Positions 1-64,000 of a stretch of DNA of 64,000 bases are shown here, one piece after another. The DNA is taken from NCBI GenBank assembly GCA_015063685.1, contig SVTR01000002.1, positions 1 through 64,000 of the forward strand. Reading direction: 5' to 3'. The stretch's first letter is position 1. Each line of letters starts with the position of its first letter. Position numbers and translations under genes: made by a program. The DNA comes from Oscillospiraceae bacterium. GTDB lineage: Bacteria; Bacillota; Clostridia; Oscillospirales; CAG-272. The notes under the pieces were generated by a model, which was not told the DNA's origin, did not search any database, and worked only from the letters and a program-made list of their open reading frames with translations.

Positions 1-120
1 AAACAGAACATTCATTTTCTAGGAATTTCGAGATTTTCGCACTCGCTTTTGCTTGTACTTCTATCTCCTGTTGTTCAATTTTCAATGATCAATTTTTTCA
101 TGCCATACTCACTTCCGTGC
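1..120 (-). other. Probable rRNA operon leader (runs off left edge)
   Basis: Downstream of three tandem minus-strand promoters the sequence has no reading frame. Read on the minus strand it contains ATTGAAAATTGAACAACA, a motif often found just upstream of rRNA genes in Clostridia. The 16S gene itself is not in the window, so this is inference from promoter strength and leader character. Confidence 0.45.
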
Positions 121-133
121 GCATAGCTTTGGT

Positions 134-162
134 ATTATACCACATCCCTCTCGCTTTGTCAA
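134..162 (-). promoter_or_regulatory. Sigma-70-type promoter, third of three in tandem
   Basis: The -35 TTGACA (157-162) and -10 TATAAT (134-139) are perfect and 17 bp apart. It is preceded by an AAAACCTC tract shared with the other stable-RNA promoters of the window. Confidence 0.85.
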
Positions 163-229
163 GAGGTTTTGCAAAAGTTTTTTAAAAAACTTTTTTCGAA
201 CCGTTTTCCAAAGTGCGGAAGTGTTCTGT

Positions 230-258
230 ATTATACCACACTCTCCCGAGATTGTCAA
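230..258 (-). promoter_or_regulatory. Sigma-70-type promoter, second of three in tandem
   Basis: The -35 TTGACA (253-258) and -10 TATAAT (230-235) are separated by 17 bp. The upstream AAAAAACCTC tract matches the promoters in front of the tRNA operon at 25.2 kb. Confidence 0.85.
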
Positions 259-351
259 GAGGTTTTTTGAAACTTTTTGGAGTTTTTATTCTCTCTCAAT
301 CCAAGGCGTCTTTCGTGCATCCTGCCGAAGCAGGCCGTCGAAAGCTTGATT

Positions 352-380
352 ATTATATCACATCAATTCGAATTTGTCAA
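352..380 (-). promoter_or_regulatory. Sigma-70-type promoter, first of three in tandem
   Basis: The -35 TTGACA (375-380) and -10 TATAAT (352-357) have a 17-bp spacer. Three stacked consensus promoters suggest a growth-rate-controlled stable RNA operon to the left. Confidence 0.8.
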
Positions 381-467
381 GCGTCAAAAGCGATTTTTTG
401 ATTGTGCATTTTACACATAATTTTTCTATCCAAACCGCTCTTCATTGACACTCTCCGAAAACGAAGC

Positions 468-493
468 CGCGGCGAGCCCATAAAGCTCGCCGC
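468..493 (-). terminator. GC-rich hairpin after the SLOG gene
   Basis: GCGGCGAGC and its complement GCTCGCCGC flank a 7-8 nt loop directly downstream of the stop of the 506-1003 gene. The U-tract is weak, so termination efficiency is uncertain. Confidence 0.55.
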
Positions 494-505
494 GCGTTCT
501 TTATT

Positions 506-1003
506 TCAACACAAATCCTCTGACAGAGCATCATACAGATTAACCACCTCAAGCCCTTGCTTTATGGCGTGAGCCATGGTAAACGCAGTACCTCCGCGAT
601 TTTTGTAGCAATACGCCAGGCAAACGTCGCTTCCCTGCACCAGGCGTCGATTTCTCTCCTGCATACACCCCTGAACATAGCGGTCAAACAGGATCTCATG
701 GCGATCAGCCCGCGCCAGAACGTACTCATAGGTTCGGATCTCTGCCTCCGGCCAACGCTCTGTCTGATTGCGGCACGGAAGTATCAGTTCCAGCTCGATC
801 TGAGGGTAGTCCTCCTTCAACTCCAGCACCTTAAGAGCGGCGACGGTATCAAAGCCCACGGCACCTCCCGCGCGAAAGACGGTAGCTCCCCGTTCTATCA
901 GGCTCAGAAGCTCTCGCTCCAGCACCCGCGGCAATGCATAGGCATGAGCGCGCGGGATATCGCGATGACCCGTGAAGCAGACGGTTTTGATTTCAAGATT
1001 CAT
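506..1003 (-). CDS. SLOG-fold protein, DUF1273/YpsA family
   Basis: A 165-aa cytosolic protein. It opens with the CFTGHR motif typical of the DUF1273/YpsA branch of the SLOG superfamily, whose members are thought to bind nucleotide-derived ligands. A glycine-rich FRAGGAVGFDT segment follows (about residues 43-53), and a late NRGGTAFTMAHA segment (about 136-147) would complete the Rossmann-like ligand pocket. The start ATG lies 16 nt after the DUF4097 stop, so it is the last gene of the PadR operon, although its ribosome site is weak. The exact ligand is unknown. Family assignment is firm; the role is not. Confidence 0.85.
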   Translation of the reverse strand: MNLEIKTVCFTGHRDIPRAHAYALPRVLERELLSLIERGATVFRAGGAVGFDTVAALKVLELKEDYPQIELELILPCRNQTERWPEAEIRTYEYVLARADRHEILFDRYVQGCMQERNRRLVQGSDVCLAYCYKNRGGTAFTMAHAIKQGLEVVNLYDALSEDLC

Positions 1004-1019
1004 AGCGCCACGCTTTCGG

Positions 1020-1940
1020 TCATTCGGTCGGGATTTTTCTGATCTTCAGGTTCCCCGAAACAGCATCCACGTTCATTCGGATACCGCCATCGCCATAGCG
1101 GCAATAAGACTTCTTTTGTGTCAGATCATCAAAGCCCTCCACTTGAATGGATCCGCTGACGGCATCCATGATAGCCTCAAAGCCCGTGGTTGTGGACTCG
1201 GGTAAGTATACCTCAATATTACCGCTGACAGTTTCAATATCAAGAGTAGCCCAATCATTCAGCAAGGTGGTTTTGAGGGTTGCCGAAACGCCTTCGATAT
1301 TGGCTCGCTCAATGTAGCCCACCAGATCAAGATCTCCGCTGACAGTTTCTATGCCCAGCTCCGTTATGGTGCCCTCAATCATTATCTTACCGGATACCGA
1401 CTCAACGTCCATCTCATTCGCTTTGACACCGCGCAGATTCAAATCGGCAGACACCAGCTCCACATCCACGGTGCTCATGGATTCCAGCATAGCACGGGGC
1501 ACCTCAACAGTCAGCTGCTTGTTCAAGCTTTTCTTGGTAGCCGTCAAGCGCCCGGACTTACAGTATTTGACGGTCAGCTTCCCATTCTCCACCTTCCAAC
1601 GCAGGCGTTTGTCCTCGTCTTCTCCGTCGTACGTCTCGCTGATCGTTATTTTGTCGCCATCTACGGCCACGATATCCACGCTGCCGTCGATCCAGTTTAT
1701 GTCCAGCGCCGTAATGGCATCCGTGGACTCACCGCCGCCGACCCGATAGGAATCGGCATCATCATATTTGTAACCGCTTACGTTTATATGAATTCCAAAC
1801 ATAACATTATCCCCCTCAAAAATCATAGCGCACACAAAAGCGCCTACAAGAATGGCCAGGACCACCGACCAAATCACGATTCTGACCACGGCACTCTTGT
1901 TGACACTCTTTTTTTGCTTCATTTCATATTCAGGATACAT
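1020..1940 (-). CDS. DUF4097-family membrane-anchored beta-strand repeat protein
   Basis: This 306-aa protein has a short basic cytoplasmic N-terminus and one membrane helix at about residues 18-42. An extracytoplasmic part of repeated short beta strands follows, with the phrase VSGxxxxxG recurring about every 20 residues. That is the DUF4097 (putative adhesin, GIN-like) pattern. A GGGAGG ribosome site precedes ATG 1940. It follows the HAAS gene by 21 nt in a PadR-HAAS-DUF4097 order that is common in Firmicutes. The family is often linked to envelope-stress sensing, but its biochemical role is unproven. Confidence 0.88.
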   Translation of the reverse strand: MYPEYEMKQKKSVNKSAVVRIVIWSVVLAILVGAFVCAMIFEGDNVMFGIHINVSGYKYDDADSYRVGGGESTDAITALDINWIDGSVDIVAVDGDKITISETYDGEDEDKRLRWKVENGKLTVKYCKSGRLTATKKSLNKQLTVEVPRAMLESMSTVDVELVSADLNLRGVKANEMDVESVSGKIMIEGTITELGIETVSGDLDLVGYIERANIEGVSATLKTTLLNDWATLDIETVSGNIEVYLPESTTTGFEAIMDAVSGSIQVEGFDDLTQKKSYCRYGDGGIRMNVDAVSGNLKIRKIPTE

Positions 1941-1961
1941 AGGTACCTCCCTTCCGATCCA

Positions 1962-2723
1962 TCAGGATCGCAGATCCATGCAAGCCTTGATGATATTTTC
2001 CACGGCCGCGGCAATGAGGAAAATGATCCAGGTAATGTGCCACGCTCCCGTCCAGAAGCTGACGCCCAGATAAATAGCCACAACCAGAAGCCAAAGCGCA
2101 CTGCTGACAGCCTTGAAGACAGCGCGGCGTCCCGTTTTTTGGCGATTCTCTTCGGCCTTCTCCTCATCGTCATCGTCGTCATCATCGTCGTCCTTGGCGT
2201 CCTTGCCCCGACGCAGGCATTCGGGCTTGGTCATCCCGTGGATAATGTTGAGGGCGGTGGCTGTGGCGATCATCAAAAACATGACACATAATCCGACGAT
2301 ACCCCCAACGCCATCCCAAAGTGCTCCCAAGATCACCAAAGGCAACCAGCAGGTGGTATACATAGCCACCGACAACGCGGTCATAACGGCGCCGCGGTTG
2401 CGGTATTTGCGAATGGTCTCCTGCTCCTCGACGGTATACGCCCGTCGCGCGTGAGACGGAGCCTCTTCATAATAGTAGCTTTCGCTTTCTTTGGATGTAT
2501 CCGCGCCCGTTTCCCTTCTCAGCTCCTCGATGAGCTCGCTGATATCTCCCACCCCGGAAATCACAGCGTGATACGCGGCGGCGGGGGTCTTGCCCTCGGC
2601 AATGAGATCGTCGTACTTCTCACAGAGGTCGGTGTACATCTCTTCTTTCAGTTCATACGCCCGATAGGACTGCGGAGCATCGGCGAAAATGGTATCAATG
2701 TAGTCTTTCAGTTTCGTTTTCAT
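1962..2723 (-). CDS. HAAS-domain (DUF1700-like) membrane protein
   Basis: This 253-aa protein starts with the helical HAAS domain (about residues 1-70: KDYIDTIFADAP, then DLIAEGKTPAAAYHAV). A linker and four predicted membrane helices follow (about 112-133, 140-160, 203-222, 227-245). A run of nine aspartates followed by glutamates (about residues 176-188) sits in the loop between helices two and three. HAAS proteins pair with PadR regulators and are thought to couple membrane state to them. AAGGAG precedes ATG 2723. It lies 18 nt after the PadR stop in the same operon. Confidence 0.85.
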   Translation of the reverse strand: MKTKLKDYIDTIFADAPQSYRAYELKEEMYTDLCEKYDDLIAEGKTPAAAYHAVISGVGDISELIEELRRETGADTSKESESYYYEEAPSHARRAYTVEEQETIRKYRNRGAVMTALSVAMYTTCWLPLVILGALWDGVGGIVGLCVMFLMIATATALNIIHGMTKPECLRRGKDAKDDDDDDDDDEEKAEENRQKTGRRAVFKAVSSALWLLVVAIYLGVSFWTGAWHITWIIFLIAAAVENIIKACMDLRS

Positions 2724-2741
2724 GAGTTCATACTCCTTCCG

Positions 2742-3092
2742 TCAAATGATAAACCCGTCGGCGGTGGGGATTCTGATCAGCCTTTCAATGAGCGCTCCCG
2801 CTTCCTCCCACTCATGCATGAGTTTGGTATAGGTTTCTCTGCCCGTTGCGGTGATAGCGTAGTAGCGGCGGCGAGCGCCTGTCCCCTCCTCCCCCCAATA
2901 AGAGGAGATGCACCCTGATTCCTCCAATCGCTTGAAGGCGGTATACAGGGTAGCTTCCTTCATTTCAAAGCGGCCGTCGGTCTGCTTTGAAATCATGCGG
3001 CTGATGCGGTAGCCGTAGCTGTCCCCCGACATGAGGGCGGCCAGGATGATGGTATCGGTATGTCCTCGGATCAGATCCGCTGTGATAGACAT
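2742..3092 (-). CDS. PadR-family transcriptional regulator
   Basis: This 116-aa DNA-binding protein has the PadR winged helix: LAALMSGDSYGYRISRMI, then the recognition region TLYTAFKRLEESG, then the wing with GARRRYYAITATG. The C-terminus is a short dimerisation helix, as in the small PadR-s2 type. AAAGGAG precedes ATG 3092. It is the first gene of the operon and sits behind a consensus promoter whose -35 box lies inside a perfect 8-bp inverted repeat, so it probably represses itself and the three downstream genes. Confidence 0.92.
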   Translation of the reverse strand: MSITADLIRGHTDTIILAALMSGDSYGYRISRMISKQTDGRFEMKEATLYTAFKRLEESGCISSYWGEEGTGARRRYYAITATGRETYTKLMHEWEEAGALIERLIRIPTADGFII

Positions 3093-3179
3093 GGCAAGCT
3101 CCTTTCTGCCACCCGACGGCGGCTTTCTATGTTGGATTTTGGAAGGCAGATACTTCGTTGCTTCCTTCCTCGTGACTAT

Positions 3180-3215
3180 ATTATATCACAAGATACCTCG
3201 CCTGTCAAGGTATCT
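3180..3215 (-). promoter_or_regulatory. PadR operon promoter with overlapping palindromic operator
   Basis: The -35 TTGACA (3203-3208) and -10 TATAAT (3180-3185) are 17 bp apart. A perfect inverted repeat AGATACCT (3191-3198) / AGGTATCT (3208-3215) with a 9-nt centre spans the spacer and the -35. This is a natural binding site for the PadR dimer encoded just downstream. Confidence 0.8.
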
Positions 3216-3304
3216 CGAATAAAAATATAATATTTTTTTAAAAAAGGATGACCCACGGTGTACCTGCGATAGAGCAGTATCAAATTGAATATACCTACCG
3301 ACAG

Positions 3305-3345
3305 AAAAAGGGCGAGGAATTTCTAAAATTCCTCGCCCTTTTTCT
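3305..3345. terminator. Strong bidirectional terminator
   Basis: A 16-bp stem (AAAGGGCGAGGAATTT and its complement) with a 4-nt loop is flanked by A and T runs. On the minus strand it closes the SdpR/ABC operon. No plus-strand gene precedes it. Confidence 0.8.
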
Positions 3346-3390
3346 TGACAAGCACTGCTTCTGTGTCCACGGAAGCTATTTTGATTTTAT

Positions 3391-3604
3391 CGATATGCCG
3401 TCGCTACGCTCGGCTCGATATATTTGCCTGCAACAAATTCGATATGTTTTCGCTGCGCTCAAACTCGATATGATATAAATCCGCGCTCACGCAATGAGCA
3501 TATCGAGTGCGCCAGCACATATCGAACGCGTTAGTGTATATCGAAAATCCGCATTAGCGGATTTATATCGATGCGCACCTGCTTTATCGCAGGTGCGCCA
3601 CCGG
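3391..3604. repeat. Mirrored hairpin array with CGATAT/ATATCG joiners
   Basis: Four CGATAT hexamers (3391, 3416, 3440, 3466) are followed by four ATATCG hexamers (3500, 3519, 3538, 3565). Between consecutive joiners lie short, different hairpins such as GTGCGCCAGCAC. A larger closing hairpin with stem GCGCACCTG lies at 3573-3598. The array sits between the ABC permease stop and the terminator. Its layout is the same as that of the array at 24290-24502, which uses other joiners. Confidence 0.75.
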
Positions 3605-3620
3605 GAATCATCCTCAATCA

Positions 3621-4406
3621 TTATGAAATATCCTTCTTACGGTATTGCCAAAAAGCCGCAACCATCCCCAACACAGTAAACACCAATCCCGGAACGAGAT
3701 ATTTGATCTCTATACTTCCGCTTTCAATGATGGAGCCGCCGTCAGTGTAACCGAAGGGGGTCATATATTTAAGGAAGGCCAGATCGTCGGTGAGGTTGGC
3801 GATCAGATTCATGAAATAGAATCCTACAGCCAACCCAAAGCCGACAGCCAGACCGCCACGGCGGATAAAGGCCGAGATACCGAAGGTGATGGCGGCGATC
3901 TCAATCTGCATGATGAAATAGGCCAGCAGCAGCAAGGCCATCTTGCCCGCGTCAGCATTTGCGTCTATGGCAAGAACGCCAGCCGTGGTGACAGCCGCTA
4001 CAGCCAGGTTCAGCGCAAAGATCTGGAGGATAACGGCCAGTAGCTTGCCCCAAACAATACGGTCACGGGAGATGGGATGGGTCAGCAGAAATTCCGCAGT
4101 GTGATCTCGTTCCTCCTTAGAAAGAGCAGAAATGCCAAGGATGGCCGCGAAGAAGGCACCGCCCAGTCCCAGGGTGTTGCCGCATTCCACGCCGAAATAG
4201 CCCATAAACTCACCGAAATTCAGTTGGTCCATGCCAAAGGCATCAGAGAACGCCCCCATGTTGGCAAACATATCACTGATCTCTCCCATTTGCTCGGACA
4301 TTTCGGGGTAGATCACGATGCAAACACCCAGCATAAAGGCCAAGGCTACCGTCCACACAAGGAGAGAGAGGCGGTTTCTTTTCAATTCATGAAGCAGAAT
4401 GGTCAT
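3621..4406 (-). CDS. ABC-2-type exporter permease
   Basis: A 261-aa integral membrane protein with about six membrane helices in the ABC-2 pattern. A cytoplasmic loop carries ERDHTAEFLLTHPISRDRIV, the ABC-2 motif that contacts the ATPase. ATG 4406 is chosen over an upstream extension because that would overlap the ATPase gene; the ATPase stop lies 2 nt upstream. It pairs with the ATPase at 4408-5283 and belongs to the SdpR-SdpI operon, so it probably exports or expels a peptide or lipid-active compound. The substrate is unknown. Confidence 0.85.
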   Translation of the reverse strand: MTILLHELKRNRLSLLVWTVALAFMLGVCIVIYPEMSEQMGEISDMFANMGAFSDAFGMDQLNFGEFMGYFGVECGNTLGLGGAFFAAILGISALSKEERDHTAEFLLTHPISRDRIVWGKLLAVILQIFALNLAVAAVTTAGVLAIDANADAGKMALLLLAYFIMQIEIAAITFGISAFIRRGGLAVGFGLAVGFYFMNLIANLTDDLAFLKYMTPFGYTDGGSIIESGSIEIKYLVPGLVFTVLGMVAAFWQYRKKDIS

Positions 4407-4407
4407 G

Positions 4408-5283
4408 TCAGGCGTCCTCCTTGGTATAGTAATGCATAAAGACTTCCTCCAGATCGGGGTCTGTGACGGTGAAATCCTCAAAGTCTGCGTTCGACAGGGC
4501 AGCGAGCAGCTCCTTTGTGCCGCCGCCGTAGAGGAAGGTAAGCGCATCCTGCTCTATTTTTATATCACGGGCGCTCTCAAGCGCGGGCATGGCGGTCGCG
4601 CCTCGCAGGGTTACCCGTTTGATACCCGTATGGCTCAGCCGATCCACCATGTCGGTGACCAGCAGACGTCCCTCGCGGATGACAGCAGCACGCTTGCAGT
4701 ACCGCCCCACCTCCGACAGCACGTGAGAGGACAAGAACACCGTAGCACCCGCCTCGTTGCGCTCTTGCAGAATGGTGTAAAACTCCTTTTGCATCAGGGG
4801 ATCAAGACCGCTCGTCGGCTCGTCGAGAATATACAGCCTCGGCTTGTGCTGTAGGGCGCAGACAATGCCCACCTTTTTGCGGTTACCGAAGGAAAGCTCC
4901 TCAATCTTACGGGTGGTATCCAGCGACAGCCGTTCGCAAAGCGTGGAGGCTTCCTGCTTACAGTCTTTTTTATGCAGCTTGGCAGACAACGTCAGGATTT
5001 CCGAGACCCTCATGCCATGGTAGAAATTGGTTTCAGATGGGAGATAGCCCACTTCAGACAGTATCTCTGTTCTCCGCTGTGACACGTCCATACCGAGAAC
5101 GTGTGCAGAACCACTTGTAGGAGAAATCAGTCCCAAAAGGATGCGGATGGTGGTGGACTTACCCGCGCCGTTGGGGCCGATGAAGCCGAAGAAATCTCCT
5201 TCGGCCACGGCCAGATCCACATCCGCGATACCGCGGACTTTGCCGTAGTATTTGGTCAGGCTGTTTGTTTTGATGGCATCCAT
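4408..5283 (-). CDS. ABC exporter ATP-binding protein
   Basis: A 291-aa ATPase with Walker A GPNGAGKST (about residues 36-44), signature LSFGNRKKVGI, Walker B RLYILDEPTSGLDP and the H-loop SSHVLSE. The C-terminal 80 residues form the extension typical of CcmA/drug-exporter ATPases. The signature LSFGN is a common variant of LSGGQ. ATG 5283 is preferred because GTGAGG lies 7 nt ahead; an in-frame GTG at 5295 is possible. It powers the 3621-4406 permease. This pair in an SdpI operon suggests antimicrobial-peptide defence. Confidence 0.92.
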   Translation of the reverse strand: MDAIKTNSLTKYYGKVRGIADVDLAVAEGDFFGFIGPNGAGKSTTIRILLGLISPTSGSAHVLGMDVSQRRTEILSEVGYLPSETNFYHGMRVSEILTLSAKLHKKDCKQEASTLCERLSLDTTRKIEELSFGNRKKVGIVCALQHKPRLYILDEPTSGLDPLMQKEFYTILQERNEAGATVFLSSHVLSEVGRYCKRAAVIREGRLLVTDMVDRLSHTGIKRVTLRGATAMPALESARDIKIEQDALTFLYGGGTKELLAALSNADFEDFTVTDPDLEEVFMHYYTKEDA

Positions 5284-5291
5284 GCAAGGCC

Positions 5292-6389
5292 TCACTTTCC
5301 CACTCTCGTGATAAGTTCATCATAAATCTCCTCGGAAGCCTCGTTATCCTGACCGCCCAGCACCAGCACCGAGCCGTCCTCCAGAGTCACCACCACGCAG
5401 GCAACGTCCATATCGCCTGAGGTGTAGCGGGTGTGATTGCCAAGCTCTTGGTTTTTGAACCATCCCACCAGCAGCTTGGGGGAGCCGACTCCGCTGACAC
5501 GGTGACCGTCTACACCCTCCTCACGATATTCAACAACGCTGATATCGGCGTAATTGACGGTCAACTCTTGGCTGTAGGTGGCATCCACCGTGAAGGCGGT
5601 GTCACCGTAGGTCACCGTCACCTCACCCGTGAATACGATGACAGCGGCGAAGGCGAGAATGGCCGTCACCAAAACGATGGTCAGCACCACAGCCCACTTG
5701 GGGTAATGCTTCATCATCTTCGCGTCCTCATAGGAGGCTCTACCCTCCCGTACCTGCTTCTTGTAATATAAGGAAGAATAGATCGCAACGGGGATGACGG
5801 CCAGCAGGATGATGCCCAGAGCCACGACGGGGAACGCCTCCATGGGCAAGAAAGCGCAAAGCATGATGAGAACGCCGCAGATGACCCAAAGCTTTCCCGC
5901 AAAGCGGTGGGTAGCGTTCCAGTTTTCCTCGTTGGCCAGCGTCCACGTGAGCTTGACGCCAAGGGTGTAGTTCTGCTTACACTTGGGCATATAATTTCCT
6001 ACGACGAGGAAAACGATGCCCAAAAAGACGCTGATGAGGGCGGTGAAGTTAAATTCCAAGCCCAGCGCGGCAGCGTAGATAAAACCGCTTGCAAACAAAG
6101 AGATGAAGGGCATGAGCCAAAAGATCATCCCCATGGCCTTGGGGCTTTGATCCGCCTGCTTCTTATCCTTGCTCGTGATAAACAGGCAGAGCCAGTAAAT
6201 GCCCAAGAGAATAAGAGGAAGGATGACCACTGCCAAGACAGGGGATCCCCATCCGTCCACCTTTCCCCCGGGTCCCCAATGAACAGGCAGCTTTTCGGGC
6301 AGCTTATTCCACAGGATCAGTCCCACCACGGTAGGGATCAGCATCACCAGGGACGAGACGAGTATTTTCCACTTATGCTTCTTCATCAT
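5292..6389 (-). CDS. SdpI-family membrane protein with C-terminal PH-like domain
   Basis: A 365-aa protein. It begins with the DUF1648/SdpI pattern (LPEKLPVHWGPGGKVDGWGS, about residues 30-49), followed by about seven membrane helices. A C-terminal soluble domain (about residues 265-360) resembles a bacterial PH domain. SdpI of Bacillus protects against the SDP toxin and controls the SdpR repressor, so an immunity or sensing role is a reasonable inference. Its start overlaps the ArsR/SdpR-like gene by 17 nt, and the ABC genes follow directly. Two adjacent ATGs (6389, 6386) are possible. Confidence 0.85.
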   Translation of the reverse strand: MMKKHKWKILVSSLVMLIPTVVGLILWNKLPEKLPVHWGPGGKVDGWGSPVLAVVILPLILLGIYWLCLFITSKDKKQADQSPKAMGMIFWLMPFISLFASGFIYAAALGLEFNFTALISVFLGIVFLVVGNYMPKCKQNYTLGVKLTWTLANEENWNATHRFAGKLWVICGVLIMLCAFLPMEAFPVVALGIILLAVIPVAIYSSLYYKKQVREGRASYEDAKMMKHYPKWAVVLTIVLVTAILAFAAVIVFTGEVTVTYGDTAFTVDATYSQELTVNYADISVVEYREEGVDGHRVSGVGSPKLLVGWFKNQELGNHTRYTSGDMDVACVVVTLEDGSVLVLGGQDNEASEEIYDELITRVGK

Positions 6390-6657
6390 GATCGTTTTCT
6401 CCTTTCAATTCCGCGATCCATAGCATGATCTCTTCAAGCACGGACGCATTCAGCTCGTAATAAATAAATTTTCCCTTTCGGGTGTCTCGGATAAGATCGG
6501 CCTCCTTGAGCACCGACAGATGACGGGAGATGGACGCGCCGGTCACGTCGAAATGATCGACAATATCCCCGGCGGACATTCCCCCCTTCTTTAACAGGTT
6601 CAGGATTTCCCGTCGTATAGGGTCTGCTAAGGCCTTCATGGTTTGTTGTATCCCCAT
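6373..6657 (-). CDS. ArsR-family repressor, SdpR-like
   Basis: A 94-aa winged-helix regulator. MKALADPIRREILNLLK forms the first helices, and DIVDHFDVTGASISRHLSVL is the helix-turn-helix with the typical SxxSRHL recognition helix; the wing is GKFIYYELN. No metal-binding CxC motif is present, as in SdpR. ATG 6657 is chosen for the AAGGAG eight nt ahead. It is first in an operon with an SdpI-like protein and an ABC exporter, the arrangement of sdpRI. It is probably an autorepressor released when SdpI binds toxin. Confidence 0.9.
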   Translation of the reverse strand: MGIQQTMKALADPIRREILNLLKKGGMSAGDIVDHFDVTGASISRHLSVLKEADLIRDTRKGKFIYYELNASVLEEIMLWIAELKGENDHDEEA

Positions 6658-6673
6658 AGGATCACTCCTTTCG

Positions 6674-6730
6674 TTTAACATTTAACCTAACTGTTAAATA
6701 TAGTATAGCACATAAGATTTCCCTTGTCAA
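6674..6730 (-). promoter_or_regulatory. sdpR-like promoter and operator
   Basis: The -35 TTGACA (6725-6730) and -10 TATACT (6702-6707) are 17 bp apart. Immediately downstream the inverted repeat TTTAACA (6674-6680) / TGTTAAA (6692-6698) covers the start region, a likely ArsR/SdpR site. Confidence 0.75.
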
Positions 6731-6770
6731 TAGGAAACGAAAACTTTTTTAACTTTTTTTCAAAAAGGGG

Positions 6771-6799
6771 TTGACAAATGAGTAAGACCGTGATATGAT
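6771..6799 (+). promoter_or_regulatory. Promoter of the ABC importer
   Basis: TTGACA (6771-6776) and TATGAT (6794-6799) with a 17-bp spacer lie about 50 bp before the binding-protein start. It is divergent from the sdpR-like promoter and 40 bp from it. Confidence 0.8.
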
Positions 6800-6849
6800 A
6801 TAGACACTTTAGCAAAGTAAAGCGTTAAAACGCTGGATTGGAGACAATT

Positions 6850-7668
6850 ATGATGAAAAAGTTACTCGTTATGCTTCTGGCCCTGGCCATGATTTGCACC
6901 ACCTTTGTTGCCTGCGGCAACAAGAGCAGCTACGAAGACCTCGTCATCGTCGACCTGGGTCTTGAAAAGGAATATTTCGGCATCGCTTTCCGCGCGGGCT
7001 CTGATATGACCCGCAAGGTTGAGGATATTACCCTCCAGCTCATTGAAGATGGAACCCTGGGTGAGCTGTCCACCAAGTATGAGGTCGGCGCCGTTGGCAA
7101 GGGTGAGTACACCCCCAAGGCCGACGCTTGTGCTGATAGCGACGACTGGGCTTACATCAAGGACAAGGGCACACTGGTTGTCGGTATCACCGATTACAAG
7201 CCCATGGATTACCTGGACGAGAACGGCGAGTGGATAGGCTTTGACGCTGAATACGCCCGTGCCGTAGCCGCAAAGCTTGGCGTTAAGGTTGAATTCAAGG
7301 AAATCGACTGGGATTTCAAGCTGGCATCTCTGGAAGCCAAGGAGATCGACTGCATCTGGAACGGTATGACCATCACCGAAGGCATTGAAGCCGCCGCTGA
7401 TTGCACCGCGCCCTATATGTATAATACCCAGGTAGCCGTGGTCAAGAAGGAAAATGCCGACAAGTACAAGGCCATCGCTGACTTCAAGGGCGTAGCCATC
7501 GCGGCCGAGGGAGGTTCCGCAGGTGAGACCGTTATCAAGGAGAACGCCGATCTGAAGGACGGTCTGAAGACCGTCACCGCGCAGACCGATGCCCTTCTGG
7601 AGGTGCTGTCGGGTGCTTCCGAGGCAGCCATCGTTGACCTGACCCTGGCTAAGGCTCTGATCGGTTAA
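6850..7668 (+). CDS. Amino-acid-type ABC binding lipoprotein, circularly permuted
   Basis: A 272-aa family-3 solute-binding protein with a lipoprotein signal (hydrophobic core, then FVACG; lipid Cys about residue 22). The domain order is rearranged. In the family the chain ends with a YxDLVxVD - YGIAF - GSD - DGTL - KY block. Here that block (SYEDLVIVD to STKYEV, residues 27-79) comes first, right after the signal. A linker follows, then the usual N-terminal lobe (DKGTLVVGIT, IWNGMTIT) and the second lobe, stopping at AIVDLTLAKALIG where the missing block would start. Total length is normal, so this is permutation rather than duplication. The ligand Arg expected after TIT is replaced by Ile (about residue 179). 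ATG 6850 or 6853 follows GGAG. Confidence 0.9.
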   Translation: MMKKLLVMLLALAMICTTFVACGNKSSYEDLVIVDLGLEKEYFGIAFRAGSDMTRKVEDITLQLIEDGTLGELSTKYEVGAVGKGEYTPKADACADSDDWAYIKDKGTLVVGITDYKPMDYLDENGEWIGFDAEYARAVAAKLGVKVEFKEIDWDFKLASLEAKEIDCIWNGMTITEGIEAAADCTAPYMYNTQVAVVKKENADKYKAIADFKGVAIAAEGGSAGETVIKENADLKDGLKTVTAQTDALLEVLSGASEAAIVDLTLAKALIG

Positions 7669-7681
7669 AAAACGCAAAAAA

Positions 7682-7717
7682 TCTGCTCGGGGCGCACCCT
7701 GCGTCCCGAGCTGTTTT
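7682..7717 (+). terminator. Hairpin after the binding-protein gene
   Basis: GCTCGGG pairs with TCCCGAGC around a 12-nt loop and is followed by TGTTTT. It probably terminates part of the transcripts, giving the binding protein in excess over the permease and ATPase. Confidence 0.7.
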
Positions 7718-7749
7718 AAGGATATAGCGTGAAAATTCAGTAATCTAAA

Positions 7750-7923
7750 GGGTATCTCTAAATACTCAGTGTGCGGCGAGATGCGAGGGATTTTTTCGTC
7801 AGACTAAAGGTCACCTCTAAACAAAAATCTGCGCGCATAGTCGTCTCTATGCGAAAGAATTTTGTGACGTATGACGGAAAAAGCACCGTCATATCGGCGT
7901 GCGATGAGTTTTTAGAGATACCC
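7750..7923. mobile_element. MITE, subfamily A, copy 1
   Basis: A 174-bp non-coding element with imperfect terminal inverted repeats (GGGTATCTCTAAATACTC and the complement of GAGTTTTTAGAGATACCC). TAAA is duplicated on both sides (7746-7749, 7924-7927). An internal stem GCATAG/CTATGC is kept in all A copies. It is 13 bp longer than its sister at 18536 because of a stub at 7809-7821 that matches the end of a subfamily B element. Confidence 0.85.
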
Positions 7924-8053
7924 TAAAACCCAAGCAAACTGTTTCACGCACAAATCTACCCTGAAAATGGGACCCAACCCATTTTTGCCTAACGGCTCGG
8001 GGGTATTTCAAGGTTCATTTGTACCGTCGCACAGCGGCGGAATGGAGATTATT

Positions 8054-8704
8054 ATGGATCAATTTTGGAAAATCACGCTGGATCTTATGGTGGGCTTTGG
8101 AGAGACCCTGAAGATCTTTGCCATCACACTCGCGTTGTCTCTCCCCTTGGGCCTCATCATCGCCTTCGGGTCCATGTCCAAGTTCAAGCCCCTCGCCGCC
8201 CTTACCCGCGCCTTCGTGTGGGTCATCCGCGGCACGCCGCTGATGCTCCAGCTCATCGCGGTCTATTACGGCCCCGGCCTGGTGTTCGGACAAATGCTTC
8301 TGACTGCCCCCGCAGCCGTTTACATCACCTTTACCATCAACTACGCCTGTTACTTTTCTGAGATCTATCGCGGCGGCATCGAATCCATCGCCAAGGGTCA
8401 GTACGAAGCGGGACAAGTGTTGGGCATGACCAAGCGGGAGACCTTCTTCAAGGTCATTCTCCTGCAGGTCATCAAGCGCATCATCCCCCCCATGTCCAAC
8501 GAGATCATCACCCTGGTCAAGGATACCTCCCTGGCCCGCGTAGTCACCTACTATGAGCTGATCTATTTCGCTCAGCGCTACATTAAGAACGCGGGTCTTT
8601 TGTGGCCGCTGTTCTACACCGCCATCTATTATCTGGTATTCACCGCCGTCCTGACCTTCTTCTTCCGTTGGCTGGAAAAGAAGCTGGACTATTTCAAGGC
8701 GTAA
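8054..8704 (+). CDS. Amino acid ABC transporter permease
   Basis: A 216-aa membrane protein of the HisM/GlnP type with about five helices. The conserved EAA loop lies at about residues 110-140 (GQYEAGQVLGMTKRETFFKV, then LPQ-like IPP and SNEIITLVKDTSL). ATG 8054 is chosen for the GGAG six nt ahead; the upstream in-frame extension has no ribosome site. It presumably moves the ligand delivered by the permuted binding protein, using energy from the ATPase 15 nt downstream. A MITE lies between it and the binding-protein gene. Confidence 0.93.
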   Translation: MDQFWKITLDLMVGFGETLKIFAITLALSLPLGLIIAFGSMSKFKPLAALTRAFVWVIRGTPLMLQLIAVYYGPGLVFGQMLLTAPAAVYITFTINYACYFSEIYRGGIESIAKGQYEAGQVLGMTKRETFFKVILLQVIKRIIPPMSNEIITLVKDTSLARVVTYYELIYFAQRYIKNAGLLWPLFYTAIYYLVFTAVLTFFFRWLEKKLDYFKA

Positions 8705-8719
8705 GGAGGTACAAATCAC

Positions 8720-9499
8720 ATGAATATGCTTGAAGTCAAAAACCTCCGCAAGCGTTTTGGCGACAACGAGGTTCTGAAGGGCATTGATCTGACCCTGGAA
8801 AAAGGTGAGGTTTTGTCCATCATCGGCGCTTCCGGCGGAGGCAAGACCACCCTTCTCCGTTGCCTCAACTTTTTGGAGCGTGCCAATAGCGGTGAGATCA
8901 TCGTGGGCGGCAGAAGCGTCTACAGCGCCCAAGACGGAGAAAAGCCCGTAGTCACCCCCGAGGCACAGCTTTCCTTCGGACTGGTGTTCCAGCAGTTTAA
9001 TCTGTTCCCCCAGTATAGCGTTATGGAAAACCTGATGCTGGCCCCCAAGCTTCGCGCCAAGCGCGAGGCAAAGCAAGGTGCGAGCGTGAAGGAAACGCCT
9101 GAAGCCATCCGTGACCGAGCGGAAAAGCTCCTCGCCACCGTAGGACTGTCCGAAAAGGCCAACGCCTATCCCTGCCAGCTATCGGGCGGTCAGCAGCAAC
9201 GTGTGGCCATTGCCCGCGCCCTCATGCTCTCCCCCGACATTCTTTGCTTTGACGAGCCCACCTCCTCCCTGGACCCCGAGCTGACCGGTGAGGTTCTTCG
9301 GGTCATCCGTTCCCTCAAGAGCAGCGATCGCACCATGATCATCGTCACCCACGAAATGGAATTTGCCCGTCACGTGTCCGACAAGGTGATCTTCATGGCC
9401 GATGGTGTTATCGAGGAGCAGGGCACCCCCGACGAGGTGTTCGGGAATCCCCAAAGCGATAAGCTCCGGGCGTTTTTGTCGGCCGGGGAAGAAAAATGA
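8720..9499 (+). CDS. Amino acid ABC transporter ATP-binding protein, GlnQ-type
   Basis: A 259-aa polar amino acid importer ATPase. Walker A is GASGGGKTT (about residues 34-42), the Q-loop is QQFNLFPQYSV, the signature is LSGGQQQRVAIARAL, Walker B is ILCFDEPTSSLDP and the H-loop is VTHEMEFARHVSD. An insert of about 20 residues rich in K and E precedes the helical subdomain, making it slightly longer than the usual 240-245 aa. AAGGAGG lies 9 nt before the ATG. It is the last gene of the importer operon. Confidence 0.95.
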   Translation: MNMLEVKNLRKRFGDNEVLKGIDLTLEKGEVLSIIGASGGGKTTLLRCLNFLERANSGEIIVGGRSVYSAQDGEKPVVTPEAQLSFGLVFQQFNLFPQYSVMENLMLAPKLRAKREAKQGASVKETPEAIRDRAEKLLATVGLSEKANAYPCQLSGGQQQRVAIARALMLSPDILCFDEPTSSLDPELTGEVLRVIRSLKSSDRTMIIVTHEMEFARHVSDKVIFMADGVIEEQGTPDEVFGNPQSDKLRAFLSAGEEK

Positions 9500-9505
9500 T
9501 CTTCA

Positions 9506-9541
9506 AAAGGGACTGTCCTCTCGTTGGACAGCCCCTTCTTT
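9506..9541. terminator. Bidirectional terminator between convergent genes
   Basis: GGGACTGTCC and GGACAGCCCC form a stem with a 7-nt loop, flanked by AAAA and TTCTTTT. It serves both the importer operon and the Sel1 gene. Confidence 0.8.
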
Positions 9542-9550
9542 TAATCGCCT

Positions 9551-10354
9551 TCACTCCATCTCAGCTTCTTCCAAAAGCAGCGCGATCCTCCTTGTGTTGA
9601 TACCGTAGACCTTGGCCACAGGAGCGTTCTTGTGAAGATACCGCAGTGCGTCCTTGCAGTCATGGGTGAGCGCCGCAGTTTCCATGAGTCTGTAGCCCTT
9701 CTGAGGATCGTACTCCGAGCCCAATCCCTCAGCGATGGCGCGGCCCATCTCATATTTTGCCTGGCCGACCTCTTGTTCGACGTAGGTATCATCTTTGTGT
9801 TCAGAGGCCAATCGGAACATTTCCAGGGCATCGTCGCCGTCGGCTTCAATGATCCCAAAGCGCTTATCCTCCAGTGTAGGATCGCTGCCTTTACCCGCCA
9901 AAAGCAGGGCGCCGGGGTCGCGCTTGATGACACGGGGAAATGGGATGAGTGAGATACACTCTGTCTCCACGGGATCGAAGATGCATCCCAGGGTATAGGC
10001 CACCCCCAAGTACATCTGGGCGTGAACACAGCCCTCCCCCGCCGAGGCCTTCATGAGATCATAAGCCATGCGGTGATCGGTGTCCCCGCCCTGCCCCCTC
10101 ATGTGCATGAGCGCCAGATTGAATTTGGCCTCACCGCCGAAGTGATAAGAGGCCAAATGGTAGTATTTCCGTGCCCACACATAATTGCGCGGAGTGTGAT
10201 AGCCCTGATGGTACATAAAGGCCAGATTGAAGGCCGAACGGGCATCGCCAAAATCCACGGCACCTTCAAAATAGCCCCAAAAGGCTGCCTCATAGTCCCC
10301 GTTAAGAAAGGCCGCGTCGGCCTTGATGCGTCTGTTGTGATCAAACATTGCCAT
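9551..10354 (-). CDS. Sel1-repeat (TPR-like) protein
   Basis: A 267-aa protein built of Sel1-like helical repeats. Recognisable units are GDARSAFNLAFMYHQG, GGEAKFNLALMHMRGQG and GCVHAQMYLGVAYTLG, followed by a C-terminal pair around KYEMGRAIAEGLGSEYDPQKG. There is no signal peptide, so it is probably cytosolic. Such proteins are scaffolds for protein contacts; the partner is unknown. ATG 10354 is chosen because GGAGGG lies 6-7 nt ahead; MFDHN six nt further in is an alternative. It is a single-gene unit with its own promoter. Confidence 0.82.
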   Translation of the reverse strand: MAMFDHNRRIKADAAFLNGDYEAAFWGYFEGAVDFGDARSAFNLAFMYHQGYHTPRNYVWARKYYHLASYHFGGEAKFNLALMHMRGQGGDTDHRMAYDLMKASAGEGCVHAQMYLGVAYTLGCIFDPVETECISLIPFPRVIKRDPGALLLAGKGSDPTLEDKRFGIIEADGDDALEMFRLASEHKDDTYVEQEVGQAKYEMGRAIAEGLGSEYDPQKGYRLMETAALTHDCKDALRYLHKNAPVAKVYGINTRRIALLLEEAEME

Positions 10355-10387
10355 ATACTTCCCTCCCGCCCTTTTGGTAATGCTACC

Positions 10388-10416
10388 ATTATACACGAAA
10401 AGAAATAAATTACAAG
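10388..10416 (-). promoter_or_regulatory. Promoter of the Sel1-repeat gene
   Basis: TATAAT (10388-10393) lies about 35 bp before ATG 10354. A weaker -35 (TTGTAA, 10410-10415) sits 16 bp further upstream, back-to-back with the plus-strand promoter at 10419. Confidence 0.6.
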
Positions 10417-10418
10417 AC

Positions 10419-10447
10419 TTGACTTTGGGGGGATTTTATGGTATAAT
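10419..10447 (+). promoter_or_regulatory. Promoter of a candidate small RNA
   Basis: TTGACT (10419-10424) and TATAAT (10442-10447) are 17 bp apart. No open reading frame follows; a terminator-type hairpin lies about 15 nt downstream of the predicted start. Confidence 0.7.
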
Positions 10448-10453
10448 ATAAGT

Positions 10454-10518
10454 GTAAATGAGACCGCCGAAAGCTAATTTCAGGACAACCTTGAAATTGG
10501 TTTTCGGCGGTTTTATTT
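10454..10518 (+). ncRNA. Candidate ~65-nt small RNA ending in a terminator hairpin
   Basis: A near-consensus promoter is followed within 10 nt of its expected start by a long interrupted hairpin (outer stem ACCGCCGAAA / TTTCGGCGGT, inner stem AATTTCA / TGAAATT) and then TTTTATTTT. The U-tract is on the plus strand only, so the hairpin does not serve the minus-strand reductase gene next to it. Promoter and terminator together define an independent short transcript of unknown function. Confidence 0.5.
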
Positions 10519-10525
10519 TGCGCTG

Positions 10526-11458
10526 TTATGAGAGAAGTGCCATGAAAGTATCCTCCGGCAGCTCCAACACCTGCATGGCCTCCTCCAACCGCGCCACCCC
10601 TGAAATGCCGAGAATGGGCAAAGCGTCCACCCGGTGATCGTAAAGCAGATACGCCAGAGACAAGGCCGTAGGCGATAATCCCGTCTCGCGGGCCACCGAG
10701 AGAATAATATCGGCGCGGCGACGGGTAGTATCGTTCATATAAGTAGCCGCCATGGATTCCGAAAGACTGTCATATCCGCCCTTTTGAATATGGGAGAATA
10801 GGCCCTGTGCCTGGGAGGTATAGGCCATAACAGGCAGGCGGTTGTCAACATAGCCCTCGTATTGGGTCTCATCCATGACCACAAGGGTCTGATCGTAGAC
10901 CTTGTCCTTGTTGATGCAAGCGCCGTTCCACATGATCTGGCTGACCGAAAACTCCGTCAGTCCGTTTTCTTTGGCGAAGGCGTTGGCCTCGTTGATGCGC
11001 TTTACCGTCCAGTTGGACGCACCGATATATCGGGTCTTCCCTTCCCTGACGAAACGATCCAGGATGGGCATGATCTCGCTGACGGGCAGATCCTCGTCAT
11101 CGCGGTGAAGAAAATATATATCCGTATAGTCAGCGTTCAGATGGCGAAGGCTGGCCTCCATATCAGCGCGGATATCCGCCTCGGTGATGCGTTTTTCCCA
11201 TGATGGCATAGCGGGGTGGCCGCCCTTGGTGGAAATAAACACCCGATGACGCGTCCCTCGTGACGTCATCCACTCGCCGATGGTCTTCTCTGATGTGCCA
11301 AAGCCATATACGGCGGCGGTGTCCAGAAGGTTGCCGCCCATGTCGAGATATTTATCCATGATCTCAAAAGCGGTATCCCGCGAGATGGCGGTGCCGAAAG
11401 GGGCGGTGCCAAGGGATAAACGGGAAAAACGGTGGGAACCAAAATCAGTATAGAGCAT
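10526..11458 (-). CDS. Aldo/keto reductase
   Basis: A 310-aa NAD(P)H-dependent oxidoreductase with a TIM-barrel fold. The catalytic tetrad is visible: Asp and Tyr in DTAAVYGFG, Lys in FISTKGGH and His in YFLHRDD. Cofactor loops near GASNWTVKRINEA and the late PILGISG segment fit the family. It belongs to the group of general-stress or sugar-aldehyde reductases; the substrate cannot be told. ATG 11458 follows AAGGAAGGAG, and the upstream 15 codons lack a ribosome site. It is monocistronic. Confidence 0.93.
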   Translation of the reverse strand: MLYTDFGSHRFSRLSLGTAPFGTAISRDTAFEIMDKYLDMGGNLLDTAAVYGFGTSEKTIGEWMTSRGTRHRVFISTKGGHPAMPSWEKRITEADIRADMEASLRHLNADYTDIYFLHRDDEDLPVSEIMPILDRFVREGKTRYIGASNWTVKRINEANAFAKENGLTEFSVSQIMWNGACINKDKVYDQTLVVMDETQYEGYVDNRLPVMAYTSQAQGLFSHIQKGGYDSLSESMAATYMNDTTRRRADIILSVARETGLSPTALSLAYLLYDHRVDALPILGISGVARLEEAMQVLELPEDTFMALLS

Positions 11459-11520
11459 GAAAGATCTCCTTCCTGTGTACAAAAGCTGTTTACGAGCCTT
11501 CATGAAGTGACATTTTTCTC

Positions 11521-11549
11521 AGTATACCATACCGCGGCATAGTTGTCAA
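11521..11549 (-). promoter_or_regulatory. Promoter of the aldo/keto reductase
   Basis: TTGACA (11544-11549) and TATACT (11521-11526) with a 17-bp spacer lie about 60 bp before ATG 11458. Confidence 0.8.
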
Positions 11550-11552
11550 TTC

Positions 11553-11582
11553 AAAAAAGAAAAAGCAGAACCACATCCGTGA
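11553..11582 (-). terminator. Terminator of rnpB
   Basis: Read on the minus strand, GCAGGATCACG and TGTGGTTCTGC form a stem followed by TTTTTC, just after the RNase P RNA 3' end. Confidence 0.75.
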
Positions 11583-11594
11583 TCCTGCTCTTTT

Positions 11595-11977
11595 GCAGCT
11601 CTGCCTGTAAGCCGGGTTCTGTTCCCCCTTGCGGGTTTGGCGACCATCTATCTTTGCTTTCCGTCACCGAAAAGCTCCGTGGCTTTCGCCCCATGCCACC
11701 CCTCGTCCTATCGCGCTCGGGTCAAGCGGATCGAATGATCAACGACGGGGTGTTGCATCAGGTAGAGTTTACAGCAAATCTATGTTACCATAGAAGTGGG
11801 TGAGCTCTTACCTCGCCTTTCCATCCTTACCCTCCAAAGAAGGCGGTCTATTTCTGTTGCCCTTTTCCGGCGGTTGCCCGCGGCTGACGTTATCAGCTAC
11901 CCTGCCCTGTGATGCCCGGACTTTCCTCGCGGTAATACCTTTCGGCGTGATACCGCGCGGCCGCCCGGCAGACCTGC
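11595..11977 (-). ncRNA. rnpB: RNase P RNA, bacterial class A
   Basis: The minus strand carries the hallmark GAGGAAAGTCCGGGC (complement of 11919-11933) and the late AACCCGGCTTACAGGC region. The two ends pair as stem P1 (GCAGGTCTGCC with GGCAGAGCTGC). A length of about 383 nt fits class A. The RNA is the catalytic part of RNase P, which matures tRNA 5' ends. Open reading frames on either strand here are not genes. Confidence 0.95.
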
Positions 11978-11983
11978 GTGGGT

Positions 11984-12012
11984 ATTATAGCACGATTCCG
12001 GATATTTGTCAA
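11984..12012 (-). promoter_or_regulatory. rnpB promoter
   Basis: Perfect TTGACA (12007-12012) and TATAAT (11984-11989) with a 17-bp spacer place the start at about 11977, matching stem P1. Confidence 0.9.
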
Positions 12013-12082
12013 GATTCATCGCCTCTGACAGCATCAAAAAAGGCAACCGATACGTTTTTGTACCTGCTGCCTTTCGTTTATC

Positions 12083-12436
12083 TCATCTATCTTCTTTGTT
12101 TTCTTCGTCACGGTCATCTTCCGTTTTCTCCGCATTGCGGAGCTTCTTCTCCTTAACCTTTTCGAAGATCTTCTTAATGGCCAGGGTAACCGATACGGCG
12201 ATCGCAAAAAAGGGTGCGCCCGGGAGCCACCAAAAGCCCCAAATGGCCGTAGCCACCCAAAACGCCCAAGACCAATTAAAAACAAATCCAAGCGCATAAA
12301 AGATCCAGATCGGAGAGCTCAGCACCAGCGAAACAATGCCCAAAAGCACCAAGGTTCGCCAGTCCTTGCACTCGGCCCAGAGCCACTTGAGAAATTCAAT
12401 GCCCTTGCCTATCATTTTTTTGATAAACTTCTTCAT
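12083..12436 (-). CDS. Small membrane protein, unknown
   Basis: A 117-aa protein with a basic N-terminus, two hydrophobic segments (about residues 29-53 and 55-85, rich in Trp) and a highly charged C-terminal tail of Lys, Glu, Asp and Arg. I do not recognise a family. The start ATG 12436 has no strong ribosome site, but the promoter at 12538-12566 lies just upstream and the hydrophobic pattern is convincing. It lies between rnpB and the MATE gene. Confidence 0.7.
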   Translation of the reverse strand: MKKFIKKMIGKGIEFLKWLWAECKDWRTLVLLGIVSLVLSSPIWIFYALGFVFNWSWAFWVATAIWGFWWLPGAPFFAIAVSVTLAIKKIFEKVKEKKLRNAEKTEDDRDEENKEDR

Positions 12437-12537
12437 GAAACCGCCCTAACCTATTTGCAGGATCCGTCGGAAACAGAATATCGTCATCCCGAGACCGCCC
12501 AAAAAGCCCCCGCAAGTCCGTTTATAAAATCTCCTAC

Positions 12538-12566
12538 ATTATAATACAATTACTTCACTTTGTCAA
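12538..12566 (-). promoter_or_regulatory. Promoter of the small membrane protein gene
   Basis: TTGACA (12561-12566) and TATAAT (12538-12543), 17 bp apart, leave a leader of about 95 nt before ATG 12436. Confidence 0.75.
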
Positions 12567-12607
12567 CAAATTTTAATAATATTTAATATTTAAATATGAA
12601 GTAAATA

Positions 12608-13999
12608 TTACACAAATTCATCCGCCGTATTCGTCCGCAAGTCGGACTTTTGACAAGCTCGGGATAAATATTTTCTGTGATAATAAACATACGGGATCAG
12701 GACGAAAATCAGCGCTGCCAGCCAGGCCACAGGCTCAGCCACGAAAAGCGCGTCGCTGCCCATAAAGTCAATGACCCACTTGGACATAACAACGCGAGCC
12801 GCAAATTCCGCCACCCCCGACAGCATGGACCACACAGAGATTCCTATAGCCTGCAAGGCGTTTCGGAAGATGTGGAGCAGATAAAGGACAGACAGGCACA
12901 CGCAAAGGATGGTGAGGTAATAGACGGCGATGGCATGAGCCTCGGCACCGCCCGTTTCCTGCTCATCCATAAACAGCTTCATGAAGGGATCGCGCGCCAG
13001 GTACATGACACCCGAAACCACCACCGACATAAGCAATACGATGACGGTTGAGGTCCATACCCCTTTTTTGACGCGGTCATACTTCCCTGCGCCGTAGTTC
13101 TGCGCCAGGAAGGTAGATGCCGCCACGCCCAAAGAGATGGCACTACTCTCCAGAAGTCCGTACACCTTATTGGTGGCAGTATAGCCCGCGATAAAAGTGC
13201 TTCCCTGGAGATTGATAGCAGATTGCAGAATGATGCCGCCCAGCGCGATGACGATAAATTCCAAGGCCAAGGGCATACCAAAGGCAAAGAGGGATCTCAT
13301 CATCTTCCAGTCCACGCGCCAGGTCTCCTTATTCAACCGAACACAATCGATCTTTCGGATCCGGATAAAGCAGAAGACAAAGGAGACGAGCTGGGACAGC
13401 ACCGAGGCCAGCGCCGCGCCCAAGATGCCCATGTGAAAGACCAGAACGAACAAAAGATCAAGTCCCACGTTAAGAAGAGCGGCGATGCCCATGGCAATAA
13501 GGGGCGTTTTGCCGTCACCTAAAGCGCGCAGGACCGAGGCCGCCATGTTGTAGGCCGCCACCACCAAGGTTCCCGCAATCATGGTAAAAAGATAAGTGGT
13601 AGCGCCGTTCAAAATGTCATCGGGTGTATTGAGCAGGAGCAGCAGGGGCTTGGCCATCATCAGTCCCGCCACGGTCAGCACACCGCCCACGGCACCGCAG
13701 AGGAGGGTGCACATGGCGATGGACTTGTTCATATCCCCGTAGTTCTTGTCACCGAAATAACGGGATACATAGGTGGAGACTCCTTGGGTCATACCCGTAA
13801 CCGTCCAAAGAATAAGCCAATAGATCCAGTCGGTAGCACCTACGGCGGCCAACGCCTGAACGCCCACCCCTCGCCCCACGATGGCGGCATCCACGATCAT
13901 ATAAAGCTGTTGACCCAGGTTGGTCACGATCAGGGGCAAGGCAAAGATAAGTAAGTGCTTTGTGGGACTACCCACTGTCATATCTGTGGTTCTTTTCAT
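12608..13999 (-). CDS. MATE-family efflux transporter
   Basis: A 463-aa membrane protein with about 12 helices in two homologous halves. The first half opens with GSPTKHLLIFALPLIVTNLG and contains DAAIVGRGVGVQALAAVGAT, a classic MATE signature. MATE proteins exchange Na+ or H+ for drugs or metabolites. ATG 13999 is chosen for AAGGAG twelve nt ahead. It lies 19 nt after the 333-aa membrane protein in an operon with a nucleoside hydrolase and a Gfo/Idh-type oxidoreductase, so it may export a nucleoside- or sugar-derived compound. Confidence 0.92.
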   Translation of the reverse strand: MKRTTDMTVGSPTKHLLIFALPLIVTNLGQQLYMIVDAAIVGRGVGVQALAAVGATDWIYWLILWTVTGMTQGVSTYVSRYFGDKNYGDMNKSIAMCTLLCGAVGGVLTVAGLMMAKPLLLLLNTPDDILNGATTYLFTMIAGTLVVAAYNMAASVLRALGDGKTPLIAMGIAALLNVGLDLLFVLVFHMGILGAALASVLSQLVSFVFCFIRIRKIDCVRLNKETWRVDWKMMRSLFAFGMPLALEFIVIALGGIILQSAINLQGSTFIAGYTATNKVYGLLESSAISLGVAASTFLAQNYGAGKYDRVKKGVWTSTVIVLLMSVVVSGVMYLARDPFMKLFMDEQETGGAEAHAIAVYYLTILCVCLSVLYLLHIFRNALQAIGISVWSMLSGVAEFAARVVMSKWVIDFMGSDALFVAEPVAWLAALIFVLIPYVYYHRKYLSRACQKSDLRTNTADEFV

Positions 14000-14018
14000 G
14001 GAATCGGGGTCTCCTTGG

Positions 14019-15020
14019 TCATTCGTGATACATACGGAAGCGTGAGAGCAGATCGTCCTGCCCCGCAAAAATTTTTTCCAGCTCGGCTGTCTGTGCTTCG
14101 TCGAAATCTTGGAAAGCAACAGAATCGTCGGCAGGCAGGCTCATGGCAAACAAATGCTCGTAGAGTCCATCATGGGTTTCGTCATTCCCTTCAAAGGGAG
14201 CCTTCAAGACGGTGGATACGGTGTTCAAGAGGTTCCAACGCCCCAGGATGCAGCTGTGGTCACGGGCATCGGTCACGGGATCGTCGAAATGGTAGACGGT
14301 CTCGTCTCCTGCCGGGTTCAGCTGATGGGAGAGGCAGAAGCGTTGCATCTGAGCTTTGTCCTTGAAATACACGACGCTTTGCCCGTCATTCAGCACCCCG
14401 TCGCCGTTGCCGTCAGCTGTGTAGTAGTAAAGGGTCAGGTAGGTCTCCCCCTCGTATTCCACCACGATGGGGTACACGTCACCGTCGCTGATGTCCGACA
14501 CGTCAAACACGTCGGCTTCCGCAGGCTGATCCCCGTCCCCCGCGTTCAGCGTGCCGCAAATATAGGCCAGATGCTCCTCCAAGATGCTGATCTCCTTGGG
14601 GCTACTAAAAAAGCCGGAGAGTCCAAAGCCTATGAAAAAGAGGCCGAAGATACCGCCATACCAGGACATACTGCTGGCTCTCATGGCCTCGGTGAGAAGT
14701 CCCACTACGGGGATCAGGCCTAACAAAAAGGCTACGGTATGGGACACCACAATAAAAGGATGCTTTCCCACGCGATAGGATACCACCACGTGCCCGTGAT
14801 CGTTGACGTGATAGGTGCCGTTGATGCGCTCATTGGCATAGCCGTCGCTTTTGCCCTTGTGGGCCATGTGTCGGCCGATCCAGAATTTTTCTTCCTTGCG
14901 GGAGAAAACGAAGGTGTCCTGATCGTGATACCCTTTATCACCACGGGTCTGCTCACGGCAATAGCAGGCAAGGCGGTCAAGGAAGCTTTTTTCGCTGAGG
15001 CGCGTTTCAATGATTTTCAT
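14019..15020 (-). CDS. Membrane protein, unknown
   Basis: A 333-aa protein I cannot assign. Residues 1-85 are soluble, and two membrane helices lie at about 88-108 and 116-136. A long, very acidic soluble part follows with the phrase YYTADGNGDGVLNDGQ, which resembles a dockerin/EF-hand-like Ca loop but occurs once only. Its start overlaps the nucleoside hydrolase stop (ATGA at 15017-15020), so the two are translationally coupled. Function unknown. Confidence 0.8.
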   Translation of the reverse strand: MKIIETRLSEKSFLDRLACYCREQTRGDKGYHDQDTFVFSRKEEKFWIGRHMAHKGKSDGYANERINGTYHVNDHGHVVVSYRVGKHPFIVVSHTVAFLLGLIPVVGLLTEAMRASSMSWYGGIFGLFFIGFGLSGFFSSPKEISILEEHLAYICGTLNAGDGDQPAEADVFDVSDISDGDVYPIVVEYEGETYLTLYYYTADGNGDGVLNDGQSVVYFKDKAQMQRFCLSHQLNPAGDETVYHFDDPVTDARDHSCILGRWNLLNTVSTVLKAPFEGNDETHDGLYEHLFAMSLPADDSVAFQDFDEAQTAELEKIFAGQDDLLSRFRMYHE

Positions 15021-16030
15021 AAGTCGTGAGCCTTTCTTGCTGATTCTTGCGGGCGGTTCTCCTTCGGGTTGTTTCTCGACGCCCCCATCAGCTCGTCAAT
15101 GACGGCGGCGACGGCGGTATAGTCCACCTTGGGGAGCAGATAGGTCTGCTTCCCTGCGGCGTCGATGACGTGGGAGGTGATGCCCGTATCGTCTACGGAG
15201 ACTTGTCCCCAAGGGCGGTAGCTCCAGTAGGCACCGGGGCGGACGGCCTCCAGGACAGCGGTGTGATCCCAGCTGTTCCGTCCCGTGCCGCCGTTGTGGA
15301 TGCCGTAGGACAGAGCCACAGGGCTATCAGGCAGGGATTCCCCTGTCCAGCCACGCATGGTGACGATATAGGTGCCGATCTCGGTAGAAGAGTAGACCAG
15401 CTCACCCGGCCAGAGTCTTGCCACCGTTTGCGCGGCGGGGATATGGTCAAAGATGTTCCACTCCACGGTCACGGGGCCGATATTGTTGACGATATCGGAA
15501 TAGACGACCATGGGCCAGGCCTCGTAGAACCGCCCGCCCATGACCACGGTGCGCTTGACCTTGCGTTTGATCAGCTCCACGCCACTCAGGGGAGAATACT
15601 CATCTCCCTCGCTTGTCACCAGGCGGGCCAGATTGGCCTGGTCACCCACGGTCACGATGGTGATGCTCCCATCCTCAGCCTCAGACAGAAGCCGACGCAT
15701 CAAAGTCAAAGAATCGGGGGGCGCGTCGGACGTGCCGATAACCTCGGCGGGATAGCGGTTTGGGAATTTCTCGTACAGAGCCTTGGCATACGTGTCAGGG
15801 TTATTGCGGGGTAGCTCGTAGTTGAGTCCCACGGGGACGGGGCGGCCGTAGTGGGTATTGATGGCATCCAGGCAGCCCGCCACGTAGGGGGTGACGTAAC
15901 AATGAACGGTGGCCAGTAGCTCGGCCTCCCCCGCGTCGCACAGGCGGTGGAGCAGGCCCAAGGCACCCGCGTCGTCACAGTCCCAGCCAATGTCGGTGTC
16001 GAATATGATCTTCGGTACGGTTGCGCTCAT
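15017..16030 (-). CDS. Inosine-uridine-preferring nucleoside hydrolase family protein
   Basis: A 337-aa hydrolase. The N-terminal DTDIGWDCDDAGAL corresponds to the DxDxxxDD Ca-binding motif of nucleoside hydrolases, with a Cys inserted relative to the usual DTDPGxDD. TIVTVGDQANLA and VVMGGRF are further family landmarks, and a late Asp (NSWDHTAV) is the fourth Ca ligand. It would split ribonucleosides to base and ribose. ATG 16030 follows AAAGGA; the longer upstream frame lies in the intergenic part and the next gene. It is the second gene of the oxidoreductase operon. Confidence 0.88.
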   Translation of the reverse strand: MSATVPKIIFDTDIGWDCDDAGALGLLHRLCDAGEAELLATVHCYVTPYVAGCLDAINTHYGRPVPVGLNYELPRNNPDTYAKALYEKFPNRYPAEVIGTSDAPPDSLTLMRRLLSEAEDGSITIVTVGDQANLARLVTSEGDEYSPLSGVELIKRKVKRTVVMGGRFYEAWPMVVYSDIVNNIGPVTVEWNIFDHIPAAQTVARLWPGELVYSSTEIGTYIVTMRGWTGESLPDSPVALSYGIHNGGTGRNSWDHTAVLEAVRPGAYWSYRPWGQVSVDDTGITSHVIDAAGKQTYLLPKVDYTAVAAVIDELMGASRNNPKENRPQESARKAHDL

Positions 16031-16067
16031 GTGATTTTTCCTTTCTCTGCCGGGGGTGTATGATCTC

Positions 16068-17021
16068 TCACTTGGCCGCGTTGATGATGGCGATGGTATC
16101 CAACACCGTCTCCAGCTCGTGAGGCTTGACAATCTCGGGCTTTTTCCCTTCCTTGACGCAATCAATGAAATAGCGCAGCTCGTTATAGTAGCCGTCGGAC
16201 TGGGGGATGTAGTTCCCTTCCTCCACGCTGCTGGCCATATCCAGCGTGCTGGTGGTCCAGTCCTCCTTGAAGATCTTGAGTGCCCCGCCGGTAAACTCCA
16301 GAACCGCCTTTTCAAACTGCATACGGAAGGTGGCCTGGAAAGGAACGGGGGCGTGGAACCAAGCCGACTCGCAGGCGATACGGATGTCACCGTAGCGATA
16401 GATGGTGTGCATATAATCCATGCCGTGGAAGATATGCTCCACCTCGGGCTTACCCAGAGTGTAAACCAGGAAATCCAGATCATGGATATGAAGATCAAAG
16501 GGAACCATACCGCTGCGCTCGGGATCCTGCATCCAGCCATCCCAGCTTGTGACGGGAATGGCACCAATACGTGTCATGGTACCGCTGACCAGTTTGCCGA
16601 AGCGGCCGCTGTCCATGCAGTCCTTGAGATAAAGATACTCGGGCCAGAAGCGCAAAACGTGAGCCACCATGAAGAACTTTCCATTCTTCTCGGCAGCGCC
16701 GTACACACGAGCCACGTCCTCGCGGCGCAGGGAGATGGGCTTCTCGCTGACCACGTGGATGCCACGCTCCAGGGCCTTGACGGCGTAATCGGCGTGGAGA
16801 TAGGTAGGGAGAGTGATGTCCAAAACGTCAAACTCCTCCTGTGCCAGCATTTCGTCAAAGTCTGTGTACTTACGGGCAGTGATGTGACCGTCATAACGAT
16901 CCATCATCTCGGGGCGGATGTCGCAAATGGCCACCAGCTCCACGTCCTCCATACGGTTCCATGCGGGCACGTGGGCACCGCTGATGCCGCCCATGCCGAT
17001 CTCAGCTACTTTGATTTTCAT
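16068..17021 (-). CDS. Gfo/Idh/MocA-family oxidoreductase
   Basis: A 317-aa NAD(P)-dependent sugar or inositol dehydrogenase. The Rossmann start is AEIGMGGISGAHVPAW, EKPISLRRED carries the invariant EKP of the family, and the C-terminal half contains the catalytic-type VPFDLHIHDLDF (H-D pair). ATG 17021 is chosen by conservation of MKIKVAEIG; the longer frame has no ribosome site. It is the first gene behind the promoter at 17064-17092. With the nucleoside hydrolase it may act on a ribose-derived product (inference). Confidence 0.92.
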   Translation of the reverse strand: MKIKVAEIGMGGISGAHVPAWNRMEDVELVAICDIRPEMMDRYDGHITARKYTDFDEMLAQEEFDVLDITLPTYLHADYAVKALERGIHVVSEKPISLRREDVARVYGAAEKNGKFFMVAHVLRFWPEYLYLKDCMDSGRFGKLVSGTMTRIGAIPVTSWDGWMQDPERSGMVPFDLHIHDLDFLVYTLGKPEVEHIFHGMDYMHTIYRYGDIRIACESAWFHAPVPFQATFRMQFEKAVLEFTGGALKIFKEDWTTSTLDMASSVEEGNYIPQSDGYYNELRYFIDCVKEGKKPEIVKPHELETVLDTIAIINAAK

Positions 17022-17063
17022 AGTGGGATTTCCTTTCCTTGTAAGATTTATCGAATTAATATC

Positions 17064-17092
17064 ATTATAACATATAATCCGACGGATGTAAA
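17064..17092 (-). promoter_or_regulatory. Promoter of the oxidoreductase-nucleoside hydrolase-MATE operon
   Basis: TTTACA (17087-17092) and TATAAT (17064-17069) with a 17-bp spacer. Confidence 0.8.
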
Positions 17093-17112
17093 GAGGACGG
17101 CAGGATTTGCCA

Positions 17113-17141
17113 ACAAAAAAAGGCACCCGAAGATGCCTTTA
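17113..17141 (-). terminator. Terminator of the MFS gene
   Basis: On the minus strand AAAGGCATC and GGTGCCTTT form a hairpin with a TTCG-type loop, followed by TTTTT, seven nt after the MFS stop. Confidence 0.85.
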
Positions 17142-17149
17142 TGTACAGA

Positions 17150-18394
17150 TCAATCCAATCTCTTTTTGAAATATCGCATGGCAATGATCACCACCACGGT
17201 GCCGAGGATGGGGAAAGCGGCGGTCACCAGCATCCCCGCCTTGAGGCCTACCTGCTCGGCGGTCAGATTCAAGGTCGCGCCCAGCTCCGCGGCGAAGCTT
17301 GAAGCCGAGACGGTATCGGTAACGATGCCTAAAAGCTGAGGGGCGAGCGCCGCGCCAAAGTCACCGCCTGCCGCCATGAGGGCATAGGCCGTGACCCCAA
17401 GGGCAGGCATTTTTTCTTCCATCATGATGAGCGTCCCCGGCCATAGCATGGCGGTAAACAGACCCGTCAAGGCGCAGGCCATCATGGCGGGCACCACACC
17501 GCCCGAGAAGGCAACCACCAAATAACAAGTTGCCGCGCCGATCATGCCGATGAGCAGGACGCGGGAGATGTTTTTGCCAAACTTGGCGTAACCAATACGG
17601 CCAAGACCCAAAAGGATAGCAAAGCCCGCAAGCCCCAAAATGTCGCCCAACGCCTTGTCGATGTGCAGGGCGTTTTCCATGTAGCCCGACACCCAGCTGG
17701 ACATGACATTCTCGGCACAGCTACCGAAGAAAATACAAGCCACACAGAGAGCGATGCCCAGGGCGCGCCGTTTCGTTCCTTTCACCCCTTCAGTGTTCTC
17801 TGCCCCGCTCATATCGGGCATGGGGGACGTCATGAACAGCACCGAGGCAATGACGGGAAGCGCCGCAAAAAACAGCGTTAAATACATCCAGTTTTCGGTG
17901 CCGCACAGCTTCAAAAACAGGGTGCTGACCACCGCAACGAAAAATACGCCGAAGGCATAAAGGGAATGGAGAGTACTCATGTCTCTTTGAGGGTTATCCG
18001 AGGGGATGGCCGCGATCAGAGGACTGAGCAGCACCTCGGAAAGCCCCGCCGACACAGAGAAAATGACGGTACCGAGTAGTAACCCCCCATAGGCGATATT
18101 TGGGAAGAAGGTGGGCAGGAGCGCATAGATCACAAGGCCCGTCGATGTAATCAGAGGCATGATGCGGATAATCTTTTGGGTGTTGAATTTTTTTGAGAAT
18201 GCCGTGAAGATCAAATCAATGCCCAGTTGGGTGCAGAAATTGACCAGCACCAACGTCCCGAGAAGCGTGTAAGAAATGTCGAAGGTCTCCCGCAGGGTCA
18301 TGAACAGAATCGGCGGCAGGCAGAAGATGGAGGACATGGTGAAATAGGCGGTATAGCAGGCGAATTTGGTTCTTTTGAAACTCATATTGGACAT
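17150..18394 (-). CDS. Major facilitator superfamily transporter
   Basis: A 414-aa carrier with 12 predicted helices. The N-half contains YTLLGTLVLVNFCTQLGIDL and the C-half LGLGRIGYAKFGKN, a weak copy of the MFS loop motif. The substrate is not evident; the sequence resembles sugar or fucose-type permeases more than drug exporters. AAGGAG lies 4 nt before ATG 18394; MSFKRT nine nt further in is an alternative start. It is monocistronic with its own terminator. Confidence 0.88.
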   Translation of the reverse strand: MSNMSFKRTKFACYTAYFTMSSIFCLPPILFMTLRETFDISYTLLGTLVLVNFCTQLGIDLIFTAFSKKFNTQKIIRIMPLITSTGLVIYALLPTFFPNIAYGGLLLGTVIFSVSAGLSEVLLSPLIAAIPSDNPQRDMSTLHSLYAFGVFFVAVVSTLFLKLCGTENWMYLTLFFAALPVIASVLFMTSPMPDMSGAENTEGVKGTKRRALGIALCVACIFFGSCAENVMSSWVSGYMENALHIDKALGDILGLAGFAILLGLGRIGYAKFGKNISRVLLIGMIGAATCYLVVAFSGGVVPAMMACALTGLFTAMLWPGTLIMMEEKMPALGVTAYALMAAGGDFGAALAPQLLGIVTDTVSASSFAAELGATLNLTAEQVGLKAGMLVTAAFPILGTVVVIIAMRYFKKRLD

Positions 18395-18535
18395 AACGCT
18401 CCTTCCTTTAAGAACAAATATTCGGTATCATCATATCATACTCAGCATAAAACGAAGAAAGCCCGTCAAAGAAACTCGTCTTCGGGAATTCGGGGAATGC
18501 AATGATATTATAAATACAAGTGTCGGTATTTAAGT

Positions 18536-18696
18536 GGGCACCTCTAAATACTCAGCGTGCGGCGAGATGCGAGGGATTTTTTCGTCAGACTAAACAAAAA
18601 TCTGCACGCATAGTTGGCCCTATGCGAAAGAATTTTGTGACGTATGACGGAAAAAGCACCGTCATATCGGCGTGCGATGAGTTTTTAGAGATGCCC
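18536..18696. mobile_element. MITE, subfamily A, copy 2
   Basis: A 161-bp element in the same orientation as copy 1, ends GGGCACCTCTAAATACTC and GAGTTTTTAGAGATGCCC. AAGT is duplicated exactly on both sides (18532-18535, 18697-18700). It is uninterrupted and ends 14 bp before the pnuC promoter. Confidence 0.9.
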
Positions 18697-18710
18697 AAGT
18701 GTTAAAGGGG

Positions 18711-18739
18711 TAGACACAAACGCAAAAAAGTGTTATAAT
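18711..18739 (+). promoter_or_regulatory. Promoter of the pnuC cassette
   Basis: TAGACA (18711-18716) and TATAAT (18734-18739) with a 17-bp spacer; the expected start is near 18746. Confidence 0.75.
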
Positions 18740-18745
18740 ATGTAC

Positions 18746-18788
18746 GCATATATACAGCGCCAACCGCTGACGGGGAGTATGGACAATG
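18746..18788 (+). promoter_or_regulatory. Candidate NAD-sensing (pnuC-motif-like) riboswitch in the leader
   Basis: The 40-nt leader between the predicted start and the pnuC ATG folds as CAGCG-loop-CGCTG (18755-18769). An outer AUAC (18752-18755) could instead pair with GUAU (18777-18780), and the ribosome site GGGGAG (18772-18777) lies between them. A compact pseudoknot overlapping the ribosome site upstream of pnuC is how the NAD+-II riboswitch class works. The match to its consensus was not tested. Confidence 0.45.
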
Positions 18789-19343
18789 AAAGCAGTTGAA
18801 ATATTGGCTACGATTATGGGGCTTATACAGGGTGCATTGATATGGGCAGATAAACGATCCAATTGGATATTTTACTGTCTTCAATACGTTTTCATGGGCC
18901 TCTTCAGCATCGCCACCCATCTGTACGGGGACCTAACCAACTGCGTCGTATATATCATCGTGGGAGCCGCAGGCTGGTTTCTGTGGAACAGTAAAACATC
19001 TCCGCCCATCAAGCATTGCTCTTGGAAGGAGCGGGGGATTTATCTTGTCATTCTGACCGCCCTTTCCGTATTCCTATACCTGCTTCTGTGCCGGACAAAT
19101 GATCCCTTGCCCTTACTTGATACCATGACAACCGTAGGCGGATATGTGGCAACCTATTATATGGTAACCAAAAAAGTAGATGCCTGGGTGCTTTGGTTCG
19201 TCATCGACGTTTTATATATGATTGAGTACTATCTGCTACCTGACAAAGCGTGGTTTTTGATAGCTATGAACGCCATTTGGGCAGTCATGGCCGTGGGTAG
19301 CTTCATATCATGGAACAAAAAAGCAAAGGAGGCAACCGTGTGA
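18786..19343 (+). CDS. pnuC: PnuC-family nicotinamide riboside transporter
   Basis: A 185-aa membrane protein with about seven helices. The pattern W..NSKTSPPIKHCSWKER, the Trp-rich VDAWVLWFVIDVLYMIEYYL and the closing AWFLIAMNAIWAVMAVGSF are characteristic of PnuC carriers, which take up nicotinamide riboside by facilitated diffusion. The gene is first in a four-gene cassette with very short or overlapping junctions. A promoter, a MITE and a possible riboswitch lie directly upstream. PnuC relatives for thiamine or riboflavin exist, but the neighbouring genes favour NAD salvage. Confidence 0.85.
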   Translation: MKAVEILATIMGLIQGALIWADKRSNWIFYCLQYVFMGLFSIATHLYGDLTNCVVYIIVGAAGWFLWNSKTSPPIKHCSWKERGIYLVILTALSVFLYLLLCRTNDPLPLLDTMTTVGGYVATYYMVTKKVDAWVLWFVIDVLYMIEYYLLPDKAWFLIAMNAIWAVMAVGSFISWNKKAKEATV

Positions 19344-19867
19344 AAAGAAAAACCGTCTATTTCGCAGGCAAGTTCACCCTGCGCGGAGACCCAAACCTAC
19401 CACTTGAGCAACGGCTGACAGAGGATTATCGCGCGCACCTTTTGAAGGATCCCGCTCGCCTTGTTAAATATGACCCGTCTCTGACAGTCATGGGCAGCTT
19501 CCGCTACGGCGGCCCCTTTTACTGCGAGGAAGCCTCCGACGGCGTATATACCTCCACAGATTGTGTAGCAGTACTCTCCGCCGAACGAGCATCGGTCGAG
19601 TCCTGTGATATTTACGTTGCCGTATTCGGGGAAAGCTTTTCCGTAGGAACGGTGGTTGAGCTTGGTTGGGCAATTGAGTTGGATAAAAAGATCGTCATCC
19701 TGTACAAGCAACAGAAATCCTGTTACTCCATCGCCTCAGAATACTGGTTTGCCATCACGGATGCCATACAGAGGAGCAACAAGGTAATGGTAGCCTCCTA
19801 CGTTGACGAGTCGGAAATCCCTCATCTTTTGCGTTCACAGCTTACCGCAACGGAGAATCTCTCATAA
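19340..19867 (+). CDS. Nucleoside 2-deoxyribosyltransferase-like protein
   Basis: A 175-aa protein. VYFAGKF at the start and the VAVFGESFSVGTVVELGWA block match the deoxyribosyltransferase/SLOG-like fold, where the Glu of GTxxELG is the nucleophile. The GTG start at 19340 overlaps the pnuC stop and follows AAAGGAGG by 7 nt. Family members break or exchange N-glycosidic bonds of nucleosides. In this setting a pyridine nucleoside is a plausible substrate, but that is inference. Confidence 0.75.
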   Translation: MKRKTVYFAGKFTLRGDPNLPLEQRLTEDYRAHLLKDPARLVKYDPSLTVMGSFRYGGPFYCEEASDGVYTSTDCVAVLSAERASVESCDIYVAVFGESFSVGTVVELGWAIELDKKIVILYKQQKSCYSIASEYWFAITDAIQRSNKVMVASYVDESEIPHLLRSQLTATENLS

Positions 19868-19883
19868 AAGAAAGGAAATCATC

Positions 19884-20405
19884 ATGAAAACAGCCATTGT
19901 CATTGGTAGCTTTGATACATTTCACAACGGTCACAAAGATCTGCTCACATATGGGCTGGGCATCTTTGACAGACTGGTGGTAGAGATCAGCGACGATCCC
20001 AAAAAGAAGTACTGGTTTACAGGGGAAGAACGTCGAAAAATGCTCCTCTTGGCCATGTCGGATCACGCTCACCGTCTGGAGGTTCATTACAACCAAAACA
20101 ATTTAAAGGATTTGGGGGATATCTGCCGTACCTACGACGCTTATCATATTTTGCGAGGTATCAAGGCAGGCAGGACGCTGGATGAGGAGCTGCGATTGCA
20201 AAACGTCTACCGATTTATCATTGAGGAGACCTGCGGCTTTGTGCCCGAATTTGTGTATAAGCTGACCTCAGATGCCGATTTTCGCGGATCAAGCATTGTA
20301 AAGATCTATGCGGACAGAAGGGATATTCTTCAAAAGCTCGTCCCTGAGGTTTTGGTAGAGCCTATCATTGCGCGCGGAAGAGAGATTCACGCCCATGAGT
20401 CGTAA
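19884..20405 (+). CDS. Nucleotidyltransferase of the CoaD/NMN adenylyltransferase type
   Basis: A 173-aa enzyme with the adenylyltransferase motif GSFDTFHNGHKDLL (HxGH at about residues 14-17) and the late SSIVKIYA. HILRGIKAGRTLDEEL resembles the substrate loop of phosphopantetheine adenylyltransferase. Next to pnuC, transfer of AMP to nicotinamide mononucleotide is a good alternative to CoaD activity. AAAGGAA precedes ATG 19884; the gene lies 16 nt after the deoxyribosyltransferase stop and overlaps the kinase gene by 11 nt. Confidence 0.75.
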   Translation: MKTAIVIGSFDTFHNGHKDLLTYGLGIFDRLVVEISDDPKKKYWFTGEERRKMLLLAMSDHAHRLEVHYNQNNLKDLGDICRTYDAYHILRGIKAGRTLDEELRLQNVYRFIIEETCGFVPEFVYKLTSDADFRGSSIVKIYADRRDILQKLVPEVLVEPIIARGREIHAHES

Positions 20406-20835
20406 AATCATATTGGAGGGCACCGATGGCGTGGGCAAAACGTCTTTGGCAACATGTCTCAGGAAAGAGGGTATCGAGGTATCCGATCGCAGCAAGGACG
20501 TGATCAGCAAGCACATGCTTTTTCACGTGGATATGGCTACCCGAGCGGCGATTTATGAGACCTACTTACGTGACAACGACGTTTTGGTCATTTTCATGAT
20601 CAATCACAACAAGGAGGAGATCACACGGCGCATCCAAGCCCGGGAAAGAATCAGTGAATTTGATAAGCAGGCCAATGAGTACAATGTCTTGTACCACGAG
20701 ACATATCTCTACATGGCAACCCGTGGGATGACTCACGGCAAATTGTTATCGGCTGATTGCACCGATCTGACCTTCGACGAGCAATTGCGCCTGATCAAGG
20801 GCTTAATCAGCGCCACCAGAGAGGATAAATACTGA
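20395..20835 (+). CDS. P-loop nucleoside/nucleotide kinase-like protein
   Basis: A 146-aa protein, shorter than the 200-aa dTMP kinases it resembles. The Walker A is GTDGVGKTSL (about residues 9-18), and an LID-like stretch TRRIQARERI follows. ATG 20395 lies within the end of the adenylyltransferase gene, implying coupling. As the last gene of the cassette it could phosphorylate the imported riboside (nicotinamide riboside to NMN), which the adenylyltransferase would complete to NAD. This chain is inferred from order and family only. Confidence 0.7.
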   Translation: MSRKIILEGTDGVGKTSLATCLRKEGIEVSDRSKDVISKHMLFHVDMATRAAIYETYLRDNDVLVIFMINHNKEEITRRIQARERISEFDKQANEYNVLYHETYLYMATRGMTHGKLLSADCTDLTFDEQLRLIKGLISATREDKY

Positions 20836-20934
20836 CAAACGGAAATCATTCTGCCACAGCGCTTATTCAGATGAATTGAGCACGAAAACGATTGCTATTT
20901 TCTTGATTTTCAGGACGCTCCCTTGGGGAAACAA

Positions 20935-21855
20935 TCAAACACAATCCTCATACCGCTCCGCGGTGATCAGGCCGTCACGGACGTGGAGCTTGCACACCCG
21001 CGCGGTTCTGGCTTCCTCAAATTCCCCTCTCTCGTCTGCGATGGGGTCTCGGCCGTGGTAGACGGCGTAGTATTGACCTTGATATTTGATCACGCTGTGG
21101 TGTCCCGTCCCCTCTTCAAAATGGTTCTTGATCAGAACGGGATCAAAGGCTCCGTCTGCCGTGTGCTTGACAAAATCCACACGGGTCAGATCCTGCTCAT
21201 CCGTGTGGGCGGCGGCGTAGCCGATGTGATAAGAATCGTTATCGAAACAGCCCGCGCTGTACATCACGTACTGCCACTCCCCCTCTTTGAACCAGAAAGC
21301 ACCCTCCACGGTGTGCCAATCACGGCCGTCCCCAAAGCGGTTGCGCTTGAAGATCTCCTCGTCCATGGTGGGAACAATGACCTCTTTGGGGTTGTTTGCG
21401 GGGGTCAGAGGGTCAATGAGCTTGTCAACGTAGATCCGTGTACCCACACGGTCGCAGGCGGTATTATCCTCGGCGTACCATAAAAAGAGACCATCCCCAG
21501 TCTCCACCACGTGGGAATCAATGGAAAAGCGCTTGTAGAAGCACACCTCGTTTTCAAAGGGGCCCAAGGGAGAGCCTGAGACTGCCCCATGCATATACTG
21601 AAATTCGTCATCAGTAGAGCAGGAAACGTAGATATAGTAACGGTCGCCATACTTAAAGACCGACGGCGCCCAGTAATCATACCGCCCCGCAAAGGAAGCC
21701 ACGATTCCCTCGTAGTGCCAGACACCGAAAAGATCGTCGGCGGAGTATGCCTCCACGCCCGCCTTGGCGGTCACGTATAGGTAGAGCTTGCCTCCGTCCT
21801 CAAAGATAAAGGGGTCGGGCTGATGCTTGCCTGTTACGTCAAAGTGCAGCTTCAT
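20935..21855 (-). CDS. Glycoside hydrolase family 43-like beta-xylosidase/arabinofuranosidase
   Basis: A 306-aa five-bladed beta-propeller enzyme without a signal peptide. The GH43-type triad is visible: Asp in GKHQPDPFIF (base), Asp in SIDSHVVETGDG (pKa modulator) and Glu in HTVEGAFWF (acid). It would trim xylo- or arabino-oligosaccharides inside the cell. ATG 21855 is chosen because the upstream frame lacks a ribosome site. It is followed by the orphan sugar-binding lipoprotein on the same strand but is separately expressed. Confidence 0.88.
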   Translation of the reverse strand: MKLHFDVTGKHQPDPFIFEDGGKLYLYVTAKAGVEAYSADDLFGVWHYEGIVASFAGRYDYWAPSVFKYGDRYYIYVSCSTDDEFQYMHGAVSGSPLGPFENEVCFYKRFSIDSHVVETGDGLFLWYAEDNTACDRVGTRIYVDKLIDPLTPANNPKEVIVPTMDEEIFKRNRFGDGRDWHTVEGAFWFKEGEWQYVMYSAGCFDNDSYHIGYAAAHTDEQDLTRVDFVKHTADGAFDPVLIKNHFEEGTGHHSVIKYQGQYYAVYHGRDPIADERGEFEEARTARVCKLHVRDGLITAERYEDCV

Positions 21856-22059
21856 AAAAATTGTCCTTCCTGACATGTTATTAAAATTGTAATGTAAAAC
21901 AACAAGCCAAATTTTTCCCGAAGTCTGTCGGGCGTGATGCACTTATTCTACCATAAAGGCCGACAAATAGCAATAGATGACAAGAAAATTATGAGAATTC
22001 ATTTCGTCCCCGATCTGCCTTGGGTAAATGCGACCCATTTCGTGGGTGGAATGTCAAAA

Positions 22060-22097
22060 CGAAAACGGTACGCAATTCATGCGTACCGTTTTCGTTC
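22060..22097 (-). terminator. Terminator of the sugar-binding protein gene
   Basis: CGAAAACGGTACGC and GCGTACCGTTTTCG form a long stem. The core AACGGTACGC/GCGTACCGTT hairpin recurs at 23868-23907 and 24655-24692. Confidence 0.85.
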
Positions 22098-22120
22098 GGT
22101 TCAGCGTTATCCATCCGGAA

Positions 22121-23632
22121 TTACGCCGAAGCGCCGCCCGAGACTTTATCCAAATCCCCCAGCAGATTCTTCAAAAGTCGATTAAATTTTTTGTTCAACC
22201 CAGCGTAATGAGAGATAATATCGTTCTGATTGGCCTGTACCACCGAACGAGGATACTTGTAGAAGTCATCCAGCTGACGGCTATAGAGAACTCCCTCGTC
22301 CATGTAAATATTGTTGGCGACGATCTCCATCATTTTCGCAGACTGGGGATCCTGCGCCAGCTTAGTGCGCAAGGTCGTTTCGTAGTAAGCGGGGCGCACC
22401 ACCCGATAGCTCTCGGATGCTAAAGCCTCCAGCACGGCGCCGATCTCATCCTGGCGGCTTTCCTCCACCGTAGAGGGCACCGAAAGCACCGTAAACTGGT
22501 TATGAAGGAAGGTACGGTATTCCTTTTGCGCCTCGTCATACTTGGGCATGGGAACAACGCCGTACTTGTCGGTCATGCTTCTCATAACTTCGTTTTCCAG
22601 CTCCAGAATACGCAGCGTTGCCATGGCACCATAGCCTGCAGCAAAGGCATCGCGGATGTCTATTTGCTCGTCGTCATGGCCATAATTTTTGAACACGTAG
22701 GTGGCATCATCCGTGCCGTAATAGAGCTTCAGAACCTTATCCATCACGTCATGCAACTTAGCCGAATCAAACCCCATCACAAATCCGCTGTCCTCATCCC
22801 GATCAAGGATGGATATTTCGCAAGAGCTCCAATAAGGATCCACGCTGATGAGGTTACCCGTAACAAAGCCATACACATCCCCCTTGGGGTCCTGGGTGCT
22901 GTTTCCGTTATCCTGATGGAACAGAGGGACCAAGGATATCTGCTTATCCAGCGTCCAGGTTCCGTTTTCCACATAGTCATAGAGGAATTTCTGGTTGGCT
23001 TCGGTAAACAATCTTTGATTGAACACCGTCACAAAGGCAAAGCGGTACATAGACAGCACCATAGAGCCGGTAGCGGCAAATTGGGCATCGCCGTATTCGG
23101 CCGTTTCATTGAAGCCTTGAGACCACCAAGGCTTTTCAAGGTCTATATACTCCATCTTTCTCAGATCTGCCAGCGTACCCGTGAGCATCACGGGAACAGT
23201 ACCGTTGACAGGAGACGCCATGATGTCGTATTCCTTCGACCCGCCCTGCACAGCCAGCTTGACTTTGTTGGCAACTTCGTCGTAATCCGAGGTGTTGATC
23301 TCGATATTCTTGATACGCACCCCCAAACGCTCCTCTACCGCCAGATTCCGCTCGTAGACCGCGTCGTTAACGGTTTCATGATTAAGCTCAGGAACCGTGA
23401 GTTCTCCTGAGCTCCAACCCTCACGGTAACGGCTGATGAAAACGATCTCGTCACCGCCGTAATTCAGGCCGGCGGGCAAATCATCACGCAACACCGTCCC
23501 CTCCGCTTTGGTAACAGAGGACTCGGGATCGGTTTGAGTTTTCTCACTTTGCTCCACATCAGCGCAGGACGTCAGAGATCCGCACAAAAGAAGCAACGCA
23601 AGCACAAGAGAAAGTACACGTTTTTGTTTCAT
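22121..23632 (-). CDS. Extracellular sugar-binding lipoprotein (family 1 solute-binding type)
   Basis: A 503-aa protein with a lipoprotein signal (LALLLLCGSLTSC; lipid Cys about residue 23) and an Asp/Thr-rich linker. The body has family-1 landmarks: VNDAVYERNLAVEERLGVRI near the N-terminus and NGTVPVMLTGTLADLRKM. It probably delivers oligosaccharides to an ABC importer, but no permease or ATPase lies beside it. ATG 23632 is preferred over an upstream TTG. The GH43 gene next door may act on the imported sugar. Confidence 0.88.
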   Translation of the reverse strand: MKQKRVLSLVLALLLLCGSLTSCADVEQSEKTQTDPESSVTKAEGTVLRDDLPAGLNYGGDEIVFISRYREGWSSGELTVPELNHETVNDAVYERNLAVEERLGVRIKNIEINTSDYDEVANKVKLAVQGGSKEYDIMASPVNGTVPVMLTGTLADLRKMEYIDLEKPWWSQGFNETAEYGDAQFAATGSMVLSMYRFAFVTVFNQRLFTEANQKFLYDYVENGTWTLDKQISLVPLFHQDNGNSTQDPKGDVYGFVTGNLISVDPYWSSCEISILDRDEDSGFVMGFDSAKLHDVMDKVLKLYYGTDDATYVFKNYGHDDEQIDIRDAFAAGYGAMATLRILELENEVMRSMTDKYGVVPMPKYDEAQKEYRTFLHNQFTVLSVPSTVEESRQDEIGAVLEALASESYRVVRPAYYETTLRTKLAQDPQSAKMMEIVANNIYMDEGVLYSRQLDDFYKYPRSVVQANQNDIISHYAGLNKKFNRLLKNLLGDLDKVSGGASA

Positions 23633-23667
23633 CACTTCGGATCCTTTCAAGAAAATATCTGCCTTTG

Positions 23668-23696
23668 ATTATAGCAGAAAGCAAATATTTTGTCAA
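23668..23696 (-). promoter_or_regulatory. Promoter of the sugar-binding protein gene
   Basis: TTGACA (23691-23696) and TATAAT (23668-23673) with a 17-bp spacer. Confidence 0.85.
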
Positions 23697-23804
23697 GCCG
23701 AGAAACAAATTTCCAATGATTGTTCGCGCGTTCTTATAGGTTTGACTTGGGATAATATTACGCCCGCCGCTTACGAGCAAGCTCGACGCGCTCTGCGGCG
23801 GAAA

Positions 23805-23907
23805 TGCGAACCGGATTCCGCCGCGCTTCGCTTGCGGAGCCCGATCTGATTCGTGAGTAGTGACTCCAAAACAAAAACGGTACGCGAGGCGTACCGTTTT
23901 TGTTTTG
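23805..23907. repeat. Dispersed repeat with variable central hairpin, copy 1
   Basis: It starts ATGCGAACCGGATTC, carries a GCCGCG/TGCGG-type hairpin, then GTGAGTAGTGACTCC, and ends in the AACGGTACGC terminator hairpin. The copy at 24589-24692 keeps the arms but has a different central stem. The rest of 23697-24003 holds only GC-rich short palindromes and no gene. Confidence 0.7.
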
Positions 23908-24003
23908 CTATAAACGAGTGAAAAGGTGTCTAAACAGGGGTAAAAACGAACAAAAGGTGTGTGATTCTCGTTTGTGTATTCATTAGGCGAATTGGTGATT
24001 TTC

Positions 24004-24234
24004 TCATTCTATGTCGTAGTCTTCATAGCAATTAAGCAATACTTCACAATCGCAATAGCCGCCCATATCATTGATTTCCTCAATAACGTTTTCATACAAC
24101 TCTGCTGAAATATTTTCCTTGAGCCATTGTTCTGTATGACGCAGAGTGTGGTCACAACCACAAGCCTCCAAATGATCTTCCAAATATGCAAATAATTTTT
24201 GCACACTCTCTTCAGAAAGAATATAGTTAGCCAT
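24004..24234 (-). CDS. DUF2695 domain protein
   Basis: A 76-aa cytosolic protein. CGCDHTLRHTEQWL and MGGYCDCEVLLNC are the conserved Cys/His-rich blocks of DUF2695, a family of unknown function with a possible metal site. The whole protein is the domain, and it ends in a short acidic tail. Its own promoter lies 27 bp upstream, and the promoter's -35 abuts the hairpin array at 24290. Confidence 0.85.
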   Translation of the reverse strand: MANYILSEESVQKLFAYLEDHLEACGCDHTLRHTEQWLKENISAELYENVIEEINDMGGYCDCEVLLNCYEDYDIE

Positions 24235-24260
24235 ATTAGTAACACCGTCTTTCGGTCATT

Positions 24261-24289
24261 ATTATACCATAAATTTGCTTATATGTCAA
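24261..24289 (-). promoter_or_regulatory. Promoter of the DUF2695 gene
   Basis: TTGACA (24284-24289) and TATAAT (24261-24266) with a 17-bp spacer. The first base of the hairpin array is the next nucleotide. Confidence 0.85.
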
Positions 24290-24502
24290 ATGATGCATCG
24301 CCTTACGGCGATATGATGTTTTTCGCTTCGCTCAAAATGATGTTGCTCCCGTTGGTCGCAATGATGCGATGTTTGCCCAATGTGCCGTCAGGCGCACATC
24401 ATTAGGCGTAGCCGTCATCATTGGCGAAGCCAACATCATTTGCCGCAGGCAAACATCATTCAAAAAACGCACCTTTGTCGGTAGACAAAAGTGCGTTTTT
24501 TG
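24290..24502. repeat. Mirrored hairpin array with ATGATG/CATCAT joiners
   Basis: Four ATGATG hexamers (24290, 24313, 24337, 24361) are followed by four CATCAT hexamers (24397, 24416, 24434, 24454). Each interval holds a small hairpin such as CGCCTTACGGCG or TTTGCCGCAGGCAAA. A larger closing hairpin with stem AAAAAACGCAC / GTGCGTTTTTT lies at 24462-24502. Unit count, mirror order and closing hairpin match the array at 3391-3604. Confidence 0.75.
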
Positions 24503-24519
24503 TTGGAGGCGCCACCCGG
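24503..24519 (-). repeat. Duplicate of the tRNA-Cys 3' end
   Basis: The 17-bp stretch is identical to 24692-24708, the CCA end, acceptor strand and start of the T arm of tRNA-Cys. It is followed by hairpin-rich non-coding DNA (24520-24588) and could mark an old integration or duplication at the tRNA. Confidence 0.6.
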
Positions 24520-24588
24520 TATTTCGCCTTTGGCGAATATACCCTCGCCCTGCGTCTGGTGAGCGAGCTCCCCGACCTTCGGGCGGGG

Positions 24589-24692
24589 TATGCGAACCGG
24601 ATTCTGTGCGCCGATGGCGCACAGAACACGATTTGATTTGTGAGTAGTGTCTCCAAAACAAAAACGGTACGCGATGCGTACCGTTTTTGTTT
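24589..24692. repeat. Dispersed repeat with variable central hairpin, copy 2
   Basis: ATGCGAACCGGATTC, central hairpin TGTGCGCC-GAT-GGCGCACA, GTGAGTAGTGTCTCC, then the AACGGTACGC hairpin (24655-24692) that also acts as the terminator of the tRNA operon. Confidence 0.75.
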
Positions 24693-24766
24693 TGGAGGCG
24701 CCACCCGGAATCGGACCGGGGATAAGGGTTTTGCAGACCCGTGCCTTACCGCTTGGCCATGGCGCC
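24693..24766 (-). tRNA. tRNA-Cys (GCA)
   Basis: A cloverleaf with acceptor GGCGCC, anticodon loop CUGCAAA, discriminator U (the Cys identity base) and encoded CCA. Last gene of the five-tRNA operon. Confidence 0.95.
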
Positions 24767-24818
24767 ATATGTAATTTGTAACAAATGCGGATGCGAATGA
24801 ATCGCACCCGCATTGTTC

Positions 24819-24894
24819 TGGAGCGGATTACGGGGCTCGAACCCGCCACCTTCGCCTTGGCAAGGCGACGCTCTACCAAATGAGCTAAATCCGC
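24819..24894 (-). tRNA. tRNA-Gly (GCC)
   Basis: Acceptor GCGGATT, D arm TAGCTCATTTGGTAGAGC, anticodon loop UUGCCAA, T loop TTCGAGC and encoded CCA. It is fourth in the operon. Confidence 0.95.
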
Positions 24895-24931
24895 ATAGAA
24901 GTGACCAGATGATTACCCGACCCCTTCAAAA

Positions 24932-25007
24932 TGGTGCCTCCGGTCGGAATCGAACCAACGACACTGTGATTTTCAGTCACATGCTCTACCAACTGAGCTA
25001 CAGAGGC
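24932..25007 (-). tRNA. tRNA-Phe (GAA)
   Basis: Acceptor GCCTCTG, anticodon loop CUGAAAA, T loop TTCGATT and CCA encoded. It is third in the operon. Confidence 0.95.
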
Positions 25008-25039
25008 ATACAGCCAAGACTGATCTTCTTTTTAAGAAG

Positions 25040-25116
25040 TGGCGACCCGAAGGGGACTCGAACCCCTGACCTCTAGCGTGACAGGCTAGCGTTCTAACCA
25101 ACTGAACTACCGGGCC
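25040..25116 (-). tRNA. tRNA-Asp (GTC)
   Basis: Acceptor GGCCCGG, anticodon stem-loop CUAGC-CUGUCAC-GCUAG, T loop TTCGAGT and CCA encoded. It is second in the operon. Confidence 0.95.
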
Positions 25117-25120
25117 GTAA

Positions 25121-25196
25121 TGGTGGGAACAACAGGGCTCGAACCTGTGACCCTCTGCTTGTAAGGCAGATGCTCTCCCAGCTGAGCTATGCTCCC
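25121..25196 (-). tRNA. tRNA-Val (TAC)
   Basis: Acceptor GGGAGCA, anticodon stem-loop UCUGC-CUUACAA-GCAGA, T loop TTCGAGC and CCA encoded. It is first in the operon, 15 bp after the proximal promoter's -10. Confidence 0.95.
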
Positions 25197-25210
25197 TTGA
25201 CGACTCGCTT

Positions 25211-25239
25211 ATTATATCACAAGCCGATTCGTTTGTCAA
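25211..25239 (-). promoter_or_regulatory. Proximal promoter of the five-tRNA operon
   Basis: TTGACA (25234-25239) and TATAAT (25211-25216), 17 bp apart, with the AAAACCTC upstream tract also seen at 134-258. Confidence 0.9.
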
Positions 25240-25323
25240 GAGGTTTTTGAAAACTTTTTCAAAAAAAATTCGAACCTCTCGTTTGCGTTCGCCGCGTGGG
25301 TAGCTTTGTTCGCAACGGTGTGT

Positions 25324-25352
25324 ATTATATCACAGGCTTTGGGATTTGTCAA
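25324..25352 (-). promoter_or_regulatory. Distal promoter of the five-tRNA operon
   Basis: TTGACA (25347-25352) and TATAAT (25324-25329), 17 bp apart, preceded by AAAAAACCTA. Tandem promoters of this type mark the stable-RNA units of this genome. Confidence 0.88.
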
Positions 25353-25429
25353 TAGGTTTTTTGAAAATAATTCAAAAAATTTTCCTTCGCGATTTTGGTG
25401 CAAAAAATTGCAAATTTTCCCCTGCCCTG

Positions 25430-25458
25430 TTGCACATCCGTGTCCGTTGTGCTATAAT
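25430..25458 (+). promoter_or_regulatory. Promoter of the flavin reductase gene
   Basis: TTGCAC (25430-25435) and TATAAT (25453-25458) with a 17-bp spacer, about 40 bp before ATG 25498. Confidence 0.75.
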
Positions 25459-25497
25459 ATGATATAATGAATAAATGTTTCTTCCAGGAGGCACAAC

Positions 25498-26019
25498 ATG
25501 AACCGCTTCACCCATATCAATCCCGAAGCCATCACCGACAATCTGTTTTCCGCCATTGGCAAGGACTGGATGCTGATCACCGCCGCCGATCCCGACACGG
25601 GAGCCGTCAACACCATGACCGCATCCTGGGGCTGTGCGGGCATTCTCTGGAACAAGCCCGTGGCCATCGCCTTCATCCGTCCCCAGCGGTACACCTACGG
25701 GTTTACCGAGAAATCCGACACCATGTCTCTGTCCTTCTTGCCCGACGGCGAGACCTACCGCGCCGCTTTGAAGTACTGCGGCACCAAGTCGGGGCGGGAC
25801 GGCGACAAGTTCGCCGCCACGGGGCTGACGGTGGCAAAGACCGACGAAGGCACTCCCTTCCCCGCCGAGGCTCGTTTGATACTGGTCTGCCGCAAGCTGT
25901 ACGCGGACGACTTGAAGGAAAATTGCTTTATTGACCCCGAAATGCTGAAGCATTACCCGGCCAAGGATTATCACAGATTCTATATCTGCGAGATTACCGA
26001 CGTGATGGTGGCGGAATGA
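25498..26019 (+). CDS. Flavin reductase-like FMN-binding split-barrel protein
   Basis: A 173-aa protein of the flavin reductase-like domain. The FMN-contact segment MTASWGCAGILWNKPVAIAF (about residues 40-59) and the following IRPQRYTYGF are typical, and the C-terminus ends in the conserved FYICEITDVMV. It probably transfers electrons from NAD(P)H to FMN or to a protein partner, as in FlaRed proteins of anaerobes. AGGAGG lies 7 nt before ATG 25498. Monocistronic. Confidence 0.9.
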   Translation: MNRFTHINPEAITDNLFSAIGKDWMLITAADPDTGAVNTMTASWGCAGILWNKPVAIAFIRPQRYTYGFTEKSDTMSLSFLPDGETYRAALKYCGTKSGRDGDKFAATGLTVAKTDEGTPFPAEARLILVCRKLYADDLKENCFIDPEMLKHYPAKDYHRFYICEITDVMVAE

Positions 26020-26047
26020 CACCCCGCCCACAGAAGATATTTTCCCT

Positions 26048-26074
26048 GCGGGCGGATATGGAATCCGCCCCTGC
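26048..26074. repeat. REP palindrome (single)
   Basis: GCGGGCGGATATGGAATCCG followed by CCCCTGCG: the same unit type that occurs inside the RAYT gene at 34753-34780. Confidence 0.8.
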
Positions 26075-26108
26075 GATATAGCATTTTCAAAACAAAGGAG
26101 ACAAAACC

Positions 26109-27005
26109 ATGTCCATTGATATCATCATCAAACAAAAAGGTTTTTCCAAAAAGCCTCTGCCTCTGTCCGTTCTGACGGGCGGCGAGCTGGCCTACGGCAC
26201 CTATGAGAACGGCTACCGTTTAAGCGTGGGCAAGATCGAGGGGGAGGAGATCATGCTGTTCCATCCCGACCACATTGGCCGCGGCTTCTCGGTCACCTGG
26301 ACGCCCGATGAGAAAAATCAGGTGATCCTCCGCGCCCTGAACCCCACCTGCGCCGACGAGCTGCGGGATTTTTACGCTGTGGTGGCCCGCATCACGAAGC
26401 ATTGGAAGTGTTCTCTCACGGTGGACGGCAACCGCACCACCCCCGAAAAATTTCAGCAGGGGCTAGACGATATGCTCCGTGCCAACGACAGTTTTCTGAA
26501 CCTTTTCATTTCCGAGGCACTCAAAAAAGACGAATACGGCTCGATCGCGCTGTATTCCGCTCTTTGGCCGATGGACTTCGGCGCCAAGGAAGCCAAAATG
26601 GTATCCGAGGCTCCCGAGGGCGCATCCGCCCGCTTTGCTCGTTGGCTCCATGAGATGCAATCCGTGGATGCCTACTACGCCGTAGCAGGATATTTCGACG
26701 ATCCCAAGGGGATTTACGGCCGTTTGGCCTTCACCGAGGGGTGCAGGAGCATCTTCCCCGTGAAGCCCTCGGTGCCCTTCGGGTTGGTCGATCCCCATAC
26801 GGGACGGGCGTTGGAATGCGACAAGTACGAGCTGTATCTCTACTCCACCAGCCTGGGGACCCACCTCGGAACGGTGGATTACGCCAAGTTTATCAACGCG
26901 CTTGACCCTGCCAAGGTGTCCACATACGACACGGGACACGTGATGATCGAGGCGCACGATCTTAATGAAATGAAGGAACTGCTGAGGCGGATGCAGGAGG
27001 GCTAA
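26109..27005 (+). CDS. DUF4299 family protein
   Basis: A 298-aa cytosolic protein matching DUF4299 from its first residues (MSIDIIIKQKG, then KKPLPLSVLTGG). No catalytic motif is recognisable, and the family function is unknown. AAAGGAG precedes the ATG. It is flanked on both sides by REP palindromes and followed by proA on the same strand. Confidence 0.82.
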   Translation: MSIDIIIKQKGFSKKPLPLSVLTGGELAYGTYENGYRLSVGKIEGEEIMLFHPDHIGRGFSVTWTPDEKNQVILRALNPTCADELRDFYAVVARITKHWKCSLTVDGNRTTPEKFQQGLDDMLRANDSFLNLFISEALKKDEYGSIALYSALWPMDFGAKEAKMVSEAPEGASARFARWLHEMQSVDAYYAVAGYFDDPKGIYGRLAFTEGCRSIFPVKPSVPFGLVDPHTGRALECDKYELYLYSTSLGTHLGTVDYAKFINALDPAKVSTYDTGHVMIEAHDLNEMKELLRRMQEG

Positions 27006-27027
27006 AGCCGACATCACGCCTCCGAAT

Positions 27028-27052
27028 CGGGCGACCCAAGGTTGCCCCTACG
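27028..27052. repeat. REP palindrome (variant stem)
   Basis: CGGGCGACCCAAGGTTGCCC then CTACG: the REP ends are kept while the central stem differs from the GGATATGGAATCC type. Confidence 0.7.
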
Positions 27053-27123
27053 AGGAACCGGAAAATATCGTATGAATTTCGTACATCGCACGTCCAAAGA
27101 TTTAACAGAAAGGGTACATAACC

Positions 27124-28383
27124 ATGGAAAAGAACGAAATTTACCTGCAAGTTGAAAATATCTGCCGCGCCGCCAAGGCCGCCTCCCGCGCCTACGGCTC
27201 CACGGGCACTGCCGAGAAGAACGCCCTGCTTTGCGCCATGGCGGATCAGCTCATGGCCGATCTGGACGAAATTTTGACCGCCAACGAGAGGGATCTGGCA
27301 AACGCCGCAGAGAACGGCGTACCCAAGACCATGCTGGATCGTCTGAAGCTGGACGAGAAGCGCATGAAGGGCATCTGCGACGCGCTCCGCGAGGTGGCGG
27401 CTCTCCCCGACCCCATCGGCTCGGGTGAAAGAACTGTCCGTCCCAACGGCTTGGTGATTCAGAAGGTACGCGCCCCCATGGGCTGCGTAGCCATGATCTA
27501 CGAGGCAAGACCCAACGTGACGGTGGATGCCGCCGCTCTGTGTCTGAAGACGGGCAACGCCGTGGTGCTTCGCGGAGGCAAAGAGGCCATCCAATCGGGT
27601 ACGGCTCTGGTGGCGTCCATGCGCAAGGCTTTGGCCGCCAAGGGCTTCTCCCCCGATCTGATCGGCTTCATCACCTCCACCGACCGCGCGGGCTCCACCG
27701 CCCTCATGAATATGCGGGGCCTCGTGGACGTGCTGATCCCCCGCGGGGGCAAGGGTCTGATCCGTGCCGTGGTGGAGAACGCCAAGGTACCCGTCATCGA
27801 GACGGGGGCAGGCAACTGCCATCTGTACGTGGACGAGACGGCGGATCTTGCCAAGGCCGTGACCGTGGCTGTCAACGCCAAATGCTCCCGTCCTTCGGTG
27901 TGCAACGCCATTGAAACCCTCTTGGTGCATGAGTCCGTAGCCGCCGAGTATCTGCCCATGATGGCCGAGGCCATGAAGCCCTGGAGCGTGGAGATCCGAG
28001 GCGACGAGGCCACCCGTGCCATTCTCCCCGAGGCTGTCCCCGCCACCGAGGAGGATTACGAGACGGAATACAACGATTACATCCTTGCCGTCCGCGTGGT
28101 GGACGGTGTAGATACGGCCATTGATCACATCAACACTTACTCCACGGGTCACAGCGAGGCCATCATGACCCGCTCTATTGAGCATGCCGACAAGTTCCGC
28201 GCCCTCATTGACTCGGCGGCGGTGTACGTCAACGCCTCCACTCGCTTTACCGACGGCGGCGAGTTCGGCTTCGGTGCCGAGATCGGCATTTCCACGCAGA
28301 AGCTCCACGCGCGCGGGCCCATGGGGCTGATGGCGTTGACCACGGATAAGTATTTGATCGATGGGGATGGGCAGGTAAGGTAA
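27124..28383 (+). CDS. proA: Glutamate-5-semialdehyde dehydrogenase
   Basis: This 419-aa enzyme makes glutamate semialdehyde from glutamyl phosphate with NADPH, the second step of proline synthesis. The aldehyde-dehydrogenase fold shows MGCVAMIYEARPNVTVDAA, the catalytic Cys in NAKCSRPSVCNAIET, and the closing RGPMGLMALTTDKYL that is specific to ProA. The length is standard (about 415 aa). proB, its usual partner, is not in the window, so the pathway is split. An AGAAAGGG-type ribosome site precedes ATG 27124. Confidence 0.96.
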   Translation: MEKNEIYLQVENICRAAKAASRAYGSTGTAEKNALLCAMADQLMADLDEILTANERDLANAAENGVPKTMLDRLKLDEKRMKGICDALREVAALPDPIGSGERTVRPNGLVIQKVRAPMGCVAMIYEARPNVTVDAAALCLKTGNAVVLRGGKEAIQSGTALVASMRKALAAKGFSPDLIGFITSTDRAGSTALMNMRGLVDVLIPRGGKGLIRAVVENAKVPVIETGAGNCHLYVDETADLAKAVTVAVNAKCSRPSVCNAIETLLVHESVAAEYLPMMAEAMKPWSVEIRGDEATRAILPEAVPATEEDYETEYNDYILAVRVVDGVDTAIDHINTYSTGHSEAIMTRSIEHADKFRALIDSAAVYVNASTRFTDGGEFGFGAEIGISTQKLHARGPMGLMALTTDKYLIDGDGQVR

Positions 28384-28400
28384 GGCACGCCCGCCACCCC

Positions 28401-28467
28401 CGTAGGGGCGCATTCCATATGCGCCCGTGTCCCCTAAAAAGCGGGCGGATATAGAATCCGCCCCTAC
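28401..28467. repeat. REP doublet (REPIN-like)
   Basis: Two inverted REP units, CGTAGGGGCGCATTCCATAT... and GCGGGCGGATATAGAATCCG..., face each other between proA and fumC with the GTAGGGG ends outward. Confidence 0.8.
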
Positions 28468-28499
28468 AGGCAAACATTTTTAATCAAAAAGGAAAAGTT

Positions 28500-29903
<1,404 letters not shown>

Positions 29904-29906
29904 GCA

Positions 29907-30158
29907 ATGTTTGAACCGAAAGACTCCACAAAGTTCAAGAACACCCCTCGCAATCAGCGATTAGCCGCGAAATACGCTCAAAAAGCCAAAGTATGCTTCG
30001 CCGTGACCATTGTGGGCTTTGTTCTCCTTCTGTTAGCGTGTTTTCTCATCAAAAGCAGTGCTCCATGGGCAATATTCTGTTTTCTTCCCTTTCTCGGTAT
30101 CATGGCACTGGGCTTTTACTATCGGGCATCTCTAAAAACTCATCGCACGACGAAATGA
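29907..30158 (+). CDS. Small membrane protein truncated by a MITE
   Basis: An 83-aa protein starting 3 nt after the fumC stop. A charged N-terminus is followed by two membrane helices (about residues 28-48 and 51-72). The last ten codons (ASLKTHRTTK) and the stop come from the MITE at 30124, so the original C-terminus has been replaced. The family is unknown. Coupling to fumC suggests it was an operon member. Confidence 0.65.
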   Translation: MFEPKDSTKFKNTPRNQRLAAKYAQKAKVCFAVTIVGFVLLLLACFLIKSSAPWAIFCFLPFLGIMALGFYYRASLKTHRTTK

Positions 30159-30283
30159 CGGTGCTTTTTCCGTCATACGTCACAAAATTCTTTCGCATAG
30201 GGTCAACTATGCGCGCAGATTTTTGTTTAGTCTGACGAAAAATCCCTCGCATCTCGCCGCACGCTGAGTATTTAGAGATGCCC
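30124..30283. mobile_element. MITE, subfamily A, copy 3 (inverted)
   Basis: A 160-bp element in the opposite orientation to copies 1 and 2, ends GGGCATCTCTAAAAACTC and GAGTATTTAGAGATGCCC. No target duplication is visible (TATC against AACA), so one flank has been rearranged. It ends the small membrane protein gene. The following 165 bp (30284-30448) hold no feature I can name. Confidence 0.85.
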
Positions 30284-30448
30284 AACAATTTACCCTCCAT
30301 TCAATTTTCTACATCATAAATGAAATGAGCGCAACTATCGGAGATTCATCCCGCAAATATTTTATCGAAGAAACAAATCTTTCTCATTCCGAATTAATTA
30401 ACACATCAGGATGGGAAGAAATTTTCAACTACAAAGGAGATACCTGAC

Positions 30449-31273
30449 ATGAAATTGACAAGAACCCAAAGCAAATGTTGTCTCCTCTTGATTTGCCTCA
30501 TATGCCTATCTCTGCTATTCACCTCCTGCTTTTCTGGCAACACATACCAAGATATACAAGAATCCACCTTTTTGGAAACTTATCATGTTGAGGATTTCAA
30601 CTTATTCTTTTTGAAATGCAACGAACGAGAAAAGACCGTTTTTCGGTGTCGCGGCGATCCAACAATTGACTGGGATAAGTTATATTACGCCACCATTCCG
30701 GATACAGACGAAAAACAATTTCTCGTCGGTATCCGACTCGAAGAGACCTTAGTGGGTCCTGATCATTGTAATTTTGTTATTTATCAAAGTTACGAAGCGC
30801 CTGTGCCAAGGAAAGACTGGACAATATCCGATATTCAAATCTTTGAAGGAAATGTCCCTAACCTCCACACCCTTTATAACTCTGATTATACTTCCCATTA
30901 TCAAACAGTACTGGAAACCCGCACAATTATTTATTCGTGGTCGGAACAAGGTTCAGATCCTACGTTGACTCAAGAGATGAAGCAAACCTTAAGCTCCGAC
31001 TTGATAGAACGCTCCGGAAAGGCTTTCTACAGGAGCGAAGCCAAAAATAATACCAGACTTAAGAACATTGTGTGTGTTCATTTCGAGGAAAATCCAAATC
31101 TCGTTTGGATGGCTCCTCTTTTCGTTACGGAGGATGGCTATTATCTTGGATATATTAACGTAGATGAAGACCCCTACTATGATATTAAATATTTATATCC
31201 CCTGGGGGATAATTGGAACGGGGTATTAGAAGAAATCCTTCACGACATGGAAAACATTAAAACCAAAAGATGA
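30449..31273 (+). CDS. Lipoprotein, unknown
   Basis: A 274-aa protein with a clear lipoprotein signal (LICLISLLFTSC-type core; lipid Cys about residue 27). The mature part has no recognised domain; it is rich in Asp, Glu and aromatic residues and contains the short phrase PLFVTEDGYYLGY. AAAGGAG precedes ATG 30449. Base composition is clearly more AT-rich than fumC or malic enzyme, which suggests acquired DNA. It is the first of four unknown secreted or membrane proteins. Confidence 0.75.
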   Translation: MKLTRTQSKCCLLLICLICLSLLFTSCFSGNTYQDIQESTFLETYHVEDFNLFFLKCNEREKTVFRCRGDPTIDWDKLYYATIPDTDEKQFLVGIRLEETLVGPDHCNFVIYQSYEAPVPRKDWTISDIQIFEGNVPNLHTLYNSDYTSHYQTVLETRTIIYSWSEQGSDPTLTQEMKQTLSSDLIERSGKAFYRSEAKNNTRLKNIVCVHFEENPNLVWMAPLFVTEDGYYLGYINVDEDPYYDIKYLYPLGDNWNGVLEEILHDMENIKTKR

Positions 31274-31369
31274 TCCCGATCCTATAGCTACGCTAAAAAG
31301 CCAATACTTCGACACATATAACTTCATTAAAAGCCTGGAGGATGGCCTAAACACAAGGGGGACATATTC

Positions 31370-32134
31370 ATGATACTCATGCGTTTTTTCAAGCCCTACC
31401 CTAAAACCGCGCAAATCACGCAAAAGATCATATATGCACTGCTCGTCTTGATCGTTTTGGCAATCGCGTTGCTTGTATGTTACTTGATCTGCCGCCGACG
31501 AGTGCCCAGGGCACGCCCTTCTACGCTGATCAGAAACATGCTCATCATCACCCTGGTCGTTTCCCTTTTGGCCGTAGGTATTGTACATACGGTTGATTTT
31601 TCACACCGTCAGGCGAGCAACGTATTTGAGGAGATCTATAATGATTATACAAAGAACGGCAGCGAGCTTTTATCGAACGTACCCATATTCAGATCGGGTG
31701 AAGAATTTTATCCGGGTGAATTTATGCACACGGGCGTCTATGATCACACACCTTTTTCCTACACAGACGGCCCGCAAGCTGATGCATTAGGCGAGGAAAA
31801 GCTGGACGAAAACGAATATATTTCTTTCCAAATCCATTACGGTGAATTGGAGCGTTTGGAATTTCACCACTATTTTGTGGATAACTCCGGAAACAGTATT
31901 TTCGAATCAACGTACACATACGATTTGGCCTCCAAAACGCTAAGCTATGAATCAAGTGATCCCGATGCACCGAGAGATACATTTTTAGAGGATCGCATTT
32001 TAGACGTCTGGTTCAAATGTACATCTAAAGACAGCGAATTTACCTCTCCCGCAACAAGCGACGGTCCCTCTCACGATTATTTCACAAAATTTTCCGCAGA
32101 TGATTGGGGAGAGGTCGTTATCGCATGGGAATAA
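31370..32134 (+). CDS. Membrane-anchored protein, unknown
   Basis: A 254-aa protein with two N-terminal membrane helices (about residues 20-40 and 55-73) separated by a basic loop (RRRVPRARPS). A soluble extracellular domain of about 180 residues follows with no recognised family. AAGGGGGAC lies before ATG 31370; ATG 31379 is an alternative. It belongs to the same AT-rich cluster as its neighbours. Confidence 0.7.
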   Translation: MILMRFFKPYPKTAQITQKIIYALLVLIVLAIALLVCYLICRRRVPRARPSTLIRNMLIITLVVSLLAVGIVHTVDFSHRQASNVFEEIYNDYTKNGSELLSNVPIFRSGEEFYPGEFMHTGVYDHTPFSYTDGPQADALGEEKLDENEYISFQIHYGELERLEFHHYFVDNSGNSIFESTYTYDLASKTLSYESSDPDAPRDTFLEDRILDVWFKCTSKDSEFTSPATSDGPSHDYFTKFSADDWGEVVIAWE

Positions 32135-32165
32135 TGTTTTCGTCAAACGTATACATCTCGTTTGT

Positions 32166-32192
32166 AATCCCCAAGGGCTCGTCCCTTGGGGT
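32166..32192. terminator. CCCCAAGGG hairpin without U-tract
   Basis: CCCCAAGGGCTCGTCCCTTG followed by GGG is identical to the core of the terminator at 33228. It probably ends the 31370 gene transcript and may be a duplicate from the same event. Confidence 0.55.
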
Positions 32193-32287
32193 ACCTCCCC
32201 GCCATCGACACGACCCTGCCCGTTTGTATGCCGACAAGCTGCCGCCCATGAAAATTGCTCTCATAATCACTAATCGAGGAAGATCCC

Positions 32288-32656
32288 ATGAAAAAATATC
32301 AAAAAGTATTGATGATTGTGCTTCTTTGTCTATCTATTCTCATTATCGGTTTCATTGCAAGCTTTGAAACCCTCTTTTCGGAATATGCGACTTATACAGC
32401 TTTTCTTGATTGGTCGGTGGAGGAAATTTATGAGTTCTATTGGAAATACGATGATGAGTGGATCATTGGTAAAACAGCCGATGAAATTCAAGATGAATAT
32501 GGGACATTCGATTCCGGCAACCAAACTGTCGGTCAAGAAAGCTTCAGTGCATCCTATATCATTCTTGAAAGAAGTGAGTTGGGCGGTGATTATACGTTGA
32601 TCATTTCTTTTGAAAATAATATCGCAGTAAAGGTTAAAAGGATATTTAGAATTTGA
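32288..32656 (+). CDS. Small membrane-anchored protein, unknown
   Basis: A 122-aa protein with one N-terminal helix (about residues 7-27) and a small soluble domain containing KTADEIQDEYGTFD. That phrase resembles the repeats of SmpA/OmlA- or PepSY-like small domains (I?GKTxDEIxxxFG), but I cannot confirm this. A GAGGAAG ribosome site precedes ATG 32288. It is AT-rich like its neighbours. Confidence 0.65.
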   Translation: MKKYQKVLMIVLLCLSILIIGFIASFETLFSEYATYTAFLDWSVEEIYEFYWKYDDEWIIGKTADEIQDEYGTFDSGNQTVGQESFSASYIILERSELGGDYTLIISFENNIAVKVKRIFRI

Positions 32657-32706
32657 TGGTACCGAAATCGGTCAAGAACCAACGCTTACCACATAGGAGA
32701 ACCACA

Positions 32707-33222
32707 ATGAAAAAACTTTCTTTTCCGCATGTTTTGATCATCGTAGCCGTCTCTCTTATTTTGATCATCCTGTTATGTATCGCCGTGTTCTTTCTTATCG
32801 AAAATTTCGCAAAACCCTTTTACGAGCCTTATCAGATCACCGTCGAGGGCTTTTCCGATGAACTGGTCACACAGCTCTCACGGGATTACGGTGTTACCAT
32901 TCCCTCCGACGCCGTCTTTGTGGAGGGCGAGATCACAGGCAGCGTGCAAGAGCCGCAGTTGGTCATCACCTTCAAGCTCCCTGTTTCCGAGGATTACGAT
33001 AATACAAGTGAGCTCGGCGCGCATATTCAAGGCCGCCTTTTGAACGAGAATTGGGGACTCATGACGCAGGTGACCGATACGTCGGTGTCCGAGGCTGATG
33101 CTTTCATCGGTCAATTCATATACGGCGAAAAAGCCTTTACCCATCTTTTTATTTCGGACATGGAGGACGGTGCTGTGCTCGTCAGGTTTTCAGGCTGGCG
33201 GCCGGCGTATCCGTTTGGTTAA
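32707..33222 (+). CDS. Membrane-anchored protein, unknown
   Basis: A 171-aa protein with an N-terminal membrane helix (about residues 8-33) and a soluble domain with VEGFSDELVTQLSRDYGVTI. The family is not recognised. ATG 32707 is chosen for the AGGAG ten nt ahead over an upstream frame without one. It is the last of the four-gene accessory cluster and is followed by a strong terminator. Confidence 0.7.
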   Translation: MKKLSFPHVLIIVAVSLILIILLCIAVFFLIENFAKPFYEPYQITVEGFSDELVTQLSRDYGVTIPSDAVFVEGEITGSVQEPQLVITFKLPVSEDYDNTSELGAHIQGRLLNENWGLMTQVTDTSVSEADAFIGQFIYGEKAFTHLFISDMEDGAVLVRFSGWRPAYPFG

Positions 33223-33227
33223 ACTAT

Positions 33228-33257
33228 CCCCAAGGGCTCGTCCCTTGGGGATTTTTC
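33228..33257 (+). terminator. Terminator of the accessory cluster
   Basis: ATCCCCAAGGG and CCCTTGGGGAT with a 6-nt loop, then TTTTT. Confidence 0.85.
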
Positions 33258-33267
33258 ATCTTCCCCC

Positions 33268-33296
33268 TTGACAATCTCTCCGAAAAGGAGTATCAT
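33268..33296 (+). promoter_or_regulatory. Promoter of the malic enzyme gene
   Basis: TTGACA (33268-33273) and TATCAT (33291-33296), 17 bp apart, 33 bp before the ATG. Confidence 0.75.
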
Positions 33297-33328
33297 TTGT
33301 CTATCAAATCACCGAGAAAGGCATTCCT

Positions 33329-34501
33329 ATGAATATCTCCGAACAATCCCTTAAAAAGCACTACGACTGGCAAGGCAAGATCGAGGTGGTGACCCGCTGT
33401 CCCATCGAGAGCCGCGAGGATCTGTCCCTGGCCTACACCCCCGGGGTGGCGGCTCCCTGCCTGGAAATACAGAAAGATATCAATAAATCCTACGAGCTGA
33501 CCCGCCGATCCAATTTAGTGGCGGTGGTCACCGACGGCACGGCGGTTTTGGGTCTGGGGGACATTGGCCCCGAGGCGGGGATGCCCGTCATGGAGGGCAA
33601 GTGCGCCCTGTTCAAGACCTTCGCCGACGTGGACGCCTTCCCCCTCTGCATCCGCTCCAAGGACGTGGAGGAGATCGTCCGCACCGTCTACCTCCTGTCG
33701 GGGAGCTTTGGGGGCATCAATTTAGAGGACATCTCCGCACCCCGTTGCTTTGAGATCGAGCGCAGGCTCAAGGAGATCTGCGATATTCCTGTGTTCCACG
33801 ACGATCAGCACGGCACCGCCATCGTGGTAGCAGCAGCTCTGCTCAACGCCTTGAAAGTGGTAGGCAAGGAGATCGGCCAAGTCCGCGTGGTCATCAACGG
33901 CGCGGGTGCGGCGGGGATCTCCATCGGGCGGCATCTGCTGAATATGGGGGTGAAGAACCTGACCATGGTGGATCGCTTCGGCGCCATCTACGGGGGCAAG
34001 CCCGAGAACAATCCCGCCCAGGAGGAGATGGCGAAGATCACCAACCCCGACGGGCTGACGGGCGACCTTGCATCCGTCATGGCGGGGGCGGACGTGTTCA
34101 TCGGCGTTTCCGCCCCGGGGATCGTAACCCCCGAGATGGTGGCGGGCATGGCGCAGGATGCCATCGTATTCCCCATGGCCAATCCCACTCCCGAGATCAT
34201 GCCCGATCTGGCCCTCCGAGCGGGTGCCCGTGTGGTAGGCACGGGTCGGTCGGATTTCCCCAACCAGATCAATAACGTGCTGGCCTTCCCCGGCATCTTC
34301 CGCGGGGCTCTGGACTGCCGCGCCTCCTGCATCAATGAGGAGATGAAGGTGGCCACCTCCTACGCTTTGGCTTCCCTCATTCCCGAGGGCGAGCTTTCCG
34401 AGACCAACATCATTCCCTCCGCCCTGGACAAGCGGGTGGCAAGAGTGGTGGCGGATGCGGTGATTCAAGCGGCGAGGGAGACGGGGGTGGCGAGGATTTA
34501 A
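33329..34501 (+). CDS. NAD-dependent malic enzyme (oxaloacetate-decarboxylating)
   Basis: This 390-aa enzyme converts malate to pyruvate and CO2 with NAD(P)+. Landmarks are the Tyr motif [11 protein letters not shown] (about residues 35-45), the Lys in [18 protein letters not shown], the divalent-metal and substrate motif [13 protein letters not shown] and the Rossmann [14 protein letters not shown]. The short bacterial length excludes the fused phosphotransacetylase form. With fumC five kb upstream it links fumarate to pyruvate. Confidence 0.95.
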
Positions 34502-34503
34502 GG

Positions 34504-34995
34504 ATGGAGAAGCAGTTGCCGAAGAGGAAATCTCCCCGGTTAAAAGATTTTGATTACAGCACAACGGGAGCGTATTTTATAACGATATGTACCCAAAACA
34601 GGAAAATGTTATTTTCGCCCGTAGGGGCGGATTCCATATCCGCCCGAATGATTGAAAGAACCTTTATTAAAACGATCGAACATTATCACGGCGTAGAATC
34701 TCCTATATATGTTGTCATGCCGAATCACTTTCATGCGATTATCACGATAACACGGGCGGATATGGAATCCGCCCCTACGGTTTCGGAAATCGTTCAATCA
34801 TTCAAAAGGTATTCGACCATTGAATACACAAAAATGGTAAAAGACGGCATATTGCCACCGTTTGAAGGCCGCATTTGGCAAAGATCGTTTTACGACCACA
34901 TTATCCGAAACCGAGACGATTATCATGAGATATATAAATATATCTACGAAAACCCCATGCGCTGGAAATATGATAAATTTTACGCGGAAGAATAG
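34504..34995 (+). CDS. REP-associated tyrosine transposase (RAYT) with two internal REPs
   Basis: A 163-aa Y1/HUH-type transposase. KRKSPRLKDFDYSTTGAYFI at the start, the HUH metal motif NHFHAII (about residues 79-85) and the C-terminal WQRSFYDHIIRN and YKYIYENPMRW blocks place it in the RAYT family that moves REP palindromes. Two REP units lie inside the gene in frame, coding VGADSISAR (about residues 39-47) and RADMESAPT (about 90-98). The gene starts 2 nt after the malic enzyme stop. It may still be active. Confidence 0.88.
   Translation: MEKQLPKRKSPRLKDFDYSTTGAYFITICTQNRKMLFSPVGADSISARMIERTFIKTIEHYHGVESPIYVVMPNHFHAIITITRADMESAPTVSEIVQSFKRYSTIEYTKMVKDGILPPFEGRIWQRSFYDHIIRNRDDYHEIYKYIYENPMRWKYDKFYAEE
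34616..34780. repeat. Two inverted REP units inside the RAYT coding sequence
   Basis: The units CGTAGGGGCGGATTCCATAT... (34616-34646) and CGGGCGGATATGGAATCCGC... (34753-34780) are inverted relative to each other and 106 bp apart. Both preserve the reading frame. Confidence 0.85.
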
Positions 34996-35045
34996 ATGCA
35001 AGATATTTGCATCAAAGTCAAGTTCGTAAAAAGGAGGAACGATAC

Positions 35046-35534
35046 ATGATACAAGCCGCAAGTCGCAACGATATTAACGAGTGCGTTAATGTCATTAAAC
35101 AGAGTTTTTTAACCGTAGCAATAGAGTTTGGATTTACCGTCGAAAATGCGCCTCGCTTCACGGCCTTTGCCACAACTGAAGAACGCTTATCTTGGCAATT
35201 AAATAACGAAGGGCGGCCTATGTACGTCTACATTTTGGATGGAAAAATCGTCGGGTATTATTCATTGGCACCCCAAGGAGATACGGAATGTGAACTCAAT
35301 AATCTGTGTGTGTTACCTCAATTCAGACACCACGGCATAGGGGAAAAACTATTATTACATTCATTTGAGACAGCCAAAAAATTAGGCTTTTCTCAAATGA
35401 ATATCGGTATAGTTGAAGAAAATCAACTGCTGAAAAAGTGGTATGAATCTTTCGGTTTTGTGCATACCAAGGCAATTAAATACGATTTCTTTCCTTTCAC
35501 TTGCGGATATATGAAGCGAGACTTAATTGAATAA
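35046..35534 (+). CDS. GNAT-family N-acetyltransferase
   Basis: A 162-aa acetyl-CoA-dependent transferase. The central strand ELNNLCVLPQFRHHGIGEKL contains motif A (QxxGxG/A form RHHGIG), and the C-terminal KKWYESFGFVHTKA is motif B. The substrate is unknown. ATG 35046 follows AAAGGAGG; the longer frame overlaps the preceding intergenic stretch. Its AT-rich codon use is closer to the RAYT gene than to malic enzyme. Confidence 0.88.
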   Translation: MIQAASRNDINECVNVIKQSFLTVAIEFGFTVENAPRFTAFATTEERLSWQLNNEGRPMYVYILDGKIVGYYSLAPQGDTECELNNLCVLPQFRHHGIGEKLLLHSFETAKKLGFSQMNIGIVEENQLLKKWYESFGFVHTKAIKYDFFPFTCGYMKRDLIE

Positions 35535-35536
35535 TA

Positions 35537-35566
35537 TAAACCCGATGACGTCTCATCGGGTTTTAG
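35537..35566. terminator. Bidirectional terminator
   Basis: AAACCCGATGA and TCATCGGGTTTT with a 4-nt loop lie between the convergent GNAT and pcp genes. Confidence 0.8.
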
Positions 35567-35574
35567 TTATCTAT

Positions 35575-36165
35575 TCAATCCATCGCCCCAATCATAGCCG
35601 TCAGCGCCTCCACCACGGTACTCAGCTCCATGGACGGCACGCCTTCTCCCGCCTGCTCGGGCAGGTAGGGGATATGCACGAAGCCCACACGCACGTCGCT
35701 GTCGCGGTAGTGGTGCAGGAGGGTATAGAGCAGGTCGTTACAGACGAAGGTGCCCGCCGTGTAGGAGAGAGCGCAGGGGATGCCCCGCTCCTTCACCGCC
35801 TGCACCATGTCCCGCACAGGTAAAGAGGCGAAATAAGCGGCGGGGGCGTTCTCGATCACGGAGGTATTCACGGGAACGTTGCCCGCGTTGTCGGGGATGG
35901 TTGCCTCGCGGAGATTGATGGCCACCACCTCAGGAGTCACCGCCGATCTACCTCCCGCCTGACCAACGCAGAGGATGGCGTGGGGGCGCAGTTCCTCCGC
36001 CGCTTGCAGGACGGTCTCGGCCGCCAGACCGAAGACGGTAGGGATCTCCAGCTTGGTGATCTCGTAGCCGCCCACGGTATCGGGCAGGCGCAAAACCGCC
36101 TCGCGGGCGGGGTTGACGGGCTGGCCGCCGAAGGGGTCGAAGCCGGTAACAAGGAGCTTTTTCAT
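35575..36165 (-). CDS. pcp: Pyroglutamyl-peptidase I
   Basis: This 196-aa cysteine peptidase removes N-terminal pyroglutamate from peptides. It begins VTGFDPFGGQPVNPA. The triad is Glu in TPEVVAINLRE, Cys in GTFVCNDLLY and His in GFVHIPYLPEQ. Length is slightly below the usual 215 aa. ATG 36165 is chosen by family start and a GGTACC-AT spaced purine site; the longer frame runs through the promoter. Confidence 0.94.
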   Translation of the reverse strand: MKKLLVTGFDPFGGQPVNPAREAVLRLPDTVGGYEITKLEIPTVFGLAAETVLQAAEELRPHAILCVGQAGGRSAVTPEVVAINLREATIPDNAGNVPVNTSVIENAPAAYFASLPVRDMVQAVKERGIPCALSYTAGTFVCNDLLYTLLHHYRDSDVRVGFVHIPYLPEQAGEGVPSMELSTVVEALTAMIGAMD

Positions 36166-36196
36166 GGGGTACCGCCTTTTCTGTTTCGTTGCTTTT

Positions 36197-36225
36197 ATTA
36201 TAGCACGGCGGGAGTGGAATGTCAA
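36197..36225 (-). promoter_or_regulatory. Promoter of pcp
   Basis: TTGACA (36220-36225) and TATAAT (36197-36202) with a 17-bp spacer. Confidence 0.85.
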
Positions 36226-36236
36226 CGCTTTACGAA

Positions 36237-36275
36237 GAAATCCCGCCCGACCATCAAGGCCCGGCGGGATTTTTC
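36237..36275 (-). terminator. Terminator of the XRE-type gene
   Basis: AATCCCGCC and GGCGGGATT form a stem with T runs on both sides, directly after the stop of the 36278 gene and before the pcp promoter. Confidence 0.8.
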
Positions 36276-36277
36276 TT

Positions 36278-37042
36278 TTAGTTCTTTTCCGATCTCTTGA
36301 TCTCCTCCGGAACCTTGGGGTCAAGCTTCATGGGATGCATGGTGGCATACACGGCGATAGGATCCTTACGCGCCTCACGGAGCCCGGGGATCAGTTTCTC
36401 CGCCTCCTCCACGGTGCATACCACCCACTCGTCGTACCCTTCCTCGGTCTTCCATTGGGACATGGACAGATCCAGATAGTTTTGGGCATAGCAGTTGGAA
36501 TCCTCAACTCCCGTGTACACGGTGATGGTGTTTTCCTCCTCATACCCGCCGCGGTCGTAGGGGGTCCAATGGAAGGCAGAGCCACTGGGGTTCTTGACGG
36601 TGATGCGGAGGCGATCCTCGTCCTTTTCGATCAGGAAATATTCCAGGAAGGTAGGGTCGCCCCGCGCGATGACACGGGCTTGCTCCCGCACGCCGTCGAT
36701 GACGCGGATGCGGCAGCAGTTGTTGATGCTGAAATCAATGTGGTTCAGGGGTTCATAGCAGTAGGTTTTTCCGGAAACGTGCGGGTTGCTCACGATAGGG
36801 TCGTTCATAGCTTTGTTCTCCTTTTCAGAGGTCGTTTCCTCCCCGAACAGGACGCCGATGGGTACGCCAAAGAGATCGGCAATGACGGGAAACAGGGTGA
36901 CGTCGGGGTATCCCACGCCGCACTCCCATTTGGACACCGACTGTGGCGCGATCCCGATCTTATCGGCCAAATTGGTCTGTGTCCACCCACGTTCCTTGCG
37001 GAGGGCTGTAATAATGTTACAGAACTGATTCAGATGATACAC
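36278..37042 (-). CDS. XRE-family regulator with a C-terminal sensor-like domain
   Basis: A 254-aa protein. Residues 7-63 are an XRE helix-turn-helix (LRKERGWTQTNLADKIGIAP, SVSKWECGVGYPD). The remaining 190 residues contain a beta-rich part (RVIDGVREQARVIARGD, then DRLRITVKN) reminiscent of GIN/DUF4097 adhesin-like heads, but this is a weak likeness. The start is probably GTG 37042, because AGGAGG lies 7 nt before it and touches the upstream in-frame ATG 37048. Targets are unknown; it has its own promoter and terminator. Confidence 0.82.
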   Translation of the reverse strand: MYHLNQFCNIITALRKERGWTQTNLADKIGIAPQSVSKWECGVGYPDVTLFPVIADLFGVPIGVLFGEETTSEKENKAMNDPIVSNPHVSGKTYCYEPLNHIDFSINNCCRIRVIDGVREQARVIARGDPTFLEYFLIEKDEDRLRITVKNPSGSAFHWTPYDRGGYEEENTITVYTGVEDSNCYAQNYLDLSMSQWKTEEGYDEWVVCTVEEAEKLIPGLREARKDPIAVYATMHPMKLDPKVPEEIKRSEKN

Positions 37043-37067
37043 GTGCATTCCTCCCTTCTGTACCCAC

Positions 37068-37096
37068 ATTATATCACAGAATGATTTTCTATGCAA
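37068..37096 (-). promoter_or_regulatory. Promoter of the XRE-type gene
   Basis: TTGCAT (37091-37096) and TATAAT (37068-37073) with a 17-bp spacer. Confidence 0.75.
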
Positions 37097-37121
37097 TAAC
37101 CGCGAAGTTGTAAATTTGGAC

Positions 37122-37151
37122 TTTACATCCCCCGCCCAACTATGCTATAAT
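37122..37151 (+). promoter_or_regulatory. Promoter of the PQ-loop-like gene
   Basis: TTTACA (37122-37127) and TATAAT (37146-37151), 18 bp apart. Confidence 0.65.
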
Positions 37152-37184
37152 ATCCCCAACAAACCACCATACGGGAGGCACATC

Positions 37185-37481
37185 ATGTCCGAAATTCTTG
37201 AGATCATCATGATCCTTTGCTTTGGCGCGTCCTGGCCCTTCAACGTCTACAAGTCCTATCACGCCCGAACCGCCAAGGGCAAGAGCCTTTTGTTCCTCAT
37301 CCTCATTGAGGTGGGGTATATCGCGGGTATTGCCGCCAAATTTACCAACCCTGTGTATATGGCCGCCATCGGGGAGAAGTGGTACGTTTTGTTCTTCTAT
37401 TGCCTCAATTTTTCTATGGTGGCCGCCGACGTCGTTCTTTATTTCCGCAACAAGCGGCTGGATCGGTTGGCAGGCGTGTAA
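37185..37481 (+). CDS. Small PQ-loop-like membrane protein
   Basis: A 98-aa protein with three helices. The segment FGASWPFNVYKSYHARTAKG resembles the PQ-loop of SemiSWEET-type carriers, where a Pro follows the first helix and a TKS/AKG phrase leads to the second. It may form a dimeric small-solute carrier. GGGAGG precedes ATG 37185. The stop codon TAA is also the first base triplet of the repeat element that begins at 37480. Confidence 0.75.
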   Translation: MSEILEIIMILCFGASWPFNVYKSYHARTAKGKSLLFLILIEVGYIAGIAAKFTNPVYMAAIGEKWYVLFFYCLNFSMVAADVVLYFRNKRLDRLAGV

Positions 37482-37760
37482 ATTGTTGTTTATCTTACTA
37501 ATGTCGGTATGATAACTTTGGGCGAGGTTGCACATAGTAAGCCTTCCCTTGTGAGGGAAGGGGGACCGCGTTAGCGGTGAATGAGTAGTCACACAAAAGG
37601 TTTTTGATCTAAAAAAGCTTTTCTGTATAAAGAAATTGGAGCATTTTCCTTCGGAAAATGTTCTTTTATCAGGCTACTCATCCGTCACTCCCTTCGGTCG
37701 TGCCACCTTCCCTCGCAAGGGAAGGCTTGGGTTCGCGGTAACCCCTGTAAACAACAATTT
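37480..37760. mobile_element. MITE-like element with AAATTGTTGTTTA ends, carrying a second repeat
   Basis: AAATTGTTGTTTA at the left and TAAACAACAATTT at the right define a 281-bp element. Inside, 37539-37728 is another palindromic element whose arms read AAGCCTTCCCTTGTGAGGGA and, inverted, AAGCCTTCCCTTGCGAGGGA. The two sit one within the other. No coding capacity is present. A related nest lies at 56588-56918. Confidence 0.7.
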
Positions 37761-37795
37761 GATCGCATCCGTTTTCATAAGAAAGGAGCAACGAC

Positions 37796-38560
37796 ATGAA
37801 AAGATCTATCAAAATCCTTGCCATCGGCAACAGCTTCTCCATCGACGCCATGGAATATCTGTGGCACATCCTCCGCGCGGGCGGTGTGGAAGAAGTCGTC
37901 CTCGGTGACCTGTTCATCGGCGGCTGTCCCGTCGATCTCCACGCGCAAAACATCAAGGATAATGCCCGCACCTACATCTATCTGAAAAACACCGACGGGG
38001 TGTGGCATCAGACCCCCGAAGCGTCCCTGACGGACGGGCTGCTTGACGAGGATTGGGATATCGTCACCCTCCAGCAGGCCAGCCATGACAGCGGCCTTCC
38101 CGAGACCTACGCCCCCCAAGACGAGGTACTGGATTATATCAAGGCCCATCGCCCCCATGCCCGCATCTATTGGCACATGACCTGGGCGTACCAAAAGGAC
38201 AGCACTCACCCCGCGTTTCCCCGCTACGGCTGTGACCAGGCCGCCATGTACCAGGCCATTTTGAACGCGGTGCAAACCGAGATACTGACTCGTCCTGCCT
38301 ATGTGGGGGTAATCCCTTCGGGCATTGCCATACAGAACCTCCGCGCCACCCCCGTGAGCGATACCGTCACCCGTGACGGCTTCCACCTGAGCGAAAGTCA
38401 TGGCCGTTATACCGCCGCCCTCACCTGGGCCCAGACCCTCTGCGGGGTGGACCCCGCCACCGTGGACTGGATGCCCGAGGCCTTTGCCGACGCCATCCGT
38501 CCCGATCTGGCCTATATTCGAGGGGCGGTAAGGGCAGCGGGAGATACTTTCCCGGTGTGA
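37796..38560 (+). CDS. DUF4886 (SGNH-hydrolase-like) protein
   Basis: A 254-aa protein. The opening KILAIGNSFSIDAMEYL carries the GNSFS serine block of the SGNH fold, and the late TRDGFHLSESHGRY supplies the Asp-x-x-His pair. Members are thought to be carbohydrate esterases. No signal peptide is present, so it would act in the cytosol. AAAGGAG precedes the ATG. Substrate unknown. Confidence 0.85.
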   Translation: MKRSIKILAIGNSFSIDAMEYLWHILRAGGVEEVVLGDLFIGGCPVDLHAQNIKDNARTYIYLKNTDGVWHQTPEASLTDGLLDEDWDIVTLQQASHDSGLPETYAPQDEVLDYIKAHRPHARIYWHMTWAYQKDSTHPAFPRYGCDQAAMYQAILNAVQTEILTRPAYVGVIPSGIAIQNLRATPVSDTVTRDGFHLSESHGRYTAALTWAQTLCGVDPATVDWMPEAFADAIRPDLAYIRGAVRAAGDTFPV

Positions 38561-38612
38561 CCCAACCATCCCCGAGAATCCTCATAAAGCAACAATATTT
38601 TCCAAAAAGCTA

Positions 38613-38641
38613 TTGACAAATCATGTCACATTATATATAAT
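38613..38641 (+). promoter_or_regulatory. Promoter of the lysine riboswitch transcript
   Basis: TTGACA (38613-38618) and TATAAT (38636-38641), 17 bp apart; the start is near 38648, just before the aptamer. Confidence 0.88.
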
Positions 38642-38653
38642 ATTGTCATCATA

Positions 38654-38820
38654 CAAGGTAGAGGCGCGATCCTCAAGAGTAAGACAGGCCAAACGGTGCG
38701 GTACCGCTGTCCGAAAGGGATGATCGCCGAAATGGGTCCCGCCGCCGTGGGCGGGGCGTGTTGGGGTGTAGGAGAAGATCCTGCACACTGTCACAGAGTT
38801 CTGTGGAGCGCTATCGGGAC
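38654..38820 (+). promoter_or_regulatory. Lysine riboswitch (L box) aptamer
   Basis: The conserved five-way-junction segments are present in order: GUAGAGGCGCGAUCCUCAAG, GAGUAAG, CCGAAAGGGAUGAUCGCCGA, GUGUUGGGG, ACUGUCACAGA and GUGGAGCGCUAUC. The 5' and 3' ends pair as P1. Binding of lysine should favour the terminator at 38842 and shut off the downstream carrier. Confidence 0.95.
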
Positions 38821-38841
38821 ATAAATCTCTTGAGATATTTA

Positions 38842-38877
38842 TGGGAGCCGTGCGTTTTGCGGCTCCCGTTTTGTTTC
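38842..38877 (+). terminator. Riboswitch-controlled terminator
   Basis: GGGAGCCG and CGGCTCCC form the stem, followed by TTTTGTTT. A competing hairpin (ATAAATCTC / GAGATATTTAT, 38821-38842) lies between aptamer and terminator. Confidence 0.85.
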
Positions 38878-38902
38878 TCCTTGCCCACGACCCCAAATAT
38901 AA

Positions 38903-39065
38903 GGGCATCTCTAAAAACTCTATCGCTGAACGAGCGGCGAGCAATTTGTTAGGCAATTCGAGCAAAAATTCGCACGCGTAGCAGGAGCTACGCGAAGAAT
39001 ATTTGTGAAGAAGTGCCAAAGAAAGTGCCGCCGATTCGTCAGTGAGAGGGTTTTTAGAGGTGGCC
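38903..39065. mobile_element. MITE, subfamily B, copy 1
   Basis: A 163-bp element with ends GGGCATCTCTAAAAACTC and GAGGGTTTTTAGAGGTGGCC. ATAA is duplicated (38899-38902, 39066-39069). The internal stem CGCGTAG/CTACGCG replaces the subfamily A stem. It lies between the riboswitch terminator and the transporter start, so it is part of the mRNA leader. Confidence 0.88.
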
Positions 39066-39090
39066 ATAAATTATGAAAGGAAAAACAAAC

Positions 39091-41004
39091 ATGAAACGCA
39101 AGATCATCCTCAATTCGGTCGTCATCGCCATCATGCTGGTGCTGTTTGTCGTACTGTCCCTCGTCGTGGATAACGGAAACGTTGGGAAATACCTCAACGA
39201 TGACGGGTTTATGATGACAGACGAGGAACTGGCGGCATACGCCGACGAAAAGCTGTACGAAATTTACGTTCCTTCTGCCCTGGAGGACCAACGAGTAACC
39301 GAAAAGGCCGCCGAACTGGGCATCGACCTGGAAAGCGAGATGTCCGAGGCCGATCAGATCCGCATGGATGAGGAACGCGAGGCCATCCGCGCTGCGCTGG
39401 TTGCCGAATTCGTGCCCGCCAATGCCAAAGAGACTTTGGGTGAAGATCTGTATGCAGACCTCTCCACCGTGGACACCCCCTACTATGCCACCTACCTGGC
39501 TCTTCTGCCCCCCGTCATCGCCATCGTGCTGGCACTCATCACCAAGGAGGTCTTCTCCTCCCTGTTCTTGGGTGTCCTGTCGGGCGCTCTGCTGGCCACC
39601 AATTTTAATCCTGTTGGCACCCTCACCACCATTGTCAGCGACGGCTTCATCGCCTCCACCGCCGACGCCTGGAACGCAGGTATCCTCATGTTCCTCGTAC
39701 TTCTGGGTATGATGGTTGCCCTCATCAATAAGGCGGGCGGCTCCCGTGCCTTCGGCGCATGGGCCAAGTCCCACGTCAAGACCCGCGTGGGCGCTCAGCT
39801 GGCCACCTTCGCCCTGGGCGTACTCATCTTCGTGGATGACTATTTCAACTGCCTCACCGTGGGCAGCGTCATGCGTCCCGTAGCCGACAGCAAGAACATC
39901 TCCCGCGCCAAGCTGGCCTACATCATCGACGCCACCGCCGCGCCCGTCTGCATGATCGCTCCTATCTCCTCCTGGGCCGCCGCCGTGGCCGGTGTGGTGG
40001 TGTCGGTCAACGGCCTGTCCCTGTTCATCAAAGCCATCCCCTATAACTTCTATTCCCTGCTCACTATCGTCATGATTCTGTTCATCACCCTCATGAAATT
40101 TGACTACGGCCCCATGAAGCGTCATGAGCTGAACGCCGTCAACGGCGACATTTTCTCGGAGGGGGAAAAGCACGAGGGTGACGGCGAGGAAGCCGAATAC
40201 AACGAGCGCGGCCGCGTCATCGACCTGCTCCTCCCCGTGCTGGTGCTGATCGCCTCCTGTATTTTGGGCATGATCTACACCGGCGGCTTCTTCGACGGCA
40301 CCTCCTTCGTGGATGCCTTCGCCAATTGCGACGCCTCGGTGGGACTGGCTCTGGGCTCTGCCGTGGCCATCGTGGTCACCGTAATCTACCTCATTGCCCG
40401 CCGCGTCATTTCCTTTAAGGACGCCATGTCCGCGCTGCCCAAGGGATTTTGCGCCATGGTGCCTGCCATCCTCATCCTCTGCTTTGCCTGGACGCTGAAC
40501 GGTGTCACAAGCTCCTTGGGTGCCGCAGTCTACGTCCATGACCTCATGGCAGGTGCCGCCGAGGGGCTCACCATGCTGCTGCCCGCTATCATCTTCTTGG
40601 TGGCCTGCTTCCTGGCCTTCGCCACGGGTACCTCCTGGGGCACCTTCGGTATCCTAATCCCCATCGTCACCGCCCTCTTCCAGGTGGGTACCGACGGCTC
40701 CATGCCCGAGCTCATGGTCATCGGTATCTCTGCCTGCCTGGCAGGTGCCGTCTGCGGTGACCACTGCTCCCCCATCTCGGACACCACCATCATGGCCTCC
40801 GCGGGTGCCCAATGCAACCACGTCAACCATGTGTCCACCCAGCTCCCTTACGCCATCACGGTAGCCGCCGTCTCCTTCGTTTCCTTCATCATCGCGGGCT
40901 TTATCCAGAACTGGCTCATTTGTCTGCCCATCGCCATTGTGCTGATGGTAAGTACTTTGTTTGTCATTAAAATGATCTCCGACAAGACCGATAGAAAGCA
41001 GTAA
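39091..41004 (+). CDS. NhaC-family carrier, probable lysine transporter
   Basis: A 637-aa membrane protein. An N-terminal helix, an acidic soluble insert (about residues 40-125) and about twelve further helices are visible. NhaC landmarks are VDDYFNCLTVGSVMRPV and the late GDHCSPISDTTIMASAGA. The lysine riboswitch upstream makes lysine (or lysine/Na+) transport the likely role, as proposed for the LysW group of this superfamily. ATG 39091 follows AAAGGA by 9 nt; ATG 39073 lacks a site. Confidence 0.9.
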   Translation: MKRKIILNSVVIAIMLVLFVVLSLVVDNGNVGKYLNDDGFMMTDEELAAYADEKLYEIYVPSALEDQRVTEKAAELGIDLESEMSEADQIRMDEEREAIRAALVAEFVPANAKETLGEDLYADLSTVDTPYYATYLALLPPVIAIVLALITKEVFSSLFLGVLSGALLATNFNPVGTLTTIVSDGFIASTADAWNAGILMFLVLLGMMVALINKAGGSRAFGAWAKSHVKTRVGAQLATFALGVLIFVDDYFNCLTVGSVMRPVADSKNISRAKLAYIIDATAAPVCMIAPISSWAAAVAGVVVSVNGLSLFIKAIPYNFYSLLTIVMILFITLMKFDYGPMKRHELNAVNGDIFSEGEKHEGDGEEAEYNERGRVIDLLLPVLVLIASCILGMIYTGGFFDGTSFVDAFANCDASVGLALGSAVAIVVTVIYLIARRVISFKDAMSALPKGFCAMVPAILILCFAWTLNGVTSSLGAAVYVHDLMAGAAEGLTMLLPAIIFLVACFLAFATGTSWGTFGILIPIVTALFQVGTDGSMPELMVIGISACLAGAVCGDHCSPISDTTIMASAGAQCNHVNHVSTQLPYAITVAAVSFVSFIIAGFIQNWLICLPIAIVLMVSTLFVIKMISDKTDRKQ

Positions 41005-41020
41005 TTTCTCATTTGACGCC

Positions 41021-41059
41021 CATGGGTCGGCTCTCTTTCTTGAGCCGACCCATTTTTGG
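41021..41059 (+). terminator. Terminator of the lysine carrier gene
   Basis: ATGGGTCGGCTC and GAGCCGACCCAT with a 9-10 nt loop, then TTTTT. Confidence 0.88.
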
Positions 41060-41088
41060 TAAAATATTTTCCTTTTTTGTCATTTTAT

Positions 41089-41119
41089 CGTTGACAAGTC
41101 AACGTAAATCGTGTATAAT
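41089..41119 (+). promoter_or_regulatory. marR promoter with palindromic operator on the -35
   Basis: TTGACA (41091-41096) and TATAAT (41114-41119) are 17 bp apart. The -35 is embedded in the perfect palindrome CGTTGAC-AA-GTCAACG (41089-41104), a likely autoregulatory MarR site. Confidence 0.8.
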
Positions 41120-41152
41120 ATAAAAAAATATCCATGTGTAAAGGAGTTCAAT

Positions 41153-41608
41153 ATGACCTCTCGCTTTGAGCTTTTTTCTTCTTCCATATACGGCATTTAC
41201 CGCGATATCCTCAAGATTCAGCGCGATGAAATGATCAAGCACAATCTCAGGGGATCCTATGCTCTCTATCTCACGGTTCTGCACCACAATCCTGAGGGAC
41301 TCACCGCCACCCAGCTATGCGAAGTCTGTGATAAGGACAAGGCGGCCATTTCCCGTGTGATCTCCGAGCTGGAGCAAAAGGGACTTGTGACCCGTGTCAG
41401 CATAGGCGATACCTTTTACCGTGCCAAGCTGAAGCTGACAGATCAGGGTCGCACCATCGCTGAGCGTGTGGACCGCGCCGCGGGAATAGCCGTGGACACG
41501 GCCACCAAGGGTATGTCCGAGGAAGACAGAAGAATCATGTATGATTGTCTGGGGCTGATTGCCACTAACCTTCGCGGCATCTGTAAAGAGGGCATTCCTG
41601 AGCCTTGA
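41153..41608 (+). CDS. MarR-family transcriptional regulator
   Basis: A 151-aa winged-helix repressor. The DNA-binding core is LTATQLCEVCDKDKAAISRV (about residues 48-67), followed by ISELEQKGLVTRV and the wing. Flanking helices form the dimer. AAAGGAG precedes ATG 41153. The operator over its own promoter implies autorepression; no divergent or downstream target gene is obvious, as the carrier upstream has its own riboswitch. Confidence 0.9.
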   Translation: MTSRFELFSSSIYGIYRDILKIQRDEMIKHNLRGSYALYLTVLHHNPEGLTATQLCEVCDKDKAAISRVISELEQKGLVTRVSIGDTFYRAKLKLTDQGRTIAERVDRAAGIAVDTATKGMSEEDRRIMYDCLGLIATNLRGICKEGIPEP

Positions 41609-41633
41609 AACGCCCGCCGATCTATCCTTCAAT

Positions 41634-41678
41634 GAAAAAGCAAGCACCCCTCTTTTTCAGATGGGATGCTTGCTTTTT
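41634..41678. terminator. Bidirectional terminator between marR and the GH123-like gene
   Basis: AAAAAGCAAGCA and TGCTTGCTTTTT flank an internal GGGGTG/CATCCC-like imperfect stem. Confidence 0.8.
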
Positions 41679-41692
41679 TGTCGTTGATGGCT

Positions 41693-43276
41693 TTACGCCA
41701 TATAAGCGGCCAATCCTTCAAGAACTTCACGGCGGGCATCGTTCACCGTGTCCTCGTTCATATCAAAATCACGGAAGGAACGAATTACCCGCTGGGAAAT
41801 CGCTTTTGCGGCTTCGGGATCGTATCTGCTGAGCATTTTCAACAGCTCATACTCCTGGATACCATCCACTGTAGCAATGGCGCGGGCAGACAGCCCCAGA
41901 TCATTTCGCTCGGCATCGGGATAAACAATGAAACCGTCTCCCTTGAAGCGGGCATCGGGATGGAGTCCGTACAGGGAGATTCCCCAATGATTGAAGCCCC
42001 AATGCAAAAAGCCGGTGATCCCTTGGCTGAAGCAGCCCCATTTAATAAGGCGGCTATAGCGGTGAGGAAGATCAATAAATTTGTTCAGCCACCAGGGCTC
42101 CTGGGGGAAGCAACAGGAATAACACCAGATCTCGTCGCCCATTTCACGGCGTTCATTGTAAAAGTCCATGCCCGCGTGGTAGACCTCCAGGCGGGGAATA
42201 TACTGGTCACACGCACCGGCCAGCTCCCGGCCTACGGCGTGAGTATCAATGGGCTCGCCACAGATCACGCCGGGCATATACCGACGGCATTTTTCTCTGG
42301 CCCATAACCAATAGTCCTTGGAATGAGGCTCATCCTGAAGCCGCATCAGCAGAAGATCCAGCCAGCCTTTTTCCTCAAAGTGGCGGTAAATGCCACCGTA
42401 AAAAGCTTCAGCCCAGGCCTCGGCCTCAGAAGTACCGATTTCGATCCACTCAATGCCGCCCTGTTCGTTCAAGCTCTGTATGGTCTTGCCGTTCACCGCT
42501 CCGATGATGGCGCAAATGGCAATGTACTTGAAAGCGCCGTGCTTGAAAAAGTGTTCGACGTACTTATCCAAAAGGGTGAAATCCAAATGCCATCCGCCAT
42601 CGGGCAGCTTTTTGGATCCGCTGTCCGAGAGCAGGGTCATCACCGCAATGTAAAGACTATTGACACGGAGATATTTCAGGGTGCGCGCAAAGGCAGTCAT
42701 AAGCTCCCACCAAGCGGGAGAATAACGGTTGCATTCGTAAAAGGGCTCGCAGGGCTTGCGCTTCATTGCTCCCTCCTTGGGGAAATAGTCCAACGTGTTC
42801 ATGAAATACTCGTGTCCAAAGGCACCCTCGTCTGCGGGCCCCGGCAGGGTCACGGCAAAGATCTGAAGGGTCAGGGTGGCTTGGAAATCGCCCAGATCCG
42901 TATGCACTGTCACGGGTATATCGAAGCATCCGGGAACCGCCCTCTCACCCACGTCAAACAAAACCCAGATCACGTGTGTCACGTTCATTTTCACCGCCAC
43001 CGTGTCTTTGATAACCAAACGGTCGGGATACGGCACGCCGTCGTTATAAATGACGTTCTCGACATGGCGATACGTCCAGGTGACGTCGGTACACGCGGCA
43101 GGCATGTCCAGGGATACGCCCGTAATGGTAAAGGGCTTTTCTACGTGTCTGAGACACACCTGACCCGCAACGCGCATATCGCGGGCAGCATGAAGGGTCA
43201 AAGCACTGCCGTCCTTCTCCCCCTTATGAGTATTGCTCCGCACCTCGGCGGCACTATGTTTACACCAAAAATGCAT
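41693..43276 (-). CDS. DUF4091 / GH123-like glycoside hydrolase
   Basis: A 527-aa protein. An N-terminal beta-rich domain (about residues 1-150) is followed by a TIM-barrel-like part with LMRLQDEPHSKDYW, whose DE pair fits the acid/base pair of GH123-type hexosaminidases. The C-terminal FLHWGFNHWG and FIVYPD are typical of DUF4091. No signal peptide is seen. AGGAGG lies 7 nt before ATG 43276. The substrate may be an N-acetylhexosamine glycan (inference). Confidence 0.85.
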   Translation of the reverse strand: MHFWCKHSAAEVRSNTHKGEKDGSALTLHAARDMRVAGQVCLRHVEKPFTITGVSLDMPAACTDVTWTYRHVENVIYNDGVPYPDRLVIKDTVAVKMNVTHVIWVLFDVGERAVPGCFDIPVTVHTDLGDFQATLTLQIFAVTLPGPADEGAFGHEYFMNTLDYFPKEGAMKRKPCEPFYECNRYSPAWWELMTAFARTLKYLRVNSLYIAVMTLLSDSGSKKLPDGGWHLDFTLLDKYVEHFFKHGAFKYIAICAIIGAVNGKTIQSLNEQGGIEWIEIGTSEAEAWAEAFYGGIYRHFEEKGWLDLLLMRLQDEPHSKDYWLWAREKCRRYMPGVICGEPIDTHAVGRELAGACDQYIPRLEVYHAGMDFYNERREMGDEIWCYSCCFPQEPWWLNKFIDLPHRYSRLIKWGCFSQGITGFLHWGFNHWGISLYGLHPDARFKGDGFIVYPDAERNDLGLSARAIATVDGIQEYELLKMLSRYDPEAAKAISQRVIRSFRDFDMNEDTVNDARREVLEGLAAYMA

Positions 43277-43326
43277 ATCATGTCCTCCTGTTTTTTGTGG
43301 GGGAGTCCTCTCCCCCATTCCATATC

Positions 43327-43355
43327 ATTATACATAAATTTTGGCTGCCTGTCAA
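43327..43355 (-). promoter_or_regulatory. Promoter of the GH123-like gene
   Basis: TTGACA (43350-43355) and TATAAT (43327-43332) with a 17-bp spacer. Confidence 0.85.
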
Positions 43356-43366
43356 GACGGAGCTCA

Positions 43367-43855
43367 TCATCCGAAAAACAAAAGCGCTCCCAAAAGCAGC
43401 AACGTCATGGAAAGGTCGCTGTCCCCCTTTCCCCCTTCGTCCTCCTTGAGAAGGAACAAAATCAAGCCAAGGATCAGAAGCTCCTCGTAGCCCAATCCAT
43501 GACCAAAGGGGAAATGCTGTCCCGAAAAGAGCCCGCCAAATGAACCTGTCGATTCCGTTGGAGGATCAGAGGAAGGTTCGGCAGACGTGTTCGCCGCAGC
43601 CGTTGTCTCAGACGGTAGAGGCTTCCTTTCCGTGGGCAATGCCTCCCCCACGCCCCGTCGGTCAAGCCCTGCGTCCCTCTCCGATGGGTCGAGGGACAAG
43701 CCCCCCGGAGCGGGCGGCACTCCGTCGGGAGGTGGAGAGCCGATGGCTGTACCGTGATAATTGGGGGGCACTCGAAGATCCCGACGGTAGCTGGGCTCAC
43801 GGCGGCTGCCGGTAGGATAAGATATTTTCCCCATAGATCGGCTATACATGATCAC
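43367..43855 (-). CDS. Conserved-type protein, unknown, third gene of a small operon
   Basis: A 162-aa protein with a basic, Pro-, Ser- and Gly-rich N-terminal two thirds and a hydrophobic C-terminus. Two short segments (YEELLILGLILFLLKED and SMTLLLLGALLFF) flank an acidic patch. Its start overlaps the previous gene (ATGA, 43852-43855). I do not recognise a family. The end pattern resembles small spore- or envelope-associated proteins of Clostridia, but this is a guess. Confidence 0.65.
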   Translation of the reverse strand: MIMYSRSMGKISYPTGSRREPSYRRDLRVPPNYHGTAIGSPPPDGVPPAPGGLSLDPSERDAGLDRRGVGEALPTERKPLPSETTAAANTSAEPSSDPPTESTGSFGGLFSGQHFPFGHGLGYEELLILGLILFLLKEDEGGKGDSDLSMTLLLLGALLFFG

Positions 43856-44370
43856 ACCTCCCTCAGATCATCCGATTTCACGCTTCCCTGCCCCGGAAGC
43901 AAAAGCGCAGGCAGATTGATCCCCATGGATTGCAGTGTTCCCCAAACCCGGCAAAGGCTGATGAGATAATCTGCCGCCTGCCGCCGCTCTGCCCCCAAGT
44001 AGGGCTTTAATGCGCAAAGCAAGGCCGTATGCCGATCGGGTGGCATGGTCCTGACGGGGGCGCTGACCCCTTGGCTCTCCCCTTTCTTGGGATCTGCTTC
44101 GATGGCAGACGCGTCATCCCGATTCTCATTTTCTCCGTTGGGAGAAGTGCCCCCGGACAGACTACCCAAACCACTGAGTAGCTGAGGCAGTCCTGAAAGC
44201 AATGCGGGGTTGGACAGAAGTCCGCCCAGAAGGCCTGCGGCGGCGGAAGATGGCACTTGCGGCGGCAGTACCTTTCCCACCATAGCGTCTAATGGCGGTG
44301 TGCCTTGCTCCGCGTCGTCTATCAACCGCTCCAACACTTCCCCCAAGGGACGGACTTGGCGGTCATCCAT
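43852..44370 (-). CDS. Conserved-type protein, unknown, second gene of a small operon
   Basis: A 172-aa protein. A charged N-terminus precedes a low-complexity Leu/Ser/Gly-rich region (LLSNPALLSGLPQLLSGLG, about residues 52-70) and a polar linker. A helical end follows, with CALKPYLGAERRQAADYLI. The Leu/Ser repeat is likely a coiled or amphipathic helix. The gene starts 4 nt after the first gene's stop. Function unknown. Confidence 0.7.
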   Translation of the reverse strand: MDDRQVRPLGEVLERLIDDAEQGTPPLDAMVGKVLPPQVPSSAAAGLLGGLLSNPALLSGLPQLLSGLGSLSGGTSPNGENENRDDASAIEADPKKGESQGVSAPVRTMPPDRHTALLCALKPYLGAERRQAADYLISLCRVWGTLQSMGINLPALLLPGQGSVKSDDLREV

Positions 44371-44374
44371 GACC

Positions 44375-44605
44375 TCACCTCCCGCCCGCAGAGCCGCCCG
44401 GGGCAGACAGCATGGTCATAAATCTTTGTATGTCCTCGTCCGTGGCGCCCGACAACGCGGCTCTCAGCTTGCTCATGTCAAATTTCTCCAAAGGGATCCC
44501 CGTGGGATCCACGCCGTATTCCTTCAAAAGTCCCCGAAGCACCATACGCAGTTGATCGTCATTCAAAGCGAGCAGACGATCCAGGCTCTTTTTGTCCAAT
44601 TGCAT
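44375..44605 (-). CDS. Small unknown protein, first gene of the operon
   Basis: A 76-aa protein, largely helical: LDRLLALNDDQLRMVLRGLL, then a short strand region and ATDEDIQRFMTMLS. A Gly/Ser-rich tail ends it. ATG 44605 is chosen because GGGGGTG lies 7-8 nt ahead. It shares the loose 'LxxLLxxL' helical style with its downstream neighbour. No family recognised. Confidence 0.65.
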   Translation of the reverse strand: MQLDKKSLDRLLALNDDQLRMVLRGLLKEYGVDPTGIPLEKFDMSKLRAALSGATDEDIQRFMTMLSAPGGSAGGR

Positions 44606-44695
44606 GAAAAACACCCCCTTCAGCCGTCTGCCCAAGGGCGCGGCTCACCCAAGTATATGTCTTTCAGAAAAAATGTGTGATTTCTCAAAAAACAA

Positions 44696-44724
44696 TGGAC
44701 AAAATCGAAATTTCGTGGTATACT
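44696..44724 (+). promoter_or_regulatory. Promoter of the phosphodiesterase gene
   Basis: TGGACA (44696-44701) and TATACT (44719-44724) with a 17-bp spacer. Confidence 0.75.
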
Positions 44725-44753
44725 ATAAAATAGGAAACTGTACGGAGGTACAA

Positions 44754-45275
44754 ATGGCAAATACAGAGGTATTGATCCTGTCGGATTCTCACGGAAAAAG
44801 TAATGCCATCGCTCAGGCCGTCAGCCTGGCGCGCCCCCATCTGATCCTCTTTTGCGGAGACGGACTCAGAGATTTTACAGAGCTTGATCTCCCCTGTCCT
44901 CTGTATGCCGTTCGCGGAAACTGCGACGTCTTTCACGTCCCCGCTTTGGGAGATGTGGAGGAGGAGACCGTCATGAATCTTGACGGCCTTCGCCTGCTGC
45001 TCTGCCACGGCCATCGCTACGGTGTCAAGGGAGGGATGGGGACGATCCTCGGCAAAGCGCTCTGGGAGGATGTGGACGCCGTGATCTTCGGCCACACCCA
45101 CGAGCCTTTGGAGCTGACCCTTTCACCTCAGCACGCAAACGAGCGCTTTGGCATACACTTGAACAGACCCTTGCATCTGTTCAACCCCGGCAGTATCGGA
45201 TATGCCCCCCACAGCTTCGGCACCCTGACCATCCGACGGGGCGTTCCCCTTTTCGGGCACGGCCAGTTGGGGTAA
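44754..45275 (+). CDS. YfcE/MJ0936-type metallophosphoesterase
   Basis: A 173-aa phosphodiesterase. All metal motifs are present: ILSDSHG (about residues 7-13), CGDG (usually GD), VRGNCD (GNC form of GNHE), LCHGHRYGV and FGHTHEP. The family hydrolyses phosphodiesters with two metals; the cellular substrate is unknown. CGGAGG lies 8 nt before ATG 44754. Monocistronic. Confidence 0.92.
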   Translation: MANTEVLILSDSHGKSNAIAQAVSLARPHLILFCGDGLRDFTELDLPCPLYAVRGNCDVFHVPALGDVEEETVMNLDGLRLLLCHGHRYGVKGGMGTILGKALWEDVDAVIFGHTHEPLELTLSPQHANERFGIHLNRPLHLFNPGSIGYAPHSFGTLTIRRGVPLFGHGQLG

Positions 45276-45325
45276 GCTTCCTCGTTTTTTAACGAAAAGA
45301 TCGGAAGTAACTTTTCGGAGAAAAT

Positions 45326-45351
45326 AAAAAAGGTCGGTTTCCCGACCTGGT
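45326..45351 (-). terminator. Terminator of spoVG
   Basis: On the minus strand CAGGTCGGG and CCGACCTTTTTT form a stem-loop with a U-tract just after the stop. Confidence 0.85.
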
Positions 45352-45363
45352 GGTTTTGTTTGA

Positions 45364-45684
45364 TCAAATAACGCTGTTGAATTCGTAATCGCCGTCGGCA
45401 GTCTCTGCGGTTTCCTCTGCGGCAGCCTGCTCCAGGGCCACACGGTAAGCCTCGATAACCGCATTCTCAAGAACGTTACGGAACTGCGCGTTGATGGGAT
45501 GTACGATGTCACGGTAGGTTTCGTCGGGGTTCTTGCGGCTGGGCATGACAATGAAATACTTGTCACGGGCGTTGATGACCTTGATGTCGTGAACGGCCAA
45601 CTGAGCATCAAAGGTTACGGAAACCACGGCCTTCATGGGGCCTTCTTCAAAAAGCTTTCTGACTTTGATATCGGTGATCTGCAT
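45364..45684 (-). CDS. spoVG: SpoVG RNA/DNA-binding regulator
   Basis: A 106-aa protein; residues 1-85 match SpoVG: MQITDIKVRK, then MKAVVSVTFDAQLAVHDIKV, FIVMPSRKNPDETYRDIVHP and INAQFRNVLENAV. SpoVG binds RNA and DNA and affects sporulation septation, cell-wall genes and virulence in Firmicutes. The tail is acidic and species-specific. GGAGG lies 9 nt before ATG 45684; the longer frame is excluded by this site. It is divergent from murC. Confidence 0.95.
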   Translation of the reverse strand: MQITDIKVRKLFEEGPMKAVVSVTFDAQLAVHDIKVINARDKYFIVMPSRKNPDETYRDIVHPINAQFRNVLENAVIEAYRVALEQAAAEETAETADGDYEFNSVI

Positions 45685-45882
45685 ACTTGTTTCCTCCATA
45701 GGTAATTTTATTTGATAAGATCTTTTATTTGACTTTTTTGGATGATACTATTATAATCCCCCATTGTGATGGCTATTCAATGGAAAAAGTATTTTTTTGT
45801 GAATTTTGTCCACGAAAAGTTCACCTTCAGTTAAAGGTGACCAACAATGTACACGCCCCTTTGAAGGCACGGAGAAGTTTTT

Positions 45883-47328
45883 ATGTCAGTCAACAACACA
45901 CACGACGGTCCTCTGCGTATAAGTGAATATATGAGCGACGCCAGGTCGGTGTTCTTCATCGGCGTGGGCGGTGTCATGATGTCCTCCTTGGCCCTTTTGA
46001 CGGCCAGGGCAGGCTATGCCGTGGCAGGATCAGACCGCTCCCGTACAGACGTGACCGAGGAGCTTCGCGCAGAAGGTATCGACATATATTACGAACACAG
46101 CGCCGATAATCTCGGCGACGATTGCGGCCTGGTGGTCTACACCGTGGCCATCTCCCCCGACAACCCCGAATTCGTGGCCGCCCACCAGCGCGGGATCCCC
46201 TGCGTTTCCCGCTCGGACTATTTAGGCTTTCTGATGACCCGCTACCGCCGCCGCGTGGGTGTGGCCGGTATGCACGGCAAGTCCACCTGTACCTCCATGT
46301 GCGCCCAGATCTTCATGGACGCCGATGCCGACCCCACCATTCTCAGCGGTGCGGTCTACGGTCCCATGGGTGGGGCTTACCACCTGGGCGGCGAAGAGCA
46401 CTTCATCTTCGAAGCCTGTGAATACATGGATTCCTTCCTGGATTTCCACCCTACCGTGGCTATCCTTTTAGGCGCCGAGCTGGAGCACGTGGACTATTTC
46501 AAGGATATGGAGCAGATCCGCACCTCCTTTGCCAAATTCGCGTCTCTTACGGGACCTCGCGGTGTCACCGTAGTCAACCTGGATGATCCCGAGGTCATGG
46601 AGTCCGCCCGCCGAGCCATCAAGGCCAAGCAAACGGGACATCTCGTCACCTTCTCCATCGACGACCCCAAGGCTGATTTCCACGCCAAAAACGTTTCCAT
46701 GGTGGATGGTTATCCCTGCTTTACCATGGTAGCCTTCGGCCGCGTTTGGGGCAAGGTGCAGCTCTCGGTGCCCGGACGCTTCCAGATCTATAACTGTCTG
46801 GCCGCCGCCGCCGCCGCGGATGCCTGCGGCATCGACCGTTTGTCGGTGATCGAGGGGCTTGAAAACTACGTGGGTGCCGACCGTCGTATGCAACCCAAGG
46901 GCAAGGTCAACGGCGTCATGGTCTATGACGACTACGGCCATCATCCCACCGAGGTCAAGGCCACCCTGGAGGGTGCCAAGCATCTCTGTACCCCCCACGA
47001 GGACGGTACCCCCGGTCGCCTCATCTGCGCCTTCCAGCCCCATACATACAGCCGCACGGCTCAGCTCTACGATCAGTTTCTCACCGCTTTTGACGCGGCC
47101 GACCGCTTGGTGCTCATTGATATATACGCCGCCCGCGAAACGGACACCTGCGGCGTTTCCTCTCGCTTGTTAGCTGCCTCCATCGGAGATACGGCCGTAT
47201 ACGCGCCTACCCCTCCTGCCGCCGCCGACATCATCCTCCGGGAGGCTCAACCCGGTGACGTCATTGTGGTTATGGGCGCGGGAGACGTGACCCGTGTCAC
47301 CAAGTGCTTGCTTCCCATGAGCTTATAA
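45883..47328 (+). CDS. murC: UDP-N-acetylmuramate--L-alanine ligase
   Basis: A 481-aa ligase adding L-Ala to UDP-MurNAc, the first peptide step of cell-wall precursor synthesis. VFFIGVGGVMMSSLALL binds the UDP part, GVAGMHGKSTCTSM is the ATP P-loop (Met-His instead of the usual Thr-His), and VYDDYGHHPTEVKATL with FQPHTYSRTA are the MurC-specific blocks. The gene is alone, away from a dcw cluster. It lies divergent to spoVG. Confidence 0.95.
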   Translation: MSVNNTHDGPLRISEYMSDARSVFFIGVGGVMMSSLALLTARAGYAVAGSDRSRTDVTEELRAEGIDIYYEHSADNLGDDCGLVVYTVAISPDNPEFVAAHQRGIPCVSRSDYLGFLMTRYRRRVGVAGMHGKSTCTSMCAQIFMDADADPTILSGAVYGPMGGAYHLGGEEHFIFEACEYMDSFLDFHPTVAILLGAELEHVDYFKDMEQIRTSFAKFASLTGPRGVTVVNLDDPEVMESARRAIKAKQTGHLVTFSIDDPKADFHAKNVSMVDGYPCFTMVAFGRVWGKVQLSVPGRFQIYNCLAAAAAADACGIDRLSVIEGLENYVGADRRMQPKGKVNGVMVYDDYGHHPTEVKATLEGAKHLCTPHEDGTPGRLICAFQPHTYSRTAQLYDQFLTAFDAADRLVLIDIYAARETDTCGVSSRLLAASIGDTAVYAPTPPAAADIILREAQPGDVIVVMGAGDVTRVTKCLLPMSL

Positions 47329-47442
47329 GGATGACGCAAAGCCAATCTTTTCGGATCAAAATAGACAATCAGCAATATCCTCGATCGCTACGAAATCTTT
47401 ATCCATAAGCCTGTTGCAGAAAGCTTCTGAGAAAAACCCATA

Positions 47443-47470
47443 GCCCATGCGCCAAACGAGACGCATGGGC
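47443..47470 (+). terminator. Hairpin after murC
   Basis: GCCCATGCG and CGCATGGGC with a 10-nt loop, followed by a short CTTTT stretch. The remaining bases to 47580 hold no gene. Confidence 0.55.
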
Positions 47471-47580
47471 AATCACCTTTTGGAATGCACTTAGCGTGAC
47501 TCCCAAAATCGTCCTCATAGAAAAATGACCGAACGATAAAATTTATTCGCCTGCCGCATGGCGGCAGAATGGAGCATATA

Positions 47581-48273
47581 ATGAAAAAAATTCATCACAT
47601 CCTTTTCCTCCTCCTGGCAGGACTGCTTTTGACCCTCGCGGCCTGTAGCCATGCAGAGGACAACACCCTCGAAGGCAATCAAACGGCTCTGCCAACCGAC
47701 GCCGAAATCTCCTCCGATTCTACACAAGCGCCCTCTTCGGCCGATAGTGGCCCTGCAGGGGCGCAGACTAATGCCGTGTCTTCCTCGGAAGGCGCATCCG
47801 ACAATTCCGCTCCCGAGACCGATGAGGCAGACGAGCTCTCCACCATAATCACCGCCGATCCCGATGACCTTGTGATGATACCTGATCTGAAGGAATCCGA
47901 TAAAATCATTCTGTCCCTCAAGGACGGCAAGATTCTTGGTGCGGCATCCTCCTACAAAGCGCCCGGCAACGGCATCATCAAAAATTACAAGGATTTTCAA
48001 GAACTTTACGGCGCCGCCGAGGGCATTGATGAGACCTTCTTCGAGACCCATGATCTCAAGCTCGTCCATACCGCTCAATCCAGTAGCTCTACCCGCTACG
48101 CCGTGGAAAGCGTGACCCTTGAAAACGGTACTGTCAAAGTCGAGGTATTGGAGCTTCTTGCCGCCATGGCCACCCGCGACCTGCGATACTGGTACGTATT
48201 CGCCGCTGTGGAGAAATCCCAGGCGGACTCACCCGTGGAGATCCAGGTGACGACGGTGCAGGTATCAAGATGA
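47581..48273 (+). CDS. Lipoprotein, unknown
   Basis: A 230-aa secreted lipoprotein with signal LFLLLAGLLLTLAACS (lipid Cys about residue 22). A long Ser/Ala/Asp-rich linker (about residues 25-90) that would span the cell wall comes next, and a C-terminal domain of 120 residues with KDGKILGAASSYKAPGNGI. No family recognised. GGAG lies 7 nt before ATG 47581. Monocistronic between murC and asd. Confidence 0.75.
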   Translation: MKKIHHILFLLLAGLLLTLAACSHAEDNTLEGNQTALPTDAEISSDSTQAPSSADSGPAGAQTNAVSSSEGASDNSAPETDEADELSTIITADPDDLVMIPDLKESDKIILSLKDGKILGAASSYKAPGNGIIKNYKDFQELYGAAEGIDETFFETHDLKLVHTAQSSSSTRYAVESVTLENGTVKVEVLELLAAMATRDLRYWYVFAAVEKSQADSPVEIQVTTVQVSR

Positions 48274-48322
48274 TTTTGAAAGAATAAATCTTCTTTTCCT
48301 TCATTTTTCTTCTGAAAACCCC

Positions 48323-48351
48323 TTGCATTTTTATAAAAAGTATGATATAAT
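48323..48351 (+). promoter_or_regulatory. asd promoter
   Basis: TTGCAT (48323-48328) and TATAAT (48346-48351), 17 bp apart, 41 bp before ATG 48393. Confidence 0.8.
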
Positions 48352-48392
48352 GCAAGACAATCAGTATTTTTCATTCAAGCGAGGTATAAAAC

Positions 48393-49481
48393 ATGAGCAA
48401 TGTATGCAAGATGAAGGTGGGCGTTGTAGGCGCCACCGGTATGGTCGGTCAGCGTTTTCTGACCCTGCTCCATGAACACCCCTATTTTGAGGTTGCCGCT
48501 CTGGCCGCCTCTCCCCGCTCCGCCGGCAAGACCTACGCCGAGGCTGTGGGCAACCGCTGGAAGCTGGACATCCCCATGCCCGAGGAATACAAGGACATGA
48601 TCGTGGTGGATGCCGAAAACGATATTGAGATCATGAAGGAAAAGTGTTCCTTCGTGTTCTGCGCCGTAGATATGAAAAAGGACGAGGTCAAGGCGCTGGA
48701 GGAAAAGTATGCCAAGGCCGAGATCCCCGTGGTCTCCAACAACTCGGCTCACCGCTGGACGCCCGATGTCCCCATGGTGATCCCCGAGATCAATCCCGAG
48801 CATCTGGCCGTCATCGAGGCACAGAAGGCTCGCCTGGGTACCAAGCGCGGCTTCATCGCCGTCAAGCCCAACTGCTCCATTCAGTCCTACGTCCCCGCGC
48901 TGACTCCTCTGCTCAAGTTCAAGCCCACCCTCGTGGTGGCCACCACCTACCAGGCCATCTCGGGCGCGGGCAAGACCTTCAAGGAGTGGCCCGAGATGAT
49001 CGACAACGTGATCCCCTACATCGGCGGCGAGGAGGAGAAGTCCGAGCAGGAGCCTCTGCGCGTTTGGGGTAAGGTGGAGAACGGCGTCATCGTCAAGGCC
49101 GAAGCCCCCCTCATCACCACCCAGTGCATCCGCGTCCCCGTCACCAACGGTCACACCGCCGCTGTGTTCGTGAAGTTTGAAAACAAGCCCACCAAGGAGG
49201 AAATCCTGCAGGCATGGGCTGACTTCAAGGGCCTGCCCCAGGAGCTGGAGCTGCCCCACGCTCCCGCCCAGTTCGTCACTTACTTTGAGGAGGATAACCG
49301 TCCTCAGGCCGCTCTGGACCGCGACATCTACGGCGGTATGGGCGTGACCATCGGACGTCTCCGTGAGGACAGCTACTTCGACTACAAGTTCGTGGGTCTG
49401 TCTCACAACACCCTCCGCGGTGCAGCAGGCGGTGCCGTGCTGATCGCCGAGCTGCTCTACCGTCAGGGCTATTTTGACTAA
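48393..49481 (+). CDS. asd: Aspartate-semialdehyde dehydrogenase
   Basis: This 362-aa enzyme makes aspartate semialdehyde from aspartyl phosphate, a branch point for lysine, threonine, methionine and diaminopimelate. VGVVGATGMVGQRFLTLL is the NADP site, the catalytic Cys lies in VKPNCSIQSY and the His in RVPVTNGHTAA. The length and KPNCS form fit the archaeal/clostridial type rather than the E. coli type. GAGG precedes the ATG. It is in line with the lysine-controlled carrier but separately expressed. Confidence 0.95.
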   Translation: MSNVCKMKVGVVGATGMVGQRFLTLLHEHPYFEVAALAASPRSAGKTYAEAVGNRWKLDIPMPEEYKDMIVVDAENDIEIMKEKCSFVFCAVDMKKDEVKALEEKYAKAEIPVVSNNSAHRWTPDVPMVIPEINPEHLAVIEAQKARLGTKRGFIAVKPNCSIQSYVPALTPLLKFKPTLVVATTYQAISGAGKTFKEWPEMIDNVIPYIGGEEEKSEQEPLRVWGKVENGVIVKAEAPLITTQCIRVPVTNGHTAAVFVKFENKPTKEEILQAWADFKGLPQELELPHAPAQFVTYFEEDNRPQAALDRDIYGGMGVTIGRLREDSYFDYKFVGLSHNTLRGAAGGAVLIAELLYRQGYFD

Positions 49482-49487
49482 GCTACC

Positions 49488-50123
49488 ATGAAAAAATACA
49501 TTGTCAAAAGGTTTCCCGGGGGCACGACCGAGGGACAAATTGATTGGAACGTGATTCCCGTCGCCCGCATCGACACCTATAAGTGGCTGGACGGCTACAC
49601 CCCCGAGGCCGCCGCACAGCTGGTTTACGTGGAGGGAGAAAAATTTATCCTCCACATGACCTGCGCCGAAAAAGATCCCCTGTGCCGCTATCGTGAATAC
49701 AACGAGCCTGTATATACCGATTCCTGCCTGGAATTCTTTGCAGATTATGTCGGCTCGGGCGCTTACGTCAATATGGAAATGAACGCGAACGGCACCCTGC
49801 TCTCCTGCATCGGAGAGGGGCGCGGCAATCGTACCCCTATCAAGGATATCTGCCACGGCGCCATCTTCCCCACCGAGGGTCATATTGAGGAAACTCGCTG
49901 GACGGTAACCGCCACCGTTTCCCTGTCCATGCTGGCGGATCTTTACGCCACAGACGCAGCGGCGCTCACCCAAAAGCTTGCCAGCGGCTACACCTTCCGC
50001 GGCAACTTCTACAAGTGCGGCGACGAGACCTCTGTCCCCCATTACGGTATGTGGAATCCCGTAGGTACGGAGAACGCCGACTTCCACAGACCGGAATACT
50101 TCGGAGCTCTGATGATCGAATGA
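49488..50123 (+). CDS. CBM9-like (DOMON-type) carbohydrate-binding protein
   Basis: A 211-aa protein with an immunoglobulin-like carbohydrate-binding fold. The pattern PVYTDSCLEFFADYV, YVNMEMNANGTLL and the closing YGMWNPVGTENADFHRPEYF is typical of the CBM9-like module usually fused to glycoside hydrolases. Here it is free-standing and lacks a signal peptide. It starts 6 nt after the asd stop, so it is probably co-transcribed, an unusual pairing. Confidence 0.82.
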   Translation: MKKYIVKRFPGGTTEGQIDWNVIPVARIDTYKWLDGYTPEAAAQLVYVEGEKFILHMTCAEKDPLCRYREYNEPVYTDSCLEFFADYVGSGAYVNMEMNANGTLLSCIGEGRGNRTPIKDICHGAIFPTEGHIEETRWTVTATVSLSMLADLYATDAAALTQKLASGYTFRGNFYKCGDETSVPHYGMWNPVGTENADFHRPEYFGALMIE

Positions 50124-50175
50124 GAAAACCGTATCCGTGATACCGTTATATATCGCGGATACGGTTTTGGCTTTT
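50124..50175 (+). terminator. Terminator of the asd operon
   Basis: AAAACCGTATCCG and CGGATACGGTTTT form a long stem with a loop of about 22 nt that includes a small inner hairpin. Confidence 0.8.
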
Positions 50176-50199
50176 TTGGATGCTTTGTAGCGAATCATA

Positions 50200-50228
50200 T
50201 TGCATTTTCTACAATTGTATGCTATAAT
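50200..50228 (+). promoter_or_regulatory. Promoter of the DUF6273 lipoprotein gene
   Basis: TTGCAT (50200-50205) and TATAAT (50223-50228) with a 17-bp spacer. Confidence 0.75.
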
Positions 50229-50262
50229 TATGATACTTACCGAATTCAAAGGAGTATCAACT

Positions 50263-51282
50263 ATGAAAAAGACACTGTTAGCTGTTCTTGTCGTTTTTTT
50301 GTTGGCATTCTGTGCCGTCTCCTGTCAGGACGGATCATCGCAAGAAACGATGGAAGCAGAATCCGAAACCGAGGCAGAAAGTGAGATCATCACCGACACC
50401 TACACACGCAAAGGCAATACTATCTACATTGGTTCCTACCCCCAAAGCAAAGTAACCGATAAAAGCATAACCGATGAATTATCCACTCTGGCAGGTGCAC
50501 TTCCCGCAGAAGGGAATTCAGGAGCGTGGACGTCGTACAACTATTATATAGAAGGTGAAATATGTGAATATATGTGGTATATTGACGTCGAGTATAACGG
50601 TAATTCCTACAGAGGTGTTTATTTTACCAAATACAGACCTTATGAGCCCAACGCCAAAGAGCCGTTCCCAAGAATAACTTCGTCTCCCGTTTATCAGTAT
50701 GATAACGGTTATTTTACCCAAACGCTATACTGGTTCAAATACGAGCCGATTGCCTGGACGGTCGTTGCGGAAGAAGACGGTGTGGCAACACTTTTGTGTA
50801 ATACGGTATTGGAAGGACAAAGCTATCTCTATCCCGCTCACAAGAGTGACGATATTTGCGATAACAATTATGCTCACAGCACCGTGAGAACCTGGCTCAA
50901 TGATGATTTTTACTCTTTTGCATTCAATGAGATTCAAAAAAGTGCCATTCTGTCAACTGTCGTAGATAACAGTGCGGCTTCTACTGCCAGCAAGGATAAT
51001 TATTACGCTTGTCCCAATACGAGTGATCAAATCTTTTTACCCAGCTATCAAGAACTATGCGCCTATAGCAATCAAAAAATAAATCTTGATAGAGTTTCCA
51101 GCGATTATGCAAAATGCCAAGGTGTACGAATCATAAAGGACCAGGCTCTTTGGCGCTTGCGTTCTCCTGATGATGAATATTCTAACATCGCACTTTGCGT
51201 CGTAGGTTCTACCTTTAACTCCGGTTATACAACAAACACTAATTCTGTTGGTGTTGTTCCTTCTATGCGGATTAAGCTATAA
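50263..51282 (+). CDS. DUF6273 domain lipoprotein
   Basis: A 339-aa secreted lipoprotein (signal LLAVLVVFLLAFCAVSC; lipid Cys about residue 21) with a Glu-rich linker. The C-terminal half matches DUF6273, with STVRTWLNDDFYSFAFNEIQ and QIFLPSYQELCAY, then ALWRLRSP and a final GVVPSMRIKL. This fold is related to the formylglycine-generating/C-type-lectin-like surface domains. AAAGGAG precedes ATG 50263. Confidence 0.85.
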   Translation: MKKTLLAVLVVFLLAFCAVSCQDGSSQETMEAESETEAESEIITDTYTRKGNTIYIGSYPQSKVTDKSITDELSTLAGALPAEGNSGAWTSYNYYIEGEICEYMWYIDVEYNGNSYRGVYFTKYRPYEPNAKEPFPRITSSPVYQYDNGYFTQTLYWFKYEPIAWTVVAEEDGVATLLCNTVLEGQSYLYPAHKSDDICDNNYAHSTVRTWLNDDFYSFAFNEIQKSAILSTVVDNSAASTASKDNYYACPNTSDQIFLPSYQELCAYSNQKINLDRVSSDYAKCQGVRIIKDQALWRLRSPDDEYSNIALCVVGSTFNSGYTTNTNSVGVVPSMRIKL

Positions 51283-51377
51283 TGGATTTTACGAAATTGT
51301 AGAGCCTCAAACCTTTATGTCACTTTAAGGGAGTGTCAAATTCCTCAAAAACGGTTTAACTTTTTTATAAAAAGCCC

Positions 51378-51406
51378 TTGACAAACCGCTTGCTTTATGA
51401 TATAAT
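51378..51406 (+). promoter_or_regulatory. Promoter of the three-tRNA operon
   Basis: Perfect TTGACA (51378-51383) and TATAAT (51401-51406) with a 17-bp spacer. Confidence 0.9.
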
Positions 51407-51433
51407 ATCCAAGCGGTTTGAAAAAGGGCTTCT

Positions 51434-51507
51434 GCGAGTGTAGTTCAATGGTAGAATCCCAGCCTTCCAAGCTGGTCGCGTGGGTTCGATTCCCATCACT
51501 CGCTCCA
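51434..51507 (+). tRNA. tRNA-Gly (TCC)
   Basis: Acceptor GCGAGTG, anticodon stem-loop CCAGC-CUUCCAA-GCUGG, T loop TTCGATT and CCA encoded. First of three. Confidence 0.95.
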
Positions 51508-51526
51508 TCCGGCTTGTCCGGAATAT

Positions 51527-51603
<77 letters not shown>

Positions 51604-51659
51604 GTGCCTACCTGCCGGAGGCAACATGCTTCCCGGCGGGGGCAAAATTTATCACCATG

Positions 51660-51736
51660 GTGGGTATAGCTCAGTTGGTTAGAGCGCCAGGTTGTGGCCC
51701 TGGAGGTCATGGGTTCGACTCCCACTACTCACCCCA
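51660..51736 (+). tRNA. tRNA-His (GTG)
   Basis: Acceptor GTGGGTA, anticodon loop UUGUGGC and CCA encoded. The base at 51659 is the G(-1) that pairs with C73 as required for His identity. Confidence 0.95.
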
Positions 51737-51739
51737 TAC

Positions 51740-51773
51740 GAAAACACCCGACGTCGTCGGGTGTTTTTGTTTT
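51740..51773 (+). terminator. Terminator of the three-tRNA operon
   Basis: AAAACACCCGACG and CGTCGGGTGTTTTT form a perfect stem with almost no loop bases unpaired. Confidence 0.88.
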
Positions 51774-51799
51774 CTAAATTTTGTGTTGCTCTGCGCCTT

Positions 51800-52702
51800 T
51801 TATATGACCTTCACGCCTCTCTCTGAGAGGTGTTTTTTAATGCTTTCCATCATCTCGTCCGAAGGGATCCATTCCTTTCGCCCATTGTCCGCAAGACCCA
51901 AAGGCAGCATTTTTGAGCCGCCATAGGCATGATATGGGATCAGCTCCACCCCTTCGCAATGGTGGAGATCGAGGTACAGCTCCGCAAGTCCGTTCAAATG
52001 ATCCTCACCGGTATTGATACCGTTCACCATGATGCACCTGAGACGGGTGCGTCCGCCCAAGCGGTCTGCCAGCCGAAGATTCTCTAAAATACGGACGTTG
52101 GATGCCCCTGTGTATTGCTTGTGGCGCTCCTCGTCCGTGTCCTTCACGTCCCACAAGAACAGGTCAGTCAGCTTCACCAGGGTGGGAATGAACATACGGG
52201 AAAACTCCCCGCAGGTCTCCAAAGCGGTATTCAGCCCTACATCCTTGCAGGCAGCCAACAAAGAAAGTGTGCCCGCAGGATGAACCATGGGCTCCCCGCC
52301 CGACAGGGTAATCCCTCCCGCCTCTCCGTAAAAGGAGCGGTCACGCAGGATGATCTCCAAAATATCGGCAACCGTCATACCTTTAGCCGCAGGAGCCATG
52401 GCAGAGGTACAGCAAACCTCGGCGCATTTTCCGCATACGGCGCAGCGGTCACGGTCGTAGCGGTGTATCTCCGCCATTGTATGGGCCTTGTGAGGGCACA
52501 CCTCCACGCAAGCGCCGCAGGAGATACATTTATTTTCATAATACAGCATCTCTCCGCCGCCCTTTTGCGTCTCGGGGTTATGGCACCAGGCACAGCTCAG
52601 AGGGCATCCCTTGAGAAATACCACGGTTCTTACGCCGGGCCCGTCGTGCATGCAAAACCGTTGGATTTCGGTGACGGGGAGTGCTATTTGTTTTTCGTTC
52701 AT
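51800..52702 (-). CDS. Glycyl-radical enzyme activating protein (radical SAM)
   Basis: A 300-aa activase that uses S-adenosylmethionine to place a glycyl radical on a partner enzyme. The radical-SAM motif is CPLSCAWC (about residues 33-40). Two further 4Fe-4S sites follow, CISCGACVEVCPH and CAVCGKCAEVC, as in activases of diol dehydratase or choline lyase type. LSGGEP is the GGE motif. No glycyl-radical enzyme gene is in the window, so its partner lies elsewhere. ATG 52702 is preferred for its spacing from AAAGGG. Confidence 0.9.
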   Translation of the reverse strand: MNEKQIALPVTEIQRFCMHDGPGVRTVVFLKGCPLSCAWCHNPETQKGGGEMLYYENKCISCGACVEVCPHKAHTMAEIHRYDRDRCAVCGKCAEVCCTSAMAPAAKGMTVADILEIILRDRSFYGEAGGITLSGGEPMVHPAGTLSLLAACKDVGLNTALETCGEFSRMFIPTLVKLTDLFLWDVKDTDEERHKQYTGASNVRILENLRLADRLGGRTRLRCIMVNGINTGEDHLNGLAELYLDLHHCEGVELIPYHAYGGSKMLPLGLADNGRKEWIPSDEMMESIKKHLSERGVKVI

Positions 52703-52801
52703 TTGCATATCCCTTTCATGATTTGGCAGAAAAAGACAGCTCCTGCCTGCATATTTCTTTTGAAGGCTCAGGAAAAATTATCAAAAAAGAACCTTGGTTT
52801 G

Positions 52802-52830
52802 ATTATAGCATACTTTACCTTTCTTGTAAA
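52802..52830 (-). promoter_or_regulatory. Promoter of the activase gene
   Basis: TTTACA (52825-52830) and TATAAT (52802-52807) with a 17-bp spacer. Confidence 0.75.
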
Positions 52831-52851
52831 GGGGAGCGGCCGTCTTTGGCG

Positions 52852-52895
52852 AAAAAATCCCGACAGACTTTTTGTCCATCGGGATTTTATTTTAG
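52852..52895 (-). terminator. Terminator after the zinc-ribbon membrane protein
   Basis: AAAATCCCGA and TCGGGATTTT, loop of about 16 nt, U-rich on both sides. Confidence 0.75.
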
Positions 52896-52901
52896 GGCAT
52901 C

Positions 52902-53258
52902 TCAAAATAGCTTTATAGGAATTTCCACAAAGCAATCCCAAGAATCACAGCAAGGGCAGGTGATCCAAGCCTTGCCGTACATGTGGGACTCCACCTCTGC
53001 CCCGTTTTTGGTTCGGCGAGGCAATTTCCACGGCGTGAATTTACCAAGCAGGAAGCTCCATTTCTGCTGAAATTCTTTCCCGCAATTTTTACATGTGAAA
53101 ACCCTCTTTCTGTAGACCAAGCTGCGGATGAGCGCGTCGATGATGGCAGGAAGCAGAATAACACAAAGCACGATCACATCCACGATATGGGGAAAATCGC
53201 AGAAAATGATCACGATTTCAAGACAGAAGGCTAAAAAGTTAAAGAGGGATAACAGCAT
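52902..53258 (-). CDS. Membrane protein with zinc-ribbon domain
   Basis: A 118-aa protein with two N-terminal membrane helices (about residues 3-20 and 25-45). A cytosolic zinc ribbon follows, with CKNCGKEF (about 56-63) and CPCCDSWDC. The partner is unknown. It resembles the 67-aa zinc ribbon at 54973, sharing the phrase 'C..C...F...W..L'. It lies 12 nt downstream of the XRE-TPR-GNAT gene on the same strand and is probably co-transcribed with it. Confidence 0.75.
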   Translation of the reverse strand: MLLSLFNFLAFCLEIVIIFCDFPHIVDVIVLCVILLPAIIDALIRSLVYRKRVFTCKNCGKEFQQKWSFLLGKFTPWKLPRRTKNGAEVESHMYGKAWITCPCCDSWDCFVEIPIKLF

Positions 53259-53270
53259 GGTCCATTCTCC

Positions 53271-54866
53271 TTATCGTAATTCCTTTTGCATGATGAAATA
53301 CCGTCCATCCTGCTTGTTCGACAGATCACGGACAACGACAAATCCCGCCCGCTCATAGCAGGAAAGGAGAGACTCAAAAGCTTCGGAGCTCATGGCCATG
53401 CGCTCCAGGGGATAGGCCTCGGCGTGGGTGTAGCCCTTTTTCTTGGCTGCGGCAAGGGTGGCGGCAAGGAGCTTGTCCATCAGACCTACACGCTCAAAAA
53501 CAGGATCCGTCATGATCTCCACGATAGAAAGGATCTTGGAGCCCTCGGGGGCGGTGGGGATGGCGCGTTCCTCCTCGGAGATAGGGAGACACTTGTACTT
53601 TCCCTTTGCGCCGCAGTTGCAGTAAGCATAAATGCGATTGCCGATATAGGCGGCAAAACCGCCCATGATACCGCCGCCCACCAGCTCGGTCACCGCGGCT
53701 TGATAACTTCCCAGCAAGGCTTCATGGGCATAGCCGGGATAGCGGTTCATCCAGTCCTTCATGACCTCCTCGTGGTAGGGCTTATCAAAGGAAATGCTGA
53801 AATTCAAGCAATTCGTTCCCTCGGTCAGACGCCTGCAGAAATCGAAAAATTCGATAAATTCATGACGCCACAGCTTATGGCAGGTGATCTCTTCCTCCAT
53901 GATACGCCGTTGCAACGGCTCCAAGGCGGGATCTGACAGCAGGGGCTCGCAGAGAAAGCTTTGAAGAGCACCGTGAAGCTTCACCTCGTGGTTCAAAAGA
54001 TCAAAGAGGGGTCCCTGGTATGGGTAGGTGCCGAAGGGGATCCTGTCGTAAGCCTCGACGGCCTCATAAGCCTTGGTCATGGCAGAGACAAAGCCCTCGA
54101 TGTTCCCTTCCTCATGGCAAAGCTCGGCCTCCCACACATCGAGATCATGGTTGATAGCGTAGATGAGATCCTCTCCCAACATAGAATGCACAAGCGTTCT
54201 CGCTATGTCAAAGGCCTCACGGCTATGGGAGGCGTACAACCGGCCGTAAAGGGACATCATGTCCTGTAGTAGCTTTTCCTGTCCCAAACGGCGTTTTTCT
54301 TCACCTTCGCCAAAAAATCTTTCAAATGCTCTTTGAGGATCCTTGCAAGCGCTCGCCAAATTCATGGCTTCCTCGCGTTGGTTCATGGCAAAAAGGGTCT
54401 CCGCCAGCATAGAGGTATAGACCTCGTCTTCGGGGTATTCATTATGAAGCTCACGAAAATGGATGGCGGCGCGGTTGAGATACAAATCGCGGAGGGAGCG
54501 GGAGGCTTCACGCTCCCCGAGGAATTTCTCATCGCACGCAAGGCGATAGCGGAAGGTGGCATCTTCGGGAAATTCCTTCAGGGCGTCCAGGGAGACAAGC
54601 AACGTAAATTCTTCGCCCCAAGGAAGCGCTTTTTGAAATCTTTCCTCCAGTTCTTTACGGCGGTCACCGCCCAAAAGCAGATCAACGCTCATGCCCAGCA
54701 GCCGCGACAGGGGGAGCAGCTGGTTGACGTCAGGCATCCCTTTGTCGGTCTCCCACTTGGACACGGCCTGGACCGACACACCCAACCGCTCAGCCAGCTC
54801 ACTTTGGGTCATATTCTTTTCCTTACGATAGCGGCGGATGCTTTGGCCTAAGGTGGTCTGTGACAT
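53271..54866 (-). CDS. XRE-TPR-GNAT fusion protein
   Basis: A 531-aa three-part protein. Residues 5-65 form an XRE helix-turn-helix (MTQSELAERLGVSVQAVSKW). Residues about 75-370 are helical TPR-like repeats with acidic and aromatic residues. Residues about 410-531 are a GNAT acetyltransferase (CNCGAKGKYKCLPI, then GLMDKLLAATLAAAKKKGYT and CYERAGFVVVRDLS). Regulators of this shape often sense peptides or small ligands through the TPR part; an added acetyltransferase is unusual. Its promoter is at 54906-54934. Confidence 0.88.
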   Translation of the reverse strand: MSQTTLGQSIRRYRKEKNMTQSELAERLGVSVQAVSKWETDKGMPDVNQLLPLSRLLGMSVDLLLGGDRRKELEERFQKALPWGEEFTLLVSLDALKEFPEDATFRYRLACDEKFLGEREASRSLRDLYLNRAAIHFRELHNEYPEDEVYTSMLAETLFAMNQREEAMNLASACKDPQRAFERFFGEGEEKRRLGQEKLLQDMMSLYGRLYASHSREAFDIARTLVHSMLGEDLIYAINHDLDVWEAELCHEEGNIEGFVSAMTKAYEAVEAYDRIPFGTYPYQGPLFDLLNHEVKLHGALQSFLCEPLLSDPALEPLQRRIMEEEITCHKLWRHEFIEFFDFCRRLTEGTNCLNFSISFDKPYHEEVMKDWMNRYPGYAHEALLGSYQAAVTELVGGGIMGGFAAYIGNRIYAYCNCGAKGKYKCLPISEEERAIPTAPEGSKILSIVEIMTDPVFERVGLMDKLLAATLAAAKKKGYTHAEAYPLERMAMSSEAFESLLSCYERAGFVVVRDLSNKQDGRYFIMQKELR

Positions 54867-54905
54867 AGGGTGATCTCCTTGTAATTATTTTCAGGGGTGG
54901 CCTAC

Positions 54906-54934
54906 ATTATATCATAAAGCAAAGCTGATGTAAA
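54906..54934 (-). promoter_or_regulatory. Promoter of the XRE-TPR-GNAT gene
   Basis: TTTACA (54929-54934) and TATAAT (54906-54911) with a 17-bp spacer. Confidence 0.8.
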
Positions 54935-54972
54935 GCAACGGTTTAGCAAGCAAAATTCCACGCAAGGTAGAA

Positions 54973-55176
54973 TCACATAGCTTCATGAGGCCGCCCGCAC
55001 ATATCCTTCTGCTTGCATTTGGGGCATTTTAACCGTGCCTTGTTGCTTGTCATGATAGTGCCCCAAGTAAAATACAGCTTGTGCCACTTGACGTAAAAGA
55101 TATACCCGCAGTTGGGGCAGACGAAGGGATCCTCGGCTTGCGCTTTACAGGTAAAGTAAAAGTTCATGCTCATCAT
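54973..55176 (-). CDS. Small zinc-ribbon protein
   Basis: A 67-aa protein with two Cys pairs, VCPNCGYIF (about residues 19-27) and LKCPKCKQKDMCG (about 49-61), separated by an aromatic strand region. It is likely a single zinc ribbon. Its ATG overlaps the stop of the AraC gene (55173-55176), and AAGGAG lies inside the AraC end, so translation is coupled. The role is unknown. Confidence 0.75.
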   Translation of the reverse strand: MMSMNFYFTCKAQAEDPFVCPNCGYIFYVKWHKLYFTWGTIMTSNKARLKCPKCKQKDMCGRPHEAM

Positions 55177-56027
55177 TGCATCTCCTTGTCGTGTTGTCTG
55201 AGTCTTTCAAGTCCGTCGTTCCGATACTGCAGGGGGGACTTTCCGAAGCGACGCTTGAAGGCGCGGATGTAATAATTCGCCCCCGAAAAGCCATATTTGA
55301 GAGCCACGTCCCCGATGGGAAGAGCGGTAAACAGAAGGTCGGGACAGCTTTGGTTCAAGCGTTCCTCCATGACGTATTCCATGGGAGCCATGCCTGTGGA
55401 CGCGCGGATCATTTTGGTCAGGGTCGTGCGGTTGGTTTTGAACATCTGACAGAGGGATTCCACCGACATGGGGCGCTCTACGTGCTCGCGGATGTACTGG
55501 ATCACAGCGCCGGCGCTTCCCTCCTTTTGTCCCGCGAAAGCGCTTTCCGCCAAGCACATCACCGAGATGAGCTGAGAACGGGCGTGACAGGACCACATGG
55601 GATCAACGTCGTGGGCATCCACAAACCGCTCCGCCAGGGTATAGCGGTTGCGCAAGGAGGTGTAAATATCCGCGGACAGGGGGAGGATGCCGCAATAGGT
55701 ATCGTCTCTTTTCAAAAACAGGTGGAAATCCGGGAAGCTGCAACGGGCGCGGAGATCTTCATAGCCGTCATCCTCGATAACCAGGTGGTTGAGACCGATG
55801 TTATAGAAATCGGGACGAAAGCAAAGTCCTCTGGCTTCGTATTGGCCTCCGTGGATGGTGACTGTGTCGGTAGTATTGAGGCATAGGAGATGGCAGCCGT
55901 TCAGGTAGCATCGCACCCCCGACAGGTTGAGGGACAAGGCCTCTGCATTGACAAGATACAAAGCGAACATGGTGCTGCTGACGGTGATCTCGTCGGTGAT
56001 GCGGATGAGGTCGGGTGAATATTGCAT
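55173..56027 (-). CDS. AraC-family transcriptional regulator
   Basis: A 284-aa regulator. The N-terminal part (about residues 1-120) is a cupin-like sensor with weak similarity. The C-terminal AraC domain (about 180-275) shows MSVESLCQMFKTNRTTLTKM and, in the second helix-turn-helix, IGDVALKYGFSGANYYIRAF and KRRFGKSPLQYR. It may respond to a sugar, as is usual for the family. Its target is not obvious among neighbours. The DUF4279 gene precedes it by 11 nt. Confidence 0.9.
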   Translation of the reverse strand: MQYSPDLIRITDEITVSSTMFALYLVNAEALSLNLSGVRCYLNGCHLLCLNTTDTVTIHGGQYEARGLCFRPDFYNIGLNHLVIEDDGYEDLRARCSFPDFHLFLKRDDTYCGILPLSADIYTSLRNRYTLAERFVDAHDVDPMWSCHARSQLISVMCLAESAFAGQKEGSAGAVIQYIREHVERPMSVESLCQMFKTNRTTLTKMIRASTGMAPMEYVMEERLNQSCPDLLFTALPIGDVALKYGFSGANYYIRAFKRRFGKSPLQYRNDGLERLRQHDKEMQ

Positions 56028-56038
56028 GATTTTCTCCC

Positions 56039-56464
56039 TTATTCAAATGATTCTGCCTCTGAAGGCATGACGTACAAATCTACATCCACCTCGGTTCTTG
56101 TGGCATGGCAAAAGTCAATGATGTCAAGCGTTGGCGCAAGGCACGGACTGATATCATCAGGATAAACGGTGGGTACGATCTGCAGATAAAAGCTGACGTC
56201 ATTTTCTTCGCGTATCTTGTTGAGCAACGGGATCTTTTCAAGAAGCGGTGCTATGGTTTTTCTCATTTGTTCTGCGACGATGACATGATATTCACTGCAT
56301 CTTCCGATTTCCCACAGTGCAAAGTCATATTGGGTACCATTACGCCGTGTATCACCAATTTTCCAAGACTTTTCAGGCTCCAGCTTCAACAAAGCCGTTA
56401 TGGTCTCGGGATCAAACTGCCCAACAATCTTAAAATATGTATAACAGGTATTCCGAGTATCCAT
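56039..56464 (-). CDS. DUF4279 protein
   Basis: A 141-aa protein matching DUF4279 from YTYFKIVGQFDPETITALL to the end (KSWKIGDTRRNGTQYDFALW). The family is small, cytosolic and of unknown function, sometimes seen among immunity-type proteins of toxin systems. No toxin gene lies next to it here. The promoter is at 56517-56545. It is probably co-transcribed with araC-like and zinc-ribbon genes. Confidence 0.82.
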   Translation of the reverse strand: MDTRNTCYTYFKIVGQFDPETITALLKLEPEKSWKIGDTRRNGTQYDFALWEIGRCSEYHVIVAEQMRKTIAPLLEKIPLLNKIREENDVSFYLQIVPTVYPDDISPCLAPTLDIIDFCHATRTEVDVDLYVMPSEAESFE

Positions 56465-56516
56465 ATCCGATTCTCCTCACGATTCTATTTTGGTTCATTC
56501 CTGCTCTTTTTATTAT

Positions 56517-56545
56517 ATTTTATCATGCATTGACTGCGTTGTCAA
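56517..56545 (-). promoter_or_regulatory. Promoter of the DUF4279-AraC operon
   Basis: TTGACA (56540-56545) and TAAAAT (56517-56522) with a 17-bp spacer. Confidence 0.75.
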
Positions 56546-56587
56546 GCTCTAAGAGTAAATTATAATAGCACAATTGACAATGCAGAT

Positions 56588-56918
56588 AAATTGTTGTTTG
56601 GCGGCCGTGCCGCCTGCCACCGCTCGGGGTAGTGCATCCTATGCGTACCACATACCACGATGGAGAGTTGGTCAACAAAATTGTTGTTTACGGTTTTCTG
56701 AGCAACATGGTCGTAGGGGCGAACTGTGTTCGCCCGTAATAAAAAGTATATTGATAAGCAAAGGCTTTTGGGGAACGGCGGGCGAACGCAGTTCGCCCCT
56801 ACGGGTTCATAGTAAGCCCACGCAAACAACAATTTACCTACCCATCGCGTGACGCATTAGGCAGAGGATGCACTCCCCCGAGCGATGGCCGCGGGCACTG
56901 CCCGCTAAACAACAATTT
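56588..56918. mobile_element. Nested MITE-like elements with AAATTGTTGTTT ends and a REP doublet inside
   Basis: Outer ends AAATTGTTGTTT (56588-56599) and AAACAACAATTT (56907-56918) are followed inward by inverted arms sharing GTGCATCC. An inner pair of the same ends lies at 56678-56690 and 56824-56836. Inside that, two inverted REP units (56712-56736, 56778-56803) carry a GAACTG/GAACGC-type stem. No coding capacity. Confidence 0.7.
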
Positions 56919-56956
56919 ACATTTCTTCCGTAAGTTCCTATTCTCCCGGCAACCAG

Positions 56957-56985
56957 TTGACAAAACGCCCCAAATATATTATAAT
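56957..56985 (+). promoter_or_regulatory. Promoter of the U32 gene
   Basis: TTGACA (56957-56962) and TATAAT (56980-56985) with a 17-bp spacer, 32 bp before the ATG. Confidence 0.88.
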
Positions 56986-57016
56986 AAAAAGAAGACTTAC
57001 ATACGAGGTGTGATAT

Positions 57017-58294
57017 ATGCCCGAACTTTTGTCCCCTGCGGGGAATTTTGAAAAACTGGAATCTGCTCTGCGCTACGGCGCCGACGCCGTCTACCTGGCG
57101 GGTCAGAGCTTTGGTATGCGCTCCCAGGCGGGAAACTTTACAACAGAAGAATTATATAAAGCCGTCGAACTGACCCACAGCCTCGGCAAGAAGCTCTACC
57201 TGACCCTCAACACCATGCCGAGGACCGACGAATATCCCGACCTCTATAAATTTCTGGCCGACCTGCAAGGCTGCGCCATCGACGCCGTGATCGTTGCCGA
57301 CTTGGGAGTCTTATCGGTGGTTAAGGAGATGCTGCCCCACATGGAGATCCATATCTCCACCCAGGCCAGCATCATCTCCCCTGCCGCCGCCTGCGCTTAC
57401 GCCGCCCTGGGTGCCAAGCGTCTGGTGCTGGCGCGGGAGCTTCAATTCCATGAGATCAAAGCCATCAAGGCCGCTCTGCCCCAGGATGTGGAGCTGGAGG
57501 CGTTCATCCACGGCTCCATGTGCGTGTCCTACAGCGGCCGATGCCTCCTGGCCAACATGATGAACGGCCGCGACGGCAACCGCGGCACCTGCTCCCAGCC
57601 CTGCCGCTGGCACTACACACTTTACGAGGAAAAGCGTCCCGATTTCCCCATTCCCATTGAGCAAACCGAGCTGGGCACCTTTTTCATGTCCTCCCGCGAT
57701 ATGTGCATGATTCAGCATATCCCTGAGCTCATGGAAAGCGGCATCGACTCCTTCAAAATCGAGGGACGCATGAAGTCCGCCTACTACACCGCCGTGGTCA
57801 CCAACACCTATCGCATGGCTATGGACGCTTATACGCGCGATCCCGAGAATTATCAATTCGACCCAGCTTGGATGCGAGAACTGGAGAGCGTGTCCCACCG
57901 CGAGTACGCCACGGGCTTCTATTTGGACGATCCCATGAAGGAGCCTCAGCTGGTGCAGGGCGGTCACTATATCGGCGAGAAGGCATATTACGGCACCGCG
58001 CTGGCATACGATACGGATGAGGCCAAGGAAGAGCTATCCAACATCATGGCGCGGGGCGTGCCGCTCGAGAATGCCTCGGGTCGCCTCTATCGTTTTAAGG
58101 AAAAGAACAAGCTCCGTGCCGCCGACCGCGCCGAGCTGCTCTCACCCGGCCAGACGGGCAAATTCTTTTATGTGGGCGAGCTGTACGATACCACCGGTTG
58201 CATCCGAGCCAACATTCCCCACCCCCATATGACTTTTTGGGCAAGAGTCCCCTACAAGGTCACCCCGGGGGATATATTGAGAATCGGGCTATAA
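57017..58294 (+). CDS. U32-family protein, probable tRNA U34 hydroxylase TrhP
   Basis: A 425-aa protein of the peptidase U32 family. ELLSPAGNFEKLESALRYGA opens it; the Fe-S Cys residues lie in GSMCVSYSGRCLL and GTCSQPCRW; DSFKIEGRMKSAYYTAVV is the U32 signature. Members once called collagenase-like act in RNA modification: TrhP makes 5-hydroxyuridine at position 34 of tRNA, with prephenate-dependent activity. Length and the C-terminal domain (GDILRIGL end) fit TrhP better than RlhA. GAGGTG precedes ATG 57017. Confidence 0.9.
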   Translation: MPELLSPAGNFEKLESALRYGADAVYLAGQSFGMRSQAGNFTTEELYKAVELTHSLGKKLYLTLNTMPRTDEYPDLYKFLADLQGCAIDAVIVADLGVLSVVKEMLPHMEIHISTQASIISPAAACAYAALGAKRLVLARELQFHEIKAIKAALPQDVELEAFIHGSMCVSYSGRCLLANMMNGRDGNRGTCSQPCRWHYTLYEEKRPDFPIPIEQTELGTFFMSSRDMCMIQHIPELMESGIDSFKIEGRMKSAYYTAVVTNTYRMAMDAYTRDPENYQFDPAWMRELESVSHREYATGFYLDDPMKEPQLVQGGHYIGEKAYYGTALAYDTDEAKEELSNIMARGVPLENASGRLYRFKEKNKLRAADRAELLSPGQTGKFFYVGELYDTTGCIRANIPHPHMTFWARVPYKVTPGDILRIGL

Positions 58295-58365
58295 GAGTGC
58301 GAGGGGGACGAGGAGTACGCAAGGGCACTTTTTGAAAAAAGCCTCCTTGACCCCAAAAAACTTTA

Positions 58366-58527
58366 GGGAACCTCTAAAAACTCTATTGATGAGAGAGCCG
58401 TGAGGAAATTTTTCGTCAGATGATGCAATTTTTCGAACGCGTAGTGGCGCTACGCGAAGAAAAACGTGTGAAATATGACGGGAAAGTTACCACGGATTCT
58501 CCGTCAAGAGAGTTTTTAGAGGTGACC
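58366..58527. mobile_element. MITE, subfamily B, copy 2
   Basis: A 162-bp element with ends GGGAACCTCTAAAAACTC and GAGTTTTTAGAGGTGACC. TTTA is duplicated (58362-58365, 58528-58531). The internal stem is ACGCGTAG/CTACGCG. It ends 20 bp before the uppP ATG. Confidence 0.9.
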
Positions 58528-58547
58528 TTTAATAAAAGGGAGACATT

Positions 58548-59384
58548 ATGCTGATCATTGAACTATTAAAATCCCTCCTCTACGGCATCGTGGAGGGCAT
58601 CACCGAGTGGCTACCCGTGTCCTCCACGGGGCATCTGATCCTGATGGGTGAATTTCTGCCCATGGATGTGTCTGACAACTTCTCCGAGATGTACGACGTG
58701 GTCATCCAATTGGGTGCCATCCTCGCCGTCATCGTACTGTTTTTTCATAAGCTCAACCCCTTCGCCGCCTCCAAGAGCTCCGTTGAAAAAAAGGGGACCT
58801 GGTCCTTGTGGGCACGAGTCTGCGTGGCGGTCATTCCCTCGGCTGTTATTGGCCTGCTGTTGGACGACTGGCTGGACGAGCACCTTTACAACTACATCAC
58901 CGTGGCGATTACCCTGATCCTCTACGGTATTCTGTTCATTGTCATTGAAAAGTTGAGGCCCGCAAGCAAGGCCACCATTCAGACGGTAGACGGCATCAGC
59001 TACAAAACTGCCTTTCTTATGGGCGCTTTCCAAATGCTCGCCTTGATTCCCGGCACGTCCCGCTCGGGCTCCACCATTTTGGGCGGCATGCTGCTCTCGC
59101 TGTCCCGAGGAGCGGCGGCGGAATTTTCCTTCTTCATGGCTATTCCCACCATGCTGGGTGCTTCCCTGCTCAAGGTTGTCAAGCTGGTGCTGGAGGGCGT
59201 GGTCCTCACGGGCACCGAATGGGGCGTTTTAGCCGTTGGTTGCGTTTCGGCCTTCGCGGTGTCTCTGTGCACCATCAAATTCCTCATGGACTTCGTCAAG
59301 AAGCACTCCTTCTCGGTATTCGGCGTGTATCGCATTGTCCTCGGCGTGCTGGTGCTGGGATACTTTTTGTTCGTTGGAAGATGA
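58548..59384 (+). CDS. uppP: Undecaprenyl-diphosphatase
   Basis: A 278-aa membrane phosphatase of the BacA type that recycles the lipid carrier of cell-wall synthesis and gives bacitracin resistance. The two reentrant-loop motifs are present: EGITEWLPVSSTGHLIL (about residues 15-31) and GTSRSGSTILGG (about 168-179). About eight helices. AAGGGAG lies 7 nt before ATG 58548. Its leader begins inside or just after a MITE. Confidence 0.95.
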   Translation: MLIIELLKSLLYGIVEGITEWLPVSSTGHLILMGEFLPMDVSDNFSEMYDVVIQLGAILAVIVLFFHKLNPFAASKSSVEKKGTWSLWARVCVAVIPSAVIGLLLDDWLDEHLYNYITVAITLILYGILFIVIEKLRPASKATIQTVDGISYKTAFLMGAFQMLALIPGTSRSGSTILGGMLLSLSRGAAAEFSFFMAIPTMLGASLLKVVKLVLEGVVLTGTEWGVLAVGCVSAFAVSLCTIKFLMDFVKKHSFSVFGVYRIVLGVLVLGYFLFVGR

Positions 59385-59423
59385 TATAATCAGGCAAACA
59401 AGGTTCGCACCTATCAATGAACT

Positions 59424-59500
59424 GTAGGGGAGGCGTTTCGCCTCCCGCAACGCTCTACAGAAGAAAAGTCCTATTTCGGGAGGGGAAACCCCTCCCCTAC
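59424..59500. repeat. REP doublet (REPIN-like)
   Basis: GTAGGGGAGGCGTTTCGCCT then CCCG (59424-59447) faces CGGGAGGGGAAACCCCTCCC then CTAC (59478-59500). The GTAGGGG ends are outward and the stems differ from each other. Confidence 0.8.
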
Positions 59501-59527
59501 GAACTGACACACACGGGAGGTCTCACC

Positions 59528-60124
59528 ATGCCCCACAAAGAGAAATTAAATATTCCCTATCCCGTGGTGGTGGAGGGCAAATACGATAAGATCCGACTGT
59601 CCAATATCATCTGCGCCCACATCGTCACCACCGACGGCTTTGGGGTGTTCAAGGGGGAGGAAAAGCGGATGCTTCTCCGTCGGCTGGCGGAAAAGTCCCC
59701 CTTGATCGTCCTCACCGACAGCGACGGTGGCGGCAAGATCATCCGCTCTCACCTATCGGGAATGATCCCCAAGGACAAGCTGATCCAGCTCTATATCCCT
59801 CAGATCAAGGGTAAGGAAAAGCGCAAGACCGCCCCCTCTGCCGCAGGGACGCTGGGTGTGGAGGGCATGGAGGATGACCTGCTTTACGATCTGTTTCTCC
59901 CCTATGCCCAAGGCTCCGACACCTTGGAACGGGCACAGGAAAATCCCCTGTCCACCGCCGATCTCATGAGAGACGGTCTGACAGGCGGCTCCGGAAGTCA
60001 GGCCAAGCGGGACGAGCTATGCCGCAGCATCGGACTGCCTGCGGGCATGAACGCCAACGCCTTATTGGCGGCGCTGAAATTACTGTATACTTACGACGAA
60101 TATCTGACTTTGGTGGGACGGTAA
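59528..60124 (+). CDS. Ribonuclease M5-like TOPRIM protein (DUF4093)
   Basis: A 198-aa protein. The TOPRIM motifs are VVVEGKYDKIRL (Glu, about residues 13-24) and IVLTDSDGGGKIIRSHL (DxD-like, about 61-77). The C-terminal half with GVEGMEDDLLYDLF and SIGLPAGMNANALLAALKLL is DUF4093. RNase M5 matures 5S rRNA in Firmicutes, and this is its usual clostridial relative. ATG 59528 is chosen by family start; the upstream frame runs through REP units. Confidence 0.85.
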   Translation: MPHKEKLNIPYPVVVEGKYDKIRLSNIICAHIVTTDGFGVFKGEEKRMLLRRLAEKSPLIVLTDSDGGGKIIRSHLSGMIPKDKLIQLYIPQIKGKEKRKTAPSAAGTLGVEGMEDDLLYDLFLPYAQGSDTLERAQENPLSTADLMRDGLTGGSGSQAKRDELCRSIGLPAGMNANALLAALKLLYTYDEYLTLVGR

Positions 60125-60154
60125 AGCCGCCCACCGCATAGACTGAAAAGATCT

Positions 60155-60213
60155 GGGAACCTCTAAAAAACTCTATTGACGAGCGAGCCGCAAGGGAGTT
60201 TTTCGAGGTCACC
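60155..60213. mobile_element. MITE remnant, subfamily B
   Basis: A 59-bp internally deleted copy. The left end GGGAACCTCTAAAAAACTC and the right end GTTTTTCGAGGTCACC are kept; the middle is lost. Flanks are ATCT against ACTT, so the duplication has decayed. It lies 20 bp before the mgtC-like ATG. Confidence 0.75.
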
Positions 60214-60233
60214 ACTTTAAGAAAGGAGCCTTT

Positions 60234-60938
60234 ATGAACGCACTCCAAGCCTTTTGGCTCTACATCAAAGATTTCAATCTGCTCTCCGTCATCCTGCGAC
60301 TGGTTCTGTCAGCCATGGCAGGTGCCGCTATCGGTGTGGAGCGTGCTGCCCATGGTCGGGCGGCGGGTCTGCGCACCCATATGACGGTTGCCCTCGGCGC
60401 GGCTATGACCGCTATGGTAGGTCTTTACGCCGTACAGGTTCTGGGCTTTGACTCTGACCCCCTCCGCGTGGCCGCCCAGGTGGTCAGCGGTCTGGGATTT
60501 TTGGGCGCGGGCACCATCCTGCTCCGTCGGGGCGGCTCCCAAATCCAGGGTCTGACCACCGCGGCAGGCCTTTGGACGGTAGCGGCCATCGGCATCGCCA
60601 TGGGCATCGGCTTTTACGAGGGTGCTCTGGTTGCCACCTTGGCGGTGACCCTCATCCTCTCCATCATTTCCCGTGTGGAGTTTCGCATGAATCGCCAGCG
60701 TCAGCGGATGTCGGTCTATCTGGAGATCACAAGCGTGAATGCTGTGCAGACAACCGTTGCCACCCTGAAGCAGGACTATGGTGCCATTGAGTGTCAGGTC
60801 ACGCCCCCCCGCAGCGGCACTTCCCCCCATGTAGGCATTGAGGCATTGATCCGTATGCCCCCGAAGGTAGATATTGAAGCCAAGCTCACAAAGCTGAGCA
60901 AGCTGGAAAACGTGGTGTTCACCCTGCAAAATTTTTAA
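60234..60938 (+). CDS. MgtC/SapB-family membrane protein
   Basis: A 234-aa protein. The MgtC domain has four helices with RLVLSAMAGAAIGVER (about residues 23-38), AAGLRTHMTVALGAAM and GLGFLGAGTILLRRGG, followed by a soluble ACT-like C-terminus (about 155-234). MgtC proteins influence Mg2+ and phosphate balance. AAAGGAG precedes ATG 60234. Confidence 0.92.
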   Translation: MNALQAFWLYIKDFNLLSVILRLVLSAMAGAAIGVERAAHGRAAGLRTHMTVALGAAMTAMVGLYAVQVLGFDSDPLRVAAQVVSGLGFLGAGTILLRRGGSQIQGLTTAAGLWTVAAIGIAMGIGFYEGALVATLAVTLILSIISRVEFRMNRQRQRMSVYLEITSVNAVQTTVATLKQDYGAIECQVTPPRSGTSPHVGIEALIRMPPKVDIEAKLTKLSKLENVVFTLQNF

Positions 60939-60997
60939 TGGGCACACCCCCCTCCCAAGGTTTCAAACAGGCAAATAACCATTTCCCAACATAACAA

Positions 60998-61034
60998 AAA
61001 CAACCGAGCCATGCAAAGCTCGGTTGTTTTTTAT
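60998..61034 (+). terminator. Terminator of the mgtC-like gene
   Basis: CAACCGAGC and GCTCGGTTG with an 8-nt loop, then TTTTTT. Confidence 0.88.
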
Positions 61035-61059
61035 AAGTCAACTACCCTTACCGTTTATC

Positions 61060-62229
61060 TTAGCGCTTGATTCTGACCAGATTTTCCAAGCCCTCGTGAA
61101 TGGCTTCGCAAAAGATGATCACTTCTTCCTCGGTGTTGGTCTCGCACAAGCTGACACGGATGGTACAATCCGCGTCGGCGGCCGTCAGACCAAAGGCCAG
61201 GAGAGCGGCGCTGGGATGGGTTGCCCGGGCGGAACAGGCGGAGCCACTGGACACACAGATCCCCCTGCCGGACAAGTGGTTGAGCATGGTCTGTGACTTG
61301 ATTCGAGGCAAGGTGATGCTGAGCACGTGGGGAGCACGTTGACCTCCCGGCACGTTGAGGGTCACATTTTCTCCCGACAGCTTTTCCTCCAACAGGGCTC
61401 TGAGCCGAGCCATTTGATCAATATTGGCCTGATAAGCAGTCGAGACGTGAGCACAGGCGGCGCCAAAGCCCACAATGCCCATGAGATTTTCCGTTCCGGC
61501 GCGAAAGCCGCTTTCCTGGCCGCCTCCGTACAAATGAGGAGCCAACTGCTTGGTCTTATGAATGGCGGGAGACACATACAAAGCCCCCACGCCCTTGGGC
61601 CCGTGGATCTTGTGGGCGCTCACCGTCACAAGATCAGCTTTCAGAGCCGTCGGTGTAAAGGGAACCTTCAAAAAGCCCTGTACGCAATCACAATGGGTAA
61701 CGGTTTCGGGATGCTTTTTCTTAGCGGCGTCAAAGACCTTTTCCACCTCGAATCTTGCGCCGGTTTCATTGTTGACCAGCATCATGGTCACAAGAACCGT
61801 AGGCGTTTCCAAGGCTTGGATGGCGGCTTCGGTATCTAAGATTCCCCCTTTGGTGGGAATCCGAACCACCTCAAACCCCTCTTTTTCCAACCGCTCCAAG
61901 GAAGCCGCCACCGAGGGATGCTCGCAATCGGTGGTGACGATGCGGTTGCCGATACGACGAGGCTTCGCGTAAACGCTGCCGAAAATAGCCTGGTTGTTGG
62001 CCTCCGTGCCGGAAGCGGTGAAGATCAGCTCCGAGGGTCGGGTCAAACGAACCCCCAAAGCGGCGGCTACCTGTCCTCTGGCTTTTTCCAGCAGAAGGTG
62101 AGACGCCTGGCCTGCCCCGTGAAGAGAGGACGGATTACCGTAGATCTCCATAGCCTCGGTCATGGCCGCCTTCGCTTCATCACACAGCTCGGTCGTTGCG
62201 CTGTTGTCAAAATAGATCCATTGTTTCAT
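61060..62229 (-). CDS. Cysteine desulfurase (NifS/IscS type)
   Basis: A 389-aa PLP enzyme that takes sulfur from cysteine. IYFDNSATTELCDEAKAAM opens it, the PLP Lys lies in SAHKIHGPKGVGAL and the active Cys in SGSACSARATHPS, the short-loop (class I) form. It would supply sulfur for Fe-S clusters or tRNA thiolation. The start (ATG 62229 or 62232) overlaps the end region of the lipoprotein gene and has no clear ribosome site, so it may depend on coupling. Confidence 0.93.
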   Translation of the reverse strand: MKQWIYFDNSATTELCDEAKAAMTEAMEIYGNPSSLHGAGQASHLLLEKARGQVAAALGVRLTRPSELIFTASGTEANNQAIFGSVYAKPRRIGNRIVTTDCEHPSVAASLERLEKEGFEVVRIPTKGGILDTEAAIQALETPTVLVTMMLVNNETGARFEVEKVFDAAKKKHPETVTHCDCVQGFLKVPFTPTALKADLVTVSAHKIHGPKGVGALYVSPAIHKTKQLAPHLYGGGQESGFRAGTENLMGIVGFGAACAHVSTAYQANIDQMARLRALLEEKLSGENVTLNVPGGQRAPHVLSITLPRIKSQTMLNHLSGRGICVSSGSACSARATHPSAALLAFGLTAADADCTIRVSLCETNTEEEVIIFCEAIHEGLENLVRIKR

Positions 62230-62239
62230 CATTTCATTA

Positions 62240-63334
62240 TCAGTCAAAGAAGGTGCGGAAATAGAGGGCCTGCTCCATGGCTTTCACGTCGTCCAGGTGC
62301 GCTTCATACTGCTCGGGAAGCGCGGTGTAGGTCATGGTATAGATCATGCCCACCAGGCAAATCGTCTGCCGCACGTGGTAGCTCGTGCCGCCCAGGGTAT
62401 ACGTATATTCATATACCTTGGCATCCTTCTCTCCCTTGCCTCCGTTATGCAGCTTGAGGTCGGTTTCGCTGATCAGCGTAAAATTCTCCAGAGACGCTTC
62501 ATACTGTTGTCTGCAAAGCTCCCAGTATTTTTCCACCGTATAGGTAGCGTCCTCACCGATGTCATAGGAAAGCATGCTGACGTTCGAACGATCCTCTTCC
62601 GAAGCATACACCAGGTTTTGGCCGTTATTCACATCGCGGATCCAGGACTCAGGGGCGAAGAAGCGATAAGCCACCTCGTTGTCGGAGACCAGCTTCATGC
62701 CTTCGGGGGCCGTCACATTATCGGGCACCTTGCGCTCATGCTCACCCTCGTAGGGGAAGGTCTCGTAGGTAATGCACGCCAAAATACCGTCCACAATATC
62801 CAGCCAGGTATCAAACTTATCTGCGGGGGCGGAATAAGTAAAGAGGAAGAAGCGTTGCTCCCTGACACGGTATATCAGCACTTGACGATAACGTCGGCTC
62901 TCAGGCTTGTTCTCCCCTTCCGAGTCGATCACCACCGTGGCCTTATAGGTCATATCCACCGACCGCTGATCCTCCAGACCCTCCTCAAAATATTTTTCCT
63001 GCTCATAGCCATCCAGCTTGGAGATCTCAGCCACGTGAGCCTCCTTGAACTGCTGTATGGGAGAGGTCTCCTTGGATTCATCCACGGTAAAGGGTATCTG
63101 CACCATAGAGACCGCGGCGTTTTGAGAGGATACGATATAGGCGCTGGAAATACCGCTTTCGGTGTTGACCGTCCATTGGGTGGGCACGAAGAAGCGGAAA
63201 TATTCACCGTCACAGGTGGCGTACTGATAGCCGTCGGGTACCTCCGAGGTGGAGGCGCAGGAAACAAGGCCGCCGGCCAGCAGACAAAGTGCGAGCAGGG
63301 CACACAGAAGACGGGAAAGTGGGGTGATTTTCAT
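62240..63334 (-). CDS. Lipoprotein with two PsbP-like repeats
   Basis: A 364-aa secreted lipoprotein (signal LLCALLALCLLAGGLVSC; lipid Cys about residue 26). Two similar halves are visible: DGEYFRFFVPTQWTVNTES near residue 42 and NEVAYRFFAPESWIRDVNNG near residue 219. Each is followed by a VSM(V/L) strand and a YTYTA/YTYS-type end. This matches a PsbP/Mog1-like fold present twice. Its role at the surface is unknown. It is upstream of the cysteine desulfurase. Confidence 0.8.
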   Translation of the reverse strand: MKITPLSRLLCALLALCLLAGGLVSCASTSEVPDGYQYATCDGEYFRFFVPTQWTVNTESGISSAYIVSSQNAAVSMVQIPFTVDESKETSPIQQFKEAHVAEISKLDGYEQEKYFEEGLEDQRSVDMTYKATVVIDSEGENKPESRRYRQVLIYRVREQRFFLFTYSAPADKFDTWLDIVDGILACITYETFPYEGEHERKVPDNVTAPEGMKLVSDNEVAYRFFAPESWIRDVNNGQNLVYASEEDRSNVSMLSYDIGEDATYTVEKYWELCRQQYEASLENFTLISETDLKLHNGGKGEKDAKVYEYTYTLGGTSYHVRQTICLVGMIYTMTYTALPEQYEAHLDDVKAMEQALYFRTFFD

Positions 63335-63370
63335 GGTAAATCTCCTGATTTTTCAAATAGTATGTATGAT

Positions 63371-63526
63371 GGGACATCTCTAAAAACTCATCGCACGCCG
63401 ATATGACGATGCTTTTTCTGTCATACGTCACAAATTCTTTCGCATAGGGTCAACTATGCGTGCAGATTTTTGTTTGACGAAAGAATCCCTCGCATCTCGC
63501 CGCACGCTGAGTATGTAGAGATACCC
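63371..63526. mobile_element. MITE, subfamily A, copy 4 (inverted)
   Basis: A 156-bp element, ends GGGACATCTCTAAAAACTC and GAGTATGTAGAGATACCC. TATGAT is present on both sides (63365-63370, 63527-63532), longer than the 4 bp of other copies. It lies just upstream of the lipoprotein start. Confidence 0.85.
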
Positions 63527-63642
63527 TATGATACATGATTAGCGTTAAGCGGATATAAACCCAAGGGTTATATTCCATTTTAGTATACCATAAAAACATG
63601 AATTCTGCAAGAGAAAACGGGAATTTTCTCTTGCAAAATACA

Positions 63643-63676
63643 AAAAAGAGGATGCTCATTGATGGGAGCATCCTCT
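63643..63676 (-). terminator. Terminator of the leucine-rich-repeat gene
   Basis: AAGAGGATGCTC and GAGCATCCTCTT, then TTTTT on the minus strand. Confidence 0.85.
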
Positions 63677-63689
63677 TGGGGATATAGAT

Positions 63690-64000
63690 TTACTGCTCGG
63701 GAGTAATGTCGCCGTCGGCGCAATGGATGGTGGCGGAGGTCAGGGAATCATTGCTTCTTCCAATATTCATTTCCCTCCACTGCGCTTGGGTGCCGGAATA
63801 GTGGACATCCGTGAGCCCCTGACAATCAAGAAACGCCTGAATACCGATGCTCGTCACGCTGTCGGGTATGTTGATGCTCACAAGTCCTGTGCAACCGTAA
63901 AACACATAATTATCAATACTTATCACACTTCCGTCTGTGGGAATCTCGCTATTTTGACAACCGGCAACCAGCATCTTGTTATTGGTTTCAATCAAGCAGT
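63690..64000 (-). CDS. BspA-type leucine-rich-repeat protein, C-terminal part
   Basis: The frame is open to the right edge, so only the last 103 or so residues are seen. They show LRR_5/BspA units: CLIETNNKMLVAGCQNSEIP, ISIDNYVFYGCTGLVSINIP, SVTSIGIQAFLDCQGLTDVH and the typical closing YSGTQAQWREMNIG, a phrase common to the ends of such arrays. These are usually secreted or surface proteins of gut bacteria. The N-terminus and anchor lie outside the window. Confidence 0.88.
   Translation of the reverse strand, partial: CLIETNNKMLVAGCQNSEIPTDGSVISIDNYVFYGCTGLVSINIPDSVTSIGIQAFLDCQGLTDVHYSGTQAQWREMNIGRSNDSLTSATIHCADGDITPEQ

Follow-up and report, generated by a model that had tools for sequence, protein, structure and literature searches.

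A lipoprotein gene at positions 6850-7668 (plus strand) of the window, the 64,000-nucleotide stretch of Oscillospiraceae bacterium DNA analysed here (assembly GCA_015063685.1, contig SVTR01000002.1, positions 1 to 64,000 of the forward strand), is confirmed to encode a circularly permuted solute-binding protein of family 3 (SBP_bac_3). The block that normally closes such proteins comes first in the mature chain, and the remainder follows. Very probably this is a working, anchored binding protein, most likely permuted through duplication and trimming. Rearrangements of the same kind arose about ten times (some 10-12 changes) among related Bacillota, with the chain cut at four or more places.

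The open reading frame starts at ATG 6850 (or 6853) and stops at 7666-7668, giving 272 residues from ATG 6850. Residues 1-22 (6850..6915) are a lipoprotein signal, read from the sequence, with the lipobox VAC (MMKKLLVMLLALAMICTTFVAC) and its cysteine at residue 22; they form the new N-terminus of the permuted protein. Next comes a C-block (residues 24-80; 6919..7089) that corresponds to canonical columns 172-227 and comprises the final strand of lobe 2, the return through the hinge and the C-terminal portion of lobe 1. A linker of 18 residues (7090..7143), delimited by profile mapping, joins the old C-terminus to the old N-terminus, and an N-block (residues 99-272; 7144..7665) covers canonical columns 1-171, that is, the first part of lobe 1, the hinge and most of lobe 2, and ends at AIVDLTLAKALIG. 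The linker also carries a cysteine (KADAC, ADPC; within 7090-7143) that is retained in most of the window's clade and may be what remains of the former lipobox after a duplication.

The order was established with a canonical family-3 profile of 232 columns built from 14 canonical relatives. The mature protein matches this profile twice, with the order swapped: residues 24-80 correspond to columns 172-227 (37 bits), and residues 99-272 to columns 1-171 (231 bits). Scored by itself, the C-block reaches 39 bits, against 7.6 bits for the best of 2000 shuffles. The first-pass annotation had read the leading block as the usual family-3 C-terminus, and the profile agrees, with the correction that the block starts about three residues earlier (24-80 and not 27-79). 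It had further claimed that the normal first lobe follows, that the chain ends where the moved block should begin and that nothing is repeated. All this is borne out: the two blocks tile the circle with 0 columns lost and 0 duplicated, the last five columns being the variable C-terminal tail. Rotation to canonical order, a check that the annotation had proposed, yields one continuous match of 278 bits. A normal C-terminal block hidden downstream by a sequencing error had been named as a possible refutation; no leftover family-3 block occurs in the flanks (about 2 kb on each side, both strands, all frames). The Pfam match to SBP_bac_3 (2.6e-29) lies within the N-block and passes the gathering threshold of PF00497 (102.1 versus 26.4 bits), covering the protein only partly (residues 110-245, profile positions 2-101 of 132). 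The N-to-C domain order of PF00497 is absent, the blocks being swapped, and the protein is therefore classed as a permuted homologue and not as an ordinary family-3 member.

Relatives with the same order, which the annotation had recommended looking for, exist. Twelve homologues with 72-88% identity, encoded in other genomes and public assemblies that represent Clostridia of the rumen and gut, have the identical permuted order, and all 12 have intact frames, their own lipobox and permease and ATPase genes downstream. The linker is 18 residues long in 13 of 13 proteins of the window's clade. The C-block, linker and N-block are all under strong purifying selection, with dN/dS values, where synonymous change is unsaturated, of 0.01-0.13, 0.04-0.22 and 0.06-0.18, respectively. 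A pseudogene reading was rejected since these values are well below 1. Given that the source is a draft genome of 57 contigs and that the relatives come mostly from metagenome-assembled genomes, the question arises whether a sequencing, assembly or binning artefact might mimic permutation of a normal gene. This is hardly credible, and was rejected on the strength of the independent conserved copies: the same order recurs in those 12 close relatives, in separate assemblies, with intact frames, their own signal peptides and a gene neighbourhood that continues without a break; purifying selection is evident, and the flanks hold no canonical block. In the window's own genome, the sole other family match is a canonical protein that is 29% identical.

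An AlphaFold2 model of the window protein, based on 28 permuted sequences, is predicted with confidence (pLDDT 90.5, pTM 0.79), the block means for residues 31-80 being about 90-97. In the numbering of the model, the new N-terminus runs into the strand formed by residues 30-33 and the new C-terminus comes after the helix formed by residues 263-270, which places the cut in the loop that precedes the final strand of lobe 2, as had been anticipated; profile mapping, the 12 homologues and purifying selection concur. For residues 96-271, structural alignment finds the counterpart in the first 170-odd residues of family-3 structures, the best match being AncCDT-1 (5t0w_D; Z 16.5, 2.5 Å over 174 residues, 37% identity). 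The comparison with a type II binding protein that had been suggested thus covers residues 96-271, the part that could be aligned to solved family-3 structures; Foldseek and VIA-align are sequential aligners and, as is to be expected with permuted chains, covered only this N-block part, so that the packing of residues 24-80 rests on model confidence and sequence homology. Within this scope, none of the three refuting results named in the annotation came about. A relative with another cut site, L029, was modelled equally well (pLDDT 90.3, pTM 0.82), and for it the same aligners compared mostly the last half. Both models also match PDB 5jkq (PfVFT1 of Plasmodium falciparum), with an alignment that runs well past the permutation joint (residues 48-271 of the window model, 96-283 of the L029 model); it is nearly the sole solved chain to pass the joint in both, and may itself be arranged in an order similar to that of the permutants.

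The gene is followed on the plus strand by a cognate amino-acid ABC permease with a single subunit (8054..8704; PF00528, HEQRo_perm_3TM), whose start at ATG 8054 was picked by homology to L003 and L004, and by a cognate ATPase (8720..9499), which among named models comes nearest to cystine TcyN and histidine HisP. The succession of permuted gene, permease and ATPase holds throughout the window's clade. Selection, operon and predicted fold together suggest that the window protein is an importer subunit, namely a solute-binding protein (family 3, type II fold) that is anchored to the membrane and serves an ABC importer for polar amino acids. It would bind a small solute, close and dock on the permease dimer encoded by the next gene. 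Cystine and lysine/arginine/ornithine systems are the nearest named models, each scoring well below its cut-off. In family 3, the arginine of the TITPER motif usually holds the alpha-carboxylate of the ligand. It is absent in the window's clade, where TITEGIEAA replaces TITPER (within 7144-7665), and also in the nearest canonical relatives (e.g. L018, L005 and L030); it is kept in most other permutants, among them much of the divergent clade cut at column 171 and the permutants cut at columns 133 and 100-108. The ligand of the window's clade may therefore be unusual and not an ordinary amino acid. The cleft can survive the cut: the aspartate of the AIVD motif, which in family 3 contacts the ligand amino group, sits just before the new C-terminus.

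Just 3′ of the binding-protein stop lies a hairpin followed by a T-run (7685..7717, plus strand; GCTCGGGGCG...CGTCCCGAGC), conserved in L003, L004 and L011, which probably acts as a partial terminator setting the ratio of binding protein to permease. Relative to these three loci, about 300 bases are inserted between the binding-protein and permease genes (7720-8020), carrying inverted repeats of GGGTATCTCTAAA at 7750-7762 and 7911-7923. The motif occurs in the window in 13 imperfect copies, where 0.8 would be expected. Positions 18536/18684, 30124/30271 and 63372/63514 probably mark additional pairs, and the copies constitute a MITE-like repeat family.

The window's clade is one of many. With a doubled canonical profile, used to locate the cut site in each relative, 69 distinct permuted family-3 proteins were recognized in Bacillota, in four cut-site groups at columns ~27, ~100-110, ~133 and ~171, nearly all of the cut sites being in lobe 2. 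Among the 145 distinct family-3 ORFs collected, 78 are canonical, 45 are cut at ~171 like the window protein, 16 at ~133, 5 at ~96-108 and 1 (L037) at ~27; L168 and L169, from another family of the phylum and cut at ~102, bring the permuted total to 69. Since loci were chosen with permuted queries, these counts do not measure prevalence. In the permuted relatives the two pieces cover the circle about once, the linkers have 13-30 residues and nearly all proteins start with their own lipobox. The genes for all 5 proteins cut at 96-108, for L037 and for most others precede a permease and an ATPase. Four assignments required individual attention: L118, L119 and L127 were assigned as column-171 permutants after their sequences were read, and an apparent full-circle match in L041 was rejected because of an N-terminal tail, leaving it canonical. 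One column-171 permutant (L155:102-1109) has a transmembrane anchor in place of the lipobox, and the same genome carries a second permutant, L154.

Trees were built from sequences rotated back to canonical order. On the more careful tree of 124 rows, parsimony gives 11 changes of topology state, 10 of them between canonical and permuted, as a number that carries no direction; supported branches force at least 8 canonical/permuted changes, and a quick tree with L168 and L169 added gives 12 changes. Permutants cut at column 171 fall in six separate places, and a tree uniting them all in one clade has a log-likelihood lower by 346 and is rejected (AU p 1e-73). These 11-12 changes, together with the AU rejection, show that permutation is recurrent. 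Because the count is directionless, a similar tally might also result if permutation happened only once or a few times, long ago, and the canonical order was then regained repeatedly. Such a history is very improbable: four cut-site groups are impossible from one event, a single clade for the window's cut site is rejected by the AU test just cited, reversion requires the same rare step, and solved family-3 structures have the canonical order.

As to how each permutation might have come about, the exact complementarity of the blocks fits the rotation of one gene. The most plausible, if unproven, route is an in-frame tandem duplication after which the first copy lost its front and the second its end. 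On such a route, duplicated or half-trimmed intermediates are to be expected (PMC3320104); none occurs among the ORFs of the fetched loci, and no locus there has two family-3 genes. The C-block might instead have been captured from another binding-protein gene, by fission and fusion or by exchange, so that the protein would be a mosaic and not a rotated whole. In the window protein the two blocks do have different closest canonical relatives, and their rank concordance (rho 0.60) lies a little below the canonical baseline (median 0.76), just under its 10th percentile (0.63). Capture is nevertheless unlikely, given that 0 columns are lost or repeated, as rotation of one gene predicts, and that 4 of 5 other permutants tested are concordant (rho 0.74-0.80; L029, 0.50).

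The chain runs from the lipid anchor through the last strand of lobe 2, the hinge and the C-terminal part of lobe 1 to the linker, and from there through the N-terminal part of lobe 1 and the hinge to the rest of lobe 2. With the cut inside lobe 2, lobe 1 is continuous, lobe 2 is discontinuous and both hinge crossings are kept. The lipid anchor, canonically on lobe 1, would then sit on lobe 2, a shift that follows from chain order, with cleft and hinge maintained. Why such proteins should recur is a separate matter. A tentative proposal, on the doubtful side, is that amino-acid binding lipoproteins of gut Bacillota are under recurrent selection to shift the tether to the other lobe, a shift made some ten times independently by permutation within lobe 2, since the position of the tether might alter docking on a homodimeric permease. 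Compatible with the preferred reading as well, and in our judgement evenly balanced between true and false, is the view that the permutation, though genuine, is a neutral accident which the protein tolerates and that the new anchor position is inconsequential. Lobe 2 has ~42% of the columns and received 10 of the 11 counted events (binomial 0.0012); this excess speaks only weakly against neutrality, the test being post hoc, the events being counted by parsimony and the lobe borders being assumed from the LAO-binding protein. Cut sites vary, however, and in L037 (column 27) the cut is in lobe 1 and the anchor stays on lobe 1; engineered family-3 permutants, moreover, are tolerated (PMC5087393).

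As a rule, a natural circular permutation is an ancient, one-off event detected by structure. Here, a single family offers many permutations at high identity, with permuted and canonical sisters, four cut-site groups and conserved operons. With sisters of both kinds side by side, one could ask directly by what route permutations come about, which cut sites are viable and whether the tether is the driving force. The family is thus a natural experiment in the tolerance and use of new protein ends, and it offers templates from nature for permuted sensors of amino acids. The permutants are labelled by standard profile libraries as partial ordinary matches, and for this reason such events are overlooked.

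In the open-access literature, no report was found of natural permutation in family 3 or of repeated permutation within one binding-protein family. A natural precedent is TpMglB-2 (Tp0684) of Treponema pallidum and its gut relatives ('Type Ic'), a naturally permuted, lipid-anchored protein encoded beside ABC genes, for which D-glucose binding and closure were shown and tethering was proposed by the authors as the cause (PMC4990184). The window protein shares with it natural permutation, a lipid anchor and adjoining ABC genes. TpMglB-2, however, has a type I/cluster B sugar-binding fold, with the N lobe permuted, a fourth hinge crossing and an insertion; its permuted segment is only 13% identical to its counterpart, and it was described as one family. 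The window protein is not of Type Ic, its homology being to SBP_bac_3 and not to MglB. Within the wider binding-protein superfamily, a natural circular permutation also distinguishes glycine-betaine-binding proteins from CysB and molybdate-binding proteins (CPSARST, PMC2395249). That case was found by structure at <24% identity, whereas the present permutants have block identities of up to about 66-73% to canonical relatives and are recurrent, with several cut sites. Within family 3 itself, an engineered permuted LAO-binding protein made for FRET sensors still binds lysine, 36-fold more weakly as a sensor (PMC5087393). It resembles the window protein in being a permuted family-3 member, with ligand binding shown for LAO, and differs in being man-made, cut in a hinge linker, joined by an artificial (GGS)4 linker and free of a lipid anchor. 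To canonical family 3 (PF00497, type II/cluster F; TcyJ, GlnH, ArtJ, LAO and Thermotoga maritima ArgBP), the window protein is homologous over its whole length, sharing the lipobox, the downstream PAAT-type permease and ATPase and the predicted fold elements. It differs in an order rotated by ~61 columns, an anchor that would lie on lobe 2, an 18-residue linker at the old ends and, in its clade, the missing alpha-carboxylate arginine.
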